DNA of 64,000 nucleotides from Nitrosococcus wardiae (GTDB lineage: Bacteria; Pseudomonadota; Gammaproteobacteria; Nitrosococcales; Nitrosococcaceae): assembly GCF_004421105.1 (NCBI RefSeq), contig NZ_CP038033.1:515659-579658 (forward strand). Reading direction: 5' to 3'. Shown in pieces: positions 1 to 64,000 of this stretch. Each line of letters begins with the position of its first letter. The first letter of the stretch is position 1. The translations under genes and the position numbers were made by a program. Below the pieces are notes generated by a model. It was not told where the DNA came from. It searched no databases and saw nothing but the letters and a program-made list of their open reading frames with translations.

Positions 1-583
1 AAAAGGGAACTTGAGCCGGGGACTCAAAGGCTTTCTGCCCAGCGATCTCTGCAAATAGCTGCAGGTCAGTCTCCCGAGTCTGGGCCATCATGAAATGGCG
101 AAATGGCTCTCTTGCCCGTACCAAAGCCTCCATTACGGGAATTTCTTCTTGCAGGTAAGGCTTTACCCCCTCCTGGTAGGCCTTATCAAGGACCGGGCCC
201 ATGATAAAGAAAGTCAAAAATAGGGTAAGCCCAATCAGAATTTGGCTAGAGGGACTCTGGGCTAATCCCAAGGCCTGGCGCAGGATCGAGAGCACCACAA
301 TAATGCGGGTAAAGGAGGTCATCATCATGACCGCCGCCGGGAGTAGGGTAAGGGCTGTCATAAGTACTAAAATCTGCAAAGTGACGGTATAGGTCTGCTC
401 GCCACTCCCCTCTGTCGTCACCGCTAGCGCCGGCACACCGGGTGCAGCCAAACTTACTGCTGGAGGCAGCAACAGCAACGCAGCCAACCAGACACAGAGC
501 GCTAACTTGCCTCCCCCGGGCTTGAATTCCCCCCCGCTGGCTTGCCTTTTCTTCCTCTGCCAGAATTTTCTTTCCCCCCTCAT
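1..583 (-). CDS. fliP: Flagellar export gate protein FliP (3' part beyond window)
   Basis: FliP forms the core of the inner-membrane export gate of the flagellar type III secretion apparatus, with FliQ and FliR. The ATG at 583-581 overlaps the fliO stop (ATGA), showing translational coupling. I read about 194 codons before the edge: a basic N-terminus, a signal-like hydrophobic stretch (LALCVWLAALLLLPPAVSLA), then the FliP signature with LVLMTALTLLPAAVMMMTSF, RIIVVLSILRQALG and FLTFFIMGPV. The conserved AREPFRHFM segment follows. The C-terminal half and any fliQ/fliR lie outside. It is the last visible gene of the fliL-M-N-O-P operon. Identification is secure from the motif run and gene order. 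Confidence 0.95.
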   Translation of the reverse strand, partial: MRGERKFWQRKKRQASGGEFKPGGGKLALCVWLAALLLLPPAVSLAAPGVPALAVTTEGSGEQTYTVTLQILVLMTALTLLPAAVMMMTSFTRIIVVLSILRQALGLAQSPSSQILIGLTLFLTFFIMGPVLDKAYQEGVKPYLQEEIPVMEALVRAREPFRHFMMAQTRETDLQLFAEIAGQKAFESPAQVPF

Positions 584-1071
584 GGCGACTCCCCTGGTCT
601 CAACGCTCGTTCCAAATGCTGGACAAAGGGGCTTCTCGAGGAGTGAGGAGGCATCGGGAGAGGAGTCTTCAGCACATGCAGGGTCCGTATCTGCCCTGGA
701 CAAACCCCAAGCAACAACTGTTGCTCGCCAACCTGCACTAATACGACCCGTTCCCGGGTCCCCAGGGAGATCCCTTCCAGAATTTGTAGGTTGCGATGCG
801 CGCCACGTTGCAAGCCAGGAAGCCGACGCAAAAGCCAAGCCGCTAAGGCAATAATTGCCAGCACTAGCCCCAGTGCAAAAACCATCTGCAGCACTTCACC
901 CGCAGCAACTTTCTGGGCAGAAAATCCCGAGGTTGGTTCCTCGCTTCCCTGGGCTTGTTCTCCTGATATTGTGGTCGGCTGGGCGGTTATGCTTGCGGCC
1001 CAAGCCGCCTGCCCTGTAGAGACCAACAGCGATAAGGCAAAGACAATAACAGGATAAGGGAATTTACTCAT
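580..1071 (-). CDS. fliO: Flagellar biosynthesis protein FliO
   Basis: FliO is a small membrane protein that helps assemble the FliP/FliR export gate. The 163-aa product has a signal-like N-terminus (VIVFALSLLVSTGQAAWA) and one strong transmembrane segment near residues 58-80 (LQMVFALGLVLAIIALAAWL). A cytosolic domain follows with the FliO-type pattern LQILEGISLGTRERVVLVQV. Size and topology are usual for FliO. It overlaps fliN upstream by 4 bp and fliP downstream by 4 bp, so all three are probably translationally coupled. Sequence conservation in FliO is low, so gene order carries part of the weight. Confidence 0.9.
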   Translation of the reverse strand: MSKFPYPVIVFALSLLVSTGQAAWAASITAQPTTISGEQAQGSEEPTSGFSAQKVAAGEVLQMVFALGLVLAIIALAAWLLRRLPGLQRGAHRNLQILEGISLGTRERVVLVQVGEQQLLLGVCPGQIRTLHVLKTPLPMPPHSSRSPFVQHLERALRPGESP

Positions 1072-1526
1072 TTTAACTTCCTTACCCGCTCGGTGGTGCT
1101 GATCACATCGGTAAGACGAATACCAAATTTCTCATTGACCACCACGACTTCGCCATGGGCAATAAGACAGCCATTGACTAACACATCTAGGGGTTCCCCA
1201 GCGAGCCGATCCAATTCCACGACCGAACCCCGAGTTAATTTCAGTAAATCTCGGATGCTAATCCTGGTACGCCCTATTTCCATGGCTATGGTCACCGGAA
1301 TATCCAAAATAAGATCCAAGTTAATATCCTTGGCAGCTGCTGTGGGATCAGCTGCCAACTCTTCCAATGCTGCCGGGGTATAGGGCTCGGCAGATGACTC
1401 CGCCTGGGCCTTGGAGGTCGACGTTTGCCCTTGCTTAGAACCCAAATCGCCAATTTGCTCTCCCGCCAGCGAGGCTACCCATTCATCAGCGGCAGTGGGA
1501 TCTTGATTTTTAGGATGATCGGTCAT
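1068..1526 (-). CDS. fliN: Flagellar motor switch protein FliN
   Basis: FliN is a C-ring component involved in rotation switching and in docking of export substrates. The 152-aa protein has a low-complexity acidic N-terminal tail (about residues 1-70) and a C-terminal SpoA domain from about residue 75. In it I see DIPVTIAMEIGRTRISIRDL, GSVVELDRLAGEPLDVLVNG, then IAHGEVVVVNEKFGIRLTDV, which is diagnostic for FliN. The ATG lies inside the 3' end of fliM (17-bp overlap) and the stop overlaps fliO, indicating one polycistronic unit. Confidence 0.96.
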   Translation of the reverse strand: MTDHPKNQDPTAADEWVASLAGEQIGDLGSKQGQTSTSKAQAESSAEPYTPAALEELAADPTAAAKDINLDLILDIPVTIAMEIGRTRISIRDLLKLTRGSVVELDRLAGEPLDVLVNGCLIAHGEVVVVNEKFGIRLTDVISTTERVRKLK

Positions 1527-2559
1527 AGGCGACCTTCTGGCTTAAAGTAGGCTTCTCCGCAAACAATCCCTGATGGGGCAAAGATTCGACTACTTTCAAG
1601 GCGTAATTATCGTTATGAACCCCATAACGGGCACGAAACACCGGAACCCCATCTGCCAAGGCAGTGAGGGTAGAGGACAAGTCAATGGGCAAAATATCAC
1701 CCGGCTCAAGCGCTAATATTTCTCGTAAGGAAAGTTGGGTCTCTGCAAGGGTACAGGATAGCTCGACCTCTGCTTCCAGAATTTTTTCTTGCAGAGCCTG
1801 ATCCCAGCGTTCGTCTACTTGGTTGGCGCCACTTTGCCTTCCCACCTCCAATAATTCACGAATGGGCTCCAGCATGGCATAGGGCAAAGTAATATGGAAT
1901 TCCCCCCCCCCTCCATCGAACTCCACGTAAAAGGTGGAGACCACCACCACTTCACTGGGGCTAACAATGGTGGCAAACAGAGGGTTAGGTTCTGCCTGTA
2001 GATACTCAAAACGCACCGCGAGTACGGGCTCCCAAGCCTGCTCCAGATCTGCAAACACCTTCTTGAGGACGAGCTGGACAATACGTACTTCAGTGGGCGT
2101 AAACTCCCGACCTTCAATACAGGCCTGGGAGCGGCGAGCATAAGTTCGGCCTGAACCACCGAAATAATTATCCACCATCATAAACACCAGCTTCGGGTCA
2201 AACACGAGCAAGCTAGTGCCCTGTAGGGGGGACATTTGCACCATATTCAAGCTAGTAGGAACAAACAAGGTGTGGATATATTCGGAAAACTTAACCATCT
2301 GCATACCCGACACCGTCACATCGATAGCGCGCCGAAATAGGTTAAATAGGCTGCGGCGAAGCTGACGGACGAAACGCTCATTAATCATCTCCAAAGCTGG
2401 CAGGCGGGCTCGAACAATGCGGTCTTCACTGCCAAAATCGTAGGGGCGAACCGCCTCTTCACCTGCTATAGCTTCGGTCTCGATATCAACCTCGCCATCG
2501 CTCATGCCTGACAGCAAGGCATCGACTTCATCCTGAGAAAGAATGTCGGTAGCAGCCAT
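1510..2559 (-). CDS. fliM: Flagellar motor switch protein FliM
   Basis: FliM links the CheY-P signal to the C-ring. The 349-aa protein is of normal length. Its N-terminus contains the CheY-P-binding motif LSQDEVDALLSG (residues 7-18). A middle CheC-like domain follows with the conserved GGSG segment (DNYFGGSGRTYARR), and the C-terminal SpoA domain includes LSLREILALEPGDILPIDL. The gene lies 3 bp after fliL and overlaps fliN. Nothing looks damaged. Confidence 0.97.
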   Translation of the reverse strand: MAATDILSQDEVDALLSGMSDGEVDIETEAIAGEEAVRPYDFGSEDRIVRARLPALEMINERFVRQLRRSLFNLFRRAIDVTVSGMQMVKFSEYIHTLFVPTSLNMVQMSPLQGTSLLVFDPKLVFMMVDNYFGGSGRTYARRSQACIEGREFTPTEVRIVQLVLKKVFADLEQAWEPVLAVRFEYLQAEPNPLFATIVSPSEVVVVSTFYVEFDGGGGEFHITLPYAMLEPIRELLEVGRQSGANQVDERWDQALQEKILEAEVELSCTLAETQLSLREILALEPGDILPIDLSSTLTALADGVPVFRARYGVHNDNYALKVVESLPHQGLFAEKPTLSQKVAYDRSS

Positions 2560-2562
2560 GGG

Positions 2563-3093
2563 TTATTGCATTATAAAACTGGTGAAATAAACTGCTTCTA
2601 CTCCTTTGATCCCAGCCTGATCTTCCAAAACCTGATTGATCTCATGCCGTGCAGCTTCCCGCAGTTGCTCCTTACCTTCAATGGTATGTAGTGTTTCGTA
2701 GTCCTGGTGGCTTAACAGCAGCAATAGGCTGTTGCGAATAGCTGGCCTGTGGTTTTTTATGGCTTCGATTATTTCTGAATCACGGGCCATCGCTTCCATC
2801 TTAACTTGCAAAAAACGCACCTGACGCTGGCTTTGGCGATAGAAATTGACCACAAAAGCAGGGGCTAGGGAATGATAAATGGCAGGATATTGAGGGACTT
2901 TTGATACTTCGACGCTATCAGCAGCAGCCTCCCTGATAGCGGCTTTAGGCGTGAGCGCACCGGTTAGAAATAAAACTACTCCCACCGCTATTACGACCAC
3001 TAGCACAATGATAATACTGACAAGAATAATCAGGGTCCTTTTAGAGATACCGCTGCCCTTAACCTCCCAATCCACCTCACTACTCTGAGCCAT
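2563..3093 (-). CDS. fliL: Flagellar basal body protein FliL
   Basis: FliL is a single-pass inner-membrane protein that associates with the stators and supports motor torque. I place the start at the ATG at 3093-3091 (176 aa), preceded by an AGAGGA ribosome site. The frame stays open up to 3144, but that upstream stretch overlaps the sigma-54 promoter. The protein has a short cytosolic head, one transmembrane helix (about residues 17-45, LIILVSIIIVLVVVIAVGVV) and a periplasmic domain with ALAPAFVVNFYRQSQRQVRF-type FliL conservation and HRPAIRNSLLLLLSHQDYET. It is the first gene of the fliLMNOP operon. Confidence 0.94.
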   Translation of the reverse strand: MAQSSEVDWEVKGSGISKRTLIILVSIIIVLVVVIAVGVVLFLTGALTPKAAIREAAADSVEVSKVPQYPAIYHSLAPAFVVNFYRQSQRQVRFLQVKMEAMARDSEIIEAIKNHRPAIRNSLLLLLSHQDYETLHTIEGKEQLREAARHEINQVLEDQAGIKGVEAVYFTSFIMQ

Positions 3094-3138
3094 GGGGTCT
3101 ATTCCTCTTCTCAAGCAAGAATTATTACTCTTGATTTT

Positions 3139-3156
3139 GAGCAAACCCCGTGCCAG
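3139..3156 (-). promoter_or_regulatory. Sigma-54 promoter of the fliL operon
   Basis: The minus strand at 3155-3140 reads TGGCACGGGGTTTGCT, a full match to the -24/-12 consensus TGGCACG-N4-TTGCW. It sits about 47 bp upstream of the fliL ATG at 3093. Middle flagellar operons in many gammaproteobacteria use sigma-54 with an FleQ-type activator; activator sites were not identified here. The promoter also settles the fliL start, because the longer frame would begin inside it. Confidence 0.85.
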
Positions 3157-3316
3157 TTCCTGTGAAGATAAAAGAACTTACTGATTTAAATGACCTTACC
3201 GCAAAGGGGTCCTTAACCGTCAAATAAATGACCCCTCTTCTTGGCAGTACTTTGACAAAAAATTGACTTTCCGCTCTAACAGCGGTTCCCATTTAGATGG
3301 AACTTTATTAGCCTGA

Positions 3317-3467
3317 ATTGTTCACCACCAAGACACAAAGGACACGAAGGTGAGGGAATCTCACTCAGGTGGGAGAAATTGATGGATAGGCTCATTGCTA
3401 ACCAAGCAACTTATTTTAATCTATTTAACTTTTTGACCTCTTAGTGCCTTTGTGGTGATCTCATGAA
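3317..3467. repeat. MITE-like element with imperfect terminal inverted repeats
   Basis: The left end TTCACCACCAAGACACAAAGG (from about 3320) and the right end, whose complement reads TTCATGAGATCACCACAAAGG (3467 back to about 3447), form imperfect terminal inverted repeats around roughly 90 bp of AT-rich DNA with no gene. A related CACCAAGGCGCTAAGATCAC sequence lies upstream of the sulfotransferase gene at 57879. Strings of this kind recur in many bacterial genomes. Mobility is inferred only. Confidence 0.5.
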
Positions 3468-3682
3468 TTATCAGGTTAGGTTTGAGGTCAGCGTGACGAG
3501 ACCATTGGCGGGCAAGGGTGATCGGGACCGTGGGCTCTGTGGACCCATGCAGACCGGTAAACGCCCGTTCCTGGAAGGGAGGGATTTAAAAGAGGTCGGT
3601 CAGGCTTACTCCGGGCCAACTGGGTTGCAGCTCAAGGGGAGCCGCTATAGTTTTTCGAAAGACACCCTGCGGGTCCGTCACC
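3468..3682. other. Unassigned intergenic stretch, no gene recognised
   Basis: About 215 bp between the repeat at 3317-3467 and the 3' end of the epimerase gene. It is GC-richer than the preceding AT-rich segment. A plus-strand frame of 131 codons crosses it, but that frame continues antisense through the epimerase gene and matches no family I know. I see no tRNA, terminator or promoter here. A decayed gene or an RNA element is possible. Confidence 0.3.
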
Positions 3683-4732
3683 TTAACTTTGCTCTCGATC
3701 CCCCGTGCTATTCTGAGGCAATTCCAGTGATTTCGGAGGGGAGCGCAACAAACCAAGATTTGCGAGGATCTCAGGCAAGGCCGTCTCCAGCGAATGCTGG
3801 GGCCTATAACCTAATTCCTTCCGTATTTTGGCACAGCTATACCAGGCAGAACCGATGAGCTTGTATAAAACCCGAGAATTCAAAGGAACTCTTCTCTTCA
3901 ATACCCGTTCCACAAGATCCCCCGCCTTAGCTCCCGTTCGAAGTAGCCCTGCCGGAAAGTACCACCAGGGGACATGTCGGTCTAATGCTTGGCAAAGCAA
4001 TATATAAATTTGGCGAGAGGAATAAATATAGCCATCGGTCACAATATAAGTTTGATGATCGGCCAGGGGGTTTTCAGCTATAAGCAACATTGCCTGCACC
4101 ACATCATCCACATGGACCATGGAACGCCGATTTTCCACCTCAGGTAATGGCGGAAACCACCCTCGATCAATTGCCATGGCCATTCGGGGGAGGTTTCCCT
4201 TATGGTCACCCCCATATACCATGGGAAGCCGCAGGTTACAAACCTGCATATCGTAAATACGGCCCGCTTCCAGTACCACCTGCTCAGCGGCTAACTTCGC
4301 CCGACCATAGGCGGTTTGAGGAGCAACAGGACTGGCCTCATCGAGACACTCCCGTCCTCCCTCGCCCATAGCCTTAACACTACTTATAAAAATAAATCGT
4401 CTAACACCGGTTTGTGCAGCCAACTCTAGGAGTTTCCTGGTCCCCTCTACGATAACTTTTCGATGGAGTTGCTCTACTTCACCGCTATCATCATCTTCGG
4501 CAAAGCTGCCACTAGCCAGATGAAAAACCGTATCTACATCTTTGCATAAGTTACCGAGCATTCGAGGCTCAGTGAGATCTCCTCGAAACACGCTTAGTGA
4601 ATCGGTAGGCCATATTGCTTTAGCCTTTTCTACATTTCTCACCAATACTCGGATCGAATCTCCTCTCGGTAATAATAGGGCGACTAGGCGCTGACCGATA
4701 AAACCCGTCGCACCTGTAATCAGTGCCCTCAT
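3683..4732 (-). CDS. NAD-dependent epimerase/dehydratase (extended SDR)
   Basis: An extended short-chain dehydrogenase/reductase that probably acts on a nucleotide sugar. The 349-aa protein opens with the Rossmann motif TGATGFIG (residues 7-14). It has DVDTVFHLAS typical of the family and the catalytic YxxxK as YGRAK near residue 142, preceded by a conserved serine region (FIFISSVKAMG). The C-terminal part (LNSRVLYKLIGSAWYSCAKI, then GYRPQHSLE) is typical of UDP-glucose 4-epimerase-like sugar enzymes. It is followed by a GT2 gene on the same strand, suggesting glycan precursor supply. The exact sugar cannot be told. Confidence 0.85.
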   Translation of the reverse strand: MRALITGATGFIGQRLVALLLPRGDSIRVLVRNVEKAKAIWPTDSLSVFRGDLTEPRMLGNLCKDVDTVFHLASGSFAEDDDSGEVEQLHRKVIVEGTRKLLELAAQTGVRRFIFISSVKAMGEGGRECLDEASPVAPQTAYGRAKLAAEQVVLEAGRIYDMQVCNLRLPMVYGGDHKGNLPRMAMAIDRGWFPPLPEVENRRSMVHVDDVVQAMLLIAENPLADHQTYIVTDGYIYSSRQIYILLCQALDRHVPWWYFPAGLLRTGAKAGDLVERVLKRRVPLNSRVLYKLIGSAWYSCAKIRKELGYRPQHSLETALPEILANLGLLRSPPKSLELPQNSTGDREQS

Positions 4733-4773
4733 CCTAAAATTAGACGCTTTCGATAGACCAAGAGGGAAGGTTA

Positions 4774-5859
4774 CTAACTACTATGAGCTCGTTTCGTTGG
4801 CACCTCTGAAGCGCCAGAACTCTCCGGGTTAACCCCGCACGTGGCGTCTGAAGGGTTAGCAGGCAATTTTGGCGGACGCGTGGCCAAATAAAAAGTATTT
4901 CGCATTCTAAACCCGATCCTAGTTTTAGTTTCTGTGACAAGCTGCCATAGCAAGGCCAATCCAGCCAGTACACAAAAGCGACCCCACACCCCACTGATCA
5001 CTAACCCCATGAGCGGCAGAGGATATTGGTGGCGGAAAAATTTCCGGTAGAAATACACCATCCCTTTGTGCTTATGCCAAAGCACTTGGATAGGCCGGTT
5101 CCGACTACAGGTACCTTTATAATGAACCACCTCTGCACTAGGGACGAACAAAATTTTCCAACCGGCCTGCCGGAATCGCATGCACCAGTCCAAATCCTCA
5201 CAATGGAGAAAATAATTCTCATCCAACAAGCCTACCTGCTTTAGCCCCTCTTGCCGAACCAACATAAAAGCTCCCGAGATGGCTTCCAGAAAAACCGATC
5301 CTCTAGGCAAAGCCTGACCACTAAGAACAAACCCTTGAAACCTCGGATGATGGGGAAAAAATCTATTCAAATGAAGGATTCGGACCAAACTCCGCCACGG
5401 CGTAGGCACGCTGCGGCGACACCCTGCCTGCTCAGTTCCATCTGGGTTACGGATCAGACAACCGGCCATTCCCACGTCTGGGCGGCTGGCTATTTCTTCA
5501 AGCATTTTAGAAAAAGTATTTGGGCGAATAACACAGTCGGGATTTAGCAACAGCACATAATCCCCCACCACCTGCCTGAGCGCAATATTATTCGCCCGGG
5601 CGAATCCTAGGTTACGGCCATTTTCAATCACCCGGACTCGAAGATCTCTACCCACCACACTTTGTAAACACACTAGGCTGCTATCCTGGGAACCATTATC
5701 CACAACGATAACTTCTAATGGGATATCGGCTTCTAACACAGAGCGCACAGCCTCGGTCAGCAACCAACCGCCATTAAAGTTCACCATCACCACAGAGACG
5801 AGTGGACGCTGCCTCACCCCCTTTTGCTTGGTCCTATGCTCCCCATTTATACTTTTCAT
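4774..5859 (-). CDS. Glycosyltransferase family 2 protein
   Basis: A GT-A fold transferase, probably adding a sugar (rhamnosyltransferase-like) to a surface glycan. The 361-aa protein carries VSVVMVNFNGGWLLTEAVRS at residues 22-41, then VIVVDNGSQDSS and NLGFARANNIALRQ. The metal-binding region follows as LLLNPDCVI, with the acceptor-side motif DENYFLHCEDLDWCMRFRQAG (about residue 225). A hydrophobic C-terminal stretch (LMGLVISGVWGRFCVLAGLALL) suggests membrane association. It lies 41 bp upstream of the epimerase start on the same strand. Confidence 0.9.
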   Translation of the reverse strand: MKSINGEHRTKQKGVRQRPLVSVVMVNFNGGWLLTEAVRSVLEADIPLEVIVVDNGSQDSSLVCLQSVVGRDLRVRVIENGRNLGFARANNIALRQVVGDYVLLLNPDCVIRPNTFSKMLEEIASRPDVGMAGCLIRNPDGTEQAGCRRSVPTPWRSLVRILHLNRFFPHHPRFQGFVLSGQALPRGSVFLEAISGAFMLVRQEGLKQVGLLDENYFLHCEDLDWCMRFRQAGWKILFVPSAEVVHYKGTCSRNRPIQVLWHKHKGMVYFYRKFFRHQYPLPLMGLVISGVWGRFCVLAGLALLWQLVTETKTRIGFRMRNTFYLATRPPKLPANPSDATCGVNPESSGASEVPTKRAHSS

Positions 5860-5979
5860 GAACGGGCCTGCCCGCGCAGTTTTCTGGAATGAATTTTCTC
5901 TCAGTTTAGCATGGCTAGGGCAAAAAATTATTAAAACCGCTATGCTAACCCTAAGATTATCAAATCAATTTTAAAAGTT

Positions 5980-8508
5980 TTAAAAGCCAAAACGCTCTAA
6001 TTGCAAAGTTTCATTGACCGAAAGCACATTGTTAATGGCCACCGTTGCGGTAGTATCCGAGGTAAAAGAAATAGAGAGGTGACCACTCGCTACTCCATTA
6101 ATTGTAGACCCTGCAGCATCAAAATGATGGGCAATATCTGTGCCAGACGGGAGAGATGGACCCAAAAACCGATATGCTGTTCCCGAATAGGTCGTCGCAG
6201 ACTTCATAGGACCCGCTGTAAGTATCCAAAACGGCTCTCCCCGCCTGCTATCATAAACATACCATACCGCAGTTAACACAGTACCTTGAATATTAATAAA
6301 AAACCCGTGTCCATTCTGTTGCCCATTCCACCATAAACCATCATGCTTAGAAGTATAGGGGATTAGAGGGTTTTGCTCAGCCGCTGGATATCCTAGAAAA
6401 GGCTGGGCCTGAAGGTTAAAGGTATTGGGGGAGATCAAATTGTCGCCATTGAGTTGGATCTTAATAGCCGCTTCATCAGAATTGATAAAATCAATATCAA
6501 GGCGCCCCATCCCTCTTGAGACCACAGTGCTGCCATGGCCATCAAAAAAAGAGCTCAAGGATGACTTTAATATTGGCCCTTGAAAAGCGTATAGAATACC
6601 CGAATACTGATCTGAAGTCCCCATGGGACCCGCAGAAAGCAACCAAAATGGATTGCCCACCCTATCATAGGTATACCAAGCCGCCACTAAGGTATCATTA
6701 CGGACATCGACAAAGAAACCATGCCCATTCTGTGATGGACTCCACCATATTCCAGAAAAGGGTGAGCGTCTCCCATTGGCTACAAAATTCTCAAGGGCCA
6801 ATGTGCCAGCCCCATATTCATTATCCTTACCCCTAAAAGCGCGGTCTATACTCGCCTGTTGCAGCAATAGCTTAAGTTTCTGGGCGCTACGATTGGGATC
6901 TTGGGATTTGAGCAGTGCTGCCGCGCCCGCGACATGGGGAACCGCAGCAGAAGTACCAAAAAAGGGGCCTAGAACCACTGTACTCACCCCATCAGGCGCA
7001 ATAATATCAGGCTTAATGCGACCATCCCAGGTGGGCCCCAGGGAGGACACCGGCTCTAGTTGCTGGGTCAAGACATCCATGGCACCGACAGTGAATACAC
7101 CACGGCCATCGCCTGGTAAAACTAAGGTGCTATCGGCATTTTGATACTCCATAGGAAAGGCCTTTCCCTGGCTACCGCCGATAAATAACCGCAGTAAATT
7201 CTCGCCAGTTTCAAGGCTCGCGCCCACGATAAAAACATGATACGTACCCGTCATTGGCGCCGCAAAAAAAGCTTGTTCTATCGGCTCCTGACCTAACAAC
7301 CCTGTCTGGAATCCCACTGATGAGGCACAGGCATTATCCGGAGAAAACTGGACTGTACCTGGGCAAAAGATGTAAAGATCATAATCCTGGTCAGAGCGAG
7401 GACGGGACGGATCTTCGCCCCAATCGTCCCAGTTAAGGATGACACGCACCAAGTCTCCTGCCCGCAATTCTAGATTTAAGGCCTCATCATTATTGCTAAA
7501 CTCGTGGGCACCGTTACCATCCACGTCACGAAAAGTGCCGCTCCAGTAGTTTTGCTGTTCATTCCCAGCAGCAGTAACAAACAAAATACCTGCTTCATCG
7601 AATAATCGACTTGCAGCTGTAGAAACTGGACTTCTACCATCTAGTGGACCAAGATTATCAAAGCCAAGGGAAAATGAAACAATAGAAACTTCTTGAGTGC
7701 GCAGCCAATCTAGTGCCGCCATGTATTCCAATTCTGTACCAGCGGCAACCAAGGTCAGCTCAATATCCGGAGCCATATCGTAGAGGATTTCAGCCACTGC
7801 AGTGCCGTGATTGTTTCCTTCAAATCCCTCGCCTAGATTAAAATTTTTTATGGTAACCTCAAGGGGTAATTCGTCCCCCAAGAGATTCCGATATCCCTGA
7901 AATCCCCTATCTAAAATAGCGACTTGTACCCCCTTTCCGGTTATGCCTAGCTGGTGGAGCCTGTGAGCGGAAGTCACAAAGACTCCTTCACTGGATGAAT
8001 CCGGATGTGCGCCTTTGTTTGGATGTCCCGATTTATCCCCGGCAAACCGGTAAAGTTCAGGACGAGTCTCTTGCCGGGGCTCAGCACGGTGGGGTAGCCG
8101 TACATACCGCACCTGAGGCAAGGCCGCCAGCTCGGATACTCGCTCTAGAGGCAACAACACCTGTAGCTGTTCACCACGCTCGATCTCCACCCTACCCCCC
8201 AGTTTTTCAATGGCTGAACGCGTTTCTGCCGTCAGGGGTCCATCCAGGAGAATATGGATTTGTACAGGTTGTTCTTGCGATGTTCCTTTTGGGCTGCTCC
8301 TTGCCTCTAGCATCTTTTGCAAGCGATATTCGATACGGGAGTGTAAGAGCCTAGACGCTCCTGAATTGGAGGAAAAAACCTCGTTGTTTTCTAGCCTATT
8401 GTTGCTAATGTCATTTCCATGTGCTGGAATGAGCGTTAAGCTGATACCCGCCGTAAAGGCCGTCAGCAGGCAATACTGGACTAATTTACAGATAATTTCT
8501 TCGCTCAC
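5980..8508 (-). CDS. Secreted subtilisin-like serine protease with duplicated C-terminal WW-GHGFF domain
   Basis: An exported S8-family peptidase of 842 aa. The GTG start has a GGAG site 8 bp before it. A signal peptide covers about residues 1-30, followed by an inhibitor-like propeptide (60-140). The catalytic triad is visible: Asp near 200 (VAILDRGFQGY), His near 234 (NNHGTAVAEI), Ser near 520 (GTSAAVPHVAGAAA), with the oxyanion Asn near 316 (TAAGNEQQN). A beta-rich domain (about 330-450) is inserted between Asn and Ser. The C-terminus holds two copies, about 585-700 and 722-842, of a domain beginning GIWWSPSQNGHGFF or GLWWNGQQNGHGFF and containing WYxYD and PFWxLxAGPM. The repeat domain I cannot name. 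Export by the T2SS encoded at 34-40 kb is possible. Confidence 0.92.
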   Translation of the reverse strand: MSEEIICKLVQYCLLTAFTAGISLTLIPAHGNDISNNRLENNEVFSSNSGASRLLHSRIEYRLQKMLEARSSPKGTSQEQPVQIHILLDGPLTAETRSAIEKLGGRVEIERGEQLQVLLPLERVSELAALPQVRYVRLPHRAEPRQETRPELYRFAGDKSGHPNKGAHPDSSSEGVFVTSAHRLHQLGITGKGVQVAILDRGFQGYRNLLGDELPLEVTIKNFNLGEGFEGNNHGTAVAEILYDMAPDIELTLVAAGTELEYMAALDWLRTQEVSIVSFSLGFDNLGPLDGRSPVSTAASRLFDEAGILFVTAAGNEQQNYWSGTFRDVDGNGAHEFSNNDEALNLELRAGDLVRVILNWDDWGEDPSRPRSDQDYDLYIFCPGTVQFSPDNACASSVGFQTGLLGQEPIEQAFFAAPMTGTYHVFIVGASLETGENLLRLFIGGSQGKAFPMEYQNADSTLVLPGDGRGVFTVGAMDVLTQQLEPVSSLGPTWDGRIKPDIIAPDGVSTVVLGPFFGTSAAVPHVAGAAALLKSQDPNRSAQKLKLLLQQASIDRAFRGKDNEYGAGTLALENFVANGRRSPFSGIWWSPSQNGHGFFVDVRNDTLVAAWYTYDRVGNPFWLLSAGPMGTSDQYSGILYAFQGPILKSSLSSFFDGHGSTVVSRGMGRLDIDFINSDEAAIKIQLNGDNLISPNTFNLQAQPFLGYPAAEQNPLIPYTSKHDGLWWNGQQNGHGFFINIQGTVLTAVWYVYDSRRGEPFWILTAGPMKSATTYSGTAYRFLGPSLPSGTDIAHHFDAAGSTINGVASGHLSISFTSDTTATVAINNVLSVNETLQLERFGF

Positions 8509-8586
8509 TTGCTTGCTCCAGTCACTTTTAGATAATCCTTGAGAAAGGCAGTAATTAGTAAAATTTACGTTTTAAAGAAACATAGC

Positions 8587-9412
8587 ATGAATATATGCCC
8601 CATTCTTACCTATCACTCGCAAGTTATCGAAAGCGCATCCTATGTCCAAAATGCCCATATCGCGTTAGCTGAAGATTTGAGGCGTATTCATGGGACAGGA
8701 AAAAAAAATCATTCCCCTTCAATTGCTTGTAGATTTTTTATTAGGCCAATGCAATATTGATCTTGATCACTCCATATGCATCACCTTTGATGATGGGCCG
8801 GATTTTGATTTTTATGATCTTGAGTATCCCGGCCTTGGGCTACAGCGCAGTTTTCTTAATATCCTCAATGAGTTTCAAGAAGAGGTCGGCGACAAACAAC
8901 CAAAGATACAGGCGACTAGCTTTGTGATAGCTAGCCCCGAGGCGCGCACAGCGATAGATAATAGTGCCCTGTTGGGTAAAGGATGGTTAAGTGACAACTG
9001 GTGGAGAAAAGCTGAGCAATCTAGCCTAATTGAAATACAAAACCATAGCTGGGATCATCGACACCCAAGCCTTGCTAATTTAGATAGAGGAGACATGCTT
9101 GGTAATTTTTGGTGTGTTGATGACTTTGACAGCTGCAAACTTCAAGTTATCCAGGCAGGTAAAGTCATCCGAGAGCGGCTAGGTGGGAAGAGGCCCAACT
9201 TATTTGCCTATCCCTATGGGCAAGCGAGCGACTATCTCAGGCATGAATTCTTCCCCCACTTTATCCCTATACACGGAATCCGGGCGGCCTTTTCAACACA
9301 ACCGGAATATGTCCATAAAAACAGCGAGCGCTGGTTCTTACCTCGATTTGCCTTCCTCGAGCACTGGCAAAGCGGCATGGAGCTAGAGGCAATCATTCGT
9401 GGCAAATTCTAG
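8587..9412 (+). CDS. Polysaccharide deacetylase (NodB-like), interrupted by a frameshift in an A9 run
   Basis: A predicted carbohydrate esterase family 4 enzyme. NodB motifs are TFDDGPDFDF, then HSWDH (metal ligands) and FAYPYGQASDYL. The unbroken frame starts at an ATG at 8690 (240 aa). The natural N-terminus, starting at the ATG at 8587 (MNICPILTYHSQV...ALAEDLRRIH), is in another frame. The two join smoothly if one A is removed from the nine-A run at 8700-8708 (RRIHGTGKK to IIPLQLLVDFLLG). So this is a frameshifted gene, a slippage-controlled gene, or a sequencing error. It is divergent from the protease and convergent with the methyltransferase at 9433. Confidence 0.8.
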
Positions 9413-9432
9413 ACCTCCAAAAATAATCTCTA

Positions 9433-9981
9433 TCAGAAGCGGTAACAGTCAAAATACATGCTGATACTCTCATCAGGGCGCCTCAAATCCAACCCTCGTA
9501 GCTCTGGGGCTTCGCTTTGCCTATAATTGACTTCCTTAGCATGAAACCCGCACTCATTAAGTATCCCAGTCAAGGTTTTGCGATCATAATGAAATTGCCC
9601 CGCCAAACGGATGCCAAGATTAAATACTTCACATGCAGATTGGGTTTTCAAGGGTATGCCGACAAACTGCTTCCAAGTGGCAACCAACCATTCTGGCTCA
9701 TAGAGATAAGCCCTCGTCAACTTTTCCAAGTCTGGAGTCAATAGCCGTATGATACCACCCGGCTTCAGGACCCGGTGGCATTCTCGCAAGAAAAGATAAG
9801 CGGAGTCCAAATCGAGCTGGACTATAAAATCCTCGGAATACATCAAGCCTGCACATGCAGTCTGAAAAGGCATGTTAGCGGATAGATCCGCCACTACCTC
9901 GGGCCTGTAGGAGGCGTCCAAATCAACGTTAATCCAACCTTCTAACTTTTCTTGGCCACAACCGAAATTGATCTTGACCAT
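9433..9981 (-). CDS. Class I SAM-dependent methyltransferase
   Basis: A small methyltransferase of 182 aa. Motif I is INFGCGQEKLEGWINVDLD at residues 4-22 (the usual acidic residue follows as D20/D22), and the post-motif RECHRVLKPGGIIRLLTPD lies near residues 86-104. This FGCG...GWINVD type is common in glycan clusters, where it methylates sugars or lipids. It lies 6 bp after the 617-aa glycosyltransferase-like gene and is surely co-transcribed with it. The substrate is unknown. Confidence 0.85.
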   Translation of the reverse strand: MVKINFGCGQEKLEGWINVDLDASYRPEVVADLSANMPFQTACAGLMYSEDFIVQLDLDSAYLFLRECHRVLKPGGIIRLLTPDLEKLTRAYLYEPEWLVATWKQFVGIPLKTQSACEVFNLGIRLAGQFHYDRKTLTGILNECGFHAKEVNYRQSEAPELRGLDLRRPDESISMYFDCYRF

Positions 9982-9987
9982 AAATTT

Positions 9988-11841
9988 CTAGCTGTTTTCT
10001 TTACAAAAATTCCATAGCAACGGCCATATCTTCAATGCCGAAGCAAACTGGCGAAGCATAGTTCTGACTAGCGCTACCTGGACGGCTCTCTCACTGCCTG
10101 CAGCAACCTCGGGAATGAGCTGCTCTTCACGATGGACTAAGGCGTTACTGCCCGCTAGCAATAGGCGTTTCACATCACTGGCCCAATAGGGGGGCTGATT
10201 TTGGTAGGTATCTAATTGGGTTTGCAAATGATTTACCTTTCCAACTCTAGCGTGAATAAGGTTTTCTTCAATCCCCGCTGTAAGAACATCCTCATTCGCA
10301 TCCGCTAAACCCAAATAAGTTTCTGCTAAAAAAGTTAACCTTTGGAAGGAATCATTGGCATAGCAATTCCCCATGGAATTGTTGGCCACATCCGCTAAAA
10401 ACCCTAGCACACCTACATTTTCAGGCTTGTCTAAGGATTCTTGATTCCAAGTTCGTTCAGGTTCAGGAAGATGCAGTAATCCCCACGGAAACTCAAGTGC
10501 CACTGAACTCGGATATAAAGCTTTAACTAAGGTTCCAAATAAGTGATCCTCGTTGCGAAAATAGGGACTTGTACAGGGCAGCATCTCCTGATTGTCAAAC
10601 CCCGTAAGGGTGCTGAGCAGCGAAGTAGTGGGTAAAAAATGAAATGAGGAAGATCCCAACCATAAATGCCGGCTAGCACGTAATATCTCATAAGCTTCTA
10701 GATTCTCAACCAGCTGCGATCTTGCTGACCCCTCAAGTTCATATATCCAGCTGGTTGAGACGGTTCCAGGATCGCCGAAAACCCCACATTGAGTTAAAAG
10801 AATTTTGGAATCGGCATGTAAAGTCTCTATTTGATCACTGCCAAGATCTTTAAAGGCCTGCTCCTGCAGTTTAACTGCAGAAAAATGATGAATCGCCTTA
10901 TCGATAGAACAGCCAAGAACCTCGGAAGATTGTTCGATAGGATCGATATTGGATACCGTAGTTCTTGCTAATAGATCAGCCCGATCCAGAAAAAATTGAA
11001 CTTCCCGTTGTCTTTGTGAAATTTCCAACCTATTTTGATGGTGGGGGGCCAGGCGAGTCTGGCAAATCATGTCATCGTCAATGGTCAGAAACCGCTTCCC
11101 AGCAGTTAACAATAACATGTAATTCCAGAGTCTGCCCCCAGAAAAACGGGTATCCTCCTCATGGCCGCCTAACAACCATTGGATGGTTTCCTGATGTTCT
11201 GGAAAGGCACTGATCAAGGTAGTGATGCGTTTTTGCTGTTCTTCCCGCCCGTAATAATGGATATCGAGATGATGATTCTTGCTGATCTCTCCTACCACTA
11301 TCTGATTCTTAGCCCTATTTTCTGGACTTCTGGAATCATCCATTACTAAATACCGATAGTGCCGCCCATGGTGAGATTCACTCTCAGCAAAACTTTTCAC
11401 TAAACGGGCTAACTGCTTGGGTCGGTCGCAAGTACGCACCAAAATCCCAAACAAAGGGGTTTGATGGGAAACTCTGCCCTTATACTGCAAATTTGCAACT
11501 AAATCCTTGGCTGAAATCATAAAGTGCTGTTCAATAAATTTATTAAAAACTTGGCTGATTTCAGACTGGCGCTCCGCCAGCGCCGGATTCATTTTCTTTA
11601 TTTGGGCAATATGGTCTTCAAGTGTTCTAAACTGCCGACAAAGCTGGAGGATCTGAAATACTTCTACAGAAACTACTACCCTATTATCAGTCCGCTTACT
11701 CTTTAAAAGGAGCCGCCGTCTTGGTAAGGGAAAAACAACACAATTATCAAACGCCCATAATCCCTGTGCCTGGTGGGCGGCAGTAACTGTAGTGGGGCCC
11801 TGGCTAAAATTCCGGGAATAATTGTCATTTTTCTCAGTCAT
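9988..11841 (-). CDS. Large GT-A-like glycosyltransferase of unknown specificity
   Basis: A 617-aa protein with no close family I can name. Residues about 20-115 form an N-terminal region with PLPRRRLLLKS, then SVEVFQILQLCRQFRTLEDH, which could be a small carrier-recognition domain. From about residue 128 it has glycosyltransferase-like features: FGILVRTCDRPKQLARLVKS, YLVMDDSRS, and a DDD metal-binding motif in KRFLTIDDDMICQ. The DDD, read with the RTCDRP start, argues for a GT-A catalytic core. The last 250 residues are helical and unassigned. It is the first gene of a two-gene unit with the methyltransferase at 9433. Confidence 0.65.
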   Translation of the reverse strand: MTEKNDNYSRNFSQGPTTVTAAHQAQGLWAFDNCVVFPLPRRRLLLKSKRTDNRVVVSVEVFQILQLCRQFRTLEDHIAQIKKMNPALAERQSEISQVFNKFIEQHFMISAKDLVANLQYKGRVSHQTPLFGILVRTCDRPKQLARLVKSFAESESHHGRHYRYLVMDDSRSPENRAKNQIVVGEISKNHHLDIHYYGREEQQKRITTLISAFPEHQETIQWLLGGHEEDTRFSGGRLWNYMLLLTAGKRFLTIDDDMICQTRLAPHHQNRLEISQRQREVQFFLDRADLLARTTVSNIDPIEQSSEVLGCSIDKAIHHFSAVKLQEQAFKDLGSDQIETLHADSKILLTQCGVFGDPGTVSTSWIYELEGSARSQLVENLEAYEILRASRHLWLGSSSFHFLPTTSLLSTLTGFDNQEMLPCTSPYFRNEDHLFGTLVKALYPSSVALEFPWGLLHLPEPERTWNQESLDKPENVGVLGFLADVANNSMGNCYANDSFQRLTFLAETYLGLADANEDVLTAGIEENLIHARVGKVNHLQTQLDTYQNQPPYWASDVKRLLLAGSNALVHREEQLIPEVAAGSERAVQVALVRTMLRQFASALKIWPLLWNFCKENS

Positions 11842-12109
11842 CGTTTTTCCGTCCAGCCTCTTTAATTTGCCGGTAATGTGGGTTCATGCCAGAAATCCTC
11901 TACTGGAATCCAATACCCTATCCCCGATCGCTAATTCATATCTGGTTTTAGCTAGGGAAATTCCCTATAACCCTGAAGCAGCGATGCCGTAGGGTACGCT
12001 CATAATTTAAAATAGCTTGGAACTGAATAGGTAATCATGCAGCCATAAACCCTCTAGGGCGAGGGCTCTACCCAGAGGCAGTATAACCAACAATAAACCG
12101 GAGTAAAAC

Positions 12110-14314
12110 TTGGACAAAAACAGCACCGACCTGCCTACCGCCAGGAAGCAAGCCCAACCGTCCCCGGCATCGCCCCTAACCGCAGCTCATATCCCGAAAG
12201 GGGTCCTGCTCCACATCCTCCACAGCTGGGGCGGTGGTATTGCCCGCTGGACTGAGGACTTTATCCGACACTGTCCCGAGCAGCGCAACCTCATCCTGTA
12301 TTCTCGCAGCGACCGCAATGTTTTCGGCCATACCTTAGAACTGGTGGACCCGGCCTATCCAGAAACACCCCTTGCGGCATGGAAACTCACCCCTCCGATT
12401 CCTGCTACCGGTATTACCCACTCCCAATATGGGGCCATACTCTCAGACCTCCTCACCGGCTTGGCGGTGGAGACCGTTGTTGTCTCCTCTCTAATTGGGC
12501 ATTCCCTGGAAGCCCTCACAACCGGCCTACCCACCCTGCGAGTGCTGCACGATCTCTATCCCTACTGCCCGGCTATGTTCGGTTACTTCAACGCCCCCTG
12601 CCAGCAATGCAATGAGGAAAGCCTCACTACTTGCCTACGGTCCAATCCCCAGAACGAATGCTGGCACAACTCCGTAACCGAAGACTGGCTCGCTATGCGC
12701 CGGGCTTACGCGGCCGCGCTCCTCAAACCCGAAGTTCGCCTTGTGGCCCCTAGCTACACGGCACAGGATAGGCTGTACCGGCTTTATCCCGAAATCGCCC
12801 GCAAAGCTTGTCATTTCATTGCCCACGGCATTGACCCAGCAAGAATGGGTTGCCCTAATCGCCCCCCTCTACCTCTTACAGAAGAAGGTGGGGGAAAGCG
12901 CATCCAAGCAGATAAAACCCGCAAATTGCGGCTCCTCGTCCCCGGCCGCTTGGAACCTCATAAGGGCCTACCACTGTTGCGGGACGCCCTACCTCAACTC
13001 GCCGATCAGGCTGAACTCCTCCTCCTTGGCTGTGGCATGTTCGGCCAATCCTTCGCTGCCATGGAGGGTATCACTCTCATCCCGGACTACGACTTCGCCG
13101 ATCTAGGTCCCTTAGTTCAGGATTTCGCACCGGATTGTGCTCTCCTCCTCTCCACCCTGCCGGAAACTTTCAGCTATACCCTCAGCGAAATGTGGGCGCT
13201 GGGCATCCCTACTCTCGCCACCAACCTAGGCGCTTTCGCCGAGCGCATCCACCACGGCATAAACGGCTTCCTCTACGAACCTGACGTTCACAGCTTGACC
13301 GAATTGGTTGCTTCCCTGGCCCAGGATCCCACGCCCCTCATCCACGTCGCCCGCCATCTAGGCACCCACCCCGTACGCCAGGCGAAAGACATGGTAAAGG
13401 ATTACCAGGCCCTGCTGCCGACCCCGAGCAAAACTGGAGGTCCCGGAAGCTGGCTGGCCCTAGGCATCGAAGGCGCCCAGACCCACTACCATTCAAACTA
13501 TACAATGCTGGAACAGGAAGTTATTCGCCAGGCTGGGGAATTAGAAAAAAACCGCCATCAGCTTGAGCAAACAAGTCATACCCTTATTCATCACCAAACC
13601 CGTGCCGATGTGCTAGAGCGGGAACTGACAGCCCTGCGCCACTCCAACTCCTGGCGCGTGACTGCGCCCATCCGGGCCATCATCCTGGCTTTCCGTGCCT
13701 TCCGTACCCGCTGCCACCAAAATTCAGTGAACCAGACATCTCCTCCTCCGCCCCGTGACACTTCCGCCAGCCTGGAGGGCCCAGACAAGCTCCCCAGGAA
13801 TGAACTTGAACCCGACCGGGCTCTCGGGGAACAAATCAGGGAAAGCGCCCATCACCGTCTCAAGCTCCGTACCCGTCTGAGAGAACAGCTTGGAATACCC
13901 GACGCCGCTCGCATTGTCTCGGGCATTGCCCAAAAAAACCAGCCTGACGCGGCGCAAGTGTTTATCCAAGCCGCAATCCAACAAGCAGGCAGCCAAAGGA
14001 ATCTGTATTTTTTGTGGCTGGAAAGAGATAACATGCTCCCCATCCCAGCGAGCTTAAAAGCGAGGGGACTGGCGATGGCTCCCCGCCGCTTGCACTTTGC
14101 CACCGATTCGCCGGGAGCAAATAAAGCAACCGCCTTTTCCCTCCCAGACTATCTGGCAGCTTCAGACTTAATCTACCTCCCCCAGGCGGGCGATGCAACC
14201 TGGCCCACGGCGGCTGAAATAGCACTGCTCAAGGTGCCGGTCATAAGTGTTCCGGCGGGAAATGATTTGACCGCAACACTGGCAACGGCATTATTGGAAT
14301 TTCGCCATGACTGA
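12110..14314 (+). CDS. GT4 glycosyltransferase fused to a coiled coil and a second partial GT4 domain
   Basis: A 734-aa protein starting at TTG with GGAG 7 bp upstream. Residues about 30-430 form a GT4 enzyme: LHSWGGGIARWTEDFIRHC at the N-terminus, LRVLHDLYPYCPAMFG, and the second Rossmann domain with LLVPGRLEPHKGLPLLRDAL and LPETFSYTLSEMWALGIPTL. Residues about 465-520 are coiled coil (QEVIRQAGELEKNRHQLEQ). The C-terminus (about 575-734) reads like the second half of another GT4 (RTRLREQLGIPDAARIVSGI, then PTAAEIALLKVPVISVPAGN) without its first half. A CxxC-type cysteine cluster (PCQQCNEESLTTC) lies near residue 165. It stands alone on the plus strand, convergent with the HAD gene. Confidence 0.85.
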   Translation: MDKNSTDLPTARKQAQPSPASPLTAAHIPKGVLLHILHSWGGGIARWTEDFIRHCPEQRNLILYSRSDRNVFGHTLELVDPAYPETPLAAWKLTPPIPATGITHSQYGAILSDLLTGLAVETVVVSSLIGHSLEALTTGLPTLRVLHDLYPYCPAMFGYFNAPCQQCNEESLTTCLRSNPQNECWHNSVTEDWLAMRRAYAAALLKPEVRLVAPSYTAQDRLYRLYPEIARKACHFIAHGIDPARMGCPNRPPLPLTEEGGGKRIQADKTRKLRLLVPGRLEPHKGLPLLRDALPQLADQAELLLLGCGMFGQSFAAMEGITLIPDYDFADLGPLVQDFAPDCALLLSTLPETFSYTLSEMWALGIPTLATNLGAFAERIHHGINGFLYEPDVHSLTELVASLAQDPTPLIHVARHLGTHPVRQAKDMVKDYQALLPTPSKTGGPGSWLALGIEGAQTHYHSNYTMLEQEVIRQAGELEKNRHQLEQTSHTLIHHQTRADVLERELTALRHSNSWRVTAPIRAIILAFRAFRTRCHQNSVNQTSPPPPRDTSASLEGPDKLPRNELEPDRALGEQIRESAHHRLKLRTRLREQLGIPDAARIVSGIAQKNQPDAAQVFIQAAIQQAGSQRNLYFLWLERDNMLPIPASLKARGLAMAPRRLHFATDSPGANKATAFSLPDYLAASDLIYLPQAGDATWPTAAEIALLKVPVISVPAGNDLTATLATALLEFRHD

Positions 14315-14418
14315 CTTCGGTTCGTTCTTTCCTTATCAGACTGGAAAAAAGTTTTAATGGTTAAGGGTTAAGGGAAGAAATCCCCAGCCTTCTTCTCCCC
14401 TCCAGGAGACCCCTCTGA

Positions 14419-16467
14419 CTAGAGGCTTGGAGAGAATCGACGCCGAATCCAGCGCCGGATACTCAGTGCCCGCAGAAACCAACCCAGCACCCAGCGAAAG
14501 TTCGAATCAACATCGGGGCAAACCAGTAATCCAGAGACCCAACCATTTTCCATCAGAAACTGGTGTAGTTTCTCCCGATGTTTCCTGGAAATGAAAGCCT
14601 TCAATACATCTCCGGAGGCTAACATCTGCTGTTTGTTGGAGAACCCCCCCGTACCAAAGGTCTCGTTATGATTGAGTTGAAAATAAGCCTGAGCTAGGAA
14701 AGAAGGAGGGCGTTGGATAATTTCCGACCAGATGTCCAGGGACATCGGCCGAAGCTCATCAGATGAATAGGCATGGGTACGCAGAAAATCGGCCCAAAAG
14801 GGTACCGAATCCAATACCCCGGCCTGAAAATGGCGGATGCAAGCTTCGTATATCTGATTTTCCCCCTCATCCACATGACGATGAATTTGAACGTCCTCCT
14901 TGTCTATCTCATAGCCTATCACGCTGCCATAGGGGGAATTACACAGCATCTCCACAGGAGCGACGAAATCTAGCAAGTGCCCATGGGGGTCGCCTCTGTT
15001 CAAATTAGGACCGAAAGCCTCTTTCCAAACATTTTCTGGTTGGATATTAAGAAAATGATTCAGACCCAGATAATAGCCCCGCAACTCCACTGAGGGCAGT
15101 GCATGGGCCAGATTATCCTGTATCGTCCCTCGCCAGCCGATATCCACAATCCCCACTCGGCCGGTTGTATCCAATAAACCGGTAGATTCCAAGTAGGCGG
15201 ATAATTGCTCCCGCTTGATATTTAAATGGCTCTCAATTTCCGTTCGGACCTCAGGATCATCAAGGAAAGCCTTGACCCGCTCGTCCTGCCAAGGATAGCG
15301 GATAGGTTGCTTCAGCTCCAGACCATGGCGAACTGCCTGCTCGGCGAATGCTGCCGACTCCATCCCCAGGGATTTCAACAGTGCGTGTAGAGACTGAATG
15401 CTGTATTGGTTCCACAGACGCATCAACTCCCCCAGGGATAACTCTCGCAGGGAACCGGCAAAAGTGGCGATGCGGCTAACTTGGAGCAACTGGGCGGGCG
15501 GCGGTGAAAACCCTAGCAAATCCGATTCTGCCAGACGGCGGTAGATTTCCATAAAAAGTTCACCTTCCCGAGTGAAGAAATACAACTTTTCTACCTGATC
15601 GGCTACCGCCCGTTCCATGATACCGGCGACAAAGCCCACCAACAGCAAGGAACACTTTCGGCCATAGTTGTAAATCTCCTGCTGCTCGCACTCTGAGGAA
15701 GGAGAAAAAGTGAGCAGGTTTTGGATCGCCGCTTGTAGCGCCTGGGGACGAGCGTCAAAATGGGCCTCCCGCTGCCGCCGTCTTTGGTGCTCCTCTTCCG
15801 GCTGGAAATGAATCGCCGCAACACCGGTTTTCTTTGCCGCCCGAACATCGGCATCAGGGTTGTCTCCCACATGCAGATGTTGGTCTGGCGAGACACCAAA
15901 CTGTTGGTGCAGATATTGGTAGAGCCGGCCGGAGCGCTTGTTCAGACCCACCTCACAGGACACCACCCCCTCCGCCGCTAGATGAACGATACCGTGATGA
16001 GCAAGCAAGGCCCGAACAGCTACGGCCGGCAGATAAAAGTCCGAAAGAAAGCACCGCCTAGCGGCAGGAAAGCGGGCTAACGCCCCGGCAATAGTCGGAT
16101 CCGGGTAAGAAACAAATTTTTCTTGGGAAATTTCCACCTGCTCCAGGGCCAGTAGCAACTGTTCCAGCGCTTCACTGCCCAAGGGAAAAGGCTCCAGTCC
16201 TGCCAGTGCCAACCAGCGCCGGTAAACATCCAAATGGCGGTATTCGTCATCCATGCCCTGTTGTCGGCTGCCGTCTCCCAGCTCCTTTTCCGCCTGCTGG
16301 CGCAATCGCAACAGCGTCCAGCTATCCCGCTTCTCAGGAAGTAGGTATTGGGCATAATTCAGCGCCACATAACGGCACACTTGCAGCTTCACACTATCGG
16401 GATGACAACGGCGACGCAGCAGGGTATCCCAGACATCAATGGTCAGTAATTCATAGTTTTGGCCCAT
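14419..16467 (-). CDS. HAD-superfamily hydrolase fused to a large uncharacterised C-terminal region
   Basis: Residues 1-230 are a HAD hydrolase. Motif I is TIDVWDTLLRRR, motif II is in RCFLSDFYLPA, the lysine is in EVGLNKRSGRLYQ, and motif IV is HVGDNPDADVRAAKKTG. The remaining 450 residues have no family I can name; they contain KLYFFTREGELFMEIYRRL and VGIVDIGWRGTIQDNLAHAL. HAD proteins of this long type occur in polysaccharide clusters, where the role may be dephosphorylation of a sugar or lipid intermediate. I chose the ATG at 16467 (682 aa); an adjacent GTG adds one residue. It is the last gene of the six-gene operon from 24601. Confidence 0.8.
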   Translation of the reverse strand: MGQNYELLTIDVWDTLLRRRCHPDSVKLQVCRYVALNYAQYLLPEKRDSWTLLRLRQQAEKELGDGSRQQGMDDEYRHLDVYRRWLALAGLEPFPLGSEALEQLLLALEQVEISQEKFVSYPDPTIAGALARFPAARRCFLSDFYLPAVAVRALLAHHGIVHLAAEGVVSCEVGLNKRSGRLYQYLHQQFGVSPDQHLHVGDNPDADVRAAKKTGVAAIHFQPEEEHQRRRQREAHFDARPQALQAAIQNLLTFSPSSECEQQEIYNYGRKCSLLLVGFVAGIMERAVADQVEKLYFFTREGELFMEIYRRLAESDLLGFSPPPAQLLQVSRIATFAGSLRELSLGELMRLWNQYSIQSLHALLKSLGMESAAFAEQAVRHGLELKQPIRYPWQDERVKAFLDDPEVRTEIESHLNIKREQLSAYLESTGLLDTTGRVGIVDIGWRGTIQDNLAHALPSVELRGYYLGLNHFLNIQPENVWKEAFGPNLNRGDPHGHLLDFVAPVEMLCNSPYGSVIGYEIDKEDVQIHRHVDEGENQIYEACIRHFQAGVLDSVPFWADFLRTHAYSSDELRPMSLDIWSEIIQRPPSFLAQAYFQLNHNETFGTGGFSNKQQMLASGDVLKAFISRKHREKLHQFLMENGWVSGLLVCPDVDSNFRWVLGWFLRALSIRRWIRRRFSPSL

Positions 16468-16486
16468 CACTTTCTACATTCCCTGT

Positions 16487-17698
16487 TTATACCTTCACAG
16501 CCGCCAGCGCCCGCCGCAGCCGATAGTAAACAAAGCGCACCAGCTTGCGGGGAGCAGGTGGCAAAAAAGCCAGACGCCCCCGATCCACCCCAGTTTCGGT
16601 GACAGGAAGGCGGGAGTTTCCAACCTCCCTTTTGGCGACCAGGGGAGGCCGGCGGTACAAGGGGGTAGGCGCTGGCCGTACCGATTGCACGCCCATCAGC
16701 CACTGATTAACCGTCGCCTGGAATTGCTCCAGCCCCCATTCCAGGGGCCGGTTCGCCATATAAGCGCTCCCTGCTCGGCCCATCGCTTGGGCCCGCTCGG
16801 GGGAAACCAAAATATCCATCACTCCCTGGGCAAGGGATTCCGGAGTGGGTTCGCACAACAACACCGCTTCTTCTGGAAAATCATATAATGTGTTGTCTCG
16901 GTGTACCTCCACCACCGGCAAACCGGCGGCCATCATTTCAAAGGGAACACGGGAGGGGTTGGTGGAACTGATGCACAGGCCTACGGTGCAGCGGTTATAG
17001 AGACGATTGCAATCCTCCAGACTCAATAGACCCAGGTTTTTATGCTCAAACCAAACCCGGCTGCTGGCCTTGGACCCATATAGGTAAACCTTCACCTCCG
17101 GCATACAATGCTTGATAATGCCCAAGGTCTCGATGCCTAGTTCCGCGCAGCGGCGGGGTTTGTCCGGCTGGTAGATGAGACAAACCGCCAGCTCCCGTTT
17201 CGGCTCTGGCAGCGGGCGATAAATCTCTAAATCGGCGCAGAAATCGAAATGGCTGGCGGCTACGCGGAATTGGCGGTCCAACAAGGCCGGCAACCAGCGG
17301 CCGATGGTAATCGGATAAAGACCGTAACGGTAAGAGTTCTCGGCCATGAGATAGCCATCTCCCATGGGATTGAACTGGGCTTCAAAATCCTGGACGAAAT
17401 AGGCTTTCACGCAAGGGAAGGGCAGGTCATGAACCACCCGGGCCGAATACCACACGGTGGCGAACACCATCTCGACCGGCTGAATATTGGACCAACCGGT
17501 ATGGACTTCTTGGAAGTCATACCCAAACATCCGTTTGATGTCCTTACGCAGACGAGCGCTGGAAAACTGCTCGGGATTTTCCAAGTATAAGAAGCAACGG
17601 TGACCCTGTTGTTGCAGATAATCCGCGTGCTGGAGAAAAGTACGGTGCCCCCCGGAACCTTCGATGAGACTAGGAATAAGCCAGGCTATGCTAGCCAT
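16487..17698 (-). CDS. GT4-type glycosyltransferase (WsaF-like)
   Basis: A 403-aa retaining transferase of the GT-B fold. The N-terminus shows WLIPSLIEGSGGHRTFLQHA, the usual glycine-rich donor loop. The second domain contains KVYLYGSKAS, then GLLSLEDCNRLYNRCTVGLC and the acidic motif SRVPFEMMAAGLPVVEV. The combination of VQDFEAQFNPMGDGYLMAE and the ISSTNPSRVPFEMMA segment resembles rhamnosyltransferase WsaF, a tentative call from memory. The C-terminal 70 residues are basic and disordered. It lies 7 bp after the methyltransferase at 17706 and 19 bp before the HAD gene. Confidence 0.82.
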   Translation of the reverse strand: MASIAWLIPSLIEGSGGHRTFLQHADYLQQQGHRCFLYLENPEQFSSARLRKDIKRMFGYDFQEVHTGWSNIQPVEMVFATVWYSARVVHDLPFPCVKAYFVQDFEAQFNPMGDGYLMAENSYRYGLYPITIGRWLPALLDRQFRVAASHFDFCADLEIYRPLPEPKRELAVCLIYQPDKPRRCAELGIETLGIIKHCMPEVKVYLYGSKASSRVWFEHKNLGLLSLEDCNRLYNRCTVGLCISSTNPSRVPFEMMAAGLPVVEVHRDNTLYDFPEEAVLLCEPTPESLAQGVMDILVSPERAQAMGRAGSAYMANRPLEWGLEQFQATVNQWLMGVQSVRPAPTPLYRRPPLVAKREVGNSRLPVTETGVDRGRLAFLPPAPRKLVRFVYYRLRRALAAVKV

Positions 17699-17705
17699 GT
17701 TCTAT

Positions 17706-18473
17706 CTATAATGAGCTTTTCTGAATGAGGGTCAAACCGCAACCATCCCCATAGGGGAAATCCCCCGGCGAGCCTCCAGTAACAAAGGAATTAAGCATCA
17801 ACCCTGTCATCCCCCGAACCGCACACCATTCGCTCACTGCCCGGAACACACCCCCTTTACCAGTGGAATCAAACGCTGCCGCAAACTGGCTGGTATCGTG
17901 CAAAACCAACAACCCCCCCAGGGGCAGCGCAGTGTACCATAGGTCCAGCTCTTTCAAGGTATGCTCATATTGATGACTGGAATCAATAAACACCAGTTGG
18001 GGCGGCAAATCACCAAAATACGCCGATGCCCGGGCAGGTCCCTCCCTATCAGCAGAATCGGCAACACATAAACGCACTTGTTCCTCCAATCCCGCCTTGG
18101 CAACCCAACCTGCCGTATATCTCGTTACCCCTTCATCGATATCGATGGAAAAAAGCGCGTTTTTTTGGTTCATCTTACGCAGAAGAAACCCCAACAGCAA
18201 AGTCGAGTACCCCACATAATGGCCGCATTGCACGATCCGGTTGATGGCGCTGCCGGAAATCAGTCCAATCAACAAAGACAGGGGCGGCACATTAGCCTCC
18301 CCCGTACTGGGGTATTGACGCTCTGTATCCTCAAACCAATCCTGAACTAACAACCACTCACTCTCATCAAGAAAGCTGTAGGGAATGGGGATATAATCCG
18401 TATTGGGTGCCTGGTGCCACCAGTAGCGATTGTGTTGGCGTTGCCGGAATTTCAGAGATCTCTCACTACTCAT
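17706..18473 (-). CDS. Class I SAM-dependent methyltransferase (O-methyltransferase type)
   Basis: A 255-aa protein with motif I as RIVQCGHYVGYSTLLLGFLL near residue 89, the acidic end of beta-2 as FSIDIDEGV, and DLPPQLVFIDSSHQYEHTLK, the segment typical of the Methyltransf_24 group. GGLLVLHDTSQ follows. Such enzymes cap or decorate glycans in ABC-exported polysaccharide systems. The ATG has a strong GGGAGGG site upstream. Its substrate cannot be inferred beyond its position between GT2 and GT4 genes in one operon. Confidence 0.82.
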   Translation of the reverse strand: MSSERSLKFRQRQHNRYWWHQAPNTDYIPIPYSFLDESEWLLVQDWFEDTERQYPSTGEANVPPLSLLIGLISGSAINRIVQCGHYVGYSTLLLGFLLRKMNQKNALFSIDIDEGVTRYTAGWVAKAGLEEQVRLCVADSADREGPARASAYFGDLPPQLVFIDSSHQYEHTLKELDLWYTALPLGGLLVLHDTSQFAAAFDSTGKGGVFRAVSEWCAVRGMTGLMLNSFVTGGSPGDFPYGDGCGLTLIQKSSL

Positions 18474-18499
18474 TGATACCCTCCCTCATCAGCAATCCA

Positions 18500-19816
18500 C
18501 TAAAGCACCAAAAATTTCGACCATATCCGTTTAAGGTACCGATTTGCCCGGATAAAGAAATTCCCATTCAGTTTTGCTATCTCCGCCTGCATCGCTTCGA
18601 TTTGACTATCCCGGTTGGCAATTTCGCCATTCATCTGCTGGATAATATCCCAGCGCTCCTCAATCATGGCTGCTTGGCTGGCAATACACTGATCCCGGTT
18701 GGCAATTTCATCATTCATCTGCTGGATAATATGCCAACGCTCCTCAATCATTGTCGCTTGGCTGGCAATACATTGATCTCGGTTGGCGATTTCGCCATTC
18801 ATCTGTTGTATCACTTGCCAACGTTCAGCCAGCATGGAGGCCTGATCAGCGAGCTGCTGAATGGAACGAAAAATCTCTGGGGGGCAGGAAGCCGCCTTCG
18901 CCATCTGCTGCAATCGCCAACTTGCACCATCGCCACCCGCAAACTCCAGCAAGCGCTGCTCTTTCACCCCCACAAGACCATAAATCAAATAACATAAAAG
19001 AGAAACCGGATGTAAGCTCTCATTCTGCATCAATACCAAGAGGAGGGCTTCCGCCCGGGCTTCCGCTTCCGAGCCATTCCCTAAACGTAATCCCGGTGAG
19101 AGCAGCGCCTTGGCCTGAATATAGGAGTTTTCATGGATATGGCGCCAGAGGTCATCTTCGGACAGGGTATTGGCTTCATGGACACGATAGGCCAGCAAAT
19201 TTTCCCGAATCCAGATGGGTGCGCTGTACCGGCTGGCCCGTAAGGCCCAATCCCAGTCGTGGGTATAGCGCAGAGGAAAAAAAGCGCCGACCCGATTGGC
19301 TAGAGAGCGGGAAAAAAAGAAATTGGAGGTGGTAATGGCGAGATTGCCGGCGAAGAACCAATTCGCTGGATTCAATGTTTCACAATGGCCACACAATGCT
19401 TTATAGCTTTGGGCGCGAGGGTGATGGTGAACCTGGTTTCCCGAGGGGCCAATGAAGTTCACATTGCTGAAAACAAAAGCATCGTTCCCGCCCGACTGCT
19501 CAGCCACTGATAGCAACCGCTCGAGCCGGTGGGGGTCATACGCATCATCCGAATTCAGGATAGCAAGGTATTCCCCCTGGGCTATGGCCATCGCCTCATT
19601 AAGGGTGGCGTCAGCCCCCCGATTGGTATCATGTCGGCGCAGGCGTAGGCGGTTATCCTGGAAAGATTGCAGTCTCTCCCACGTACCGTCCTGGGAGGCA
19701 TCGTCGATGACAATGAGTTCCAGATTCTGATGAGTTTGGCCAAGCACGCTCTCCACCGCCGAGGAGACGTAGCCTTCGTGATTGTAGGCGGGGATAATCA
19801 CGCTTACCAGGGGCAT
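18500..19816 (-). CDS. GT2 glycosyltransferase with C-terminal tandem-repeat coiled coil
   Basis: A 438-aa protein from the ATG at 19816 (AAGGAC site upstream); the frame stays open to 20035 but would overlap the preceding gene. The GT2 core has LVSVIIPAYNHEGYVSSAVE, LIVIDDASQDGTWE, GEYLAILNSDDAYDPHRLER and DWDWALR. Residues about 325-415 are a coiled coil containing 2.7 copies of a 28-residue unit (ERWHIIQQMNDEIANRDQCI plus ASQAAMIE), i.e. four heptads per unit. The short basic tail RANRYLKRIWSKF may bind the membrane. The coiled coil could act as a length ruler or assembly platform; that is inference. Confidence 0.88.
   Translation of the reverse strand: MPLVSVIIPAYNHEGYVSSAVESVLGQTHQNLELIVIDDASQDGTWERLQSFQDNRLRLRRHDTNRGADATLNEAMAIAQGEYLAILNSDDAYDPHRLERLLSVAEQSGGNDAFVFSNVNFIGPSGNQVHHHPRAQSYKALCGHCETLNPANWFFAGNLAITTSNFFFSRSLANRVGAFFPLRYTHDWDWALRASRYSAPIWIRENLLAYRVHEANTLSEDDLWRHIHENSYIQAKALLSPGLRLGNGSEAEARAEALLLVLMQNESLHPVSLLCYLIYGLVGVKEQRLLEFAGGDGASWRLQQMAKAASCPPEIFRSIQQLADQASMLAERWQVIQQMNGEIANRDQCIASQATMIEERWHIIQQMNDEIANRDQCIASQAAMIEERWDIIQQMNGEIANRDSQIEAMQAEIAKLNGNFFIRANRYLKRIWSKFLVL
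18610..18824. repeat. 84-bp in-frame tandem repeat, about 2.6 copies
   Basis: Units begin at 18610, 18694 and 18778 with the shared opening GGTTGGCAATTTCGCCATTC (small variations), a spacing of exactly 84 bp. The third unit is partial. The repeat encodes four heptads of coiled coil in the GT2 gene at 18500-19816. Copies differ at only a few positions, suggesting recent duplication. Confidence 0.85.
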
Positions 19817-19851
19817 ATCGATGTCCTTGAACAATGAGAGAGCTGCATAGA

Positions 19852-20772
19852 TTACTCCACTGCCCCATATCTTCCCATACGCCCCCAAAGACCATGCCAA
19901 AGCCCTAAAGTCATCATTTTGATCTGTTTCAGCCGGGGTGGAGCGAACAGGGCATAGAAAAAAAAGCGTTGCCACAACCGGAACCCATCGGCCAGCTTCC
20001 AAAGAGGAGGGATCCAATTCTGCCGATAGATCCAAATCGCATTACGGAACAGGTAGTAATGCCTCAAGGGGCTTCGAGCCACGACTTCACGCCCCAGAAA
20101 GCGAATAGGTTCCTCTCCCAGGGTGTGGAACATCTTCGCGCCGCAGACCCCATAGGCCTGATATCCCTTCTGCCTGGCCCGCAATATCCACTCGATATCG
20201 ATGTAGTCGATGAACAGCGCCTCCACCATGCCGCCTACCTTGTCTAATACTGCCATTGGAATCAAGCTCCCGGAGGAAATGAGGTGATCCACTTCCAGCA
20301 CCTCATCGTCCCTTTGGCAATGGCAACGCCCGATCATCAGTCCCCGCACCCGAACAAAGGGCGGTGATCGAGGCCGCCTCCGATCTTGATAATTGGGACC
20401 TAGAGCGCAAACCCGCTGTCCCCTCTGCTCCAACTGCTTCCATGCTCCATACAACTGCTCGATCATATCAGGGGCAGGGCAACTATCCTGGTCGAACAAT
20501 ACCACATGGGTGGCGTCCCGCTCCCTGGCCCAGGCGATCCCCTTGTTCTGGGCTGCAGCCACTCCCTGATTGTCAGGCAACGCTAAGCAATGGAGATTGG
20601 CGACGCCCCGTTGCTTCAGCCATTGGGGAATGTCCCCTCCCGAGGCGTTATCGACGACCACTACCGCTTCGACCTGAGGCGAGACCGCGAGGAGCAGCCG
20701 TTCCAGGTCCTCCCGATCCGGCTGGTAAGTGATGATGACCGCGATGCAGCAATAATTTTTTCCTCGCTCCAA
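19852..20772 (-). CDS. GT2 glycosyltransferase, rhamnosyltransferase (RfbN/RhaT-like)
   Basis: A 306-aa GT2 enzyme of the rhamnosyltransferase type: IAVIITYQPDREDLERLL, VVVVDNASGGDIPQWL, LPDNQGVAAAQNKGIAWARE and the characteristic VVLFDQDSCPAPDMI. Further on come SSGSLIPMAVLDKVGGM and FIDYIDIEWILRARQKGY, then RHYYLFRNAIWIYRQ. This motif set is shared with rhamnosyltransferases such as RfbN. The start is uncertain: the frame opens with TTG at 20772 and I see no good ribosome site. It lies between the 1237-aa multidomain gene (115 bp upstream, containing a palindromic repeat) and the coiled-coil GT2. Confidence 0.87.
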   Translation of the reverse strand: MERGKNYCCIAVIITYQPDREDLERLLLAVSPQVEAVVVVDNASGGDIPQWLKQRGVANLHCLALPDNQGVAAAQNKGIAWARERDATHVVLFDQDSCPAPDMIEQLYGAWKQLEQRGQRVCALGPNYQDRRRPRSPPFVRVRGLMIGRCHCQRDDEVLEVDHLISSGSLIPMAVLDKVGGMVEALFIDYIDIEWILRARQKGYQAYGVCGAKMFHTLGEEPIRFLGREVVARSPLRHYYLFRNAIWIYRQNWIPPLWKLADGFRLWQRFFFYALFAPPRLKQIKMMTLGLWHGLWGRMGRYGAVE

Positions 20773-20797
20773 CCCTAAGCACCATTGAAAATCATGA

Positions 20798-20866
20798 TAG
20801 AGGCGGCTTTGGCTTTAGCCGCCAAGCACGTTTGGGAACAAATCGCGGCTAAAGCCGCCCCTCCAC
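20798..20866. repeat. Palindromic dispersed repeat (GGCGGCTTT...AGCCGCC family), copy 1
   Basis: The sequence from 20801 has AGGCGGCTTTGGCTTTAGCC GCC, a spacer CAAGCACGTTTGGGAACAAAT, then CGCGGCTAAAGCCGCC, a long hairpin. A clear relative is at 28493-28557 with the same order. It sits between two genes of an operon, so the hairpin will be in the mRNA. Confidence 0.75.
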
Positions 20867-20887
20867 GGGGTGATTGAAAAACCTTGT

Positions 20888-23800
20888 CTAGCGGCCATGA
20901 CAGGCGGCTTCATAGACTCGCAAAGGGTCTATTCCTGTTAACCGAGGCGGTAGCGAGGGGGCCGAAGAACGTCGGTAACCTTCGATAACAAGATGCCTTA
21001 TAGGCTCTAAATGGGCCTCGCCATCACGGCTGGCCTGCTTGACTCGCGCCAGGGTCGCCATAAAAGATTCCCGAGTTTCTGAAGACACCAACTCCAGGAT
21101 TTGGTCCAAGATTTTATCCACATCCTGCCAATCCTCCATTATCCAACCTGCCCCCGTCTCCACTACTCTCTCTTGGAGTGTGCCTATGGGAGGCGCTAAC
21201 ACTGGCCGGTCAGCCTCCCAGGCCTCGGAAAGGGTATAAGAAAAGGTTTCAGGGCCTGCCGAGGGGAACACCACCAGAGAAACAGCGTAATGATCTAGCA
21301 AGGCAGGCAACTCCTCCTGCCCATAAGGGCCATGGAGCGTTAACACCCGGTCCTCGCTTTGATAAGGTACGGGCGGATCGCCTTGACGATCTGTGTATCC
21401 GATCACCACCCAGCGCAGCGGCAATTTTCGCTTCCGGGTTTTTGCCACCAACTGCTCTAGCTTTCTGGCACCTTTTACCGGCCCAATAGCACCGAGCACG
21501 CCAATGGACTTGATGCCATCCTTTGGCAGCAAAAAAGCGCGGAGAGCGCCCCCTCTTAGCTTGGGAAGATCTAGATGGGGGATATTAGGAATGACGGTAA
21601 TAGGAACCGTAGGGAAATAGCGGTTAAGGGTATGCTTAACCCAAGCCGACGGGGCAAACACAAAAGCGGCTTTGGATAAAAATTTCTGATGTTTCCAGCG
21701 CCATTCTTCCATATCGATATGGGCAAAAGATCCTTGCGCGCCAAGACATTGACGGCACAATTCCAGATCGGTCGTGGCATTACAATAATGGCCACTGCCA
21801 TCCAAAAGATTAACCGTTGGACATGCCAAAAAGAAATCATGGACACTAACGCCATAGGGAATCACTGTTCCTGCAAAGGCCTCCAGCAAACCATCACGGC
21901 AACCGGCAAGGTGATGGATGTGGCACAGTTTAATCTCCAACCACCCACACATTGTCTCCAAAAAATCAGTCCAGGTTTCACCATCCCGGCGTTGAAAACG
22001 ATAATGTTGCTCTTCCTCTCCAGAAATAAGCCCTTTGACCACCCACTCCTGCTCTAAGGCAATCAGCAAATAGTGTCGAAATTCACCCCCAATCAATGTT
22101 GCCAGATTTCTGATATAGGCCCCTATCCCACCACCACGGCCCCGCAGCACCGCAGGTCCCCCATGACCATGCATAATATGCAGGACTCCCGGCATTTCAG
22201 GGGTAGAAAGAATCTGGAGCTGGGTTTTAATCAATTGCCGAATCGGCTGGAGCGGATCCTGTTTGATAAAACCATTGACCTGTTCCAAATAGGTGGGGTG
22301 CTTGTTCAGCAGCGCCGCCATTTGCTTTTCTGCGATGACCTTTTTTTCTTGGCCAAAGGAGCCTCCGCCCCTATGGGCCACATAAGCATCGCTACAGAGC
22401 ACATTCCGAAAGCCCGCTTCTATGGCACGCATGCATAAATCATTTTCCTCCCCGTACCCCTTGCCAAAAGCATCCACATCAAATAATCCCACCCTATCCA
22501 TAAGCGCCCGGCGGATATATAGGCAAAACCCAACCCCGGTAGGAAGCTCCGGATAGACGGCTATCCTGGCCTCATCCATAGCGAGATTGATCAATTCTGG
22601 ATTTTCAGGGAAGGGATTTTCCCGGCAAAAATCAGGGAAAGAACAGATTTCCCCATTATTGGAGAAAGGAGTAATGGTGCCTATTTTGGGGTCCGAAGCA
22701 GCACAACGCTTGAGTTTTCTAAGCCAATGTTGAGTCACCAAAGTATCGGAATTTAACAGCACCACGTCATTTCTGCCGATGGACATTCCCCGATTGGCGG
22801 TGGCGACGAACCCCTGGTTGTGCTCATTTTGCAGCAGCACAATATTCTCTTCTCCCGCTGTCCTAAGCTCTTCAAATAAGGTCTGAATCCGGCTATCGGT
22901 CGAAGCATCATCGATGAGCACCAGTCGATAAGGTTCATCCGTGCAGCGGCGTATGCTCTCTAAACAGGAACACAGAGGTTCATAAGCATTATAAATAGGA
23001 ATCACAATATCAATGGACGGGGAATCGGCCTGTTCGATTTTTGGGCGGTTTAGATACCAACGTTTCAACGGCCGAAAAGGTCGGCGCATCCAGCCGCGAA
23101 AACTTTCTTGATAAGCAAGCCGAGTTTCTAAATAGTGGACCAAAGCATTGGCTTCGGCCAACTGCTGTTCATAGGCGGCGAGTTCCCGCTGCTGCTGCTC
23201 GACTTGTTCATGAAGCCCTTGCAGATCTCGAGCACTACTTGCAAGCAATTGCTCTTTTTCTTGCAACTGACGTTTATGATGGGCAAGGAATTGACCCTTT
23301 TCTTGCAATAATCGATCCCGCTCTTGTATTTCCCGATCCTTCTGCCCCAGGCGTTGGGCCAATGCCATGAAATCAGCGGATTGAGGCCAGGAGATTTGGA
23401 ACTCCAAAACGCCCCCCGCTTGCAATAACGCTAAGGTTTCAGTCTCTAGAGACAATTCAAAGTAAGTCTCTTTGCCCATTAACAGGACATTGACCCCCAA
23501 GGCAGTCATCCAACTACTGGAGAATTCCATCTGGTGGGTTTTATTCACCGGCAAAGGGGCCCTATCACCATTCCATCGCCAAATACTGCGATTTTCCTTA
23601 TCGTAAAGGTCTATTTGGTAAATTCGCATGAAACCCGGCCGATCGGCGGGATTGAGCCGTATCCCGGTGGGAACTTCAGCCAAGGGAGGAATAGAAAAAC
23701 GGATCACCTGGTGTTCGGCGCCAATACAACCGAGGGTACAACAGCTATTTTCCTGGTGATATTCTGCCTTTCCGAAACGCCAGTAGAGTTGGCAAGCAAA

Positions 23801-24601
23801 ATGGAACTCAGGGGTAATGGGGGTCGCTTCCGGTTTTTGAATTGCTTGTTTTCCCGGTGTAGCCTCAACGATAAATTGATAGGTCAAAGCATCAGGGTAG
23901 GCTTTCAATAAATGATAAATAGCGGGGGGCAAGGTCTCTAAATAATAGCCTCGGAATTCACTCGCTCTCATATCGCAGGGGATTGCCTCTACCGCAAGGG
24001 GAACCAAATCATGGCGATTGAGAAATTCCAATAGGGATTTGCGAGTAAAAAACCGCAAATGGGTGGCATCCAACAATCCCTCGGGACGGTAGCGAAATTC
24101 TCCCGATAGCAGTTCAGCAATCACTCCCGCATGGGCAATATTAGGAATGGATAGCAAGATTCGCCCATTTGGCCTCAATAAGGCGGGCAGTTGGGAAACT
24201 ACCGCCCCTGGATCCTTTAAATGTTCAAGGACATCGGCACAGACGATATAATCATAACGGCGATGCTCGTCCTCCCTCTGAACATTTTCTGGATGTCTCG
24301 ATTCGGTCCCGGTGAAGCAATTGGGAAAAAGCGCCCTTAGATCCACTCCTTCCAGATCGGCTATCCGCAAATCCCGATAAAAAGGTTCGGCTAGCTGGGC
24401 TTGTTCAAGACTGAATTCCACGCCATCCACAATGCAATTTAATGCTGTGGATAAATATTTCCCCAAAACCCCAGGGCCGGTACCTAAATCCAATACCTGG
24501 GTATTGGGTCGGATAAGGCGGGCAATTTTAGCCAGGGAATCGTCTCCCTGGGGATCTAACTCCCGGGCATAGAGATGACTTTCTGAGAAAAACTGGTCCA
24601 T
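20888..24601 (-). CDS. Multidomain methyltransferase - coiled coil - GT2 - GT4 protein (1237 aa)
   Basis: Four parts are visible. Residues about 1-250: class I methyltransferase, motif I TQVLDLGTGPGVLGKYLS, then DYIVCADVLEHLKDPG and LRPNGRILLSIPNIAHAG. About 265-400: a beta-rich region of unknown fold. About 410-500: coiled coil rich in Q/E/R (LGQKDREIQERDRLLQEKGQ). About 545-790: GT2 (IDIVIPIYNAYEPLCSCLES, VLIDDASTDS, VVLLNSDTLVTQHWLRKL). About 810-1230: GT4 (LHIMHGHGGPAVLRGRGGGI at the front, FPSAGPETFSYTLSEAWEAD near the end). It begins the operon ending at 14419. Methyltransferase plus coiled coil recalls WbdD-type chain terminators, but here the polymerising domains are fused in; that comparison is inference. 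Confidence 0.9.
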   Translation of the reverse strand: MDQFFSESHLYARELDPQGDDSLAKIARLIRPNTQVLDLGTGPGVLGKYLSTALNCIVDGVEFSLEQAQLAEPFYRDLRIADLEGVDLRALFPNCFTGTESRHPENVQREDEHRRYDYIVCADVLEHLKDPGAVVSQLPALLRPNGRILLSIPNIAHAGVIAELLSGEFRYRPEGLLDATHLRFFTRKSLLEFLNRHDLVPLAVEAIPCDMRASEFRGYYLETLPPAIYHLLKAYPDALTYQFIVEATPGKQAIQKPEATPITPEFHFACQLYWRFGKAEYHQENSCCTLGCIGAEHQVIRFSIPPLAEVPTGIRLNPADRPGFMRIYQIDLYDKENRSIWRWNGDRAPLPVNKTHQMEFSSSWMTALGVNVLLMGKETYFELSLETETLALLQAGGVLEFQISWPQSADFMALAQRLGQKDREIQERDRLLQEKGQFLAHHKRQLQEKEQLLASSARDLQGLHEQVEQQQRELAAYEQQLAEANALVHYLETRLAYQESFRGWMRRPFRPLKRWYLNRPKIEQADSPSIDIVIPIYNAYEPLCSCLESIRRCTDEPYRLVLIDDASTDSRIQTLFEELRTAGEENIVLLQNEHNQGFVATANRGMSIGRNDVVLLNSDTLVTQHWLRKLKRCAASDPKIGTITPFSNNGEICSFPDFCRENPFPENPELINLAMDEARIAVYPELPTGVGFCLYIRRALMDRVGLFDVDAFGKGYGEENDLCMRAIEAGFRNVLCSDAYVAHRGGGSFGQEKKVIAEKQMAALLNKHPTYLEQVNGFIKQDPLQPIRQLIKTQLQILSTPEMPGVLHIMHGHGGPAVLRGRGGGIGAYIRNLATLIGGEFRHYLLIALEQEWVVKGLISGEEEQHYRFQRRDGETWTDFLETMCGWLEIKLCHIHHLAGCRDGLLEAFAGTVIPYGVSVHDFFLACPTVNLLDGSGHYCNATTDLELCRQCLGAQGSFAHIDMEEWRWKHQKFLSKAAFVFAPSAWVKHTLNRYFPTVPITVIPNIPHLDLPKLRGGALRAFLLPKDGIKSIGVLGAIGPVKGARKLEQLVAKTRKRKLPLRWVVIGYTDRQGDPPVPYQSEDRVLTLHGPYGQEELPALLDHYAVSLVVFPSAGPETFSYTLSEAWEADRPVLAPPIGTLQERVVETGAGWIMEDWQDVDKILDQILELVSSETRESFMATLARVKQASRDGEAHLEPIRHLVIEGYRRSSAPSLPPRLTGIDPLRVYEAACHGR

Positions 24602-24648
24602 AATGATTGATTGGGAGAGGTACTACAACCTATAACCGTTAATTAATA

Positions 24649-25245
24649 ATGCACGCTAGTTCTTACCAACACATGTCTCGCCTCGTCGAGGCTTATTTCA
24701 GTCACCGCGACTCCCTCGATATTCTTGACTTGGGCAGCTATGACGTCAATGGAAGTTACCGCCCCCTTTTCGAGCAGCCAAGCTGGCGCTATAGAGGAAT
24801 GGATCTTTCCCCAGGCCCCAATGTGGATATTGTCCTCTCCTCCCCCTACCGCTTTCCCCTCTCCACAGACGATATGGATCTGATTATTTCCGGGCAGGCT
24901 TTCGAACACATCGAGTTCTTTTGGCTGACTTGGCTAGAAATGGTGCGGGTGCTCAAGCCTGGCGGGATGATCTTCCTGATTGCCCCCTCCCGGGGTCCCG
25001 AACACCGCTACCCCGTGGACTGTTGGCGTTTCTACCCCGATGGCTTTGCCGCCTTAGCCAAGTACGGCGCCTTAGAACTGATTGAAGTTCGCACAGACTG
25101 GGAACCTCACCCCGAACCCGATAGTGCGCCCTGGGGAGATACGGTCGGGGTATTTATGAAACCCAGGCGCAATTATACCGCCCGTTTCTATGAACGAGCT
25201 CAATATGCGCTGCGCCGGCTCTTAGAAACTCGCTTATTTAAGTAG
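24649..25245 (+). CDS. Class I SAM-dependent methyltransferase
   Basis: A 198-aa methyltransferase: motif I LDILDLGSYDVNGSYRPLF (residues 23-41), then YRGMDLSPGPNVDIVLSS, DLIISGQAFEHIEFFW and VRVLKPGGMIFLIAPSRG. The family member type (GSYDVNGSYR) is frequent next to sugar transferases. It is transcribed away from the 1237-aa gene across only 47 bp, so the two share a divergent promoter region, and it converges on the acyltransferase. Substrate unknown. Confidence 0.86.
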   Translation: MHASSYQHMSRLVEAYFSHRDSLDILDLGSYDVNGSYRPLFEQPSWRYRGMDLSPGPNVDIVLSSPYRFPLSTDDMDLIISGQAFEHIEFFWLTWLEMVRVLKPGGMIFLIAPSRGPEHRYPVDCWRFYPDGFAALAKYGALELIEVRTDWEPHPEPDSAPWGDTVGVFMKPRRNYTARFYERAQYALRRLLETRLFK

Positions 25246-25355
25246 GACAGGGACCCCCAACATTTAACCCTTATTGGCGGGACTACCCTTCGGGCGTAAT
25301 CCCCTCTTCGCTGAAGGCAAGATTCTCCTACGGCTTCTAATTCCATGGCATTTTA

Positions 25356-26252
25356 TTATTTAAAAAACCCTTGTACCAACCACCAAAAGTGCCAAGCAGG
25401 GGAGTCCCGTGAAATGGCCTCAGAGAAACAGCCCGCCAACGCTTCTACAAGTTGATGCTGATCCTGGCTAGGCAACGGACCGGTAACATGCAAATACCGC
25501 TGTCCCGTCGCATGATTGAGGGAGACCGTGAAGGCCACCGCGGGAATAGCCTCGTTCACCGCTAGCCGGACCAGCCCACTGGGCCACCAGGCCTGGCGCT
25601 GAAATAGCTGTACTGGCAAACAGTTCCCCCCTTCGCTAGGGGGAACATCAATCAGTGCCACCACAGATTTTCCCTGCCGTAGGGTTGCAAGCAGGCGAGG
25701 CACGCTGCCTCCTTTATAAATCACCTGGGCTGACCCCACCCTTTCCACTTCCCGGAGTCGTAACCGTGCATAGTAATAAGCCACCCGACGATGAGCAAAA
25801 ATCTTTTTATCAAGGCGGACAGATAAAAAGGCCGCCGTTATCCCTTGGCTGCGCAGATGACGCAAAGACCACAATCCTGTCCCCCAATGGAAGGTAATAG
25901 CCAGAAAAGGGGTATTTTTAGGCCAATCCGACCCGGTAAAACTCAGGTATTTGCACATCCAACGATCGGAGCGAAAAAGGGAGAGGTAAAGATCCCCATG
26001 ATCCACAAGCTGAATTAAGCGGTAAGCGGCACACCAACGAGCGGGATCTGCCACGGGAATAATACTTTGTGCTGCTGCTAGGGCCTGTGCCGTCTGCTCC
26101 CCATAAAGCCATGAATATCGACTCAAATAGCGGTAAAGCCGGAAACACAAAGGCCAAGGGAGGAAAATCGCAGTCCCTGGCAATAGCACTAATTCCACCA
26201 GATCCTTAAATTCCTGCCGTAGCCGAATACACAGCCGCGTCCCCATCGCCAT
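25356..26252 (-). CDS. LpxL/HtrB-like lipid A-type acyltransferase
   Basis: A 298-aa protein resembling the lysophospholipid/lipid A acyltransferase superfamily: a hydrophobic N-terminal segment (LVELVLLPGTAIFLPWPLCF), FLAITFHWGTGLWSLRHLRS as the likely catalytic-histidine block, then RQGKSVVALIDVPPSEGGNC and FWWLVQGFFK at the end. The canonical HxxxxD is not obvious after the HWGTG histidine, so activity is uncertain. It lies 12 bp after wzt in the wzm-wzt operon, unusual for a lipid A gene, and may acylate the glycan or its lipid anchor. Overall confidence in the family is moderate. Confidence 0.65.
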   Translation of the reverse strand: MAMGTRLCIRLRQEFKDLVELVLLPGTAIFLPWPLCFRLYRYLSRYSWLYGEQTAQALAAAQSIIPVADPARWCAAYRLIQLVDHGDLYLSLFRSDRWMCKYLSFTGSDWPKNTPFLAITFHWGTGLWSLRHLRSQGITAAFLSVRLDKKIFAHRRVAYYYARLRLREVERVGSAQVIYKGGSVPRLLATLRQGKSVVALIDVPPSEGGNCLPVQLFQRQAWWPSGLVRLAVNEAIPAVAFTVSLNHATGQRYLHVTGPLPSQDQHQLVEALAGCFSEAISRDSPAWHFWWLVQGFFK

Positions 26253-26264
26253 TACAACTTTTTT

Positions 26265-27455
26265 CTAGGGCAGGCCTACTTGCCACTCATGCTCTAAGCG
26301 GCACAAGCCAATTTCCCGGGTCTGTCCAACAACTTGGAACTCCCTTTCTACCACATCAAACAGCCGCATTCCCTCTGGATCCATGGCATGGACACATAGC
26401 TTATATTTGCCTGGCAGGAGAGAAAGACGGGGAAACGTCAAGGCAAATAGAAAGTGCTTAAGTTCTCGCCGGTTCAGTACAAAACCATCGATATCGGAGG
26501 TAAACCCATATACTTCGGTGCCGTTGGCCCGGATAATCCCCACGGCTACTGTCGGCACCCTATCATCAGGCGAATACAGCTCACCGCTGATTTTAAAATC
26601 TTTCCCCATGGAAATCACAGGAAGTTCATTATTCTCAGCCTCCTCCAACCATAAAGCTTTCACCTGGTAGGCAGCGGAAAATAAGGAGGCCTGGGGCTGA
26701 ACTTCCTGGCGAGATTTTTTCTCATGATAGGCTAGATATTCTTGGGTGACCTGAAAAGCTTCCCCATAGGAAACCATGCGTCCTTCTTTGATCCAACAGG
26801 CCTTTTGGCAGAGCTTTTGGACATGGAACATGCTATGGGAACATAGCAGTAAGGTCCCGCCGTTTCCTAGGTAACCTTCCATCCAACGAATGCATTTCTT
26901 CTGAAACGATTCGTCGCCAACGGCCAGCACTTCATCGGTAATAAGCAAATCAGGCTGCAGCGCAGTAATCAAGGCAAATCCAAGCCGCACCACCATACCG
27001 GAGGAGTAATGTTTGATAGGTTCATCGATATAAGAACCGATATCCGCAAATTCGATAATTTCCCCAAGCTTATCCAAAAGTTCAACGTCGCTCATTCCCA
27101 TCAAGGCCCCGGAAAGCTGGAGATTCTCCCGTCCCGTATACTCTGGATGAAAACCCGCTCCCAGTTCTAACAAAGCCCCAATCCGGCCCGAAACCTGCAC
27201 CTTGCCAGTGGAGGGCTTGACGATTCCCGCCACATGTTTTAGCAAAGTGGATTTTCCGGCCCCATTCTCCCCAATAATCCCCAGGGTTTCCCCCCGGTAA
27301 ACCTCCAACGAAATATCTTGCAGCACGGGGTAGCCTGAATACCCCTCTTTACTCTTTAACACTCCCCAGAGCGCACGGAGCCGATCCCGGGAGGAAGTCA
27401 GCTTAGGATAAATCTTGCTGACTTGCTCAAGCCGCACTAGAGGTTCTTTAGTCAT
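26265..27455 (-). CDS. wzt: Polysaccharide ABC transporter ATP-binding protein with C-terminal glycan-binding domain (Wzt)
   Basis: The nucleotide-binding half of an ABC-2 O-antigen/polysaccharide exporter. The 396-aa protein has Walker A GENGAGKST (residues 61-69), the signature HYSSGMVVRLGFAL and Walker B LLITDEVLAVGDE (about residues 155-200), then the switch His in LLLCSHSM. Residues about 255-396 are a Wzt C-terminal domain (ISGELYSPDDRVPTVAVGII, LSLLPGKYKLCVHAMDPEG, REIGLCRLEHEWQV). In E. coli O9a this domain binds the terminal modification of the chain. Here it implies that export is coupled to chain capping, perhaps by one of the nearby methyltransferases. Confidence 0.93.
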   Translation of the reverse strand: MTKEPLVRLEQVSKIYPKLTSSRDRLRALWGVLKSKEGYSGYPVLQDISLEVYRGETLGIIGENGAGKSTLLKHVAGIVKPSTGKVQVSGRIGALLELGAGFHPEYTGRENLQLSGALMGMSDVELLDKLGEIIEFADIGSYIDEPIKHYSSGMVVRLGFALITALQPDLLITDEVLAVGDESFQKKCIRWMEGYLGNGGTLLLCSHSMFHVQKLCQKACWIKEGRMVSYGEAFQVTQEYLAYHEKKSRQEVQPQASLFSAAYQVKALWLEEAENNELPVISMGKDFKISGELYSPDDRVPTVAVGIIRANGTEVYGFTSDIDGFVLNRRELKHFLFALTFPRLSLLPGKYKLCVHAMDPEGMRLFDVVEREFQVVGQTREIGLCRLEHEWQVGLP

Positions 27456-27479
27456 GGCCTTATTGTATTCCTCCTCCAG

Positions 27480-28259
27480 CTATAAAAATTCCTCAAACCG
27501 CCCAGAGCAACGCCGGAACAATCGAAGCCCCGCCATAAAGACCAGCACGCTGCCCAACACAGCCAGAACATCGGCCCCCGAGGGACTCCATCCCCCAAAC
27601 ATCAGTAAGGCCCGCAAGCGGTCGAAAAAATAACTCAAGGGATTGGCCAAAATCAACGTGCGGAAGGGCTCTGGCACTAGAGAGAGAGGATACAAAATCG
27701 GCGAAGCATAAAATAAAAGCATGAATACAGGCGCCAGCACATGCTCAATATCTTTCAGAAACACTTGGAAGACCGACAGGATCAGAGCGACCCCTATAGT
27801 CAGCAACAAAAGGAGACCTAACAGCAACAAAACTAAAGGCAAAGCACTGAGAGACAGCTCAGCGCCAAGAATCGTAAGCACCCCCAGTACCAGTAAAAAT
27901 CCTACCCCATGAACCGCATAACTGCCCCCTACTGCCGTATATACCAATAACTCATAGGGCAAGGCAATTTTTTTAATAAGCCCGGCATTATTGGTAATCG
28001 CTACCGTCGCCCGTAATATTCCCTCATGGAAAGCCAGCCAGGGCCATAGGGCAATGGCCACAAACACCACAAAGCTGTGCTGTTCCAACTCCGGAAAACG
28101 TACCCGAAAAATGGTGGTAAACACCAGCGAATAGATGGCAAGTTGGGCCAAGGGTTGAAGTAGCACCCAGAAATAGCCGCTAAAACTACCCAGATAGCGG
28201 CCCTTGATCTCGCGCACCAGAAAGTGCCGGAAAAGGGCACGATGTTGCCATACTGACAT
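27480..28259 (-). CDS. wzm: Polysaccharide ABC transporter permease (Wzm)
   Basis: A 259-aa ABC-2 type permease. The N-terminal amphipathic segment and first membrane helices show FLVREIKGRYLGSFSGYFWV and LLQPLAQLAIYSLVFTTIF, followed by about five further hydrophobic segments (LPLVLLLLGLLLLLTIGVAL). The C-terminal LANPLSYFFDRLRALL is typical of Wzm. It is the first gene of the wzm-wzt-acyltransferase operon and lies 24 bp before wzt. Its upstream region is packed with dispersed repeats. Confidence 0.93.
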   Translation of the reverse strand: MSVWQHRALFRHFLVREIKGRYLGSFSGYFWVLLQPLAQLAIYSLVFTTIFRVRFPELEQHSFVVFVAIALWPWLAFHEGILRATVAITNNAGLIKKIALPYELLVYTAVGGSYAVHGVGFLLVLGVLTILGAELSLSALPLVLLLLGLLLLLTIGVALILSVFQVFLKDIEHVLAPVFMLLFYASPILYPLSLVPEPFRTLILANPLSYFFDRLRALLMFGGWSPSGADVLAVLGSVLVFMAGLRLFRRCSGRFEEFL

Positions 28260-28309
28260 GCGTAATTACACCCCTTCCGTTGCTAGACTGAATTTTTCAC
28301 ACAATACAA

Positions 28310-28475
28310 AGGTAATACTCTTTTCTGTCCCTTCTCCCCTGGCGGGAGAAGGTGAGGATGAGGGGGTTAATGAAAAATGTTTGGGACTTACGCAAAAGAC
28401 CCGGAGTCATCATACCTGCGAAAGCGGATATCCTGGGGTTTTTGGCGGATGCGCTGCGCTTATCCGCCCTCCATC
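28310..28475. repeat. Cluster of short dispersed repeats upstream of wzm
   Basis: Three distinct repeat-like blocks follow one another. At about 28325-28362, CTTCTCCCCTGGCGGGAGAA begins a hairpin tract ending in GAGGATGAGGGGG. At about 28405-28435, CATACCTGCGAAAGCGGATA resembles the widespread CATTCCCGCGAAAGCGGGAA repeat. At 28444-28468, GGCGGATGCGCTGCGCTTAT CCGCC is nearly palindromic. No gene is supported here. Together with the block at 28493 they fill the 355-bp gap between the PpiC gene and wzm. Confidence 0.6.
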
Positions 28476-28492
28476 CACTGACCTGCACATAT

Positions 28493-28558
28493 GTAGGGGC
28501 GGCTTTTAGCCGCCAAGAACCTTCGGGATTAAATCGCGGCTAAAACACGCCTCTACCC
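28493..28558. repeat. Palindromic dispersed repeat (GGCGGCTTT...AGCCGCC family), copy 2
   Basis: GTAGGGGCGGCTTTTAGCCG CC, then CAAGAACCTTCGGGATTAAA and TCGCGGCTAAAACACGCC. The order of blocks matches 20798-20866, including the shared AAATCGCGGCTAAA segment. The arms of this copy have diverged (one strand ends ACACGCC rather than GCCGCC). It is intergenic, between ppiC and wzm. Confidence 0.75.
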
Positions 28559-28614
28559 TAATATTCAATAGCCTTGAACAACCCTGAGACTCCAGGGAGA
28601 AAGCGAACAAAAAA

Positions 28615-29571
28615 TCAATCCCCGGAGTTCGACGCAGGCGTGGCCTCTGGGCTCCGCTGTCCAGGAGACCCTTGCTTCAGATTCTGCCAGGCTTTCCGAT
28701 TCATCTGAATGCCTTCGGCATTTCGAATCTGATTGAGATGGGTTTGTACCACTTTGTTCAAATAGGTTTGTTGGGCTTGCTGGACTAGTTTATCTTTAAC
28801 CTGCTCAAAGGATTGCGTCCGGGCAGGCTGCCGTTCCTCAAGGCGGATAATATGGAATCCAAACCGGCTTTTTACCACCGGGCTGAGGTCGCCGGGCTGT
28901 TGCAAGGCAAAAGCGGCTTCTTCGAAGGGTTTGACGGTGTTGCCTCTGGCGATAAATCCTAGATCCCCTTTGTTCCGTTTTACGGAGGAATCTTCCGAAT
29001 ATTCAACCGCCAGTTCTGCAAAGGGCTTTTCTTCGGTAAGGGCCAATTTGCGCACTTTTTCCACCAATTGCTTTGCCTCTTCCTCGGAACGCTCTTCGGC
29101 CTTGATAAGGATATGGGAAACCTTGACCTGCTCCGGCAGTTGGTATTGTTCCGTATTGGCTTGATAACGCTCTCGGGCCAGGGCCTCAAAGTCGGGATTG
29201 TCCGCCAAGGCCTGCTCCCGCAACTGCCTGAGACGGGCCTTGCCCAGAATCTCCTCCACTTCTAATTTGGCTCGTTGCTGTATCAACGGATTTTGGTCCA
29301 GGCCCTGCTCCCGGGCTTCCTGAGCCAGCACCCGGTAGACAAAAATTTTATCCAGCAATTGGTGAATCCGCTCTCCGCTGGCGTCCACATTCGCCCGGTA
29401 TTGCTCAGGCACCGTCGCCAGCTCCGCTCGATAGTCCGCCCCCGTCACCACCACATCCCCATATCGAATCAGCACTTCCTTCTCTGGCTTGGCCGCTCCT
29501 ACCTCGAAAGCCATCGCCACCAGCCCGATTAAGATTGACGCTAGCCCTCTTAAATTGAATATCTCATGCAT
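28615..29571 (-). CDS. Periplasmic parvulin-type peptidyl-prolyl isomerase (PpiC/SurA-like), copy A
   Basis: A 318-aa exported chaperone/isomerase that speeds folding of secreted or outer-membrane proteins. It has a signal peptide (ASILIGLVAMAFEVGAA), an N-terminal SurA-like helical region (about 30-150) and one parvulin domain from about residue 150: VKVSHILIKAEERSEEEAKQ, EYSEDSSVKRNKGDLGFIAR, FGFHIIRLEER. The ATG at 29571 follows an AGGG site. It aligns along its whole length with the parvulin at 59393-60313, and both neighbour a large secreted protein and an NTF2-like lipoprotein. Confidence 0.92.
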   Translation of the reverse strand: MHEIFNLRGLASILIGLVAMAFEVGAAKPEKEVLIRYGDVVVTGADYRAELATVPEQYRANVDASGERIHQLLDKIFVYRVLAQEAREQGLDQNPLIQQRAKLEVEEILGKARLRQLREQALADNPDFEALARERYQANTEQYQLPEQVKVSHILIKAEERSEEEAKQLVEKVRKLALTEEKPFAELAVEYSEDSSVKRNKGDLGFIARGNTVKPFEEAAFALQQPGDLSPVVKSRFGFHIIRLEERQPARTQSFEQVKDKLVQQAQQTYLNKVVQTHLNQIRNAEGIQMNRKAWQNLKQGSPGQRSPEATPASNSGD

Positions 29572-29680
29572 ACATTATCACCCTTGATTTTTTAGCTTCC
29601 ATCCAGAATTATAAGGGCTTATTTTATCGCCTAACCCAAGTGGCCGCCTAGCAGGATCTGTCCCCAAAACACCCGTGCAC

Positions 29681-29713
29681 AAAAAAACCTGCCCCATAAG
29701 CATGGGGCAGGTT
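29681..29713 (-). terminator. Rho-independent terminator after the small secreted protein gene
   Basis: A perfect 12-bp stem AACCTGCCCCAT/ATGGGGCAGGTT with loop AAGC, followed on the minus strand by a run of seven T. It lies about 60 bp after the stop of the gene at 29772 and separates it from the PpiC gene. Confidence 0.92.
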
Positions 29714-29771
29714 GCAAGCAACAGGGGCAAAGAGAAACGCAATACTCTACTTCCCCCGTTTTTTCCGGAGA

Positions 29772-30404
29772 CTAGGGCCGGACAAACAAGGCACAGGCCT
29801 TACCCTGGGGGCAGGAATCTCGTCCCATTGTCATATCGAAATGGCGGATATTAAACCAATAGGTCTGGCCCTCTTCCAAGGTACACACTCTGGAATCTCC
29901 CTTGTGCCGGCCGCTGAAATCCACCAAGATCCGATCATTCAAAGCTTCCTTACTACAGCCCGGCGTCACCGTGAAGTCCCCCGGACAACTGCTAACTACG
30001 GCCCATTTAAGGGGGCTGGGGCCTAGGGTGTTTTCCGCAAACTGAATTTGCCCCTTGCCACCCCTGAAATGCCGCTGGTCAAAAGACAAGGCAACGGCTT
30101 GATTCCGCCTGATTTTGAAAGTAGTAATCACATTAGGAATGGGTTCTTCCAGGACCGTTAGCCCCTCGGGAGTCGAGCAGCCATCCGGAATGGGCGGCGT
30201 ATTAGGGTCGTCGTCCGAGTCGGGGGGAGGATCAACCGGGTCTGGGGAAGGATCAACGGGTGGAGGGGCAGCGGAATCATCCGCTACAATCTCAATGGTT
30301 TTATAATTAGTGAATAGCTCCCCATCCACAAACACTCTAACCTCACCACTACTGCTCTGGGCTGCTACCAGGGCCGCTAGAGCTAAAAAACAGCGACTTT
30401 TCAT
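29772..30404 (-). CDS. Small secreted protein of unknown function with Pro/Asp-rich linker
   Basis: A 210-aa exported protein. I choose the ATG at 30404, which has an AGGAG site, over the longer frame to 30467. The signal peptide is MKSRCFLALAALVAAQSSSG. A short beta segment (VRVFVDGELFTNYKTIEIV) leads to a disordered linker rich in P, D and S (about residues 45-75), then a domain of about 130 residues with five or more cysteines (DGCSTPEGLTV, SSCPGDFTVTPGCSKEAL, SCPQGKACALFVRP). That pattern suggests disulfides and an extracellular location. No family recognised. It lies between the large secreted protein and the PpiC gene, with terminators on both sides. Confidence 0.78.
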   Translation of the reverse strand: MKSRCFLALAALVAAQSSSGEVRVFVDGELFTNYKTIEIVADDSAAPPPVDPSPDPVDPPPDSDDDPNTPPIPDGCSTPEGLTVLEEPIPNVITTFKIRRNQAVALSFDQRHFRGGKGQIQFAENTLGPSPLKWAVVSSCPGDFTVTPGCSKEALNDRILVDFSGRHKGDSRVCTLEEGQTYWFNIRHFDMTMGRDSCPQGKACALFVRP

Positions 30405-30627
30405 CTCATCGTCTCCTTGATAACTGGCAATACCACTATATCGCCCTCGTGCTTTCAAAGAAAGCAAATCTCGCCATATATAAGCGTGAGCGTGCCCCTA
30501 TCATCCCAAGCCATGGGACCGGAACGTAACCCCACACTAGCCTAACTTAGCGACCAGGGTAGCACTTCCTTAAGCCGCAAACCGCCAACTCTCTCCCACT
30601 TTCCATTGCCCAAGCCGGCATAAATAA

Positions 30628-30662
30628 AGAGCGGACGGGCCGGCAGGCCCGTCCGCTCTTTA
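30628..30662. terminator. Strong hairpin terminator after the large secreted protein gene
   Basis: Stem AGAGCGGACGGGCC/GGCCCGTCCGCTCT with a very short loop, with A/T-rich flanks on both sides, so it could act in both directions. It lies 31 bp after the stop of the gene ending at 30693. Confidence 0.88.
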
Positions 30663-30692
30663 ATTCAAGCCGCAATAAAAAATCTAGGTAGG

Positions 30693-32105
30693 TTACTGGA
30701 GCTCGGCGCCTGAACCTGAAATCTGCCGACTAAAGCTATGGTCGAACATCCCGCCATAGTTGATGAGCACACCCTCCTGGTCGACGCCATTGACATATTC
30801 CTGGACCGCAAAGCCAATCACCGGCAAGCCGAAAAACTCATTCCCTTCATTGCTTAACAGTCGATGGTCTTCATCATTAAAGGTAAGACGCATCCAGCCA
30901 TCCTCTCCCACCGAGGAGGTATCCACGTTCAATTCCAGCTCGGAACCCAAGACGCTGCCGTTATTAAAGGTAATGACATTGGTCTCCCAGCACAGGGCAT
31001 TGACTCCTCCGGCCGGCTGGGGCGAGAAGTCTATTCCCCCCCCGGTCGTCTGCTCCTCCCGATCCCAAATCGCTAGCCCCACGGGCTCACAGGCGCCATT
31101 CACCGTGAAAGTTTCGGTAAACGGAGGAGTAGCAACGTCGCCAGCAATATGGAAGCGCTTGGTGGGGAAGGTAATGACCCAATCGGTGGCGGCGCCAATG
31201 GACTCATCGGTCACGAAATGGTTCATGACCGAATCATGCATTAGCACCGAACTGGTGGAATCAAGCCCCCTGTTCCAAGTTGATTGCACCACCGTCGGGA
31301 CATTGGTCGCTCCCTGTTGGGAAACAAAGACATCACTACTTATATCCGCACTTTCAACACCGGGAAGCAAGCTCCCTGGATTAGTGTGGAAAGGCTCAAA
31401 GAAGAAGAAATTATCCACGGCGGTCGCCTTGTAGCCATGGGCGGTCCCCCGGCTCACATTGATGACCAGGCCATGACCAAACAGCCCGCCAGGATTGAGT
31501 TCTACATTCGCATTAGGAGAGGTTGACCACACTCCATTGGCCCAGGATTGTTCCAGGGCAGCACAATCCGCCGGTTGGCCGTTCACATGGGTGGCCGCCG
31601 TGGCAGGAGTAAAGTCAGCGTCAGGACCTTCGTCAACAACCACCCCCATTTCGATGATTTCTAGATGTCCCTCCCGGGTTCTGTTTAAGGAGGTATCCAC
31701 TCCTTCGGGTTCATCATCACCAAACTCAAAATTCCGGAATTCCACCCCTGCCTCTGGTATTGTCGGCACCGTGCAGGAGGTGTCCGGGGTAGTTAACCGG
31801 GTGCCTTCTTCAGTCGCCACTAGCGCCCCGGTCCAAACATCGAAGGGGGAGAGGTAAAGGTTGAAATCCAGCACTTCCTTGGTGTTTTGGCCATCCAAGA
31901 AGCGCACTTTAACGGCCTTGACGTCAGGCGTGGTGTTGGTCACGGTTATCAAGGTATCGTGGTCATCTCTGACCGTATAATAGGGATAGAGCAGCACTTC
32001 CCCCAACCCATCGGGGTTGATATTTACCGCCTGGGCAGTATTCAGCGCGCCGGCAGAGCCAGCGAGCGCCAGCGAAACGGCTGTGGCCAATTTCGTTTTT
32101 TTCAT
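30693..32105 (-). CDS. Large secreted protein of unknown function, paralogue A
   Basis: A 470-aa exported protein; the ATG at 32105 has GGAG 6 bp upstream. The signal peptide is residues 1-27 (LATAVSLALAGSAGALNTAQA). The mature N-terminus reads VNINPDGLGEVLLYPYYTVR, then LITVTNTTPDVKAVKVRFLD and LYLSPFDVWTGAL. Later blocks include REGHLEIIEMGVVV, ATDWVITFPTKRFH, LCWETNVITFNNGSVLGSEL and WMRLTFNDEDHRLL. These blocks recur in the same order in the protein at 60435-62252. Few cysteines, many short beta-like segments: probably a surface or extracellular beta-rich protein. No sorting motif (LPXTG, PEP-CTERM) at the C-terminus. Function unknown. Confidence 0.85.
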   Translation of the reverse strand: MKKTKLATAVSLALAGSAGALNTAQAVNINPDGLGEVLLYPYYTVRDDHDTLITVTNTTPDVKAVKVRFLDGQNTKEVLDFNLYLSPFDVWTGALVATEEGTRLTTPDTSCTVPTIPEAGVEFRNFEFGDDEPEGVDTSLNRTREGHLEIIEMGVVVDEGPDADFTPATAATHVNGQPADCAALEQSWANGVWSTSPNANVELNPGGLFGHGLVINVSRGTAHGYKATAVDNFFFFEPFHTNPGSLLPGVESADISSDVFVSQQGATNVPTVVQSTWNRGLDSTSSVLMHDSVMNHFVTDESIGAATDWVITFPTKRFHIAGDVATPPFTETFTVNGACEPVGLAIWDREEQTTGGGIDFSPQPAGGVNALCWETNVITFNNGSVLGSELELNVDTSSVGEDGWMRLTFNDEDHRLLSNEGNEFFGLPVIGFAVQEYVNGVDQEGVLINYGGMFDHSFSRQISGSGAELQ

Positions 32106-32306
32106 CACATTCTCCTTTTCTTTAGAGTGTCAAGTACCACCGAACAGGACCTAAACGGAACCTAAGAAGTTAGCTTAATAATTCGCCTAAGGCAATTGAT
32201 TCTTTAGTTATCTTTCCTCATAAAATTAGTAAAGCCTCCTGCCTTCATCTCATAAGGCGCGAAGGGTGCAAAGCAATCAAAAACTTAAAGTGGTGAAAGC
32301 TCCAGA

Positions 32307-32786
32307 TTAATCTTCTGGAAGAAACCACCACTCCCCATCTACCTCGGTCCATTTTTCCTTAATGGGTCTTTCCCCTTCGTAATTCCCCACCCTTGGATTG
32401 GCATAGCGATAGCGGATGTTGACGGTTACCTCGCAAGCTTTATCAGCACAGGAAACATTCTTCAAAGTAGCCTCTTTCCATTGGACTGCTTGGCCGATGC
32501 GCGCCCGATAAAGGTCAAAAGAGTTCACCGCGCGATAGCCAGGACTCAAGTACTCATAGGCCCGATTGAAATCCCCCTGGATCAGGGCCTGCCATCGCTC
32601 AGAGGCTCGACGCCCTACCTCCTCTTCAGGAGGAGGAGAACTACAACCACTTAATCCCAACAGCAGCCCGACAATTGGCAGAATTAAAATAGCTCTTGAA
32701 TACGTTAGAAAAGACGCATCAATGAAAAATAATAGACTTTGCAAGAATAAGAGGTCCCCTTGTTGTTTCAAGTCTTCTGTTTTCAA
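32307..32786 (-). CDS. NTF2/SnoaL-like lipoprotein, paralogue A
   Basis: A predicted lipoprotein: hydrophobic ILILPIVGLLLGLSGC with the lipobox LSGC near residue 48. The following domain (about 110 residues) has RRASERWQALIQGDFNRAYE, then YLSPGYRAV, and ends IKEKWTEVDGEWWFLPED, which resembles the NTF2-like fold used as a small binding or adaptor domain. The 159-aa frame opens with TTG at 32786; the natural start may be further in, since the N-terminus is long for a lipoprotein signal. The partner at 58864 shares the fold, lipobox and ending. It lies upstream of the large secreted protein gene on the same strand. Confidence 0.75.
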   Translation of the reverse strand: MKTEDLKQQGDLLFLQSLLFFIDASFLTYSRAILILPIVGLLLGLSGCSSPPPEEEVGRRASERWQALIQGDFNRAYEYLSPGYRAVNSFDLYRARIGQAVQWKEATLKNVSCADKACEVTVNIRYRYANPRVGNYEGERPIKEKWTEVDGEWWFLPED

Positions 32787-32913
32787 TCTTCTAACTTGGC
32801 GCTAATGACGCTGATTTAAATACAAAGAGTTAGAAGTCACTTTTTATCCTGAAAGCTAACTTTATTTAGCAGAGAATAACTCCGCTCGCAAGTAACTTCA
32901 ATACTCAATTGTA

Positions 32914-32966
32914 TGTCTTTTTTGTCAAAATGAAACAAAAAAGACAATATGTTGCATTAAAGCAAC
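32914..32966. repeat. Two AT-rich inverted repeats in a gene-free gap
   Basis: A perfect 12-bp inverted repeat TGTCTTTTTTGT/ACAAAAAAGACA (32914-32925 and 32935-32946, loop of nine) and a smaller GTTGC/GCAAC hairpin (32951-32966) lie in the 250-bp gap between the lipoprotein gene and the Uma2 gene. They could be a terminator or a regulatory site. No promoter identified. Confidence 0.5.
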
Positions 32967-33036
32967 AAAATTATGCAATTTGTGAGTATTTATTGATTAC
33001 TAGGCATATTTCATGCCGACTAGATTGCTTGCTATA

Positions 33037-33633
33037 CTAGTCGAGTTCTAAAATCGTCTTAAGATCTAGGGAAATCCAGGGAAAAGCCCTTAAGGCAATA
33101 TTGCCGCTACAGTGATATTCTTGAATAGATTGATACTTTCGTCCCACAGGTTCTCGATAAACCAAAAGCCGCTGCCCTGGAAGGTCAATGATCCAACTCT
33201 CTAAAATACCGGCCTCGGCATAGCGGGGCAATTTGAGGTCCCGGTCGTCATCTAGAGAACTCTCTGCCATTTCAATAAGCAACAGCACGTCTTCCGGACC
33301 CGGATGAGCACTGGCATAGAAATCTGAGCGCGGTTTGAGTAGAGTAAGGTCGGGCTGAGGCTCGGAATAAAGAGAAAGCCGGATAGGGCTTTGCACCCGC
33401 ACAATCGCCCGTTCTCCCACCTCGCGACTCAGCCAGGCCGTTAGATAATCCACTGCCGCCGCATGACGGCTCCCAATGGGACTCATCTCCAGGATTTCCC
33501 CGTCTAGCAGTTCTACCCGGTCATCCTCATGAAGGATACCCACTTCGGCCATTCGATGATAATCTTGTACGGTAAAAGGATGTCGCTTACGGGCCAGCAT
33601 CTCAACTCCGCCTCTATGACCGCTTAATGTCAT
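33037..33633 (-). CDS. Uma2 family (DUF820) putative restriction endonuclease-like protein
   Basis: A 198-aa protein of the PD-(D/E)xK-fold Uma2 family, common in cyanobacteria and scattered in proteobacteria. Features are MLARKRHPFTVQDYHRM, then DRVELLDGEILEMSPIGSRH, QSPIRLSLYSEPQPDLTLL (catalytic-type D in PDL), VLLLIEMAESSLDDDRDLKL (E-x-A) and AEAGILESWIIDLPGQRLL. Alternative start at the ATG at 33600, with GGAG upstream; both fit. The biological role of the family is unclear. It lies alone between the secreted-protein module and the T2SS genes. Confidence 0.88.
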   Translation of the reverse strand: MTLSGHRGGVEMLARKRHPFTVQDYHRMAEVGILHEDDRVELLDGEILEMSPIGSRHAAAVDYLTAWLSREVGERAIVRVQSPIRLSLYSEPQPDLTLLKPRSDFYASAHPGPEDVLLLIEMAESSLDDDRDLKLPRYAEAGILESWIIDLPGQRLLVYREPVGRKYQSIQEYHCSGNIALRAFPWISLDLKTILELD

Positions 33634-33825
33634 TGTCCTTACTTCATGTTTAGCCGAGAATGGACGCCAAGTAAATATTCAATTAGCCCGTCACTGGAAA
33701 ACACAATACTATGATTTGAATCGAATTAGGTTAAAACAGGCTCACCAAATATTGACGACGCAATAAACGCTCATAATAATGGCCCTAAATTTAGAGACGG
33801 TGGGTTTGTTGCAAGCCATCCCTGG

Positions 33826-33955
33826 TCCCTGGCCCGCACCCTGCGGGCGTGCTGAGCACGACCCGATTCGCTCTTGGCGAATCGGTCGCTACGCTCTACC
33901 CATCCTACGAGATGGGGTGCACGGAGCATCGCGATGTGCATCACAAAAAAATACA
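33826..33955. repeat. Dispersed palindromic repeat block downstream of gspD
   Basis: Contains hairpins CGTGCTGAGCACG (33848-33860) and CCGATTCGCTCTTGGCGAAT CGG (33863-33885), then a tract whose complement includes GTAGGATGGGTAGAGCGTAG. Sequences of this style recur in many gammaproteobacterial genomes and are often mis-annotated as small proteins. Here it fills most of the gap after gspD and may act on mRNA ends. Confidence 0.6.
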
Positions 33956-33959
33956 AAAC

Positions 33960-36410
33960 TCAAGGTTCCGAGTGCTGTTCATCGGTTGCAGACGATTTTT
34001 CTTCTTCATTGACCTTTTTAGGGACAATCCCTCCCATCTCCTCCACAATATCCGAAGCATTTCTCAGCTTCCAGCGGAACTCCTCAGTCACTAGGCGAGC
34101 CTCATGTTGGTTGCTCACCACACGGGGAGTCATGAGAACGATTAGTTCAGTACGCCGCCTATCTCTTGTGGTAGAGCCAAATAGAGAGCCTATAACGGGC
34201 AGCTTATAAAGAAAAGGCACACCAGTTTCGGTGAAATTGTCACTGTCTTGGATCAGCCCACCTAGGACAATAGTCTCGCCACTTTGCACTGTTACTACAC
34301 TTTCAAAAGCTCGTTGAAAGAAAGTAGGGTTACCTTGCAGCCCACCACTTATGGTCTTGACATCGGTGACTTCCTGTCTGAGCTCCAAGGTGACCCGCCC
34401 ACCCGCATTAATCCGTGGCGTCACCGTTAATAACACGCCGGTATCCTTAAATTGGATCTGGGTAGTCTGTGCCCCTCCTATGCCGATAGTGGAGCCCAAT
34501 TGTATAGGCACCTGATCCCCCACCTGAATCGCTGCAGTTTGATTGTCAAGCGCTAATAATTGGGGAGAGGAGAGAATTTTTAGTTTGCTATCAGAAGCCA
34601 AGGTTCGTAATAGGGCTCGAACCATGCCACCCTCGGTGAGGGCATAGGTAAAACCACCTCCCGCCTCTGCTGCCTGCAACCCACTGAAACCATCCAACAG
34701 ATTAATGGAGCCACTACCGCTGAACTTATTGCCACCAATTTCCCCCACTTCGTTTCTGAAAAACCATTGCAAACCATATTGGAGATTATCTGTCAACTGC
34801 ACTTCGGCAATAGTGGCCTCTACCAATACTTGGCGAGGAGGGATATCTAGCTGGCGAAGGGCCGCTAGAATTTTTTCATAGATACGGGGTGTCGCAAAAA
34901 TAAGCAAGGCGTTGTTTTGCACATCGGCGACAATGCGTACCTCCAGCTCGGCAGCAGCATCCTCAGCGCCAGCGCGTTCAAATTCAATACCCGCAGGGCC
35001 CGGTCTCCTTGGCTTTTTGTCACCATTTTCTGCTTCACCTCCTGCTTCAGCTTGGAACGCCCTGAGATCCGGCTCCTGCGATGCACTGGGATCCAATGCC
35101 TGGGAGGCCTTGAACCCTCCCATAGGGGACGAGCCGAAGCCTCCCGTTCGGGATGAGCCGAAGCCTCCCGTTCGGGATGAGCCGAAGCCTCCCCTTCGCG
35201 AGGACCCGAACCCCCCCGTTCGGGGCGCAAAGAGTTCTGTCGCCTCCCGGCCTGGCGCTACTCGTGCAGCGGGGGTAATTCCGCGCCCTCCTCCTTGTCC
35301 AAACGCTTCCTGCAGCAGTCCTGCCAGATGCTCCGCACTGCCATTTTGGACCGAATACACGTAAAGACGCCCAGCCTCCGCGTCTTCACCCCGGTCTAGG
35401 CGCTCTATCCACGTTTGGGCTTCTTCCAGATACTTAGATTGGGAAGTGATGGCCAGAACTGCATTGAGGCGTTCAATGGGGATAAAGCGGAACATTCCTG
35501 CCAGGGGTGTGGCCGCCTCAGGTCCCAGCACCGCATTTAATTCATTCACTACCAACTCGGCATCCGCGTATTCCAATTTGTATAACCCCACCGACATCCC
35601 TTCCAACCAATTCACATCAAAGATATCGATGGTCTCTTGCCACTGGGCTAGTTCTTGGGCCGTACCGGCCAAAATAAGCAGGTTCCGAGCTGGATCAATA
35701 CGAAGGATAGTCCCTTGAGGAACAAAAGGTTCAAGAATCTTTTGCATCTCCGTGGCCCCAATATAGCGCAGGGGCACGATACGCACACCATAACCTGCAG
35801 CGGCTCCCGCTCTCTTTAAACGCGGGGACAAATGACCTTGAACGGCCTGATTAATAGGCACCACTTTATACAGCCCTTCAGCTCGAACCAGGGCCGCGTT
35901 ATTCATTCGCAATAATGTTTCAAGGGTAGAGATTAAAGCACTCTTGGGCAGGGGGCGGCCCGTCTGGACAGTGACCGTTCCCTGAACGGCTTTATCAATA
36001 ACGTAATTCTCCTCCAGAATATCGCCGAGTATGGTTTTCACCACTTCGCGGATACTGGTATTCTCGAAATTTAGGAGAATCTCGCCTTCCTGTATCTCAA
36101 AGGTCCGCGGCTTGCTTGCCACGTTACGGTTGATGAATTGATCACTCCCAGGATAGAGCTCAGTACTTTCAATGGCGTCCTCTTCTTCAGGGGCTGGCAC
36201 AGCTTCGAGTTCAGTAGCTTGGGCGATTTTAGGGCCTTCAGGCAAACTCCCCCCCTTTTGCTTACCTTTGCCAGAGGAAGAAATGATAGATGAATGTGCC
36301 TTACCGTTAGTGGAACCCGTTGGCTGGGTCGCACAAGATCCCAGGAGAAAAACCCCTAAAATGCCCACACCAATCGGTAAATGCCACGCATTTTTTTTCT
36401 TTTCTCGCAA
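33960..36410 (-). CDS. gspD: Type II secretion outer-membrane secretin GspD
   Basis: The multimeric outer-membrane pore of the type II secretion system. The 816-aa protein starts at TTG with an AAGGGG site. It has a lipobox-like signal (GILGVFLLGSCATQ), an N0 domain (ILLNFENTSIREVVKTILGD), three N1-N3 repeats (VRIVPLRYIGATEMQKILEP and others) and a C-terminal secretin domain (IDIPPRQVLVEATIAEVQLT, VQSGETIVLGGLIQDSD, LPVIGSLFGSTTRDRRRTEL). Between N3 segments lies a Gly-Phe-Ser-rich insert built from 24-bp repeats. It ends the J-K-L-M-N-D block, as in the Xanthomonas xps operon. Confidence 0.95.
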   Translation of the reverse strand: MREKKKNAWHLPIGVGILGVFLLGSCATQPTGSTNGKAHSSIISSSGKGKQKGGSLPEGPKIAQATELEAVPAPEEEDAIESTELYPGSDQFINRNVASKPRTFEIQEGEILLNFENTSIREVVKTILGDILEENYVIDKAVQGTVTVQTGRPLPKSALISTLETLLRMNNAALVRAEGLYKVVPINQAVQGHLSPRLKRAGAAAGYGVRIVPLRYIGATEMQKILEPFVPQGTILRIDPARNLLILAGTAQELAQWQETIDIFDVNWLEGMSVGLYKLEYADAELVVNELNAVLGPEAATPLAGMFRFIPIERLNAVLAITSQSKYLEEAQTWIERLDRGEDAEAGRLYVYSVQNGSAEHLAGLLQEAFGQGGGRGITPAARVAPGREATELFAPRTGGFGSSRRGGFGSSRTGGFGSSRTGGFGSSPMGGFKASQALDPSASQEPDLRAFQAEAGGEAENGDKKPRRPGPAGIEFERAGAEDAAAELEVRIVADVQNNALLIFATPRIYEKILAALRQLDIPPRQVLVEATIAEVQLTDNLQYGLQWFFRNEVGEIGGNKFSGSGSINLLDGFSGLQAAEAGGGFTYALTEGGMVRALLRTLASDSKLKILSSPQLLALDNQTAAIQVGDQVPIQLGSTIGIGGAQTTQIQFKDTGVLLTVTPRINAGGRVTLELRQEVTDVKTISGGLQGNPTFFQRAFESVVTVQSGETIVLGGLIQDSDNFTETGVPFLYKLPVIGSLFGSTTRDRRRTELIVLMTPRVVSNQHEARLVTEEFRWKLRNASDIVEEMGGIVPKKVNEEEKSSATDEQHSEP
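35107..35226. repeat. 24-bp tandem repeat inside gspD, about five copies
   Basis: Units GAGCCGAAGCCTCCCGTTCG GGAT start at 35131, 35155, 35179 and 35203, with a degenerate unit before them. They encode octapeptides GGFGSSRT-like within the secretin's N3 region. Units at 35131 and 35155 are identical, which suggests recent copying. Confidence 0.88.
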
Positions 36411-36523
36411 CTAAATCCCCTTAAGTGAGAGCCAATTTTGCATTGGCCGTTTATTTTTTTAATCCGTTGCCGCCCAAGGTGCTGTTGGGCTTTGCCGCTA
36501 TATTTAGATAAACTGCTGGGCCT

Positions 36524-37153
36524 TTAACGTCGCCTTTTTTGTCGATTTCGGCGCACTGCCCGTTTTCTTTGTAATAACTTCTGCGCCATTGGCTCAAAAT
36601 CTCGAATCAATTCTAATGCTTCCGAATGACCATTATTCTTAAGCAGAACCTTATCAGGAAAGATCTGAACAATTTGCCAGCCTTCTAATTTTTCTCCCTC
36701 ACGGACCCGTAAATTCTTATTATTTTTGATGTCTTGCAAAAGAGCCACCGTTTTTTTCTCAGTGACAACAACTCCATTAAGAGCAAACAATTCCTTAGCG
36801 GGGACTTGCGGCTGCTGGGATTGCTCAGCCGCTTGCTGCGCCTCGGACTCGCTTTCTTCCGGTTCGGGAGGTCGGCGACTAGGTCGAAAGAGCGGGCGGG
36901 CCACAGTTTCTTCATAATGATCAAAAGGAAGGAGGGCAACATCTCCCGTTGGCTTTCGCTCTGGGATCAAATTCGAAGAAGGAGTACTCGAATTGGCTCC
37001 GTTCCCTGCCTGCCCAAACCGAGGCGGGTATCGCACCTCCAATGCAATCACCCCCAATACCACGAGGCATAAGCTCACCAGTAAAATCGCTAGCGCCTTG
37101 TGGTTAGGCTCCGCTAAATGCACCCTTCCCCCGCATATATCCGTAAAGCTCAA
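36524..37153 (-). CDS. Type II secretion protein GspN/GspC-like
   Basis: A 209-aa inner-membrane protein in the position of XpsN. One transmembrane helix (about residues 20-42, LAILLVSLCLVVLGVIALEV) is followed by RPLFRPSRRPPEP, a Q/E-rich linker, and a homology-region-like domain: KELFALNGVVVTEKKTVALL, then EGEKLEGWQIVQIFPDKVLL. This resembles the HR domain of GspC or PilP, which contacts the secretin. The frame opens with TTG at 37153 (50-bp overlap with gspM); a GTG at 37123 is an alternative. A basic tail ends the protein. I leave the symbol blank because GspC and GspN cannot be told apart here. Confidence 0.78.
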   Translation of the reverse strand: MSFTDICGGRVHLAEPNHKALAILLVSLCLVVLGVIALEVRYPPRFGQAGNGANSSTPSSNLIPERKPTGDVALLPFDHYEETVARPLFRPSRRPPEPEESESEAQQAAEQSQQPQVPAKELFALNGVVVTEKKTVALLQDIKNNKNLRVREGEKLEGWQIVQIFPDKVLLKNNGHSEALELIRDFEPMAQKLLQRKRAVRRNRQKRRR

Positions 37154-37709
37154 AACTAACCGTTAGCCGGGTTTCTTCGATAATGGTGCGCCGATCATGC
37201 CGGCTACGCCGTCGGATCTGGCGGCTGCGTACTTGAAGATCATCCACAAATAACAAGGGCCGCCGCGATTCCAAATCATATAAAATCTTTTGCAAAACTT
37301 CAGTATCACCCGTTATTCGCACGCTGATCCCGACCCGCGGAAATGGCTCATTCTCCACCAATGGCAAGCTTTGGGTACTCACCAAGGTGCCATTACTGGA
37401 CTCCACCGCTGTTTTAACCCATTTCCGCAACTCCGTAGCCGCTAACGGGGCAGACTGTTGCTCCAAATAATAAGCATTTGCGGCTTGTTCCCGCCGCAAC
37501 CGATTAAGCTCAGCTTCCAATGCTGTCCGGCTAGCAATGATTTGGTTGTATTTCTGGAGCCGCTGTTGCATGGAAGCGATATTTTCTTGATAAAACCTAT
37601 GCTTGGCAATAACAGGCTGGACGATGACGAAATAAGCCGCCAGCAGGACAAGCAATAATAACCCCACGGCGGTCGCACAACGCCACTTTTCCAAAAATTC
37701 CAAGTTCAT
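37104..37709 (-). CDS. gspM: Type II secretion protein GspM
   Basis: A 201-aa single-pass inner-membrane protein of the GspL/GspM platform. The transmembrane segment is AVGLLLLVLLAAYFVIVQPV (about 14-33), followed by a coiled-coil region (QQRLQKYNQIIASRTALEAE) and a small periplasmic domain. The ATG overlaps the gspL stop (ATGA), so the pair is translationally coupled. Conservation of GspM is low; position and topology make the call. Confidence 0.85.
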   Translation of the reverse strand: MNLEFLEKWRCATAVGLLLLVLLAAYFVIVQPVIAKHRFYQENIASMQQRLQKYNQIIASRTALEAELNRLRREQAANAYYLEQQSAPLAATELRKWVKTAVESSNGTLVSTQSLPLVENEPFPRVGISVRITGDTEVLQKILYDLESRRPLLFVDDLQVRSRQIRRRSRHDRRTIIEETRLTVSFELYGYMRGKGAFSGA

Positions 37710-38824
37710 AGAGGCAGTGACTCCAACTTCGGAAGCTGCGCGGTAATATAGAATCGGTCCCGGCCGGTCCTGGCGTTGGTCGTCACCGGGGAACGAAATT
37801 GAACATCTTGAAAATAGGGAGAGGCTTCTAAAATAGGGATTAAGGCCGATGCCTCGGTTGCCTCTCCACGAACTTTAATTTTTCCCCGGGTAAAATCAAG
37901 CTGCTGGAGCCAGATTCCATCCGGTAGGATGCGGGTCAGTTCGTATAGAAATTCAACTGCTGAAGGATACTGCTCTTTTTCCTCAACTAAGAATTCTGAA
38001 GCCTCAATGGCTTTTTCTAACCGCTGGCGAATTGCAATGACGGCTTCTGCTTTCTCCTGGGCAGCGGATACCTTTGACATCAAGTCAATCACCACCGATC
38101 GTTCTTGCCACAAGGGAAACAGGAGTGCCGCCCCCGTAAAAACCATAAGCAGTAAGCTCAGTGCCATGTTAATTCGTGGCAAGGCCTTGGATCTAGAGGA
38201 ACGCTTTTCATCCGGTAACAGGTTAATACGCCCCGGACCGGTGCCCATGACATCCACTATGGCTGGCTGTAGGCCCCAATGGGACAACCGCTCCAGCCAT
38301 TCGTCCAGTATGCGTCGGGGAACCACCACTAACCTGACAATAAGATGGTGGGCCTCTAAGCTGCGTTTTATCACCTCAAAATCGTAGTAGACCTGGTTCG
38401 TTGCAAAGGGCGTATGGCGCTCCATTTCAAAGCCCAGTACCTGGCGCAAATTCTCTTCGGCCGCTAGAGGAAGGGTGATGGGCTTGGAAAGTGTCTGCTC
38501 TGGTGATAGGCGAAACACCAACACCTTATCCTTCCCCTCAAAACGTTCATCCCCACGCTCTATACCATTATAAAAGCCAAGATCCTCCTTAGATTCGCCT
38601 CGCTCCCGATGGAGTCGCACCCCTTTTCCTTGCGGCTCTAGCACTAATCTCGTAGTCTCATGCCAAAATAACTGCCGCACCCCTGACGGAAGACAACAGA
38701 GCAGCCCTTGTCCCCACCAACTCAAGAAACCACTGATATTGAAGGACGACAATACATTCTTAGAAAGAGCCTGCGCTCCCATTCCCTGGCGCTTTGATTG
38801 ACGTTTTGTCGCATTAGCATTCAT
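37706..38824 (-). CDS. gspL: Type II secretion protein GspL
   Basis: A 372-aa GspL of the Xps type. The cytoplasmic actin-like part contains VLVFRLSPEQTLSKPITLPL, FEMERHTPFATNQVYYDFEV and VVVPRRILDEWLERLSHWGL. One transmembrane segment lies near residue 225 (NMALSLLLMVFTGAALLFPL), followed by a PilN-like periplasmic domain (YPSAVEFLYELTRILPDGIW). Length matches XpsL. The gene is separated from gspK by a 100-bp gap and coupled to gspM. Confidence 0.88.
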   Translation of the reverse strand: MNANATKRQSKRQGMGAQALSKNVLSSFNISGFLSWWGQGLLCCLPSGVRQLFWHETTRLVLEPQGKGVRLHRERGESKEDLGFYNGIERGDERFEGKDKVLVFRLSPEQTLSKPITLPLAAEENLRQVLGFEMERHTPFATNQVYYDFEVIKRSLEAHHLIVRLVVVPRRILDEWLERLSHWGLQPAIVDVMGTGPGRINLLPDEKRSSRSKALPRINMALSLLLMVFTGAALLFPLWQERSVVIDLMSKVSAAQEKAEAVIAIRQRLEKAIEASEFLVEEKEQYPSAVEFLYELTRILPDGIWLQQLDFTRGKIKVRGEATEASALIPILEASPYFQDVQFRSPVTTNARTGRDRFYITAQLPKLESLPL

Positions 38825-38924
38825 AGAGGTTAAAAAAAGGTTGGAAAACCCCTGGTTAAGTGGAGTGAGTTAAGGGGTGCGAGTACCATGCCCGCCAAAA
38901 TTTAAGCGCTTAATCGAGAGATGC

Positions 38925-39809
38925 CTACAGGCTTTCTCTCCATTCAAGTACCGAATAAGGAATGAGACCTTCTGTACTAGAGTCGGGAGATATCACGGCC
39001 TTTATAAGAGCTGCCCCGCCTCCTTCTGTTTTGGCCTCAGCGCGCACACTATACGCCAAACCTTGAGCTTGAGCCAAATATCCTCCTCCCACCGGCGGTA
39101 GTGGCGGCGGCGCTTCCCCCATCATCTGTCTTGCTCTTCGCTCTTCAAGATAAATTTCAATGGCCTCGAAATCAATCCCCGGTATTGCCAGAAGAACCCC
39201 CCTTGGCGCGACGGCAGGATCAATGCCAGGTTGTTCCGAATAGACGGTTAAAAAATTCTCGAGGCGCTGATAGAGCTCTAGGGATATTCCCAAAACTTGC
39301 TGCAACTCCGTAATATCCTCAAAAGGACCGTCCTTAGCACCATAGGGTAATCCCGCTGCCATATAGTCTTTATCTTCTGCCCCTTGCAAGAGAGGCACAT
39401 CATCAGGGTCACGCCAATCCTCAATGGCATCCAGCAAGGAATCCCGCTCCTCTACAGCGACGCCTGCAACCCCCAACAACCCGCCTAAAAGCTCTCGGCT
39501 AGCCGTATTTAGGTCAACCAAACCGCCGACGTCCCGAACTGAAATCATCACTTCTCCATCTCCGAATTTCCACCGATAAGGGAGGCCATCCGGAGAAAAA
39601 CGGCGCATTTGAAGGGGGCGCAGAAGATCAAGGGTGGCATAAACGATGCCGGCCTCTGCCAAAGCCCGAGCCTTTGCTTGTCCTACTAGGTTAGCCGCAA
39701 GGGTGGATTCAATGCGCAAAGTATAAGTAAAACTGCCGGCAATGACCGCCAGCAAGGTCACCGTCCATAACACCACCACCAGGGCAATCCCTCGTTCAGC
39801 AAAGGACAT
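38925..39809 (-). CDS. gspK: Type II secretion minor pseudopilin GspK
   Basis: GspK caps the pseudopilus tip. The 294-aa protein has a prepilin N-terminus (ERGIALVVVLWTVTLLAVIA, cleavage after Gly7) with helix SFTYTLRIESTLAANLVGQA. The large globular domain includes DVGGLVDLNTASRELL, typical of GspK helix-hairpin-helix-like region, and DWRDPDDVPLLQGAEDKDY, the calcium/acidic loop. It lies 12 bp after gspJ. Confidence 0.93.
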   Translation of the reverse strand: MSFAERGIALVVVLWTVTLLAVIAGSFTYTLRIESTLAANLVGQAKARALAEAGIVYATLDLLRPLQMRRFSPDGLPYRWKFGDGEVMISVRDVGGLVDLNTASRELLGGLLGVAGVAVEERDSLLDAIEDWRDPDDVPLLQGAEDKDYMAAGLPYGAKDGPFEDITELQQVLGISLELYQRLENFLTVYSEQPGIDPAVAPRGVLLAIPGIDFEAIEIYLEERRARQMMGEAPPPLPPVGGGYLAQAQGLAYSVRAEAKTEGGGAALIKAVISPDSSTEGLIPYSVLEWRESL

Positions 39810-39821
39810 AGACGGACTCCA

Positions 39822-40538
39822 CTATTGCCCGGCGGGACCAGGACCAAAATCAACTCGAAAGCGCCTGCCAAACCCTCTCCCCTGACCATCTGGCGGACTA
39901 GACTGAATACCGGCAATCAGTTCAGGCCATTCAGCCTCCTGAGTGCGGACTTGCAAGCGGACTAATTGCGGCGGCCGCTGGGTATCCTCCCAGCGCTCAT
40001 ACCACTCTGGCGCTTCCCCAACTGCTTTCTTACCAAAATAGGAAAAAGCAATTTCTTCCACGGCCTCCAGCAAGACTTCCCGTTCTCGCCCCGTCGTTTC
40101 CTGCCCCTCGGGCCGGTAAGGCCGCCAACTCATCATCAAGTGGGATTCCCCCCCCTCTTTAACGACCTCAAAAGTAATCCAATAAAGCCCACCAAGACCC
40201 AAGCGGGTTAACAGAGGCGCGACAAATTGCATGGCCTCCGCAGTGCCTGCAAAAGTCATAGTCTGGCCCTGTTCGGGATCATTAAAGAAAAGTAATTTCT
40301 GCTCTCGAATCTGGCGCCGAAATAACCCCTCAATGACTCTCTGCTTCTCCACGACCTCCAACTTTTGCTCGGCAGCTTCCCAACTGCGGGTTGCAAGGCG
40401 CAAGCCACTGAACAAAATCACCAGCATCATGCCCACCAGGGTCATGGCAATTAACAATTCCACCAGCGTGAACCCCTGGCAGGAATGGGGGGCTTTGCTT
40501 CCTGCGCCATGCCGCCAAAGGCTCCATCTTGGAGACAT
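39822..40538 (-). CDS. gspJ: Type II secretion minor pseudopilin GspJ
   Basis: A 238-aa minor pseudopilin with the prepilin peptidase site GFTLVELLIAMTLVGMMLVI and the GspJ-like SGLRLATRSWEAAEQKLEVV. The ATG at 40538 has GGAG 10 bp upstream. It is the first gene of the block; no gspG, gspH or gspI precedes it, because a gene on the plus strand begins at 40683. Confidence 0.92.
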   Translation of the reverse strand: MSPRWSLWRHGAGSKAPHSCQGFTLVELLIAMTLVGMMLVILFSGLRLATRSWEAAEQKLEVVEKQRVIEGLFRRQIREQKLLFFNDPEQGQTMTFAGTAEAMQFVAPLLTRLGLGGLYWITFEVVKEGGESHLMMSWRPYRPEGQETTGREREVLLEAVEEIAFSYFGKKAVGEAPEWYERWEDTQRPPQLVRLQVRTQEAEWPELIAGIQSSPPDGQGRGFGRRFRVDFGPGPAGQ

Positions 40539-40682
40539 TATATTAAAACTCCAATCGGGAAAGACAGCAGGGAAGTATTAAAGAAATCCGAGAGTAAATT
40601 TGGGGGACTAGGCTCAGCATACCCACTTTGTCTAGGTTAATATAGAACATTCCAGTTTCACACAGGAGCATAACTCAAGACC

Positions 40683-42875
40683 ATGGGCATAAAGGAACTG
40701 CTAGCACGAGCCCGTCGGTTGCAAGCAACACACCGTTTCAATGAAAGCGCTCAACTCTATACCCAAATCCTGGCCAAGCACCCCAACCATCCCGATGCTC
40801 TTCTCGGCTTGGGCAACGCCGCCCTGCAAAATAGAGACTTCGGTGGAGCGACCCAATGGTTAGAACGCCTCCTCAAGGTTATCGGCCCCAAAAAGCAACT
40901 ACTGACTACCCTGAGCATGGCCCACAGTAATTGCGGCTCCCGCTTGTTCGAAACAGCAGCACTGCCATCAGCCCTGACCCATTTTCAACGTGCCCTGAAA
41001 CTCGATCCTCATAATAAGCTCGCCTGGCGCAATTTAGCGCTCACTCAACTCCACCTGGGGCAGCTCCAGGCCGCGGTGGTCAGCGCCCGCCAAGCAACCC
41101 TCTTCGATCTCCGTGATCATGAAGCCCATTTGTTGTTGGCGCGGGCCCTACTAGCGAACCACCAACGCCCGGCCGGGCTGGGCCTACTCAGTATCCTATC
41201 AAATCTTCCCTTGCCTGATGAACTCGCCATCGGAGTCGCCGAGCAATGGCTGCTTTGCCAGCAGCCTGATCCCGCATGGGCGCTGCTAGAACGACAACGC
41301 TCTCGCAGCACGGACCCAAGCACCTTGGCTTCCCGCATCATAACCTTGGCCCGCCGCCATGGAGAAAATTGGCAAGCAGCCCAATGGCTGCGCCACTGGC
41401 TTAAACAAAATCACGCCAATGACAAGCAGTCTTTGGGTTTCGCGCGCGCACTGGCCAGAGCCGGCGAAGCTCGTCAAGCGATTGCCGTTTATCAAAAGAC
41501 GCTGACGGCCAATCCCAGCTCTTGGCAAGCAAAACTGGGGTCGGCGCTCACCCTGCCGGTTATCTATCAAAATGCCCACCACTTGGCAAGGGTGCGTGAC
41601 CGCTTTGCGAAAGGCCTTGAGACCTTAAAAAACTGGCAACCGGCCTCTCCCCCCCTTCTGGAGGATTTGCTCTGGTCAAACTTTTTGTTAGCCTATCAAG
41701 GATTTAACGACCTCTCTCTGCAACGGGATTACGGAGACTGGTTACACCACTGGGCTAGCCGTGCCCAAGATAGTCCCCCTCAAGTTGATACGAAAAGATG
41801 GAGACCACGCCGCATCGGCTTTGTTTCAAGTTCTTTCCGGAATTGCACCGTGGGTCATTACTTTGGCCGCTGGCCCGGGGCCTTGCGCCAAGCGGGATTT
41901 GAGGTGATAGTCTATCAATTAGGTCCCCACCGGGATCATCACACCCAGACTGTTGCCAATTCAGCCAGCAAATTTTGCTATTTGAACCAGGATCTTGCCT
42001 CTTGCGCGACCCAAATAGCGGAAGATCAACTAGATGCCTTAATCTATCCGGAGCTTGGCATGGATACCCGGGTATTGGTGCTGGCAGCCCTGCGGTTGGC
42101 TCCCCTTCAGAGTTGTGCTTGGGGTCATCCTATCACCAGCGGCTTGCCGACAATGGATATCTACTTTTCCTGCACCACCATGGAACCTCCTGAAGGGCAG
42201 CGCCACTACCGGGAACAATTGGTCCCCCTACCTGGACTAGGCACGAGTTATCCAGCGCCTCCTCAGCCACCGGCGGCAGGCCGGAGGGAGCTGGGCCTGC
42301 CAGAAAATCATACCCTCTACCTCTTGCCCCAGTCACCTTTTAAGATCCATCCAGAAACCGATCCCCTGGTGGCCCAAGTATTGGCTGAAGATACCCAGGG
42401 AGTATTGGTATTATTTACCGGCCAGGATCGTCGGGTTACCGACAAATTGCTCAGCCGTCTCCAGACCGCCCTAACTAAGGCGGGCGCAGATCCAAAACGC
42501 CAACTGCTGTTGCTACCCACCATGCCACGTTCGCGCTACTTGCAAATTAATCGCTGCTGCGATCTCATACTCGATCCACCCCACTGGTCGGGGGGAAACA
42601 CTGCTCTGGATGCCTTAAGTACCGGGCTGCCGATCATTACTCTCCCCAGTGCCTATATGCGGGGGCGGCAAAGCACGGCCATGCTGACTTTGCTGGAGCT
42701 ACCGGAGCTGATTGCCCCTAATGGGGAAGGCTATGTCACCCAAGCCCTCCAGTATGGCAGGAACAAAGCGGCAAACGAGACCCTGCGCGCACAAATTTTC
42801 ACCCGGCAAAAACGCCTCTTTGAGCAGAAAGAACCTCTAAAAGCGCTCACAAGCTTTTTTTGCAGTTTAGAATAA
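40683..42875 (+). CDS. TPR protein with GT41-type (O-GlcNAc transferase-like) domain
   Basis: A 730-aa protein with N-terminal tetratricopeptide repeats from residue 1 (ARRLQATHRFNESAQLYTQI, then HPNHPDALLGLGNAALQNRD, LKLDPHNKLAWRNLALTQL) to about residue 300. From about 375 a GT41-like half follows: RRIGFVSSSFRNCTVGHYFG, LAPLQSCAWGHPITSGLPTM, LQINRCCDLILDPPHWSGGN and ALDALSTGLPIITLPSAYMR, the motifs of bacterial SPINDLY/OGT-like enzymes. It may glycosylate proteins. It starts with ATG after an AGGAG-type site and divergently from gspJ. Confidence 0.88.
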   Translation: MGIKELLARARRLQATHRFNESAQLYTQILAKHPNHPDALLGLGNAALQNRDFGGATQWLERLLKVIGPKKQLLTTLSMAHSNCGSRLFETAALPSALTHFQRALKLDPHNKLAWRNLALTQLHLGQLQAAVVSARQATLFDLRDHEAHLLLARALLANHQRPAGLGLLSILSNLPLPDELAIGVAEQWLLCQQPDPAWALLERQRSRSTDPSTLASRIITLARRHGENWQAAQWLRHWLKQNHANDKQSLGFARALARAGEARQAIAVYQKTLTANPSSWQAKLGSALTLPVIYQNAHHLARVRDRFAKGLETLKNWQPASPPLLEDLLWSNFLLAYQGFNDLSLQRDYGDWLHHWASRAQDSPPQVDTKRWRPRRIGFVSSSFRNCTVGHYFGRWPGALRQAGFEVIVYQLGPHRDHHTQTVANSASKFCYLNQDLASCATQIAEDQLDALIYPELGMDTRVLVLAALRLAPLQSCAWGHPITSGLPTMDIYFSCTTMEPPEGQRHYREQLVPLPGLGTSYPAPPQPPAAGRRELGLPENHTLYLLPQSPFKIHPETDPLVAQVLAEDTQGVLVLFTGQDRRVTDKLLSRLQTALTKAGADPKRQLLLLPTMPRSRYLQINRCCDLILDPPHWSGGNTALDALSTGLPIITLPSAYMRGRQSTAMLTLLELPELIAPNGEGYVTQALQYGRNKAANETLRAQIFTRQKRLFEQKEPLKALTSFFCSLE

Positions 42876-42915
42876 CCCCTTACATTACCCTATAGGTAGC
42901 GAGTGATTGTCCCCC

Positions 42916-44346
42916 ATGATCCCTCTCCAGCTTTTTACCGCGCTCTTTCTCCCTTGGCTGCTTGGTATCGCTTGGCTACGCTTGGGTTGGCGTCAGGTCG
43001 CAAGAGGCACCGGGCCCCTGGTGCTTGGCTATGCTTATTTATTAGGCATTCTCGTCACCACGTTGGTGATGCGCCTCTGGGATGCGGTGGGGTTAAAGCA
43101 GGCTTTTTGGCCCCTCGCAGGCTTACTCTTGTGCTTGACCCTATTGGGATTTTGGCAGGGACGCCATCTTCCTTGGAAAGAGGGAGGCACCCTGGGTCGC
43201 AGCATCCCCCATTTTCAGAATCCCTGGCAAAAGGGACTTTTCGCGCTACTTATTGCCTTTCTCACCCTCCGCTTCGTCAATCTAGGCTTAGAAATTCTTT
43301 GGCGTCCCCTCTACCCCTGGGATGCCTGGACCACTTGGGCGCCTCGGGCCCAGGTCTGGTTTACACTGAAAGAACTGGTGACTTTCGTTGACAGCGCCAC
43401 TTGGCTCCACAACCCCAGCAACGAAATCTATACCATTCCGGCTTGGCACTATCCCAAAACTATCTCTCTCATCCAACTCTGGATCAGCCTGGCCCTAGAG
43501 GGGTGGGACGATTCCTTAATTAACCTGCCCTGGCTATTCTGTGCCGGCGCACTGGGGCTGGCCTTTTACGGACAGCTCCGCTATTGGAATCTAACACCGC
43601 TGACTAGTCTCCTTGGCACTTACTTATTACTGTCCCTCCCTCTGCTCAATACCCATATTGCCCTTGCTGGCTATGCCGATCTGTGGCTCGCAACGACCTA
43701 TTCCCTGGCCGGGATGGCTTTTTTACAGTGGCTGCGCACAGGCGATTCCCAGCAAGGCGGGTTAGCTTTGCTGCTTGCCCTGGCCTGCCCTCTGATTAAA
43801 CGGGAAGGACTGATCTGGATACTCACGTTTCTCCCCCCCCTTCTTATTGCCCACCTCTCCTTTAGGACAATGCTACTTACAGGAGCGGGAGGATTGGCAA
43901 GCATGGTGGCTTGGTATATGGCTGGAGGAATCCGTATTGGAGAACTCGAAATCACCCCTGATGTGATTCAAATTCCTTCCCTAGGCCGCTTTGAGTTAGC
44001 CTTGTCTCCAGTCTGGGAACCGTTTTACCAAAATCTGTTTGTGATGGGTAATTGGCATCTTCTTTGGTACCTGATCATCGGAGTATTGGCCCTCTCCGCC
44101 CTCCGCATCATCAGCCATCGTCAACTCTTGGTTGGCTTTTCCTTTATCGGCAGTGGCTTGATCGTGGTCTTCGTTACCTTTTTCTTGACCAGCAACGCTG
44201 CTTGGGCTGAATATTACACCAGCATCAATCGGATATTACTCCACTTGGTCCCCATCCTATGGTTTTATATTCTGGTATTACTTCAGCAAAGCTATGCCGG
44301 AAACGGCCTAAGGCCCTCTTCCAGCCTACCTGCTAAGAAAAGCTAG
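42916..44346 (+). CDS. Polytopic membrane protein, GT-C-like (476 aa)
   Basis: About 11-12 hydrophobic segments (LFTALFLPWLLGIAWLRLG, VLGYAYLLGILVTTLVMRL, LLIAFLTLRFVNLGLEILW and more). The first large loop holds YPWDAWTTWAPRAQVWFTLK, in the place where GT-C transferases carry acidic catalytic residues, and LNTHIALAGYADLWLATTYS follows. I chose the ATG at 42916; a TTG three codons upstream is possible. It follows the TPR/GT41 gene by 40 bp. Sugar transfer from a polyprenyl-phosphate donor is plausible, but not shown by sequence alone. Confidence 0.65.
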   Translation: MIPLQLFTALFLPWLLGIAWLRLGWRQVARGTGPLVLGYAYLLGILVTTLVMRLWDAVGLKQAFWPLAGLLLCLTLLGFWQGRHLPWKEGGTLGRSIPHFQNPWQKGLFALLIAFLTLRFVNLGLEILWRPLYPWDAWTTWAPRAQVWFTLKELVTFVDSATWLHNPSNEIYTIPAWHYPKTISLIQLWISLALEGWDDSLINLPWLFCAGALGLAFYGQLRYWNLTPLTSLLGTYLLLSLPLLNTHIALAGYADLWLATTYSLAGMAFLQWLRTGDSQQGGLALLLALACPLIKREGLIWILTFLPPLLIAHLSFRTMLLTGAGGLASMVAWYMAGGIRIGELEITPDVIQIPSLGRFELALSPVWEPFYQNLFVMGNWHLLWYLIIGVLALSALRIISHRQLLVGFSFIGSGLIVVFVTFFLTSNAAWAEYYTSINRILLHLVPILWFYILVLLQQSYAGNGLRPSSSLPAKKS

Positions 44347-44395
44347 GTCCAGAAAAACCCCGCTGGAAACGGCCCTAGACCTTATTCCAGCCTAC
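44299..44395. repeat. Local 31-bp direct duplication spanning two convergent gene ends
   Basis: GGAAACGGCCTAAGGCCCTC (from 44299, ending CCAGCCTAC) recurs as GGAAACGGCCCTAGACCTTA (from 44365, same ending), 66 bp apart. The first copy lies within the 3' end of the membrane protein gene; the second spans the gap and the 3' end of the DUF2304 gene. Confidence 0.7.
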
Positions 44396-44780
44396 GGGAA
44401 GATACCTCTTCCTCGCCCTCTCCTTGGGCATGTTGGATCGGCTGGACTTTTTCTAAGCTCGCTTCAAGCACTGCTAGGCGCTGAACTAGCCGACGCAGCT
44501 TGCGTTCCTGCCGGGAACGTTCTAAGTCCATGGTGAGCACTTTAAGCAAGAGCAACCCCATCCCCAATACCACTGCCAAAATAGGGGGATAAGCGACGCC
44601 AAAAAAAGGCGCCACCTTATCAAATAATTCCGGGAAAGCCCCTAACACCACTACCGTAGCGGCGACAAACAGCCACCAGACAGCATAAGGACCGTGTAAG
44701 TGGTCACGGCGCACCAGGAAGAGAATCAAACCCGCAATCAACACCCCAATAAAGGTGGATGTCCATTGGTAATCAATCAT
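44382..44780 (-). CDS. DUF2304 family membrane protein
   Basis: A 132-aa protein with three hydrophobic segments: IGVLIAGLILFLVRRDHLHG, WWLFVAATVVVLGAFPELF and LAVVLGMGLLLLKVLTMDL, then a coiled-coil tail rich in R, L and E. The order LVRRDHL...WW...FGV..PP matches DUF2304. I choose the ATG at 44780, which overlaps the stop of the GT2 gene (ATGATTGA), so the two are coupled. DUF2304 proteins often accompany polyprenyl-phosphate GT2 enzymes. The end of the gene lies in a local direct repeat. Confidence 0.85.
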   Translation of the reverse strand: MIDYQWTSTFIGVLIAGLILFLVRRDHLHGPYAVWWLFVAATVVVLGAFPELFDKVAPFFGVAYPPILAVVLGMGLLLLKVLTMDLERSRQERKLRRLVQRLAVLEASLEKVQPIQHAQGEGEEEVSSRRLE

Positions 44781-45474
44781 CACTGTATGCCCGCTGCCGC
44801 TTCCCATTCATCCCTACCTTGGCTAAGCATAAGATGCTCGTTTGCAGCATATATTTTCCAACGATCAACCAGGAAGGAAACACCCGTGAGCTGCCATGAT
44901 CCCGCTCACGCATGGGGACTGGAACTTCCTTGATACGTAGCCTAGCGTGGCGTAATAGCAACAACACCCCTACATCCTGATAATCAAGCAATGTAGCCTC
45001 AGGAGAAGCAAGGACGGCCATAGCCGCCTCATTATAGGCACGGAAACCGGAGGTCAAATCCTCAATCCTCAACCCTGTCAGCTTGCGAAAATAAATCCAG
45101 GCAAGCTGCCGAGCATGGCTACCTCGCTGGGTACAGGCGCCAATGACCACATCTGCCTCCCCCGAGGCTAAGGCTACCAACAGGGAAGGAAAAGCCTCCG
45201 GCAGATGTTGACCATCAGCGTCCATGGTCAACACCTGCTTGTAACCCGCTTTTAGGGCATAACGAATACCGGCTTGGGTTGCCCCCCAAGCCCCTAAATT
45301 GCAACTAAGGGACAGGACGGTAGCGCCGGCAGAACGGGCAATCTCTGCAGTTCTATCAGTACTCGCATCGTCAACCACCACTACCTCGCAGGCCAAATGC
45401 CTCTTTACCGCCCCCACGATACTGCCGATAGTCGCCGCTTCATTGTGCGCTGGAATTAAAACCACAACGTTCAC
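44773..45474 (-). CDS. GT2 polyprenyl-phosphate glycosyltransferase (dolichol-phosphate mannosyltransferase-like)
   Basis: A 233-aa GT2 without membrane helices: VVVLIPAHNEAATIGSIVGA, VVVVDDASTDRTAEIARSAG, GAWGATQAGIRYALKAGY and the catalytic VLTMDADGQHLPEAFPSLL. It ends with RIKEVPVPMREREDHGS-like residues (EVPVPMRERDHGSSRVFPSW). I start at the GTG at 45474 with GGAAAAGGG upstream; the frame runs open to 45546, but that would cross the terminator of the next gene. It probably makes a lipid-linked sugar for a membrane GT-C enzyme; the neighbour at 42916 is a candidate partner. Confidence 0.87.
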   Translation of the reverse strand: MNVVVLIPAHNEAATIGSIVGAVKRHLACEVVVVDDASTDRTAEIARSAGATVLSLSCNLGAWGATQAGIRYALKAGYKQVLTMDADGQHLPEAFPSLLVALASGEADVVIGACTQRGSHARQLAWIYFRKLTGLRIEDLTSGFRAYNEAAMAVLASPEATLLDYQDVGVLLLLRHARLRIKEVPVPMRERDHGSSRVFPSWLIVGKYMLQTSILCLAKVGMNGKRQRAYSDD

Positions 45475-45529
45475 AGAGCCCTTTTCCAGGGAACCTCCGA
45501 TTTCAACTAGAGCAATTAACCTCATTGGT

Positions 45530-45561
45530 AAAAAAAACGCCAGCAAAAGCTGGCGTTTTTC
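45530..45561 (-). terminator. Rho-independent terminator after the cytochrome c gene
   Basis: Stem AACGCCAGC/GCTGGCGTT, loop AAAA, followed on the minus strand by eight T. It lies about 25 bp after the cytochrome c stop and just upstream of the GT2 gene, which supports the internal GTG start for that gene. Confidence 0.9.
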
Positions 45562-45585
45562 CCCTTATTTCCGGAAAGCCGGGTT

Positions 45586-45915
45586 TTACTTAAGGCTCCC
45601 CACAAAGGCTGCCAAATTTTCGATATCTTTATCGCTCATGGACGCTGTCACCTGGTTCATGATGGCGCCAGGTCCCTGCCCTTTCCGCTCACCACTCTTA
45701 AAAGCATGGAGTTGCTCGGAGATATAATTGGCATCCTTACCTGCCAATACCGGGAACATAGCCGGGTTAGTGCTCTGACCTTGCGGTCCGTGGCAAGCCG
45801 CGCATCCTTTCTGCATATAGAGCGCCTTGCCAGCTTCAGCATCACCGGCCCAAACCGAAACCGAAGAACAAACCATAACAGTACCCGCTGCCGCTAGCAG
45901 AACTTTTTTCAGCAT
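45586..45915 (-). CDS. Periplasmic class I cytochrome c
   Basis: A small 109-aa c-type cytochrome that carries electrons in the periplasm. The signal peptide is residues 1-22 (KVLLAAAGTVMVCSSVSVWA), then the haem site CAACH in KGCAACHGPQG. The axial Met is in MFPVLAGKD or GAIMNQVTASM; the C-terminal helix DIENLAAFVGSL is usual. The ATG at 45915 has GGAGG upstream. It is monocistronic, with its own terminator. Resembles c5/c553-type proteins; partner unknown. Confidence 0.93.
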   Translation of the reverse strand: MLKKVLLAAAGTVMVCSSVSVWAGDAEAGKALYMQKGCAACHGPQGQSTNPAMFPVLAGKDANYISEQLHAFKSGERKGQGPGAIMNQVTASMSDKDIENLAAFVGSLK

Positions 45916-46118
45916 TCTTTTTTCCTCCACAATTTTAAAATAAACACAATTACTAAATGTAAATCCTTATAAATTTTGTTACTTTTGGGTGCCAAAAACA
46001 CACCTCAGGCGATTCTGGCTGAGAGTAGAACCAATGTAAAGCAACCATTCCATCCGGCTGTCCCCTTCCCGTTCTCAGCCGCTACTCGCACGATAGCTGT
46101 CCAGTATCTATTCGATTA

Positions 46119-46520
46119 CTAGAATTTCGCAATCTCCCATATTGCTCGTGCATAGTGGGCGTGGATGGTCGCGTCCTTCGTCACCAGGGGCGCATCAAAT
46201 AGAGTCGCCTGAGCCACAATGAGCCGGTCAAAAGGATCTCTCGTCCAGATTTGCGCTTCAGCCTCGCGCACGATCGCTGAAAAAGCGGCTTTGCAAACCG
46301 TCAGTCCGAGAGCAGTCTCCAAGACATCAAGCACTGGAAGCGGTGGTTGCCCTACTCGCCCAATCTCGAAAAGATACTGAAGCTCAAGCCGTACCATCGG
46401 CGAGATGCGGATATCGTCACTCGTTTCGAGTAGATGAGCTACCTGCTGCGGTACTGCATCTCGCCCCTGTGCATACAGCCAAGCCGCGACATGGGTATCA
46501 AGATAAATCAGGGACGCCAT
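46119..46520 (-). CDS. PIN domain toxin, VapC-like
   Basis: A 133-aa PIN-domain nuclease, the toxin of a type II toxin-antitoxin pair. Acidic residues are in place: IYLDTHVAAW (first Asp), SPMVRLELQYL (Glu) and WTRDPFDRLIVAQ (Asp pair), then LVTKDATIHAH. The ATG at 46520 overlaps the antitoxin 3' end by 13 bp, typical of coupled expression. Confidence 0.93.
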   Translation of the reverse strand: MASLIYLDTHVAAWLYAQGRDAVPQQVAHLLETSDDIRISPMVRLELQYLFEIGRVGQPPLPVLDVLETALGLTVCKAAFSAIVREAEAQIWTRDPFDRLIVAQATLFDAPLVTKDATIHAHYARAIWEIAKF

Positions 46521-46735
46521 TCCTGGGACCAATCCATGTGCACGATATCCTCCGGTCGGGTCTTAAGGTACTCGGGATGGGGTTTGAGCAAATCTAGCTT
46601 TCCTCCTTGCTCGACCACAATACGCAGCCGCCGCCCCTTGCGTTCAATCTCAACCGGCTCCCCTGACTCAAGGACGTAATCGAGAATCCGGTATAGATTG
46701 GCTCGGAGCCGCGATGGAGAAAGGTGCTGGATCAT
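46508..46735 (-). CDS. Phd/YefM-type antitoxin
   Basis: A 75-aa antitoxin from the ATG at 46735 (a GAGGGC site upstream): MIQHLSPSRLRANLYRILDY at the DNA-binding N-terminus, GEPVEIERKGRRLRIVVE as in Phd/VapB proteins, and a C-terminal tail (RPEDIVHMDWSQEW) that would bind the toxin. The frame opens further up but without support. Likely represses its own operon. Confidence 0.9.
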   Translation of the reverse strand: MIQHLSPSRLRANLYRILDYVLESGEPVEIERKGRRLRIVVEQGGKLDLLKPHPEYLKTRPEDIVHMDWSQEWRP

Positions 46736-46758
46736 CTGGATTGCCCTCTGACAAAAAA

Positions 46759-46787
46759 ACGTACGCAATAATAACAATACCGTACGA
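46759..46787. promoter_or_regulatory. Candidate antitoxin operator (inverted CGTACG sites)
   Basis: Two self-complementary CGTACG hexamers (around 46760 and 46781) separated by an AT-rich spacer lie 25-50 bp upstream of the antitoxin start, where autoregulatory operators of this type are found. Inferred from position and symmetry only. Confidence 0.4.
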
Positions 46788-46892
46788 CATCGTCTATATT
46801 TGGGGTGACAGGCCCTGGAGGCAAGTTTTGTCCCTGGATTTTACGAATCAGGGTTGATGCCATTCGAATCGAGGCAAAGCTGAGTAAACCCT

Positions 46893-47984
46893 TTAATATT
46901 TCAATACTGTTCCCATTTTCTCCAAAAATATTTCTTTATTAAATCTCTGTGCTTGCCTTTCACAGGCTTCCCGCATCTCCAAAGCCCGCTTCGGGGTAAG
47001 GGTTTGAACGGCAGAGATAATATCCATCGGTGTTGGCTCAGGGGTAATGAATAGCCCCGTTTCGCCATCGATAATGGTTTCCAATAATCCCCCTTCTGCC
47101 ACGCCTATCACAGGCTTACCTGCCGCCATGGATTCCACGGGGGACATACCAAAGTCCTCATCTTTCGGAATGTAAAGGGTTGCAATGGCATGGCCTAACA
47201 AAGCTTGTAATTGATCCTGTCTAGGCCAACCCATAAAATGAATATTGCTGGCTCCCTCGGCCATGTACCTAAGGCGAGGTAAATCACTCCCCTCGGATAC
47301 CACCACCAAGCACTTGTCCGGCATCTGCAAAAATGCCTGGACAATGACGTCAACCCGCTTATGGGGTTCAAGCCGAGCAAGTGAAAGGTAATAGTTGCCC
47401 TGCCCTTGCCACGAGAATTGTTCTACCTCGCAGGGGGGGTAAATGACTATTGTCTCCTGCCCCAAATAATGCCGATACTTGCGGGCAACGCTCTCGGAAT
47501 TGGCAATCACCAAATCCATCTTGGCAATCGCCGCTTCATATCGAGGTTTACTATAGGCGATCAGGGCCTGAAATGCCGGTTTCTGCCACCATGGGCATTG
47601 AGCAAAATAATAACCCTTAAGATCATAGGCAAATCGCAACGGGCTGGTATGACAATAGAGAATATTATGGCCCTCATGGTGATGCACTGCTACAGGCGCA
47701 TAGACGCCACTGTACAGCACTATCTCATAACGGGATAAGAATGCTGTACGAGAATGAAAAAGCCTCATGGTTTTAAGGGCACGCCAGGCTGGAGACTGGG
47801 CTATACTTCCCAGCTCTATGCATTTCAAACCCACCATTTCCCCATCAGGAATCACCCCATGGTTGCGGGCGCCAACACAGAGGTCAAACTCCGGAAATGC
47901 CCGTGCCAATAGCAAGGTCACCCGTTCAGCCCCCCCTGGCACCTGCAAGAAATCATAGAGAATTATTCCTTTTGTCCGCGGCAA
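46893..47984 (-). CDS. GT4 glycosyltransferase
   Basis: A 363-aa GT-B enzyme. The N-terminal loop is GIILYDFLQVPGGAERVTLL, then YSGVYAPVAVHHHEGHNILY; the second half has YYLSLARLEPHKRVDVIVQA, NIHFMGWPRQDQLQALLGHA and LYIPKDEDFGMSPVESMAAG, the EX7E region. I choose the TTG at 47984, which has AGGAG eight bases upstream; an alternative TTG at 48035 adds 17 residues. It lies about 120 bp after the 1339-aa gene, same strand, probably same operon. Confidence 0.9.
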   Translation of the reverse strand: MPRTKGIILYDFLQVPGGAERVTLLLARAFPEFDLCVGARNHGVIPDGEMVGLKCIELGSIAQSPAWRALKTMRLFHSRTAFLSRYEIVLYSGVYAPVAVHHHEGHNILYCHTSPLRFAYDLKGYYFAQCPWWQKPAFQALIAYSKPRYEAAIAKMDLVIANSESVARKYRHYLGQETIVIYPPCEVEQFSWQGQGNYYLSLARLEPHKRVDVIVQAFLQMPDKCLVVVSEGSDLPRLRYMAEGASNIHFMGWPRQDQLQALLGHAIATLYIPKDEDFGMSPVESMAAGKPVIGVAEGGLLETIIDGETGLFITPEPTPMDIISAVQTLTPKRALEMREACERQAQRFNKEIFLEKMGTVLKY

Positions 47985-48105
47985 TCCATTAACTCCTAAA
48001 AATAGACAAGGGTTCTCCGTTCCTCCCGTTGGCAATCAAAAAATGAGATAAATGGCGACTTCTCCTAGGATTATCCCGCTCCTTTATCGGCGGCGGGCTT
48101 CTGCT

Positions 48106-51100
48106 CTAGTACAACATAAAATCAACAGCAACTTTATACCCATCCCCTTTCAATATCTTTAAAAACTGTTCCCCTGCTGCTTCACGACTAAACTGATAAG
48201 ACCGTTGGAGCGCTGAATGAGATAAATGATCATATTGCACCCTATTCGTCAGAAAAAGATTTGTACAGTATTGGGTATACTCTATTAATTCTTTTTCATT
48301 ATTAAACAAAAATCCATTGCGACCATGTTCCACAGTTTCTTTTTGCCCAGCAGCATTTATCACGATGGGAACACATCCATATGACATCGCTTCCACGGTA
48401 GTTATGCCAAAATGTTCATACAAATCTGGCCGCTTATTGATATCCTCATTCAATCCGGTTGCGTGCCAGTAAATGGCAGATTTCATATAGAAATATTTTA
48501 AGTCATCCAATGGCAAATCAACATGGAAATCTACTGGATAGCCTTCTGCTTCTTGGCGCACGGCGTCCAAATATTCTATTTGGTCGTGATGAACTTGACC
48601 CACAAAGGTGAGCCGCCACTCATCATCTAAAATATTTTCATTCTTCATCCATTTGAACACCCTAACCATCTCTAATTGCTTTTTGCTATGGCCATCTTTA
48701 AAAAACCGGCCCACATTAAGAATTCTTTTTTCTTTTTGGATTAGAGCTAAATCAATGTTCGGAATAGCTATCGATGGATACAATAGCTGACTGTCAACAC
48801 CCCACCACCGTTTCACCCAGTAGGCGGTATAATTGGAATTGGCTAGAAAGCCATTATAGGTGGCGAGAAAATCTTTGGCTTCATCCGGCCTATCATCAAG
48901 CCGATAAGGAAAACTCACAATGTAATAGGATAAACGGCTTGCGCATTTCAAATCGGAGCCAAATGCAGAATTGACAAAAATATCGTATGGTGAAGTGGCC
49001 TCAGGATGGTAATGTATATATTCGGGGCTTACCATCCGTTTCCGGCAAAACTTAAGTTCTATACCGAATTGCCTCTCAAGTGTAGTAATACTAAAATCAT
49101 TTTCTGAAATCAGATCAACCGGACCCAGCTTTTGTAGCGTTTGCGCGATGACACAAGCGTGATGCTCACCGCCACCGAGCGTATTCCAGAAATTATTATA
49201 AACTGCAATCTTTGGAAATCTACTTTTTCGCTCTATAAAGCTTCCTCTTTCAATCATCGGAAGCAGTCTTTCCCAATCAGTAAAAATCTCTGGAATTTTT
49301 CTCGCAAACTCTTGTTCTTCCGGAGTGCATGATGGCTTCTGATAATAGGAATGGAGATGATTAAGCTCCACTTCAGTTTCTTGCAATCGGTTTTTCCAAA
49401 AGTCTTCCGAGTAGTGGGATGCAAGAAATAAAATTCGGTTTCTATTAACGTAATACCTAAAAAATGCAGAGTTTTCTTTACTGCTTGAGGCATGCTTATG
49501 ATAAATAATACTCTCTGGACAATAGGCCAAACGATAACCCCCTTCACTGATGCGCAATGAAAGCTCTGTATCTTCAAAATAGGCAAAGAAATGCCCAGCA
49601 AAGATAGGTTTTCCTTTCAGTGCTTCACGCCGAATTAACATTGCGCCACCACAAAGAGCCGTTACAGCTTCCGTGCAGTCAAACTGGCCTTCGTCGGGTT
49701 CACCGAATCCTCGATCTCTGACTTCCCCCCAATCATCTGCTTCGGAAGCAGCATTGTTAATGAGATAGCGAAGGGCAGGGCTCTTTGTTTGGTCTTTGAA
49801 ATCTAAGGTGACTTCAGACCAATGTTCCCCCCTAACAAAACAAGTTGCAGAAGTATGGAGGGCGGTAGAGGAAATCTTGATAGGGATTTCGCTATCCGCT
49901 TCAGCTTTCAATCGAAGCTTTACTGACGTTTGCCCTTCGCAGATAGGGAATTGAAACTTTGCTTTTTGCTTAAAGCGTAGGCATTGTTTACCATCCAGAC
50001 TCTGTTCCTGTTCCCAGCCTTGGGAAAAAAACCATTTCTTATAGACGGGGGCTGATTCTTCTAGAGCCGACACATCCATCCAGACATCCACATTGGCCGA
50101 GGCTTTGAGTTCTATCCGGGCGAATTTTTTCCAAAACAATATTTTGGGACCTACGGCTCCAATTTCTGGAGATTGCTCTATGCAGGCCACCAACCCTTTT
50201 AACCAATCTCTATCCGCCTCCATATCATTATTGACTAAGCAGAAATACCGTCCATTGGAAACTTCAGCCCCAATATTATTGCCTTCTGCAAAGCCTGTAT
50301 TTTCCGCTAACGCCACAATTTTCACTGTTGGAAAATGGTCTCTAACGTAGCCAATGGAACCATCAGAGGAGCCATTATCAACTAATATGATTTCAAAATC
50401 TTGGTAACTTTGTTCTTGAAGCGAAATGAGAAGATCCTGTAGATGATGCCGCCCGTTGTAATTGACGATGATGATGCTGACTTTTCTTTTGTTTTCCAAA
50501 TCATTTATCAAAAAAGAATCTGGATCCTCAAATGCCTGGATTGCTCTTTCATAACTCACCAGGGGGGAACCATGCAGCATCCGGGTGTAATAATTGACTA
50601 CACTTTTGGCCGTGGTTGGCTTCTTAACGAAAGTAATATAGGCATTCTGGATTCGTTCCCGGTTGAGTAACTTCAGGCTCTTGTAGGGATAACGAATGGC
50701 CAACAGGGTGATCTGTAACATCAAGTGAAGATTACTCGGATGCTTAGCAAAAGGATCGCACAGCCTATCGTAAACCTTTCTTGCTGGCCACGTGATTCCC
50801 ATTCCTAGACGGTAACTTAACGAGGTTTTTATATCTTCTATCCGCCCCATCGCCCCTTGAAAGTGCGCATCTATTTCTTTTTGAACCCCAATGAGCTCTT
50901 TTAACTCTCTATCCTTGGTTGTACGAATGGCATTGATTTCTTCATCTTTCGCTACCCGAAGCGTATTTATTTCTTCATCTTTCGCCGCACGGAGGGCATT
51001 TATTTCTTCGTCCTTTACTACCCGAAGAGTGTTTATTTCCTCATCTTTCGCCGCACGGAGGGTATTTATTTCCTCGTCCTTTTGCCTCACCAAGGCGGTA

Positions 51101-52125
51101 GTTTCCTTTACCATTCGCAAGGCCAACCTACTGAGCTCCTGATCTTTGCGCTCCAACTGTTGTTTAAACCATTGCAGTTCAGCTTGTTTCTGCTCTTCTA
51201 GCTCCTGGGCTTTTTTTGCTAACCCTTCATCGAGTTCCTTTTTGAAATAACGTAATTGGCAACGGTAACTTCTTGCCTCTAAGGCAAGCGGATCGATTTT
51301 ATCGAGTAAACTCTTAGCCCGCTCCCTTGACCACCCTGAAGCAGCAAACTCATTAAGGCATTCATATATCTCCAATAAACCAGGTATATTTTCGTTTTCC
51401 TGGCGGACATCCTCCATCGTAGAGGCTGAATGGCATAACTCTTTATCAACAAATTGTTCGGTAAACCAGTTAATTTTCTTGTGACTAAAACTCTTATTTT
51501 CTTCGATAAATCGAATTAACCGCGTTAGCTCCCTTTGTGGCTCTCGTAATAAACCCAGATAGTCGATAAATAAAGGCGGCTCGACTGGCAATTCTTGCAA
51601 ATAACGTAAAATCAAATAATAGTGGTTAATCCATAAAATCAGTCCCTTCTGTTGTTCGAAGCCATTGCGCACATTCAGTGAATTGGCCACATCTATTGGA
51701 TTCCGAACAGAAACCACAAAACGCGTTTGAATATCTTCTTGCTTTGCTGCGGCAAGCCAGAAGGGTAATAGCAGGCTTAATCGCGGATCTTTTATTGCAA
51801 CGACTCGACTTTCCGACATTTTTTCCGCCAACAAAGCGGCTACGCGGGCTCTCAGGGGGGCAAGATCGCTCTTGGTAAAGTCAATAAAGGGAACGGTTGA
51901 AGGAATATCCCAGCGTAAATCTAAGGTCTCTAATAAAGCAGTATTTATTTCAAAGGCATCCCTATCTTCCCAAAAACCCTTGGGATTATCGAAGGCTGGG
52001 GGCATTAATTTGTCTCCCAAATCGGCCCCTGAGACCTCTACTGCTTTAGCCAAAAGACTGGTCCCCGAGCGATGCATTCCTAGCACAAAAATTAAAAGTC
52101 GTTCTGTCTTATCGCTGTTTGCCAT
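48106..52125 (-). CDS. Giant sulfotransferase - coiled coil - GT2 - GT4 fusion protein (1339 aa)
   Basis: Order of parts: residues about 10-260, sulfotransferase (PAPS loop FVLGMHRSGTSLLAKAVEVS; second site RFVVSVRNPIDVANSLNVR). About 300-435, coiled coil, including KDEEINTLRAA-type 11-residue repeats. About 540-930, GT2 (KVSIIIVNYNGRHHLQDLLI, ILVDNGSSDGS, CLVNNDMEADRDW, then FFAYFEDTELSLRISEGGY) interrupted by a beta-rich insert of about 140 residues. About 990-1339, GT4-like (FPKIAVYNNFWNTLGGGEHH, RILNVGRFFKDGHSKKQLEM, FGITTVEAMSYGCVPIVINA). The ATG at 52125 follows an AGG site. One protein thus joins sulfation and two sugar-transfer activities. Confidence 0.9.
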   Translation of the reverse strand: MANSDKTERLLIFVLGMHRSGTSLLAKAVEVSGADLGDKLMPPAFDNPKGFWEDRDAFEINTALLETLDLRWDIPSTVPFIDFTKSDLAPLRARVAALLAEKMSESRVVAIKDPRLSLLLPFWLAAAKQEDIQTRFVVSVRNPIDVANSLNVRNGFEQQKGLILWINHYYLILRYLQELPVEPPLFIDYLGLLREPQRELTRLIRFIEENKSFSHKKINWFTEQFVDKELCHSASTMEDVRQENENIPGLLEIYECLNEFAASGWSRERAKSLLDKIDPLALEARSYRCQLRYFKKELDEGLAKKAQELEEQKQAELQWFKQQLERKDQELSRLALRMVKETTALVRQKDEEINTLRAAKDEEINTLRVVKDEEINALRAAKDEEINTLRVAKDEEINAIRTTKDRELKELIGVQKEIDAHFQGAMGRIEDIKTSLSYRLGMGITWPARKVYDRLCDPFAKHPSNLHLMLQITLLAIRYPYKSLKLLNRERIQNAYITFVKKPTTAKSVVNYYTRMLHGSPLVSYERAIQAFEDPDSFLINDLENKRKVSIIIVNYNGRHHLQDLLISLQEQSYQDFEIILVDNGSSDGSIGYVRDHFPTVKIVALAENTGFAEGNNIGAEVSNGRYFCLVNNDMEADRDWLKGLVACIEQSPEIGAVGPKILFWKKFARIELKASANVDVWMDVSALEESAPVYKKWFFSQGWEQEQSLDGKQCLRFKQKAKFQFPICEGQTSVKLRLKAEADSEIPIKISSTALHTSATCFVRGEHWSEVTLDFKDQTKSPALRYLINNAASEADDWGEVRDRGFGEPDEGQFDCTEAVTALCGGAMLIRREALKGKPIFAGHFFAYFEDTELSLRISEGGYRLAYCPESIIYHKHASSSKENSAFFRYYVNRNRILFLASHYSEDFWKNRLQETEVELNHLHSYYQKPSCTPEEQEFARKIPEIFTDWERLLPMIERGSFIERKSRFPKIAVYNNFWNTLGGGEHHACVIAQTLQKLGPVDLISENDFSITTLERQFGIELKFCRKRMVSPEYIHYHPEATSPYDIFVNSAFGSDLKCASRLSYYIVSFPYRLDDRPDEAKDFLATYNGFLANSNYTAYWVKRWWGVDSQLLYPSIAIPNIDLALIQKEKRILNVGRFFKDGHSKKQLEMVRVFKWMKNENILDDEWRLTFVGQVHHDQIEYLDAVRQEAEGYPVDFHVDLPLDDLKYFYMKSAIYWHATGLNEDINKRPDLYEHFGITTVEAMSYGCVPIVINAAGQKETVEHGRNGFLFNNEKELIEYTQYCTNLFLTNRVQYDHLSHSALQRSYQFSREAAGEQFLKILKGDGYKVAVDFMLY
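50903..51083. repeat. 33-bp in-frame tandem repeat, about 5.5 units
   Basis: Units at 50936, 50969, 51002, 51035 and 51068 begin ATTTCTTCATCTTTCGC or a close variant and are exactly 33 bp apart, after a degenerate unit. Units alternate in type (CTACCCGAAG, then CCGCACGGAG), giving a 66-bp higher-order period. They encode KDEEINTLRxx hendecads of the giant protein's coiled coil. Confidence 0.9.
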
Positions 52126-52142
52126 AGAACACACCTGGATTT

Positions 52143-52205
52143 AAGTACCTATGAATAAAATATGAGCTGTTTTAGGAATACTTCAAAACTTTCACTGAGG
52201 TGCTT
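52143..52205 (-). repeat. Core-less (solo) copy of the AAGTACCT palindromic element
   Basis: 63 bp from AAGTACCTATGAATAAAATA to the end CACTGAGGTGCTT. It matches the two ends of the full element (reverse orientation) but has no GC-rich core. The internal junction reads TTTTAGGAATACTTC on the plus strand. It sits 18 bp upstream of the 1339-aa gene's start. Confidence 0.85.
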
Positions 52206-52408
52206 ATTTCTGGAAACGCATATGATAAGCCTACGATTTACAGAAAGCGCAGTATGAAATTTCCCATGGAGATACCGTCATAAATATAGCTTCCCTGGGA
52301 GATCGGTGTGTACAACATAGTCAAAAGGTGAAGCTTGATTCGTGGTGATTCTGGAATCTTCTTTGGCAGGATTTCAGTGACGTGGATAATGCGATTCCTA
52401 ATGATGAA

Positions 52409-53179
52409 TCATGAAATTTGTTCTGTCTCCTGCATCCTGGAAACAATCTCCTCTTTCACCCGATTATAAAACATTATTTCAGCCTGATTATATTCTTCTA
52501 TAACCTCCTTGACATGTTGCAAATCACTATCCTGGAGCAGCTTTATTTGCTGCTCTTTCTCTGTGTTCTGATTAACTTTCCTTAAAGTCACCTTCGAACT
52601 ACCCAGCTTTGTGGATAATTCATCAATAAAAAAAGGAAGGAATTCCTGGATTCCATAACAAAAATAATTTTTAATATTCGACCATGCCACGTCGACAACA
52701 TATTCTGGATTCCTTCGTATCTGACTAAAACTTTTCTTATCCACCAAAACTTTCAGTTGATGGTTACGAGTGGAGGCCATAACGCCTGGCAGGGAAGAAG
52801 CTTGCAGATATTCGATGATTCCTTTCTCTTTTGCCAATCTAATTCCAGCTTTTTGCTGCTCTAGAAGATTTTCATCTAGCAAGACATCATCTGGAAGATT
52901 ACGAATAAAGAAATACAATGAAATAACCCGTTCAACTGGGTCCCGCAGAACGGTTATATATTGGGTATCCTTGGGTAATGTCTCTATCGCAAAACTATAA
53001 TGGATATGTCCTTTATATAACAAATAATAGTGAAAAACACTTGGATCCACCGAAGTATACTCATGCATAAAAGTCGCATTGAATATCTTATCCGCCGGAT
53101 ATATGTTTTGTAGGACATCGGTGACAGCAGTACCGGCCGTTTTCGGTATATGAATATAACATAAACGCTGCAATTTCAT
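52409..53179 (-). CDS. Sulfotransferase (family 2 type)
   Basis: A 256-aa cytosolic PAPS-dependent sulfotransferase. The 5' phosphosulfate loop is LCYIHIPKTAGTAVTDVLQN near residue 10; the 3'-phosphate site is YITVLRDPVERVISLYFFIR near residue 85. I choose the ATG at 53179 with AGGAG upstream, since this family starts just before HIPKTAGT; the frame is open to 53281 (TTG). It lies downstream of wzt-2, in the second glycan island, and probably adds sulfate to the glycan. Confidence 0.88.
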   Translation of the reverse strand: MKLQRLCYIHIPKTAGTAVTDVLQNIYPADKIFNATFMHEYTSVDPSVFHYYLLYKGHIHYSFAIETLPKDTQYITVLRDPVERVISLYFFIRNLPDDVLLDENLLEQQKAGIRLAKEKGIIEYLQASSLPGVMASTRNHQLKVLVDKKSFSQIRRNPEYVVDVAWSNIKNYFCYGIQEFLPFFIDELSTKLGSSKVTLRKVNQNTEKEQQIKLLQDSDLQHVKEVIEEYNQAEIMFYNRVKEEIVSRMQETEQIS

Positions 53180-53347
53180 TTTTTCATTGACTCCTTCGCC
53201 AAAAAAAATACCCGACCTGCCCCACCAAGCCTTCAGGAAAATTAGCAACTCCGAAATTTTATCTTGAGGCGATGCAGTCAAGCGAAAGCCCTATCTGACT
53301 ATTCCGAATCGTTTTCAAACCCTTGGCAATTCCTACTATCATCAATC

Positions 53348-54073
53348 CTACTTAGCGCTTTTTTTCTGAACAAACGCCTCATAGGCACCCACCACCTCCT
53401 TCACTTCCCCTTCCATCCGGGTTTTCCCCTGCTCCACCCAAACAGCCCGATTACACAGCTTGCGAATAGCCGCCGCGCTATGGGAAACCAAGACGATGGT
53501 TTTGTCCGATGCAATCTTACGCTCCATCTCGGCCCGCGACTTGCGCTGAAAATCAGCATCGCCAACACCCAATACTTCGTCGATAAGCAGAATATCCGGC
53601 TCCATGTGGAAGGCCACCGAAAATCCGAGACGGGCCCGCATGCCGGCAGAATAGGTGTGCAAAGGATAGTCAATAAATGACTCCAGCTCTGCGAAGGCGA
53701 TAATTTCGTCTAGCTTCTCCTCAACCTGCTTGCGCCGGAATCCCAACAGCAAACCACTGACAATAGCGTTATCACGTCCACTGAGGTTGGGGTCGAAACC
53801 CAGCCTCAAGGATAATAGGGCCACGGAATGACCCGGATTGATAATTTTCCCCTTGTCCGGAAGGATGATGCCGCTGAGTACCTTCAACAGGGTGCTTTTT
53901 CCCGCCCCATTGCTGCCAATCACGCCGAGGGATTCCCCCTGGTACAGATCGAAGGAGACATCCCGTAAGGCCTCAAAGCGGTCCTGCCTCAGAAACCCTG
54001 TCCTGCGGCGATAGGTGACGCCGACGCCCCTTACCGAGAGCACGATCCCATCTGCCACCTTCAAGGGCCTCAT
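53348..54073 (-). CDS. wzt: Polysaccharide ABC transporter ATP-binding protein, short form (second wzt)
   Basis: A 241-aa ABC ATPase: Walker A GSNGAGKST, the signature HTYSAGMRARLGFSVAF and Walker B ILLIDEVLGVGD, with switch His in IVLVSHSAAA. It ends at residue 241 and has no C-terminal glycan-binding domain, unlike the other Wzt in this window. The ATG overlaps the wzm stop by 4 bp, so the pair is coupled. This short type is used for capsule-like or lipid-linked glycans without terminal-modification control. Confidence 0.93.
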   Translation of the reverse strand: MRPLKVADGIVLSVRGVGVTYRRRTGFLRQDRFEALRDVSFDLYQGESLGVIGSNGAGKSTLLKVLSGIILPDKGKIINPGHSVALLSLRLGFDPNLSGRDNAIVSGLLLGFRRKQVEEKLDEIIAFAELESFIDYPLHTYSAGMRARLGFSVAFHMEPDILLIDEVLGVGDADFQRKSRAEMERKIASDKTIVLVSHSAAAIRKLCNRAVWVEQGKTRMEGEVKEVVGAYEAFVQKKSAK

Positions 54074-54852
54074 GCTTCGACGATCCTGGGGTAGAGATGA
54101 TTAAAGCGCTGGATCAAAAGTTGGGCGCTGTAAACACCCGCCAGGGCGAATAAGCCCACTTTGAAGAGGGCGGCCCAATCCGGCCAGACGCCGTCCATGA
54201 GGATATCCCGGTAGGCTTCGATGAGGTTAGCCATGGGATTGAGGTAAAAGTAGGTTTGATACTGCTCAGGGATGGAAGCCCCAGCGTAGAAGATGCCGGA
54301 AAGAAAGAAAGCCAATTGCAGCAAGGCATCGATGAGGAACTTAAGATCCGGCACGAAAGGGATAATCGCCGCCGCCAAATAAGTGAAGGTCGTAAGTAGC
54401 AGCAACTCCACCCCTATGACCAAGGGGAGCGCCAGATAGGCAGGGCTGATATCAAATCCGTAGATCCAGAGGAAAATGAGCAACAGGGCAAAAACGAACC
54501 CGAACTTCACCAAGTCCATCACCATTTCGATGGTGGGAAAGATCTCCTTGGGCAAGTCCACTTGGGTCATCAGCCGACCATTACTATGGATAGCATTCAT
54601 GCCATGTTTGATCGAATTGGCAAACCACTGCCAAACCACCAAGCCCACCAACAGGAAAGCGACGAAGTCTTCCGTGCCACGCTGAAAGAGCAGGCCGAAA
54701 ACGACGTAATAGACCGACATGGAAAGGATAGGTTCGAGGATCCACCAGAGGAAGCTCAGGTAGGTGCGGGACGCCTCGGCTCGCAGCCCGGTGAAGGCCT
54801 TAAACAGGACGAGTTCTCGATAACGTGGCTGAAGGACGGTGATTCCAAACAT
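54070..54852 (-). CDS. wzm: Polysaccharide ABC transporter permease (second wzm)
   Basis: A 260-aa ABC-2 permease: YRELVLFKAFTGLRAEASRT, LSFLWWILEPILSMSVYYVV, VAFLLVGLVVWQWFANSIKH and FFLSGIFYAGASIPEQYQTY; the C-terminal NPMANLIEAYRDILMDGVWP motif is typical for Wzm. It is coupled to wzt-2. A palindromic element ends 58 bp upstream of its ATG. Confidence 0.93.
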   Translation of the reverse strand: MFGITVLQPRYRELVLFKAFTGLRAEASRTYLSFLWWILEPILSMSVYYVVFGLLFQRGTEDFVAFLLVGLVVWQWFANSIKHGMNAIHSNGRLMTQVDLPKEIFPTIEMVMDLVKFGFVFALLLIFLWIYGFDISPAYLALPLVIGVELLLLTTFTYLAAAIIPFVPDLKFLIDALLQLAFFLSGIFYAGASIPEQYQTYFYLNPMANLIEAYRDILMDGVWPDWAALFKVGLFALAGVYSAQLLIQRFNHLYPRIVEA

Positions 54853-54909
54853 CTTTTTGCCGATTTACAATTCGCACATACTTCTCAAAATGGTTGCCGA
54901 AATAGAGCT

Positions 54910-55073
54910 AAGTATCTCAGTAAAAGCTTTACAGTATTCCTGGAGCGAGCCGGTGGCGTGGAGCCAGGGGACAGGGAAGTCCCCACCAACCCTTTTTTCA
55001 GGGAGGAAAAACGGGTTGGTGGAACACCTCCGGCTCGCTCCTAAAACACCTCATATTTTATTCATAGGTACTT
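54910..55073 (+). repeat. Full AAGTACCT palindromic element, copy 1 (164 bp)
   Basis: Ends AAGTATCTCAG and TCATAGGTACTT (8-bp near-match inverted termini). The core has an outer stem GGAGCGAGCCGG/CCGGCTCGCTCC, a GGGGAC/GTCCCC hairpin and an inner stem CCACCAACCC/GGGTTGGTGG. It lies between the GT2 gene ending at 55114 and wzm-2. No protein is supported here. Confidence 0.9.
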
Positions 55074-55113
55074 AAAAATCTCGGTACGCTGCAGCAGACA
55101 GCCGTCCATTCGC

Positions 55114-56238
55114 TCAGCCCCTTTCAGGAAGAGGCTTCGGCACCGACCCTCGCGCCAATAGGATGGGTTCAAGGTTGACCGGGGAGATAGCGGTTTGCTG
55201 ACCTCCTGTCAACGCATCCCGATAGGCCGCCACCAATGCGGGAAATAGCCGCAAACGCCCGCGCAGGAGGTAGATAAGGGATTTGCCAAAAAACCGCAAT
55301 ATTGCCGCCATGGGCAGAAGCTTGGGGTGGTGCTTACTCGTATACAGGAGCGTGCTCAGATTTTCGTAATAGTTGCTCAGCCAGGACTCTTTCCGATTGA
55401 CCGACGACCTTCCACCGGTGCTTACCCCCCCCTTATGGTAGACCATGCTCTCTTTACACCAATGGAGGGCATACCCACTAGCACAGGCCCTGCGGGCCAA
55501 GTCCGTTTCCTCGTAATAGAGGAAAAAACGCTCGTCGAATAAACCCACCTTTGTTAACATCTCGGCGCGGCAGAACATAGCGGCCCCGCCGATATAATCC
55601 AAATGGATCTCCCCCTCCCCGGCTAGCACCTCATTTAAGCTCCGACCCCTCCCAATGGGCTTCATGAGGGTAGTCAGGGGGTGATAACGGCATCCCCCAG
55701 CCATTTGCACCCGATCGCGGCGATAGTAATCGACTATTGTACTGCCAAAGACTCCCACATGGGAATTCTGCTGGGCGCATGCCAATAATGCCGTTAGGGC
55801 GTGCGGGTGGACAAGGACGTCGTTGTTGAGAATCCAGACAAACTTGCACTGCTCTCTCCCCAGGGCACAACGGATACCCACGTTGTTTCCCCCTGAATAA
55901 CCCCGATTGGCGCCGGTTTGCACCAGCAGAAAGTCCCACTCCGAAGGCGGGGCACTCTCCCCCAGTGGCTGTGCTGGAGAATCCACTTGCAGCTGGAAGT
56001 GGCGCCTGGCCCAATCTTTAATCCGGTCGACGGAATCGTCCGCAGAGGCGTTGTCACAGACTACCAGGGCCAGTTGGCGCCCCTGGATCAAGGGGAGCAG
56101 GGAGGCTAGACATTCTAGGGTATGGTCAGGCCGGTTCCAGTTGAGAACAACGGCGCACACGCTGGGCGCTGTCTTTTCAGGCGCGGGCATCCTGTGAGGG
56201 GCTGCAAAAGCCCCGTCTGGCGCCTTCATGCTAAGCAT
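55114..56238 (-). CDS. Glycosyltransferase family 2 protein
   Basis: A 374-aa GT2: CAVVLNWNRPDHTLECLASL, VVCDNASADDSVDRIKDW, GANRGYSGGNNVGIRCALGR, FVWILNNDVLVHPHALTALL and FYEETDLA-type FFLYYEETDLARRACASGYA. No membrane helices except a weak C-terminal stretch (FFGKSLIYLLRGRLRLFPAL). The start is one of two nearby ATGs (56238 or 56229). It lies 13 bp after the preceding GT2 gene and is the last one before the palindromic element and wzm-2. Confidence 0.9.
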   Translation of the reverse strand: MLSMKAPDGAFAAPHRMPAPEKTAPSVCAVVLNWNRPDHTLECLASLLPLIQGRQLALVVCDNASADDSVDRIKDWARRHFQLQVDSPAQPLGESAPPSEWDFLLVQTGANRGYSGGNNVGIRCALGREQCKFVWILNNDVLVHPHALTALLACAQQNSHVGVFGSTIVDYYRRDRVQMAGGCRYHPLTTLMKPIGRGRSLNEVLAGEGEIHLDYIGGAAMFCRAEMLTKVGLFDERFFLYYEETDLARRACASGYALHWCKESMVYHKGGVSTGGRSSVNRKESWLSNYYENLSTLLYTSKHHPKLLPMAAILRFFGKSLIYLLRGRLRLFPALVAAYRDALTGGQQTAISPVNLEPILLARGSVPKPLPERG

Positions 56239-56251
56239 GGGAGGATAAACT

Positions 56252-57193
56252 TTATTCCCATGCAGCAGGGTTTGCCGCTGCTTTCCGAGCGGATTCCTCC
56301 ACGGAGGGCAAAACGGCCGCCGGTAAGGTGCCCAGATAAATGGGTCTCTTTTTAGGCGGTGCGAAATCTATTCCCCGTATCTTTTTATATTGTGCTCGCC
56401 ATGACTGAATATTCCGTTTCAACCGCTCTTCCCCGGCATTTGTGGCAATGCCCCCATGGATTTGATGAAAGACTCCTTCACCGAGCAAAATCACCAACTC
56501 CGCCTTATCCCTTAATACCGCCCGGCGATAAAAGTCCAGATTGACTAGTCCCCCTCCGGTCGCATCGAATCGTTCATCATAGCCATTGATGCTCCAATAA
56601 CTCTCCCGGCGCAGAAAGATGGCATTGCTTTCCCCAATGGGCAAAAACCACCCCCCTTGGCAAGAACCGGCGAAAACGGAAGTCTCAAATAATCGGTAGC
56701 CGTCCTGGGGAAAGTCGATTTCCGCCAATAAGGCATCTTCCTTTTGCTGATTGTACCCTGCGGTAATGGAGCGGTTTTGCAAATCCGGGCCGAGGTGCCA
56801 TCCCAGCACCGACACGGTGGGATCGGCAAATATTCGGAAAGCCGCAGAGGCCCAACGCACCAGGCCCGGAGAAGCGATTCTGGCCCCATCAATCATCAAG
56901 CAGACAATGGCGCCGCGGGAGTTTTCCACCCCCTGATTTAAGGCATAGGCGGGTGAGGAGGGCGCATTTTCCAGATACAGATAGCGAAAATTCTCACCGT
57001 AGGCCTCTACCCGCTCCTTCCCAAAGGGAGGACGTGAACCGTTGTCGACCACCAGAACTTCGTAATTGATCCCCGCACTGCCGAGCTGATAGCTTCGGCT
57101 CAACGACTGCAAAGTCCTGGGCAGTTCCCTTTCCATATGGTAGGTAATCACAATAAAAGACAGCTCTACCGGCTTGCGGAAGAATCCCAACAT
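56252..57193 (-). CDS. Glycosyltransferase family 2 protein
   Basis: A 313-aa GT2: ELSFIVITYHMERELPRTLQ, VLVVDNGSRPPFGKERVEA, NAPSSPAYALNQGVENSRGA, then VCLMIDGARIASPGLVRWAS and SIDEF-like SINGYDERFDATGGGLVNLD near residue 210. This pattern (ITYHMxRELPRTL, CLMIDGAR) marks a GT2 subgroup found with sulfotransferases in polysaccharide loci. Its 5' end overlaps the sulfotransferase gene by 28 bp. Confidence 0.87.
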   Translation of the reverse strand: MLGFFRKPVELSFIVITYHMERELPRTLQSLSRSYQLGSAGINYEVLVVDNGSRPPFGKERVEAYGENFRYLYLENAPSSPAYALNQGVENSRGAIVCLMIDGARIASPGLVRWASAAFRIFADPTVSVLGWHLGPDLQNRSITAGYNQQKEDALLAEIDFPQDGYRLFETSVFAGSCQGGWFLPIGESNAIFLRRESYWSINGYDERFDATGGGLVNLDFYRRAVLRDKAELVILLGEGVFHQIHGGIATNAGEERLKRNIQSWRAQYKKIRGIDFAPPKKRPIYLGTLPAAVLPSVEESARKAAANPAAWE

Positions 57194-57879
57194 GGCAAAG
57201 ATCTCGATAATAGCTCCTGATACACATTCTCCACATGCCCGGGTAGCGGCAAATCTTCCCTCCCCCTGTGGGTGCGCAGTCCTCTATCAAAGAAGGTCAG
57301 TGCGCTTCGAGTGGGATTGAGCCCCAGGTTCCTGGCCGCCTCCACCACTCGCTCGACGTAAACCTCGGGGGAATCGTCAAAACAGACCAGATCGAAACCG
57401 AATCTATCCTGAAAGTGGATCAGGCGGCGGTTATAAAGCCACCATAATTCCAAATGTTGACTCAGCGGCCCTCCGCCCCGGGCCACCAGGGAGCGGGCAA
57501 CCGCAGCCGGATGCCGAAAACTCCCAATGAACTGAATCTCGGGGACGACCTCAAGCCAACCCTCGAGGGTGAACAGGGTTCGGGGATCCTTAAAGCCCCA
57601 GGTCTCCAAGTGGGAATGTTCTTCCAGTAACCCGCGCAGCTCCATCAAATGTTCCCCATCCCAGCAGCATCCCCCCCTCGGCGGTACCTTCCAGCTCCCC
57701 TGGTTGGTCGCAAGCACCGCTTCGTGGAGCGCCATAATCCGCGGGTGTTCATTGTTTCCCTTTTTGTTGTAGGGATTTCGCCGGGACACGGCCCCTAAGT
57801 GGAGACCCGCATTTTCCAGCATGCCCGTCAGGCAGGAAGTCCCGCTCCGATGCATGCCTAAAATAGCAATCACCTTCAT
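57166..57879 (-). CDS. Sulfotransferase family protein
   Basis: A 237-aa sulfotransferase: IAILGMHRSGTSCLTGMLEN (PAPS loop) at residue 4, GFKDPRTLFTLEGWLE, and IQFIGSFRHPAAVARSLVAR (3'-phosphate site). It is close in type to the N-terminal domain of the 1339-aa protein (GMHRSGTS, KDPR, RxP). The upstream region (57880-57925) carries repeat-like DNA and the palindromic element copy 2. Co-transcribed with the following GT2. Confidence 0.9.
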   Translation of the reverse strand: MKVIAILGMHRSGTSCLTGMLENAGLHLGAVSRRNPYNKKGNNEHPRIMALHEAVLATNQGSWKVPPRGGCCWDGEHLMELRGLLEEHSHLETWGFKDPRTLFTLEGWLEVVPEIQFIGSFRHPAAVARSLVARGGGPLSQHLELWWLYNRRLIHFQDRFGFDLVCFDDSPEVYVERVVEAARNLGLNPTRSALTFFDRGLRTHRGREDLPLPGHVENVYQELLSRSLPCWDSSASR

Positions 57880-57926
57880 TTTGATTTCTTTGTGATCTTA
57901 GCGCCTTGGTGGCGATCGTATGAATT

Positions 57927-58073
57927 AAGTACCTCAGTAAAAGTTTTGAAGTATTCCGGGAGTGAGCCGGCGGCGTGGAGCCAGGGGACAGGGAAGTCCC
58001 CGCCAACCCTTTTTTCAGGGAGGAAAAACGGGTTGGCGGAACACCACCGGCTCGCTCCTAAAACACCTCATAT
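57927..58073 (+). repeat. AAGTACCT palindromic element, copy 2 (right end truncated)
   Basis: Starts AAGTACCTCAGTAAAAGTTT and keeps the full core, including CCGCCAACCC/GGGTTGGCGG, but lacks the last 17 bp of the right end seen in copy 1. It abuts the stop of the sulfotransferase gene at 58079 and lies 48 bp before the sulfotransferase start at 57879. The inner stem differs from copy 1 by a compensatory pair change. Confidence 0.9.
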
Positions 58074-58078
58074 CCAGG

Positions 58079-58828
58079 TTAGCCGATCGGCACATTGAGC
58101 CAGCCGGACAAATCTTTCTTGAGATAACGGGACAATGAGGTGATTTTATCACTATAAAGGCGGCGCAACTCGGCAGCCAGGGACTCGGTCAGAGGAGGTC
58201 TCGCTTGCAAGTGAAACCCCATACCCGGATGGACCCTGCGCCGCAGTTCCCCTTCCGGCACGGTATCAAAGAAGCTGGCGTCCACTCCCAGATGGAGCGC
58301 GGCGTCCACCAGCAGCTTACGGGGATTTTCCTGCAAGTCCTGGTAATACAGGAGCAATAATTGTTCGCTCCCAAACAGCCCCCCCCAACGGCGGAGAGTC
58401 GCTTCATAATCGCCACGGGCCAGGGAGGCTTGGGAGCGAAAAACATCGAAAAACCACGGGTCGCTCGCTTCCTCCCGGGTCATCTGTAGTTTGGCAAGGC
58501 CCATCTGCGCCGCCGACCAAGCCCGCTCAATGGGATTGCGCAAAATAAAAAAGATCCGCAAATCCGGATTGAGGGCATGGATCTGGCGGATATAGCGCTC
58601 CTCCAGGATAGCATAGTCGGGAGTAATGTCGCCCTGAATAAAGCCCCCCGGGTCCGCGAACACCTGGCGGTACCAGGAAATGTCATCCGGGCGCCGGCCG
58701 GCCTGGACCCAATCCCAGTAATGCACCTCCTTCCCTTTGGGAAAGCGAATCCGAGGATGCTTGGCGAGCTGGGAATAAAGCCAAGTGGTTCCGGCCTTCT
58801 GCGCGCCAATCCCGAGAAAGTCCAGCAT
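58079..58828 (-). CDS. Sulfotransferase domain protein
   Basis: A 249-aa PAPS-dependent sulfotransferase: FLGIGAQKAGTTWLYSQLAK (5' loop, residues 4-23), KEVHYWDWVQAGR, and LRIFFILRNPIERAWSAAQM (3' site); a C-terminal motif GFHLQARPPLTESLAAELRR is as in heparan-type enzymes. It is the first gene of the second island's minus-strand run and follows the lipoprotein gene by 35 bp. Confidence 0.92.
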   Translation of the reverse strand: MLDFLGIGAQKAGTTWLYSQLAKHPRIRFPKGKEVHYWDWVQAGRRPDDISWYRQVFADPGGFIQGDITPDYAILEERYIRQIHALNPDLRIFFILRNPIERAWSAAQMGLAKLQMTREEASDPWFFDVFRSQASLARGDYEATLRRWGGLFGSEQLLLLYYQDLQENPRKLLVDAALHLGVDASFFDTVPEGELRRRVHPGMGFHLQARPPLTESLAAELRRLYSDKITSLSRYLKKDLSGWLNVPIG

Positions 58829-58863
58829 GAGGGCTCACGCCGAAAAGGGCTCGGCGGCTGTCA

Positions 58864-59316
58864 TTAACGCCGCTCCACCCGCCACCATTGACCCTCCTCC
58901 TTGACCCAGGTCTCCTTTAAGTAGCTGGTATTACGAAATAGGGTGCCCGGCGTCACGCCCTCCGCGCTGAAATCCACATTGAGGCTTACCTCGGCGGCGG
59001 TGCGCTCCGGATTTTGAAACGTCACCTCCAGGACGGTCACCCCTTCCTGGTCAATCTGCCCCCCATATTGGCTGAAGAAATGGTTCTTCGAATAGGCCTG
59101 GCGGTAGGAGGGGGTAGTAAACTCGTAGGCCTTATCAAAATCTTCGGCAATGACGGCCTCCCAACGGGCCTGGACGCGAGCCTTCAAGGCTTCCTTTTCC
59201 TCCGCTGCCGACAGGGGCTGTTCCGTCCCGCCGGCGCAGGAAATAAGCAGGGCCGCCAATAGGGCGAGCAAGACAGTTCCCAGCAGCCGACGCAACAGTG
59301 TCAGTGGATTTCTCAT
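58864..59316 (-). CDS. NTF2/SnoaL-like lipoprotein, paralogue B
   Basis: A 150-aa predicted lipoprotein from the ATG at 59316 (AGGAAA site); the frame is open to 59379. The signal is LLGTVLLALLAALLISC with the lipobox LISC. The NTF2-like domain has LKARVQARWEAVIAEDFDKA, YEFTTPSYRQAYSKNHFFSQ and the ending LKETWVKEEGQWWRVERR. It is paralogous to the product of 32307-32786 (RWQALIQGDFNRAYE; EKWTEVDGEWWFL). It lies 76 bp downstream of the PpiC gene. Confidence 0.85.
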   Translation of the reverse strand: MRNPLTLLRRLLGTVLLALLAALLISCAGGTEQPLSAAEEKEALKARVQARWEAVIAEDFDKAYEFTTPSYRQAYSKNHFFSQYGGQIDQEGVTVLEVTFQNPERTAAEVSLNVDFSAEGVTPGTLFRNTSYLKETWVKEEGQWWRVERR

Positions 59317-59392
59317 GGTCGTGTTTTCCTGTGGTGACCGGGAAAATCGCGCTCGCAGCGGTACTTCCCTGGGGGGCAACCTCTGGCTTGGC

Positions 59393-60313
59393 TCATTGGC
59401 TCAGGACCTCCTTGAGGGTGGGATAATTGATCTTATCCGGGTCCGGGTAGGTCTTCCCGCGAAGCTGCAACAGGGCTGAATCCCGGTACTCGGCGCGGAG
59501 CTTGTTGATGAGCCGCTCCTTCACCTCTTCGTAGGATAACTGGCGCGCCGGCTCAAGTTCAATCAGTTGCACCACGTGCCGCCCAAAGCGGGTCTCGAAG
59601 GGCTGGCTGAAATCACCGGGTTGACTCAGGGCAAAAGCCGCCTGCTCGAACGCGGGCACCACCTTGCCGCTGTCTTTTTCCAGCCATTGGTCAAGGAGAC
59701 CCCCCTGCTTGGCGGTGGCGCGATCTTCGGAATAACGCCGCGCCAATTCAGCAAAGTCCGTCCCTGATTCAAGCTCCTCCATGATCGTGGCGGCGATCTT
59801 GGCAGGCTCCCGCTGGTCGCAGGCACACTCTGGATTTTTGGGGCGGATGAGAATATGGGCGACCTTGCGCTTTTCCGGTAGCCGGTAGTGGGCCTTCTCC
59901 GCCGCATAACGCTGGCGGCTGAGGGTTTCAAAATCCGGATAGTCGATGTTCTTCACCACCTGGTCCATGAGGGCGCCGACCAGCACCTCCCGGCGGGCCT
60001 TTTCCAAGCGGGCCTGAACGATAGGGTCTTCCGCCAGCCCTTGCGCTTCCGCCTGCTGTGCGAGCACCTGGTTGGAATGGAAGTCGAGGGCGAAATCGAG
60101 CATCCGATCCTTTTGGGCTGCGAGACGCTCCCGCGCCGCAGGATCGAACAGACGCGCATAGGCCCGATAGTCCTCGGCCGTCAGTTGCCCTTGGGAAGAG
60201 CGGCTGATCACTTCCCCCTCGGTCGCGGAAACGGCAGTGGAGACCAAGATCCCCAAGAAGGCAAAGCGCCCCAGGGCCGCTCGGAGATTGATATTAGGTT
60301 GATTCGCTTTCAT
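59393..60313 (-). CDS. Periplasmic parvulin-type peptidyl-prolyl isomerase (PpiC/SurA-like), copy B
   Basis: A 306-aa parvulin: signal peptide with FAFLGILVSTAVSATEG, SurA-like N-terminal helices (QVLAQQAEAQGLAEDPIVQA) and a parvulin domain from about residue 145 (KVAHILIRPKNPECACDQRE, ARRYSEDRATAKQGGLLDQW, FGRHVVQLIELEPARQ). The start is the ATG at 60313; GTG adds one residue. Compared with copy A it has a CACDQ insertion with two cysteines. It lies after a terminator that follows the large secreted protein gene. Confidence 0.92.
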   Translation of the reverse strand: MKANQPNINLRAALGRFAFLGILVSTAVSATEGEVISRSSQGQLTAEDYRAYARLFDPAARERLAAQKDRMLDFALDFHSNQVLAQQAEAQGLAEDPIVQARLEKARREVLVGALMDQVVKNIDYPDFETLSRQRYAAEKAHYRLPEKRKVAHILIRPKNPECACDQREPAKIAATIMEELESGTDFAELARRYSEDRATAKQGGLLDQWLEKDSGKVVPAFEQAAFALSQPGDFSQPFETRFGRHVVQLIELEPARQLSYEEVKERLINKLRAEYRDSALLQLRGKTYPDPDKINYPTLKEVLSQ

Positions 60314-60348
60314 CACGCTGTCTTAAGTAAACCAATAACCAATAAAAT

Positions 60349-60382
60349 GGGCGCCATCCAGGTCATCCCGATGGCGCCCTTT
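60349..60382 (-). terminator. Terminator-like hairpin between the secreted protein and PpiC genes
   Basis: Stem GGGCGCCATC/GATGGCGCCC with a 10-bp loop, followed on the minus strand by ATTTTATTGG. It lies about 55 bp downstream of the stop at 60435 and upstream of the PpiC start. A partial terminator would let the PpiC gene be expressed at a lower level than the secreted protein. Confidence 0.75.
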
Positions 60383-60434
60383 GGAACGCTGTTCTTAAGT
60401 GTACCCTAAGAACGTTGATCAGAAATCCTCTATC

Positions 60435-62252
60435 TTATTGGATAGATTGGCTCCGCTCAAAGCCGTGGTCAATGGAGCTGGCGAAGTTCTTGCTCACATT
60501 GCCCTCAAAGGTGCGCTGCTTGATCATGAAGCCAATGGCGGGAAGCCCTGACCAGCCGTCCAGGCCGCCATTATTCCCCGGCACTGAGAGGCCCTCGCTG
60601 GTGGTCATAGTGACTGTCCCCGTTGCGTCCGCGGCGTCATCCACATTCAGCTCCAAGCGCATCCAACCGGCTTCCGAGGGAAGCAAGGGGGTGGTGTCAA
60701 TGACCAGCGCATCGGCCGCGCCCAAGGCGCTGCCGCTGTTGAAGCTGACCACATTGGACTCGTAGCAGAGGTCATCCACGGGAAGCACCGGCGCCGGCGA
60801 GGGAATGACATCCCCGGTAACGCTGATGGTGTTTTCCAGCCGGTCATAGCGGGCAAACCGGACCTGATTGCACGACTCCGCTGAGCTGGGGTCATCCTCC
60901 ACCTTCTGGCCGAAGGCCTCGGCAAAAGGCGGATAGGGCACTTGAAATCCGGTGTACACGGCTTCGTCCCGATCCCCCTCAATGACAGCGAACTGCCGCC
61001 CGGCCCCCTGGTCCACATAGAACCCTTTGGTGGGGAAGGTGACCACCCAGTCGGTGACGACCCCCAAAGCGGCCTCGCTACTCCACTCGTTGATCATGGC
61101 GGACCGCTGGATAGTGGCGCTAACCGCATCAACGCCGCGGATCGACGGCGAACCGCCAGTTGTACGATAGCTATCTACGCTGTTAGCGACGAGACTAACA
61201 GCCGCGTTGGTGCCGTCATTCCACCAGTTCCCGACCGCAGGGTAGGCGTCGTTCAGGGAAGGCTCCAAGAAGTCGAAGGGCGCCTGGGCGGTAATCAAAT
61301 TCATGCAACTCAGATCCGGGTCCACGCCGCCAGCCGGTTCCCACTCGGTTGTCCCATCACGCTCATCGCCACGGGTGATATCACAATCAGTATTATCAGC
61401 GTGGAGCGACTCGCCATCCGGAGCAACTGTAGCATCCGGGAGGACCGTTAAGCCCCGGGCACCCGGATTGTAGAAGTTAGCCCAGGTCACTGCGGAACCC
61501 GCCACTTCCACACCACGGCCCGGGTTGAGGAGACGGTAGTTATACTTGAGGCTATTGAGAGGCTCGCCAAATTGCTGCGCCGCTTCAAGAATATTCGCCT
61601 TGGTGAAGTACTCTTGCACGCTCAGAGTCGTACTTGGTTCGTCGTCCGGCACCTGGGCGGCGGTACACCAGTTATTTTCAATCGCCCTTCCGATCTCGGT
61701 TACAGTTTGGGTTGTATCAGAATGCTTAGGGCTGACCGTATGCCCCATGCTGATGAATTCCACATACCCTTCCCGCAAGCGGTCGACGTTAATGGGACCG
61801 CCGTCTTCGTTGCTTTCGCCCCGGTCGTCGTTGCCGCTAAAGGCCAGTTGTCCGCCGGCGCCCAGGGAGAAGGTCTTTTGGTGGGGAATGACGCAGGTAT
61901 CTAGGTTACCGTTCTCATCCACGTCGGTGACCTCGAACACGGGACCGGTGGGAGAATCCTTGATTACCGCGGTGAACACGTCAAAGGGGGACAGGGCGAC
62001 GTTAATGTCGAACACGTCCCGGCTGTTGCGCCCCTCGTGGAGGCGAATTTTCACCACCACGGCTTCTTCCCGAGTGTTGGTGACGTTAATCAGGCTAAGC
62101 CAGCCGTCCCGGACCGTATAATAGGGCGCGATGGCCACTTCCCCAATCCCGTCGCTGGCGATGTTGACCGCCCCGGCCTGGGGCGCCAGCAGGGCGCCGC
62201 CGACCGCCGCCGTAATGGCCAAGGCCGAGCGTTTGAGGTTAAATAATTTCAT
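60435..62252 (-). CDS. Large secreted protein of unknown function, paralogue B
   Basis: A 605-aa exported protein with a GGGGG-type ribosome site. The signal peptide ends near residue 28 (LAITAAVGGALLAPQAGA). The mature part begins VNIASDGIGEVAIAPYYTVR, and has LINVTNTREEAVVVKIRLHE, NVALSPFDVFTAVI, RLREGYVEFISMGHTV, GVVTDWVVTFPTKGFY and LCYESNVVSFNSGSALG, all matching paralogue A. A central segment of about 130 residues, absent from A, contains ANILEAAQQFGEPLNSLKYN. C-terminal conservation IDHGFERSQSIQ. Likely surface-exposed. Function unknown. Confidence 0.86.
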   Translation of the reverse strand: MKLFNLKRSALAITAAVGGALLAPQAGAVNIASDGIGEVAIAPYYTVRDGWLSLINVTNTREEAVVVKIRLHEGRNSRDVFDINVALSPFDVFTAVIKDSPTGPVFEVTDVDENGNLDTCVIPHQKTFSLGAGGQLAFSGNDDRGESNEDGGPINVDRLREGYVEFISMGHTVSPKHSDTTQTVTEIGRAIENNWCTAAQVPDDEPSTTLSVQEYFTKANILEAAQQFGEPLNSLKYNYRLLNPGRGVEVAGSAVTWANFYNPGARGLTVLPDATVAPDGESLHADNTDCDITRGDERDGTTEWEPAGGVDPDLSCMNLITAQAPFDFLEPSLNDAYPAVGNWWNDGTNAAVSLVANSVDSYRTTGGSPSIRGVDAVSATIQRSAMINEWSSEAALGVVTDWVVTFPTKGFYVDQGAGRQFAVIEGDRDEAVYTGFQVPYPPFAEAFGQKVEDDPSSAESCNQVRFARYDRLENTISVTGDVIPSPAPVLPVDDLCYESNVVSFNSGSALGAADALVIDTTPLLPSEAGWMRLELNVDDAADATGTVTMTTSEGLSVPGNNGGLDGWSGLPAIGFMIKQRTFEGNVSKNFASSIDHGFERSQSIQ

Positions 62253-63043
62253 GGTAAATCCCCCTTACGAAAGAGTGTATTGTCTTTTCCATATTACAAA
62301 CTCAAAAATGATGCAAAATCACGTTAAACCACTCCGGTAGGGACCTGCGGTATGGCATCATCCCAGACAACTCCCTGCCGGTATTTCTTGCGAAGCGGAC
62401 ACTGAACTTCACCTTAACCCTTACCGCTCCGCGATGCTCTTATGTTGTTTTTTTATATTGCTTTTTTTCGTTTTTTCGAACGTAACGTAACAGCCACCTA
62501 AGCAGCGTGTCAACGCCATTTTGTTCTTAAAAACAATGAGCAACGAAGAAAACAACATTTTTTACTCTAACAACGAGCACCCAACTCAAAGCGGTAAGGC
62601 GTAAAAATCATAAAAATTGATGCCACAAATGCGAAGTTCAACACCGTTTTATCCTGCGCAATAGAAATCACCCACTAAAACGGCAATAACCGGGTAAAAC
62701 TTTAACCCTCCGAGCGCACTTAAATGCTTCTGGAGAGAGAACGGCGGGGCCCATTGCCTCCTAGGTGTTTGTCGCCACGAACAAAATAGGCGCTGGGGCG
62801 TGACCCGAAAAAATTTGAAACAGGAGGGGATGGTGGCTTCTGGAAGGGGCGAATGCCCCCCGGAATATCCGCCCACCCCAAGGCGGCGGGATTCCATCAG
62901 GGAGCGTTGTGGTCATCGAATCGACATGGCTTTCTGCTAGAGTATCCTTGTCAAGACTGGCATAATTGGTTTTATCGTTCTTGCCTCGGCAGGAAAACCC
63001 CTATTTTCCAACGGTAACTTTAATTTAAGAATGTGAATTGGCC
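62253..63043. other. Long intergenic region with no gene recognised
   Basis: About 790 bp between the secreted protein gene and gcvPB, with divergent promoters presumably at its ends. The left part is AT-rich (TTGTTTTTTTATATTGCTTT). The right part is GC-rich and has a GGGGCGAATGCCCC hairpin (62846-62859). I searched for a glycine riboswitch and found no convincing one. No tRNA or small protein is supported. Confidence 0.4.
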
Positions 63044-64000
63044 ATGCTGATTTTTGAATCCTCACGTCCAGGTCGCCACCCTCGCACCCAAGCCCCCAAG
63101 GCGGCTGCCCCCACCGATTTACCGGCGCAATTTCTGCGGCGGCAGCCCCCGGCATTGCCCGAGGTCTCCGAATTGGATGTGGTGCGCCACTATACCCGCT
63201 TGTCCCAGAAAAATTTTTCCATTGACACCCATTTTTACCCCCTCGGCTCCTGCACCATGAAATACAACCCCCGGGCCTGCCACACCCTGGCCAGCCTACC
63301 GGGGTTCCTGGAGCGGCATCCAGCCACGCCGGAAGCCATGAGTCAGGGTTTTCTGGCGTGCCTCTATGAGCTGCAAACGATCCTCGCTAAGATGACGGGA
63401 ATGCAGACCATGAGCTTGGCGCCCATGGCGGGGGCCCAGGGAGAATTTAGCGGGGTCGCGATGATCCGCGCCTACCATGAAGCCCGGGGCGACCAAGCAC
63501 GGTGTGAGATGCTGGTCCCCGATGCCGCCCACGGGACCAACCCCGCCACGGCCACCATGTGCGGTTTTCGGGTACGGGAAATCCCCACCAATGCGGCAGG
63601 GGACGTGGATTTGGAGGCGTTACGCAAGGCCTTGGGGCCCCAAACAGCGGGAATCATGCTCACTAACCCCTCCACCCTAGGGATATTTGACCGCAACATT
63701 AAAGCCATTGCCGAGAGCGTCCATGAGGCGGGAGGGCTGCTTTACTATGACGGGGCCAATCTGAACGCCATTCTCGGCAAGGTCAAGCCGGGAGATATGG
63801 GGTTTGATGTCATCCACCTTAATCTCCATAAAACCTTCGCTACCCCCCATGGCAGTGGCGGCCCAGGGGCTGGTCCGGTGGGCGTGGGCGATAAATTGCT
63901 GCCCTTCCTCCCCGTTCCCCGGGTGGAGCGGGCTGAGGATGGCCGCTTCCATTGGCTGACCGAAGAAGACTGCCCCCAAACCATCGGCCCCCTTTCCGCC
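63044..64000 (+). CDS. gcvPB: Glycine dehydrogenase (decarboxylating) subunit 2, P2 (cut by window end)
   Basis: The PLP-binding P2 subunit of the split glycine cleavage P-protein, which decarboxylates glycine and passes the aminomethyl group to GcvH. I read 319 codons to the edge: [20 protein letters not shown] is the diagnostic start, then [58 protein letters not shown] and the PLP lysine in [20 protein letters not shown]. The ATG at 63044 has no strong ribosome site. No gcvPA lies just upstream, although the two subunits are often adjacent. Confidence 0.95.

Follow-up and report, generated by a model that had tools for sequence, protein, structure and literature searches.

Several families of short repeats with transposon-like ends have been described in bacteria. 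RUP of Streptococcus pneumoniae is described as a 107-bp MITE-like repeat with terminal inverted repeats (TIRs) resembling those of IS630-Spn1, a target-site duplication and 110 copies in one genome (PMC3049150). The Correia elements of Neisseria are described as MITEs that often lie near genes and have a stable transcript fold, and inversion of these elements is reported (PMC10969869). Compensatory base changes are commonly held to prove that an RNA fold is under selection. Template switching, however, is described as giving rise to compensatory changes of several bases at once and to loops inverted in place (PMC8794818). Here we analyse a palindromic repeat of Nitrosococcus wardiae and find it to be a mobile palindrome with orthologous copies, an inverted core and perfect arms, which allows that proof to be tested directly against template switching.

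Results

The sequence-only reading of the window (the whole 64,000-nucleotide stretch of DNA that was analysed) had described two full-core copies of a repeat sharing an outer stem, a GGGGAC/GTCCCC hairpin and an inner stem, in which the pair A54985-T55020 of copy 1 is swapped for another pair in copy 2. We found every one of these parts, and the pair swap, just where they had been placed (Table 1). Copy 1 has the termini TAAGTATCTCAG on the left and CATAGGTACTTA on the right, and the two copies are 93% alike over the 148 nt compared. The element is structured, as had been claimed: when copy 1 was folded (54900-55080; the z-scores cover this copy only), it folded far better than its shuffles on either strand (z = –6.1 on the + strand and –7.1 on the – strand), with 0 of 200 shuffles as good. 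The sequence-only reading missed the third copy and the terminal inverted repeats, and did not recognise the repeat as a transposon.

Table 1. Positions of the three repeat copies and of their parts within the window.
Feature	Positions	Strand	Details
MITE copy 1, full-length	54909..55074	+	166 bp; TAAGTATCT...AGGTACTTA
Outer stem 5' arm, copy 1	54942..54959	+	
Hairpin 1, copy 1	54967..54984	+	GGGGAC[AGGGAA]GTCCCC; contains ACAGGGAAGT
Inner stem and hairpin 2, copy 1	54985..55020	+	ACCAACCC/GGGTTGGT, topped by TTTTTC[AGGGAG]GAAAAA
Outer stem 3' arm, copy 1	55024..55041	+	
MITE copy 2	57926..58073	+	whole core, without right terminus
Hairpin 1, copy 2	57984..58001	+	
Inner stem and hairpin 2, copy 2	58002..58037	+	changed pair G58002-C58037
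Third copy, core-less MITE	52142..52206	–	65 bp; both ends abutted

The repeat is a non-autonomous transposon (MITE) of the IS630 type. In its own genome, the left end was matched 67 times and the right end 50 times with at most 3 mismatches, against 0 and 1 matches for the reversed-pattern controls; some of the 67 left-end matches (L047, L059, L066, L077 and L078) carry other interiors. Our table of copies with both ends has 65 rows, of which 10 belong to other genomes and one is a spurious pairing within the IS630 element described below, and the 54 own-genome rows include one of 93 bp with a different interior. Among these 54, 53 are 65-247 bp long and one is 345 bp. The units are short, too small for a transposase gene, and bear the TIR TAAGTAYCT/AGGTACTTA. 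At none of 36 loci does a predicted gene cover most of the copy, which also fits a MITE. A TA target-site duplication with an empty site in a relative was found in two cases: the sister genome G002 has a single TA opposite a 167-bp copy (L010) and again opposite a 65-bp copy (L071). When L049 was compared with L083, the flanks matched and the TA junction was not clean.

The same genome contains a 1075-bp IS630-family element whose ends are identical to those of the MITE at 19-22 of the first 28 bases; beyond the TAAGTA start, 13-16 of 22 bases are identical, and no more than 0.26% of 5000 shuffles are as good. Both ORFs of this element match NF033545, one at 1.5e-39, which passes the cut-off, and the other at 5.5e-11, which does not; the longer ORF also matches DDE_3. 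Homologous ends within one genome and the TA target mark the MITE as IS630-derived, and the mobility that had been suggested for the repeat is borne out by its many dispersed copies, by the ends that it has in common with this element and by the TA duplication at the two empty sites. The 1075-bp element, which we found via its similar end, is a single copy whose ends differ from those of the MITE at several of the bases compared. At the other IS630-like loci examined in this genome we found no MITE-like ends. Judging from end similarity only, the 1075-bp copy may mobilise the MITE.

By BLAST, the family is present in 4 of 63 genomes of the order, every one of them in the same genus. Core-less, shortened and long forms exist side by side, the long copies being enlarged by a second repeat, a separate 72-bp module. 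This module is also found in frame inside a protein gene: in one case, L123 carries it in frame and the ortholog L009 is without it, the net difference being 28 codons since there are changes in the flanks as well. The MITE repeat had no match in plasmids and phages, an exact 23-mer had 0 matches in a genome-contig collection from which own and near records may be absent, and Rfam gave 0 matches in the window and sub-threshold matches only for copy 1. The search for an ortholog of the core-less copy L057 gave no match in three relatives and is uninformative. Three other orthology comparisons (L102 vs L092, L102 vs L097 and L086 vs L104) aligned unclearly across the element, and we make no claim from them.

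From the conservation of pairing, the sequence-only reading had proposed selection on the fold. We scored covariation in 35 copies, excluding module-bearing long forms, the inverted L026, the palindrome L027 and short deletions. Double-changed pair cells number 16 of 1279, compared with 4.6 in shuffles, and 0 of 500 shuffles reach this count. Six pairs are changed on both sides, which 39 of 500 shuffles reach, and the other four covariation measures are reached by 0, 0, 7 and 0 of 500 shuffles; because shuffles so seldom reach these four, some of the covariation is real. In contrast, 136 of the 1279 cells are not Watson-Crick (34 G-T, 73 A-C, of which 24 are at one pair, and 29 other), such that 16 doubles stand against 102 non-standard and 34 G-T cells and compensation does not clearly exceed breakage. 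At least one non-standard pair is present in 34 of the 35 copies (counting a pair where C-A is the majority), the stem columns vary at least as much as the unpaired ones, and the covariation term is only –0.19 kcal/mol. A strand-specific RNA constraint was considered and rejected; with the majority-C-A pair omitted, there are 34 G-T and 49 A-C cells, and the wobbles have no strand preference. By the refuting condition that the sequence-only reading had set, the outcome is mixed: further covarying copies exist, and so do many copies with broken stems. Across the 35 copies, breakage of the stems is commoner than compensation.

These pairing data bear on the proposal that the repeat is an operon element for mRNA processing or stability whose pairing is selected, which we consider improbable. 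It would accord with the very stable fold on either strand, with double changes being more frequent than in shuffles and with the location of the three window copies between co-directional genes, in same-strand gaps 7, 56 and 46 bp upstream of mechanical ORF starts; Correia-bearing transcripts, moreover, are described as processed by RNase III (PMC10969869). However, while the three window copies do lie in same-strand gaps a short way before the next start, this placement does not extend to the family. At 35 loci with genes called on both sides (crude gene calls), the flanking genes are co-directional in 20 cases, divergent in 11 and convergent in 4. Mixed gene contexts, the near-universal non-standard pairs, the small covariation term, wobbles without strand bias and stem columns that are no less variable all argue against selection for mRNA stability inside operons.

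It is less probable still that the repeat carries an intrinsic transcription terminator or promoter. One terminator-like site is found inside copy 2 on the – strand, and other MITEs are described as carrying promoters (PMC10969869). However, between 52000 and 58400 we found 8 terminator-like sites where 8.1 are expected from shuffles, and 9 promoter-like sites, none of them within the three copies, where 5.5 (sd 2.3) are expected; neither function is clearly above chance in this region, and convergent loci make up only 4 of 35.

Individual copies show altered cores and arms. At the site shared by L026 and its ortholog L163, the core is in opposite orientation while the flanks are 232/250 and 228/250 identical; L163 is without the 5' outer arm and therefore is not an intact reference. 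The core is turned round in two copies, L026 and L043. Perfect inverted repeats reach 25 nt in L027 and 22 nt in L049, as compared to at most 18 nt in the other copies compared, and the 22-nt arm of L049 could alternatively come from a deletion. The core inverted in place and the 25-nt perfect arm fit template switching, a process by which mutation alone could produce compensatory changes, with no selected product. The excess of double changes could also be explained by selection, and given the mismatched intermediates at the same pairs, some of the double changes may have arisen in two ordinary steps.

Selection might also act on the loops and not on the stems. If the GGA-sense transcript presented its C[AGGGAN]G hexaloops to CsrA/RsmA, the repeat could be a decoy, a mobile binding site or sponge; we consider this unlikely. 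Hairpin 1 (ACAGGGAAGT) resembles a CsrA site by sequence, with GGA in the hairpin loop and 9 of 10 positions of ACARGGAUGU matched in the main family; its AC/GU are paired and its loop is a hexaloop, as is described for most CsrA SELEX ligands (PMC7652899). The subfamily of L030, L128 and L168 matches the consensus at 10 of 10. Where both outer arms are in range, GGA is present in loop 1 of 61/64 copies and in the hairpin 2 hexaloop of 62/66, one row of this list being a misaligned module hairpin. The genome has csrA and a second CsrA-like frame, and csrA is also present in G003. In 800 kb scanned there are 6 ACANGGANGT hairpins with a stem of at least 6 bp, all with the MITE repeat's sequence. 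Two other gammaproteobacterial genomes, G017 and G094, contain repeats that share this layout and have C[ANGGAN]G loops. However, the GGA strand is sense in 8 co-directional contexts and antisense in 12, and it is antisense to the genes at both cored window copies. SELEX ligands are described as mostly short-stemmed, and very stable stems may impede CsrA binding (PMC7652899). Other core triplets are equally conserved (out of 98, those of the loop GGAs come 8th and 9th), and the turned-round cores of L026 and L043 also count against a decoy.

In the layout searches only a small number of candidates was scored in each genome (2, or 22 with stricter filters), and absences of same-layout repeats from other genomes are weak for this reason. 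The repeats of G017 and G094 matched nothing in plasmids, and among known RNA families at the distant loci an RNase P gene alone passed the threshold. One could imagine a gammaproteobacterial class of three-way-junction repeats whose two hairpins, ending in C[ANGGAN]G loops, mimic the CsrA/RsmA site; in this genus an IS630-type MITE would have taken up one such unit and carried it to dozens of loci as a putative transposable CsrA decoy or seed for CsrA-controlled transcripts, with stems rewritten by template switching; this we think doubtful. The recurrence of CsrA-type loops in dispersed repeats of different gammaproteobacteria suggests that transposable elements may be connected with a global RNA regulator, a link that would be cheap to test.

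Discussion

Taken together, these data favour, with a probability of roughly three in four, a genus-restricted IS630-type MITE with a palindromic core that spread in trans and whose arms were rewritten by template switching, with host function unneeded. In this MITE, two transposon ends flank a three-way-junction palindromic core in most copies with both ends, and a transposase acting in trans would insert the unit at TA dinucleotides, the target seen at the two empty sites. The long arms might then pause or fold during DNA replication, and template switching would yield the corrected arms, turned-round cores and new perfect arms that we see; short core repeats may have allowed the shortening or loss of the core. 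If template switching rewrites the arms, the 'compensatory' change in the window would be at least partly a mutational product. No host function would be needed to account for the repeat.

Keyword searches of the literature on Nitrosococcus MITEs and palindromes gave no published description of the repeat among the papers listed. Among the matches listed, the string 'acagggatgt' gave unrelated matches only, and in the CsrA literature on transposable or repetitive sponges no title or abstract start described such a repeat. One Nitrosococcus paper names IS630 transposases, and the terms 'MITE' and 'transposable' are absent from it (PMC7285500). On these literature searches alone, the repeat is apparently undescribed.

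The passenger module resembles Rickettsia palindromic elements (RPE) in lying in frame inside a protein gene; it differs in sequence, is shorter (24 codons) and is gammaproteobacterial, and the likeness concerns the module and not the MITE. Like CsrA-sequestering sRNAs of the CsrB/RsmZ type, the repeat has GGA in hairpin loops, and its hexaloops have the C-G closing pair of SELEX ligands. Unlike these sRNAs, it has two such hairpins per unit, is dispersed over the genome as a transposable element and is at most a putative CsrA ligand. Correia elements have ends that differ from those of the Nitrosococcus MITE; in addition, the Nitrosococcus core inverts within fixed ends, and the window copies are without a promoter-like site. 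The repeat is like RUP in being MITE-like and in having TIRs that resemble an IS630-family element, a target-site duplication and many copies. Whereas RUP is AT-rich and simple, the three-way-junction core of the Nitrosococcus MITE is G+C-rich, and some copies lack it, carry it inverted or have it enlarged by a second repeat.

The repeat is an IS630-derived mobile element

Both copies described in the sequence-only reading are present in the window, together with their stems and the changed base pair; their location was right, but the true boundaries are slightly wider than had been given (see table). Copy 1 folds far above dinucleotide shuffles on both strands, which bears out a structured fold. 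Across the 4.02-Mb single contig of the own genome, we found 67 matches to the left end (backward control, 0) and 50 matches to the right end (backward control, 1), allowing up to 3 mismatches, and in some of the left-end matches the interiors differ from that of the repeat. The 54 rows with both ends comprise a 144–182-bp form (25/54) with the core, a palindromic three-way junction of outer stem, hairpin 1 and inner stem with hairpin 2; a 219–247-bp form with the core and an extra 72–75-bp hairpin module (19/54); a 65-bp form without the core (5/54); and forms of 119–127 bp (3/54), 93 bp (1/54) and 345 bp (1/54). Truncated copies exist besides these.

Coordinates of the repeat copies and other features
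Feature	Location	Length	Description
Repeat copy 1	window 54909-55074	166-bp unit	starts TAAGTATCT, ends AGGTACTTA
Repeat copy 2	window 57926-58073		right terminus lost
Third repeat copy	window 52142-52206, opposite strand	65 bp	two ends only
Glycosyltransferase-like gene	window 48106-52134	1341 residues	tandem 33-bp repeats (11 codons) at 50900-51064
Copy L072	own genome 2927104-2927448	345 bp	long form with nested inverted-repeat insertion ACCAATTT...AAATTGGT
IS630-family element	own genome 3943798-3944872	1075 bp	
72-bp module	L123:667-738 (G002); L113-L127; L185-L196		ACCGATTCGCCGGGAGCGAATCGGGAC...GCGCGCCAGGGAGGGCGCGCATC
72-bp module in tandem	L118:696-842 (G002)		two copies
Neighbouring G094 repeats	L211:1478-1610 and 1650-1780		inner hairpins alike; long outer stems wholly unlike, each nearly all paired
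Second CsrA-like frame	L288:13712-13849 (own genome)		more distant, 52% identity over 46 residues

The proposal that the unit is mobile held up: the sister species (G002) lacks two of the own-genome insertions, and TA is duplicated at both. At the first site G002 reads GGAAA-TA-AGG where the own genome has GGAAA-TA[element]TA-AGG; at the second, G002 reads GTGCT-TA-AAGG and the own genome GTGCT-TA[65-bp element]TA-AAGG. For L049 and L083 the flanks agree, but a clean junction is absent. IS630-type elements characteristically duplicate TA. The IS630-family element, which was picked out by end similarity in the first place, is identical to the repeat's ends at 19–22 of 28 end bases, and agreement past TAAGTA is well over that of shuffles. 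Because TA is duplicated and the ends resemble this element, the repeat is an IS630-derived MITE. We infer that the element's own transposase would mobilise it.

BLAST against 63 genomes of the order detected the repeat in 4, each of which belongs to the genus, and in two of these (G003, 7 matches; G004, 5 matches) copies are scarce and decayed. Insertions common to different species (L035/L108 with L091; L026 with L163) mean that the family is older than the split of two species; some insertions are confined to one of the two. A core covariance model matched 3 of the 4 genus genomes (not G004) and, at E ≤ 0.001, 3 of 185 class genomes: the own genome and two other gammaproteobacteria, G017 (1.0e-9) and G094 (2.3e-5).

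The core combines modest covariation with decay and rearrangement

The compensatory pair change had been read as a sign of selection on the fold. Among 35 core-bearing copies (37 pairs, 1279 pair cells, 500 shuffles), standard pairs fill 92.0% of cells compared to 90.7% in shuffles (0/500 equally high), and 16 cells are changed on both sides compared to 4.6 (0/500). The covariation score was attained in 0/500 shuffles and the number of pair types in 7/500, although, as the tool cautions, kinship of sequences alone can push values past such shuffles without structure. The 6 pairs with a both-sides change were matched by 39/500 shuffles, and the RNAalifold covariation term is –0.19 kcal/mol. Against selection, 136 cells are non-Watson-Crick, and stem columns vary at least as much as the unpaired columns of the core (mean diversity 0.100 and 0.059; repeat ends, left 0.112 and right 0.059). 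At the inner pair first singled out, 34 copies with letters there have G-C 18 times, A-T 3, C-G 1 and a mismatch 12. Leaving out one pair with majority C-A, G-T (34) compared to A-C (49) shows no tilt toward the GGA strand, whose hairpin loops read GGA, as RNA. The pairing pattern is modest covariation superimposed on decay, and the case for its selection is weaker than first appeared.

Three facts, a turned core, a perfect arm and losses of core blocks, suggest that the palindrome undergoes template switching, which may account for some of the compensatory changes by mutation. L026 and L163 occupy the same insertion site in two species with flanks 91–93% identical, yet their cores are oppositely oriented, and L163 also misses the 5' outer arm; in a second copy, L043, a partial core is likewise reversed. 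L027 carries a perfect inverted repeat of 25 nt in which the 5' arm is an inverted copy of the 3' arm, and its GGGGAC hairpin is absent. The perfect inverted repeat of L049 (22 nt) could instead have arisen by deletion. Core blocks are missing in several copies, some of them between short direct repeats (read directly). The authors of PMC8794818 argue that hairpin stems can be both formed and preserved by template switching, with compensatory changes of several bases among its products. They also report rare in-place inversions, and they grade their own stem-maintenance evidence as circumstantial.

The hairpin loops are candidate CsrA sites

Hairpins 1 and 2 have a C-G closing pair and a hexaloop AGGGAA or AGGGAG. 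Compared to the SELEX consensus core of the RNA-binding regulator CsrA, ACARGGAUGU (PMC7652899), hairpin 1 (AC[AGGGAA]GT) agrees at 9/10 positions and the L030/L128/L168 subfamily (AC[AGGGAT]GT) at 10/10. Where both outer arms are in range, GGA lies within loop 1 in 61/64 copies and within the hairpin 2 hexaloop in 62/66, a conservation not special to GGA, as further core triplets are conserved too. Scanning 800 kb of own-genome sequence gave 26 occurrences of ACANGGANGT, and the 6 with a stem of at least 6 bp all have this repeat's sequence. The canonical csrA of the own genome (L281) has 83% identity to the E. coli protein; G003 also has csrA, near alaS-like and aspartokinase-like frames (neighbours named by eye). 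From sequence, the loops are candidate CsrA sites.

In G017 and G094 the repeats differ in stem sequence but keep the layout of an outer stem enclosing two hairpins, and their loops are likewise of C[ANGGAN]G form: AGGGAT twice in L210, AGGGAT and AGGGAG in L211, while some G017 copies carry ATGGAT or AAGGAC. At 3 of 4 places in G017 (L234 excluded for its gapped alignment), 4–6 of 23 outer-stem pairs changed on both sides between copies compared to 2–3 on one side, with G-U 5 and A-C 0 on the GGA strand and 2 G-A mismatches. These pair data, which are few, point to RNA-level or template-driven pairing.

At 36 loci (30 own genome, 6 G002; genes approximate, from a codon-usage script), none lies more than half within a predicted gene. 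Flanking genes are co-directional at 20, divergent at 11, convergent at 4 and incomplete at 1, which leaves the suggested general role between operon genes unsupported. The GGA strand is sense at 8 of the co-directional loci and antisense at 12, and these orientation counts speak against a general influence on adjacent mRNAs. The CsrA-like loops are the part of the element that would merit an experiment.

The long form carries an independent repeat

The hairpin module of the long form is an independent gammaproteobacterial repeat, also free-standing in G002 (19 places inspected) and, among 368 further genomes of the class, found in 10; its final hairpin is GCGCGCC[AGGGAG]GGCGCGC. The exact 24-mer of its first hairpin occurs in 5 stretches (L179-L183) of 4 MAG records (Dokdonella 1, Woeseiaceae 1, unclassified Gammaproteobacteria 2), and in Dokdonella it recurs next to a repeated stretch resembling a tRNA-Ser gene start (by eye). 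L123 of G002 holds the module in frame as 24 codons and its own-genome ortholog L009 is without it, with a net length difference of 28 codons. Rickettsia palindromic elements likewise lie in frame within a protein gene. The repeat that carries the module is genuine and mobile; it forms a new family within a known class of element, and its core is unusual and prone to rearrangement.
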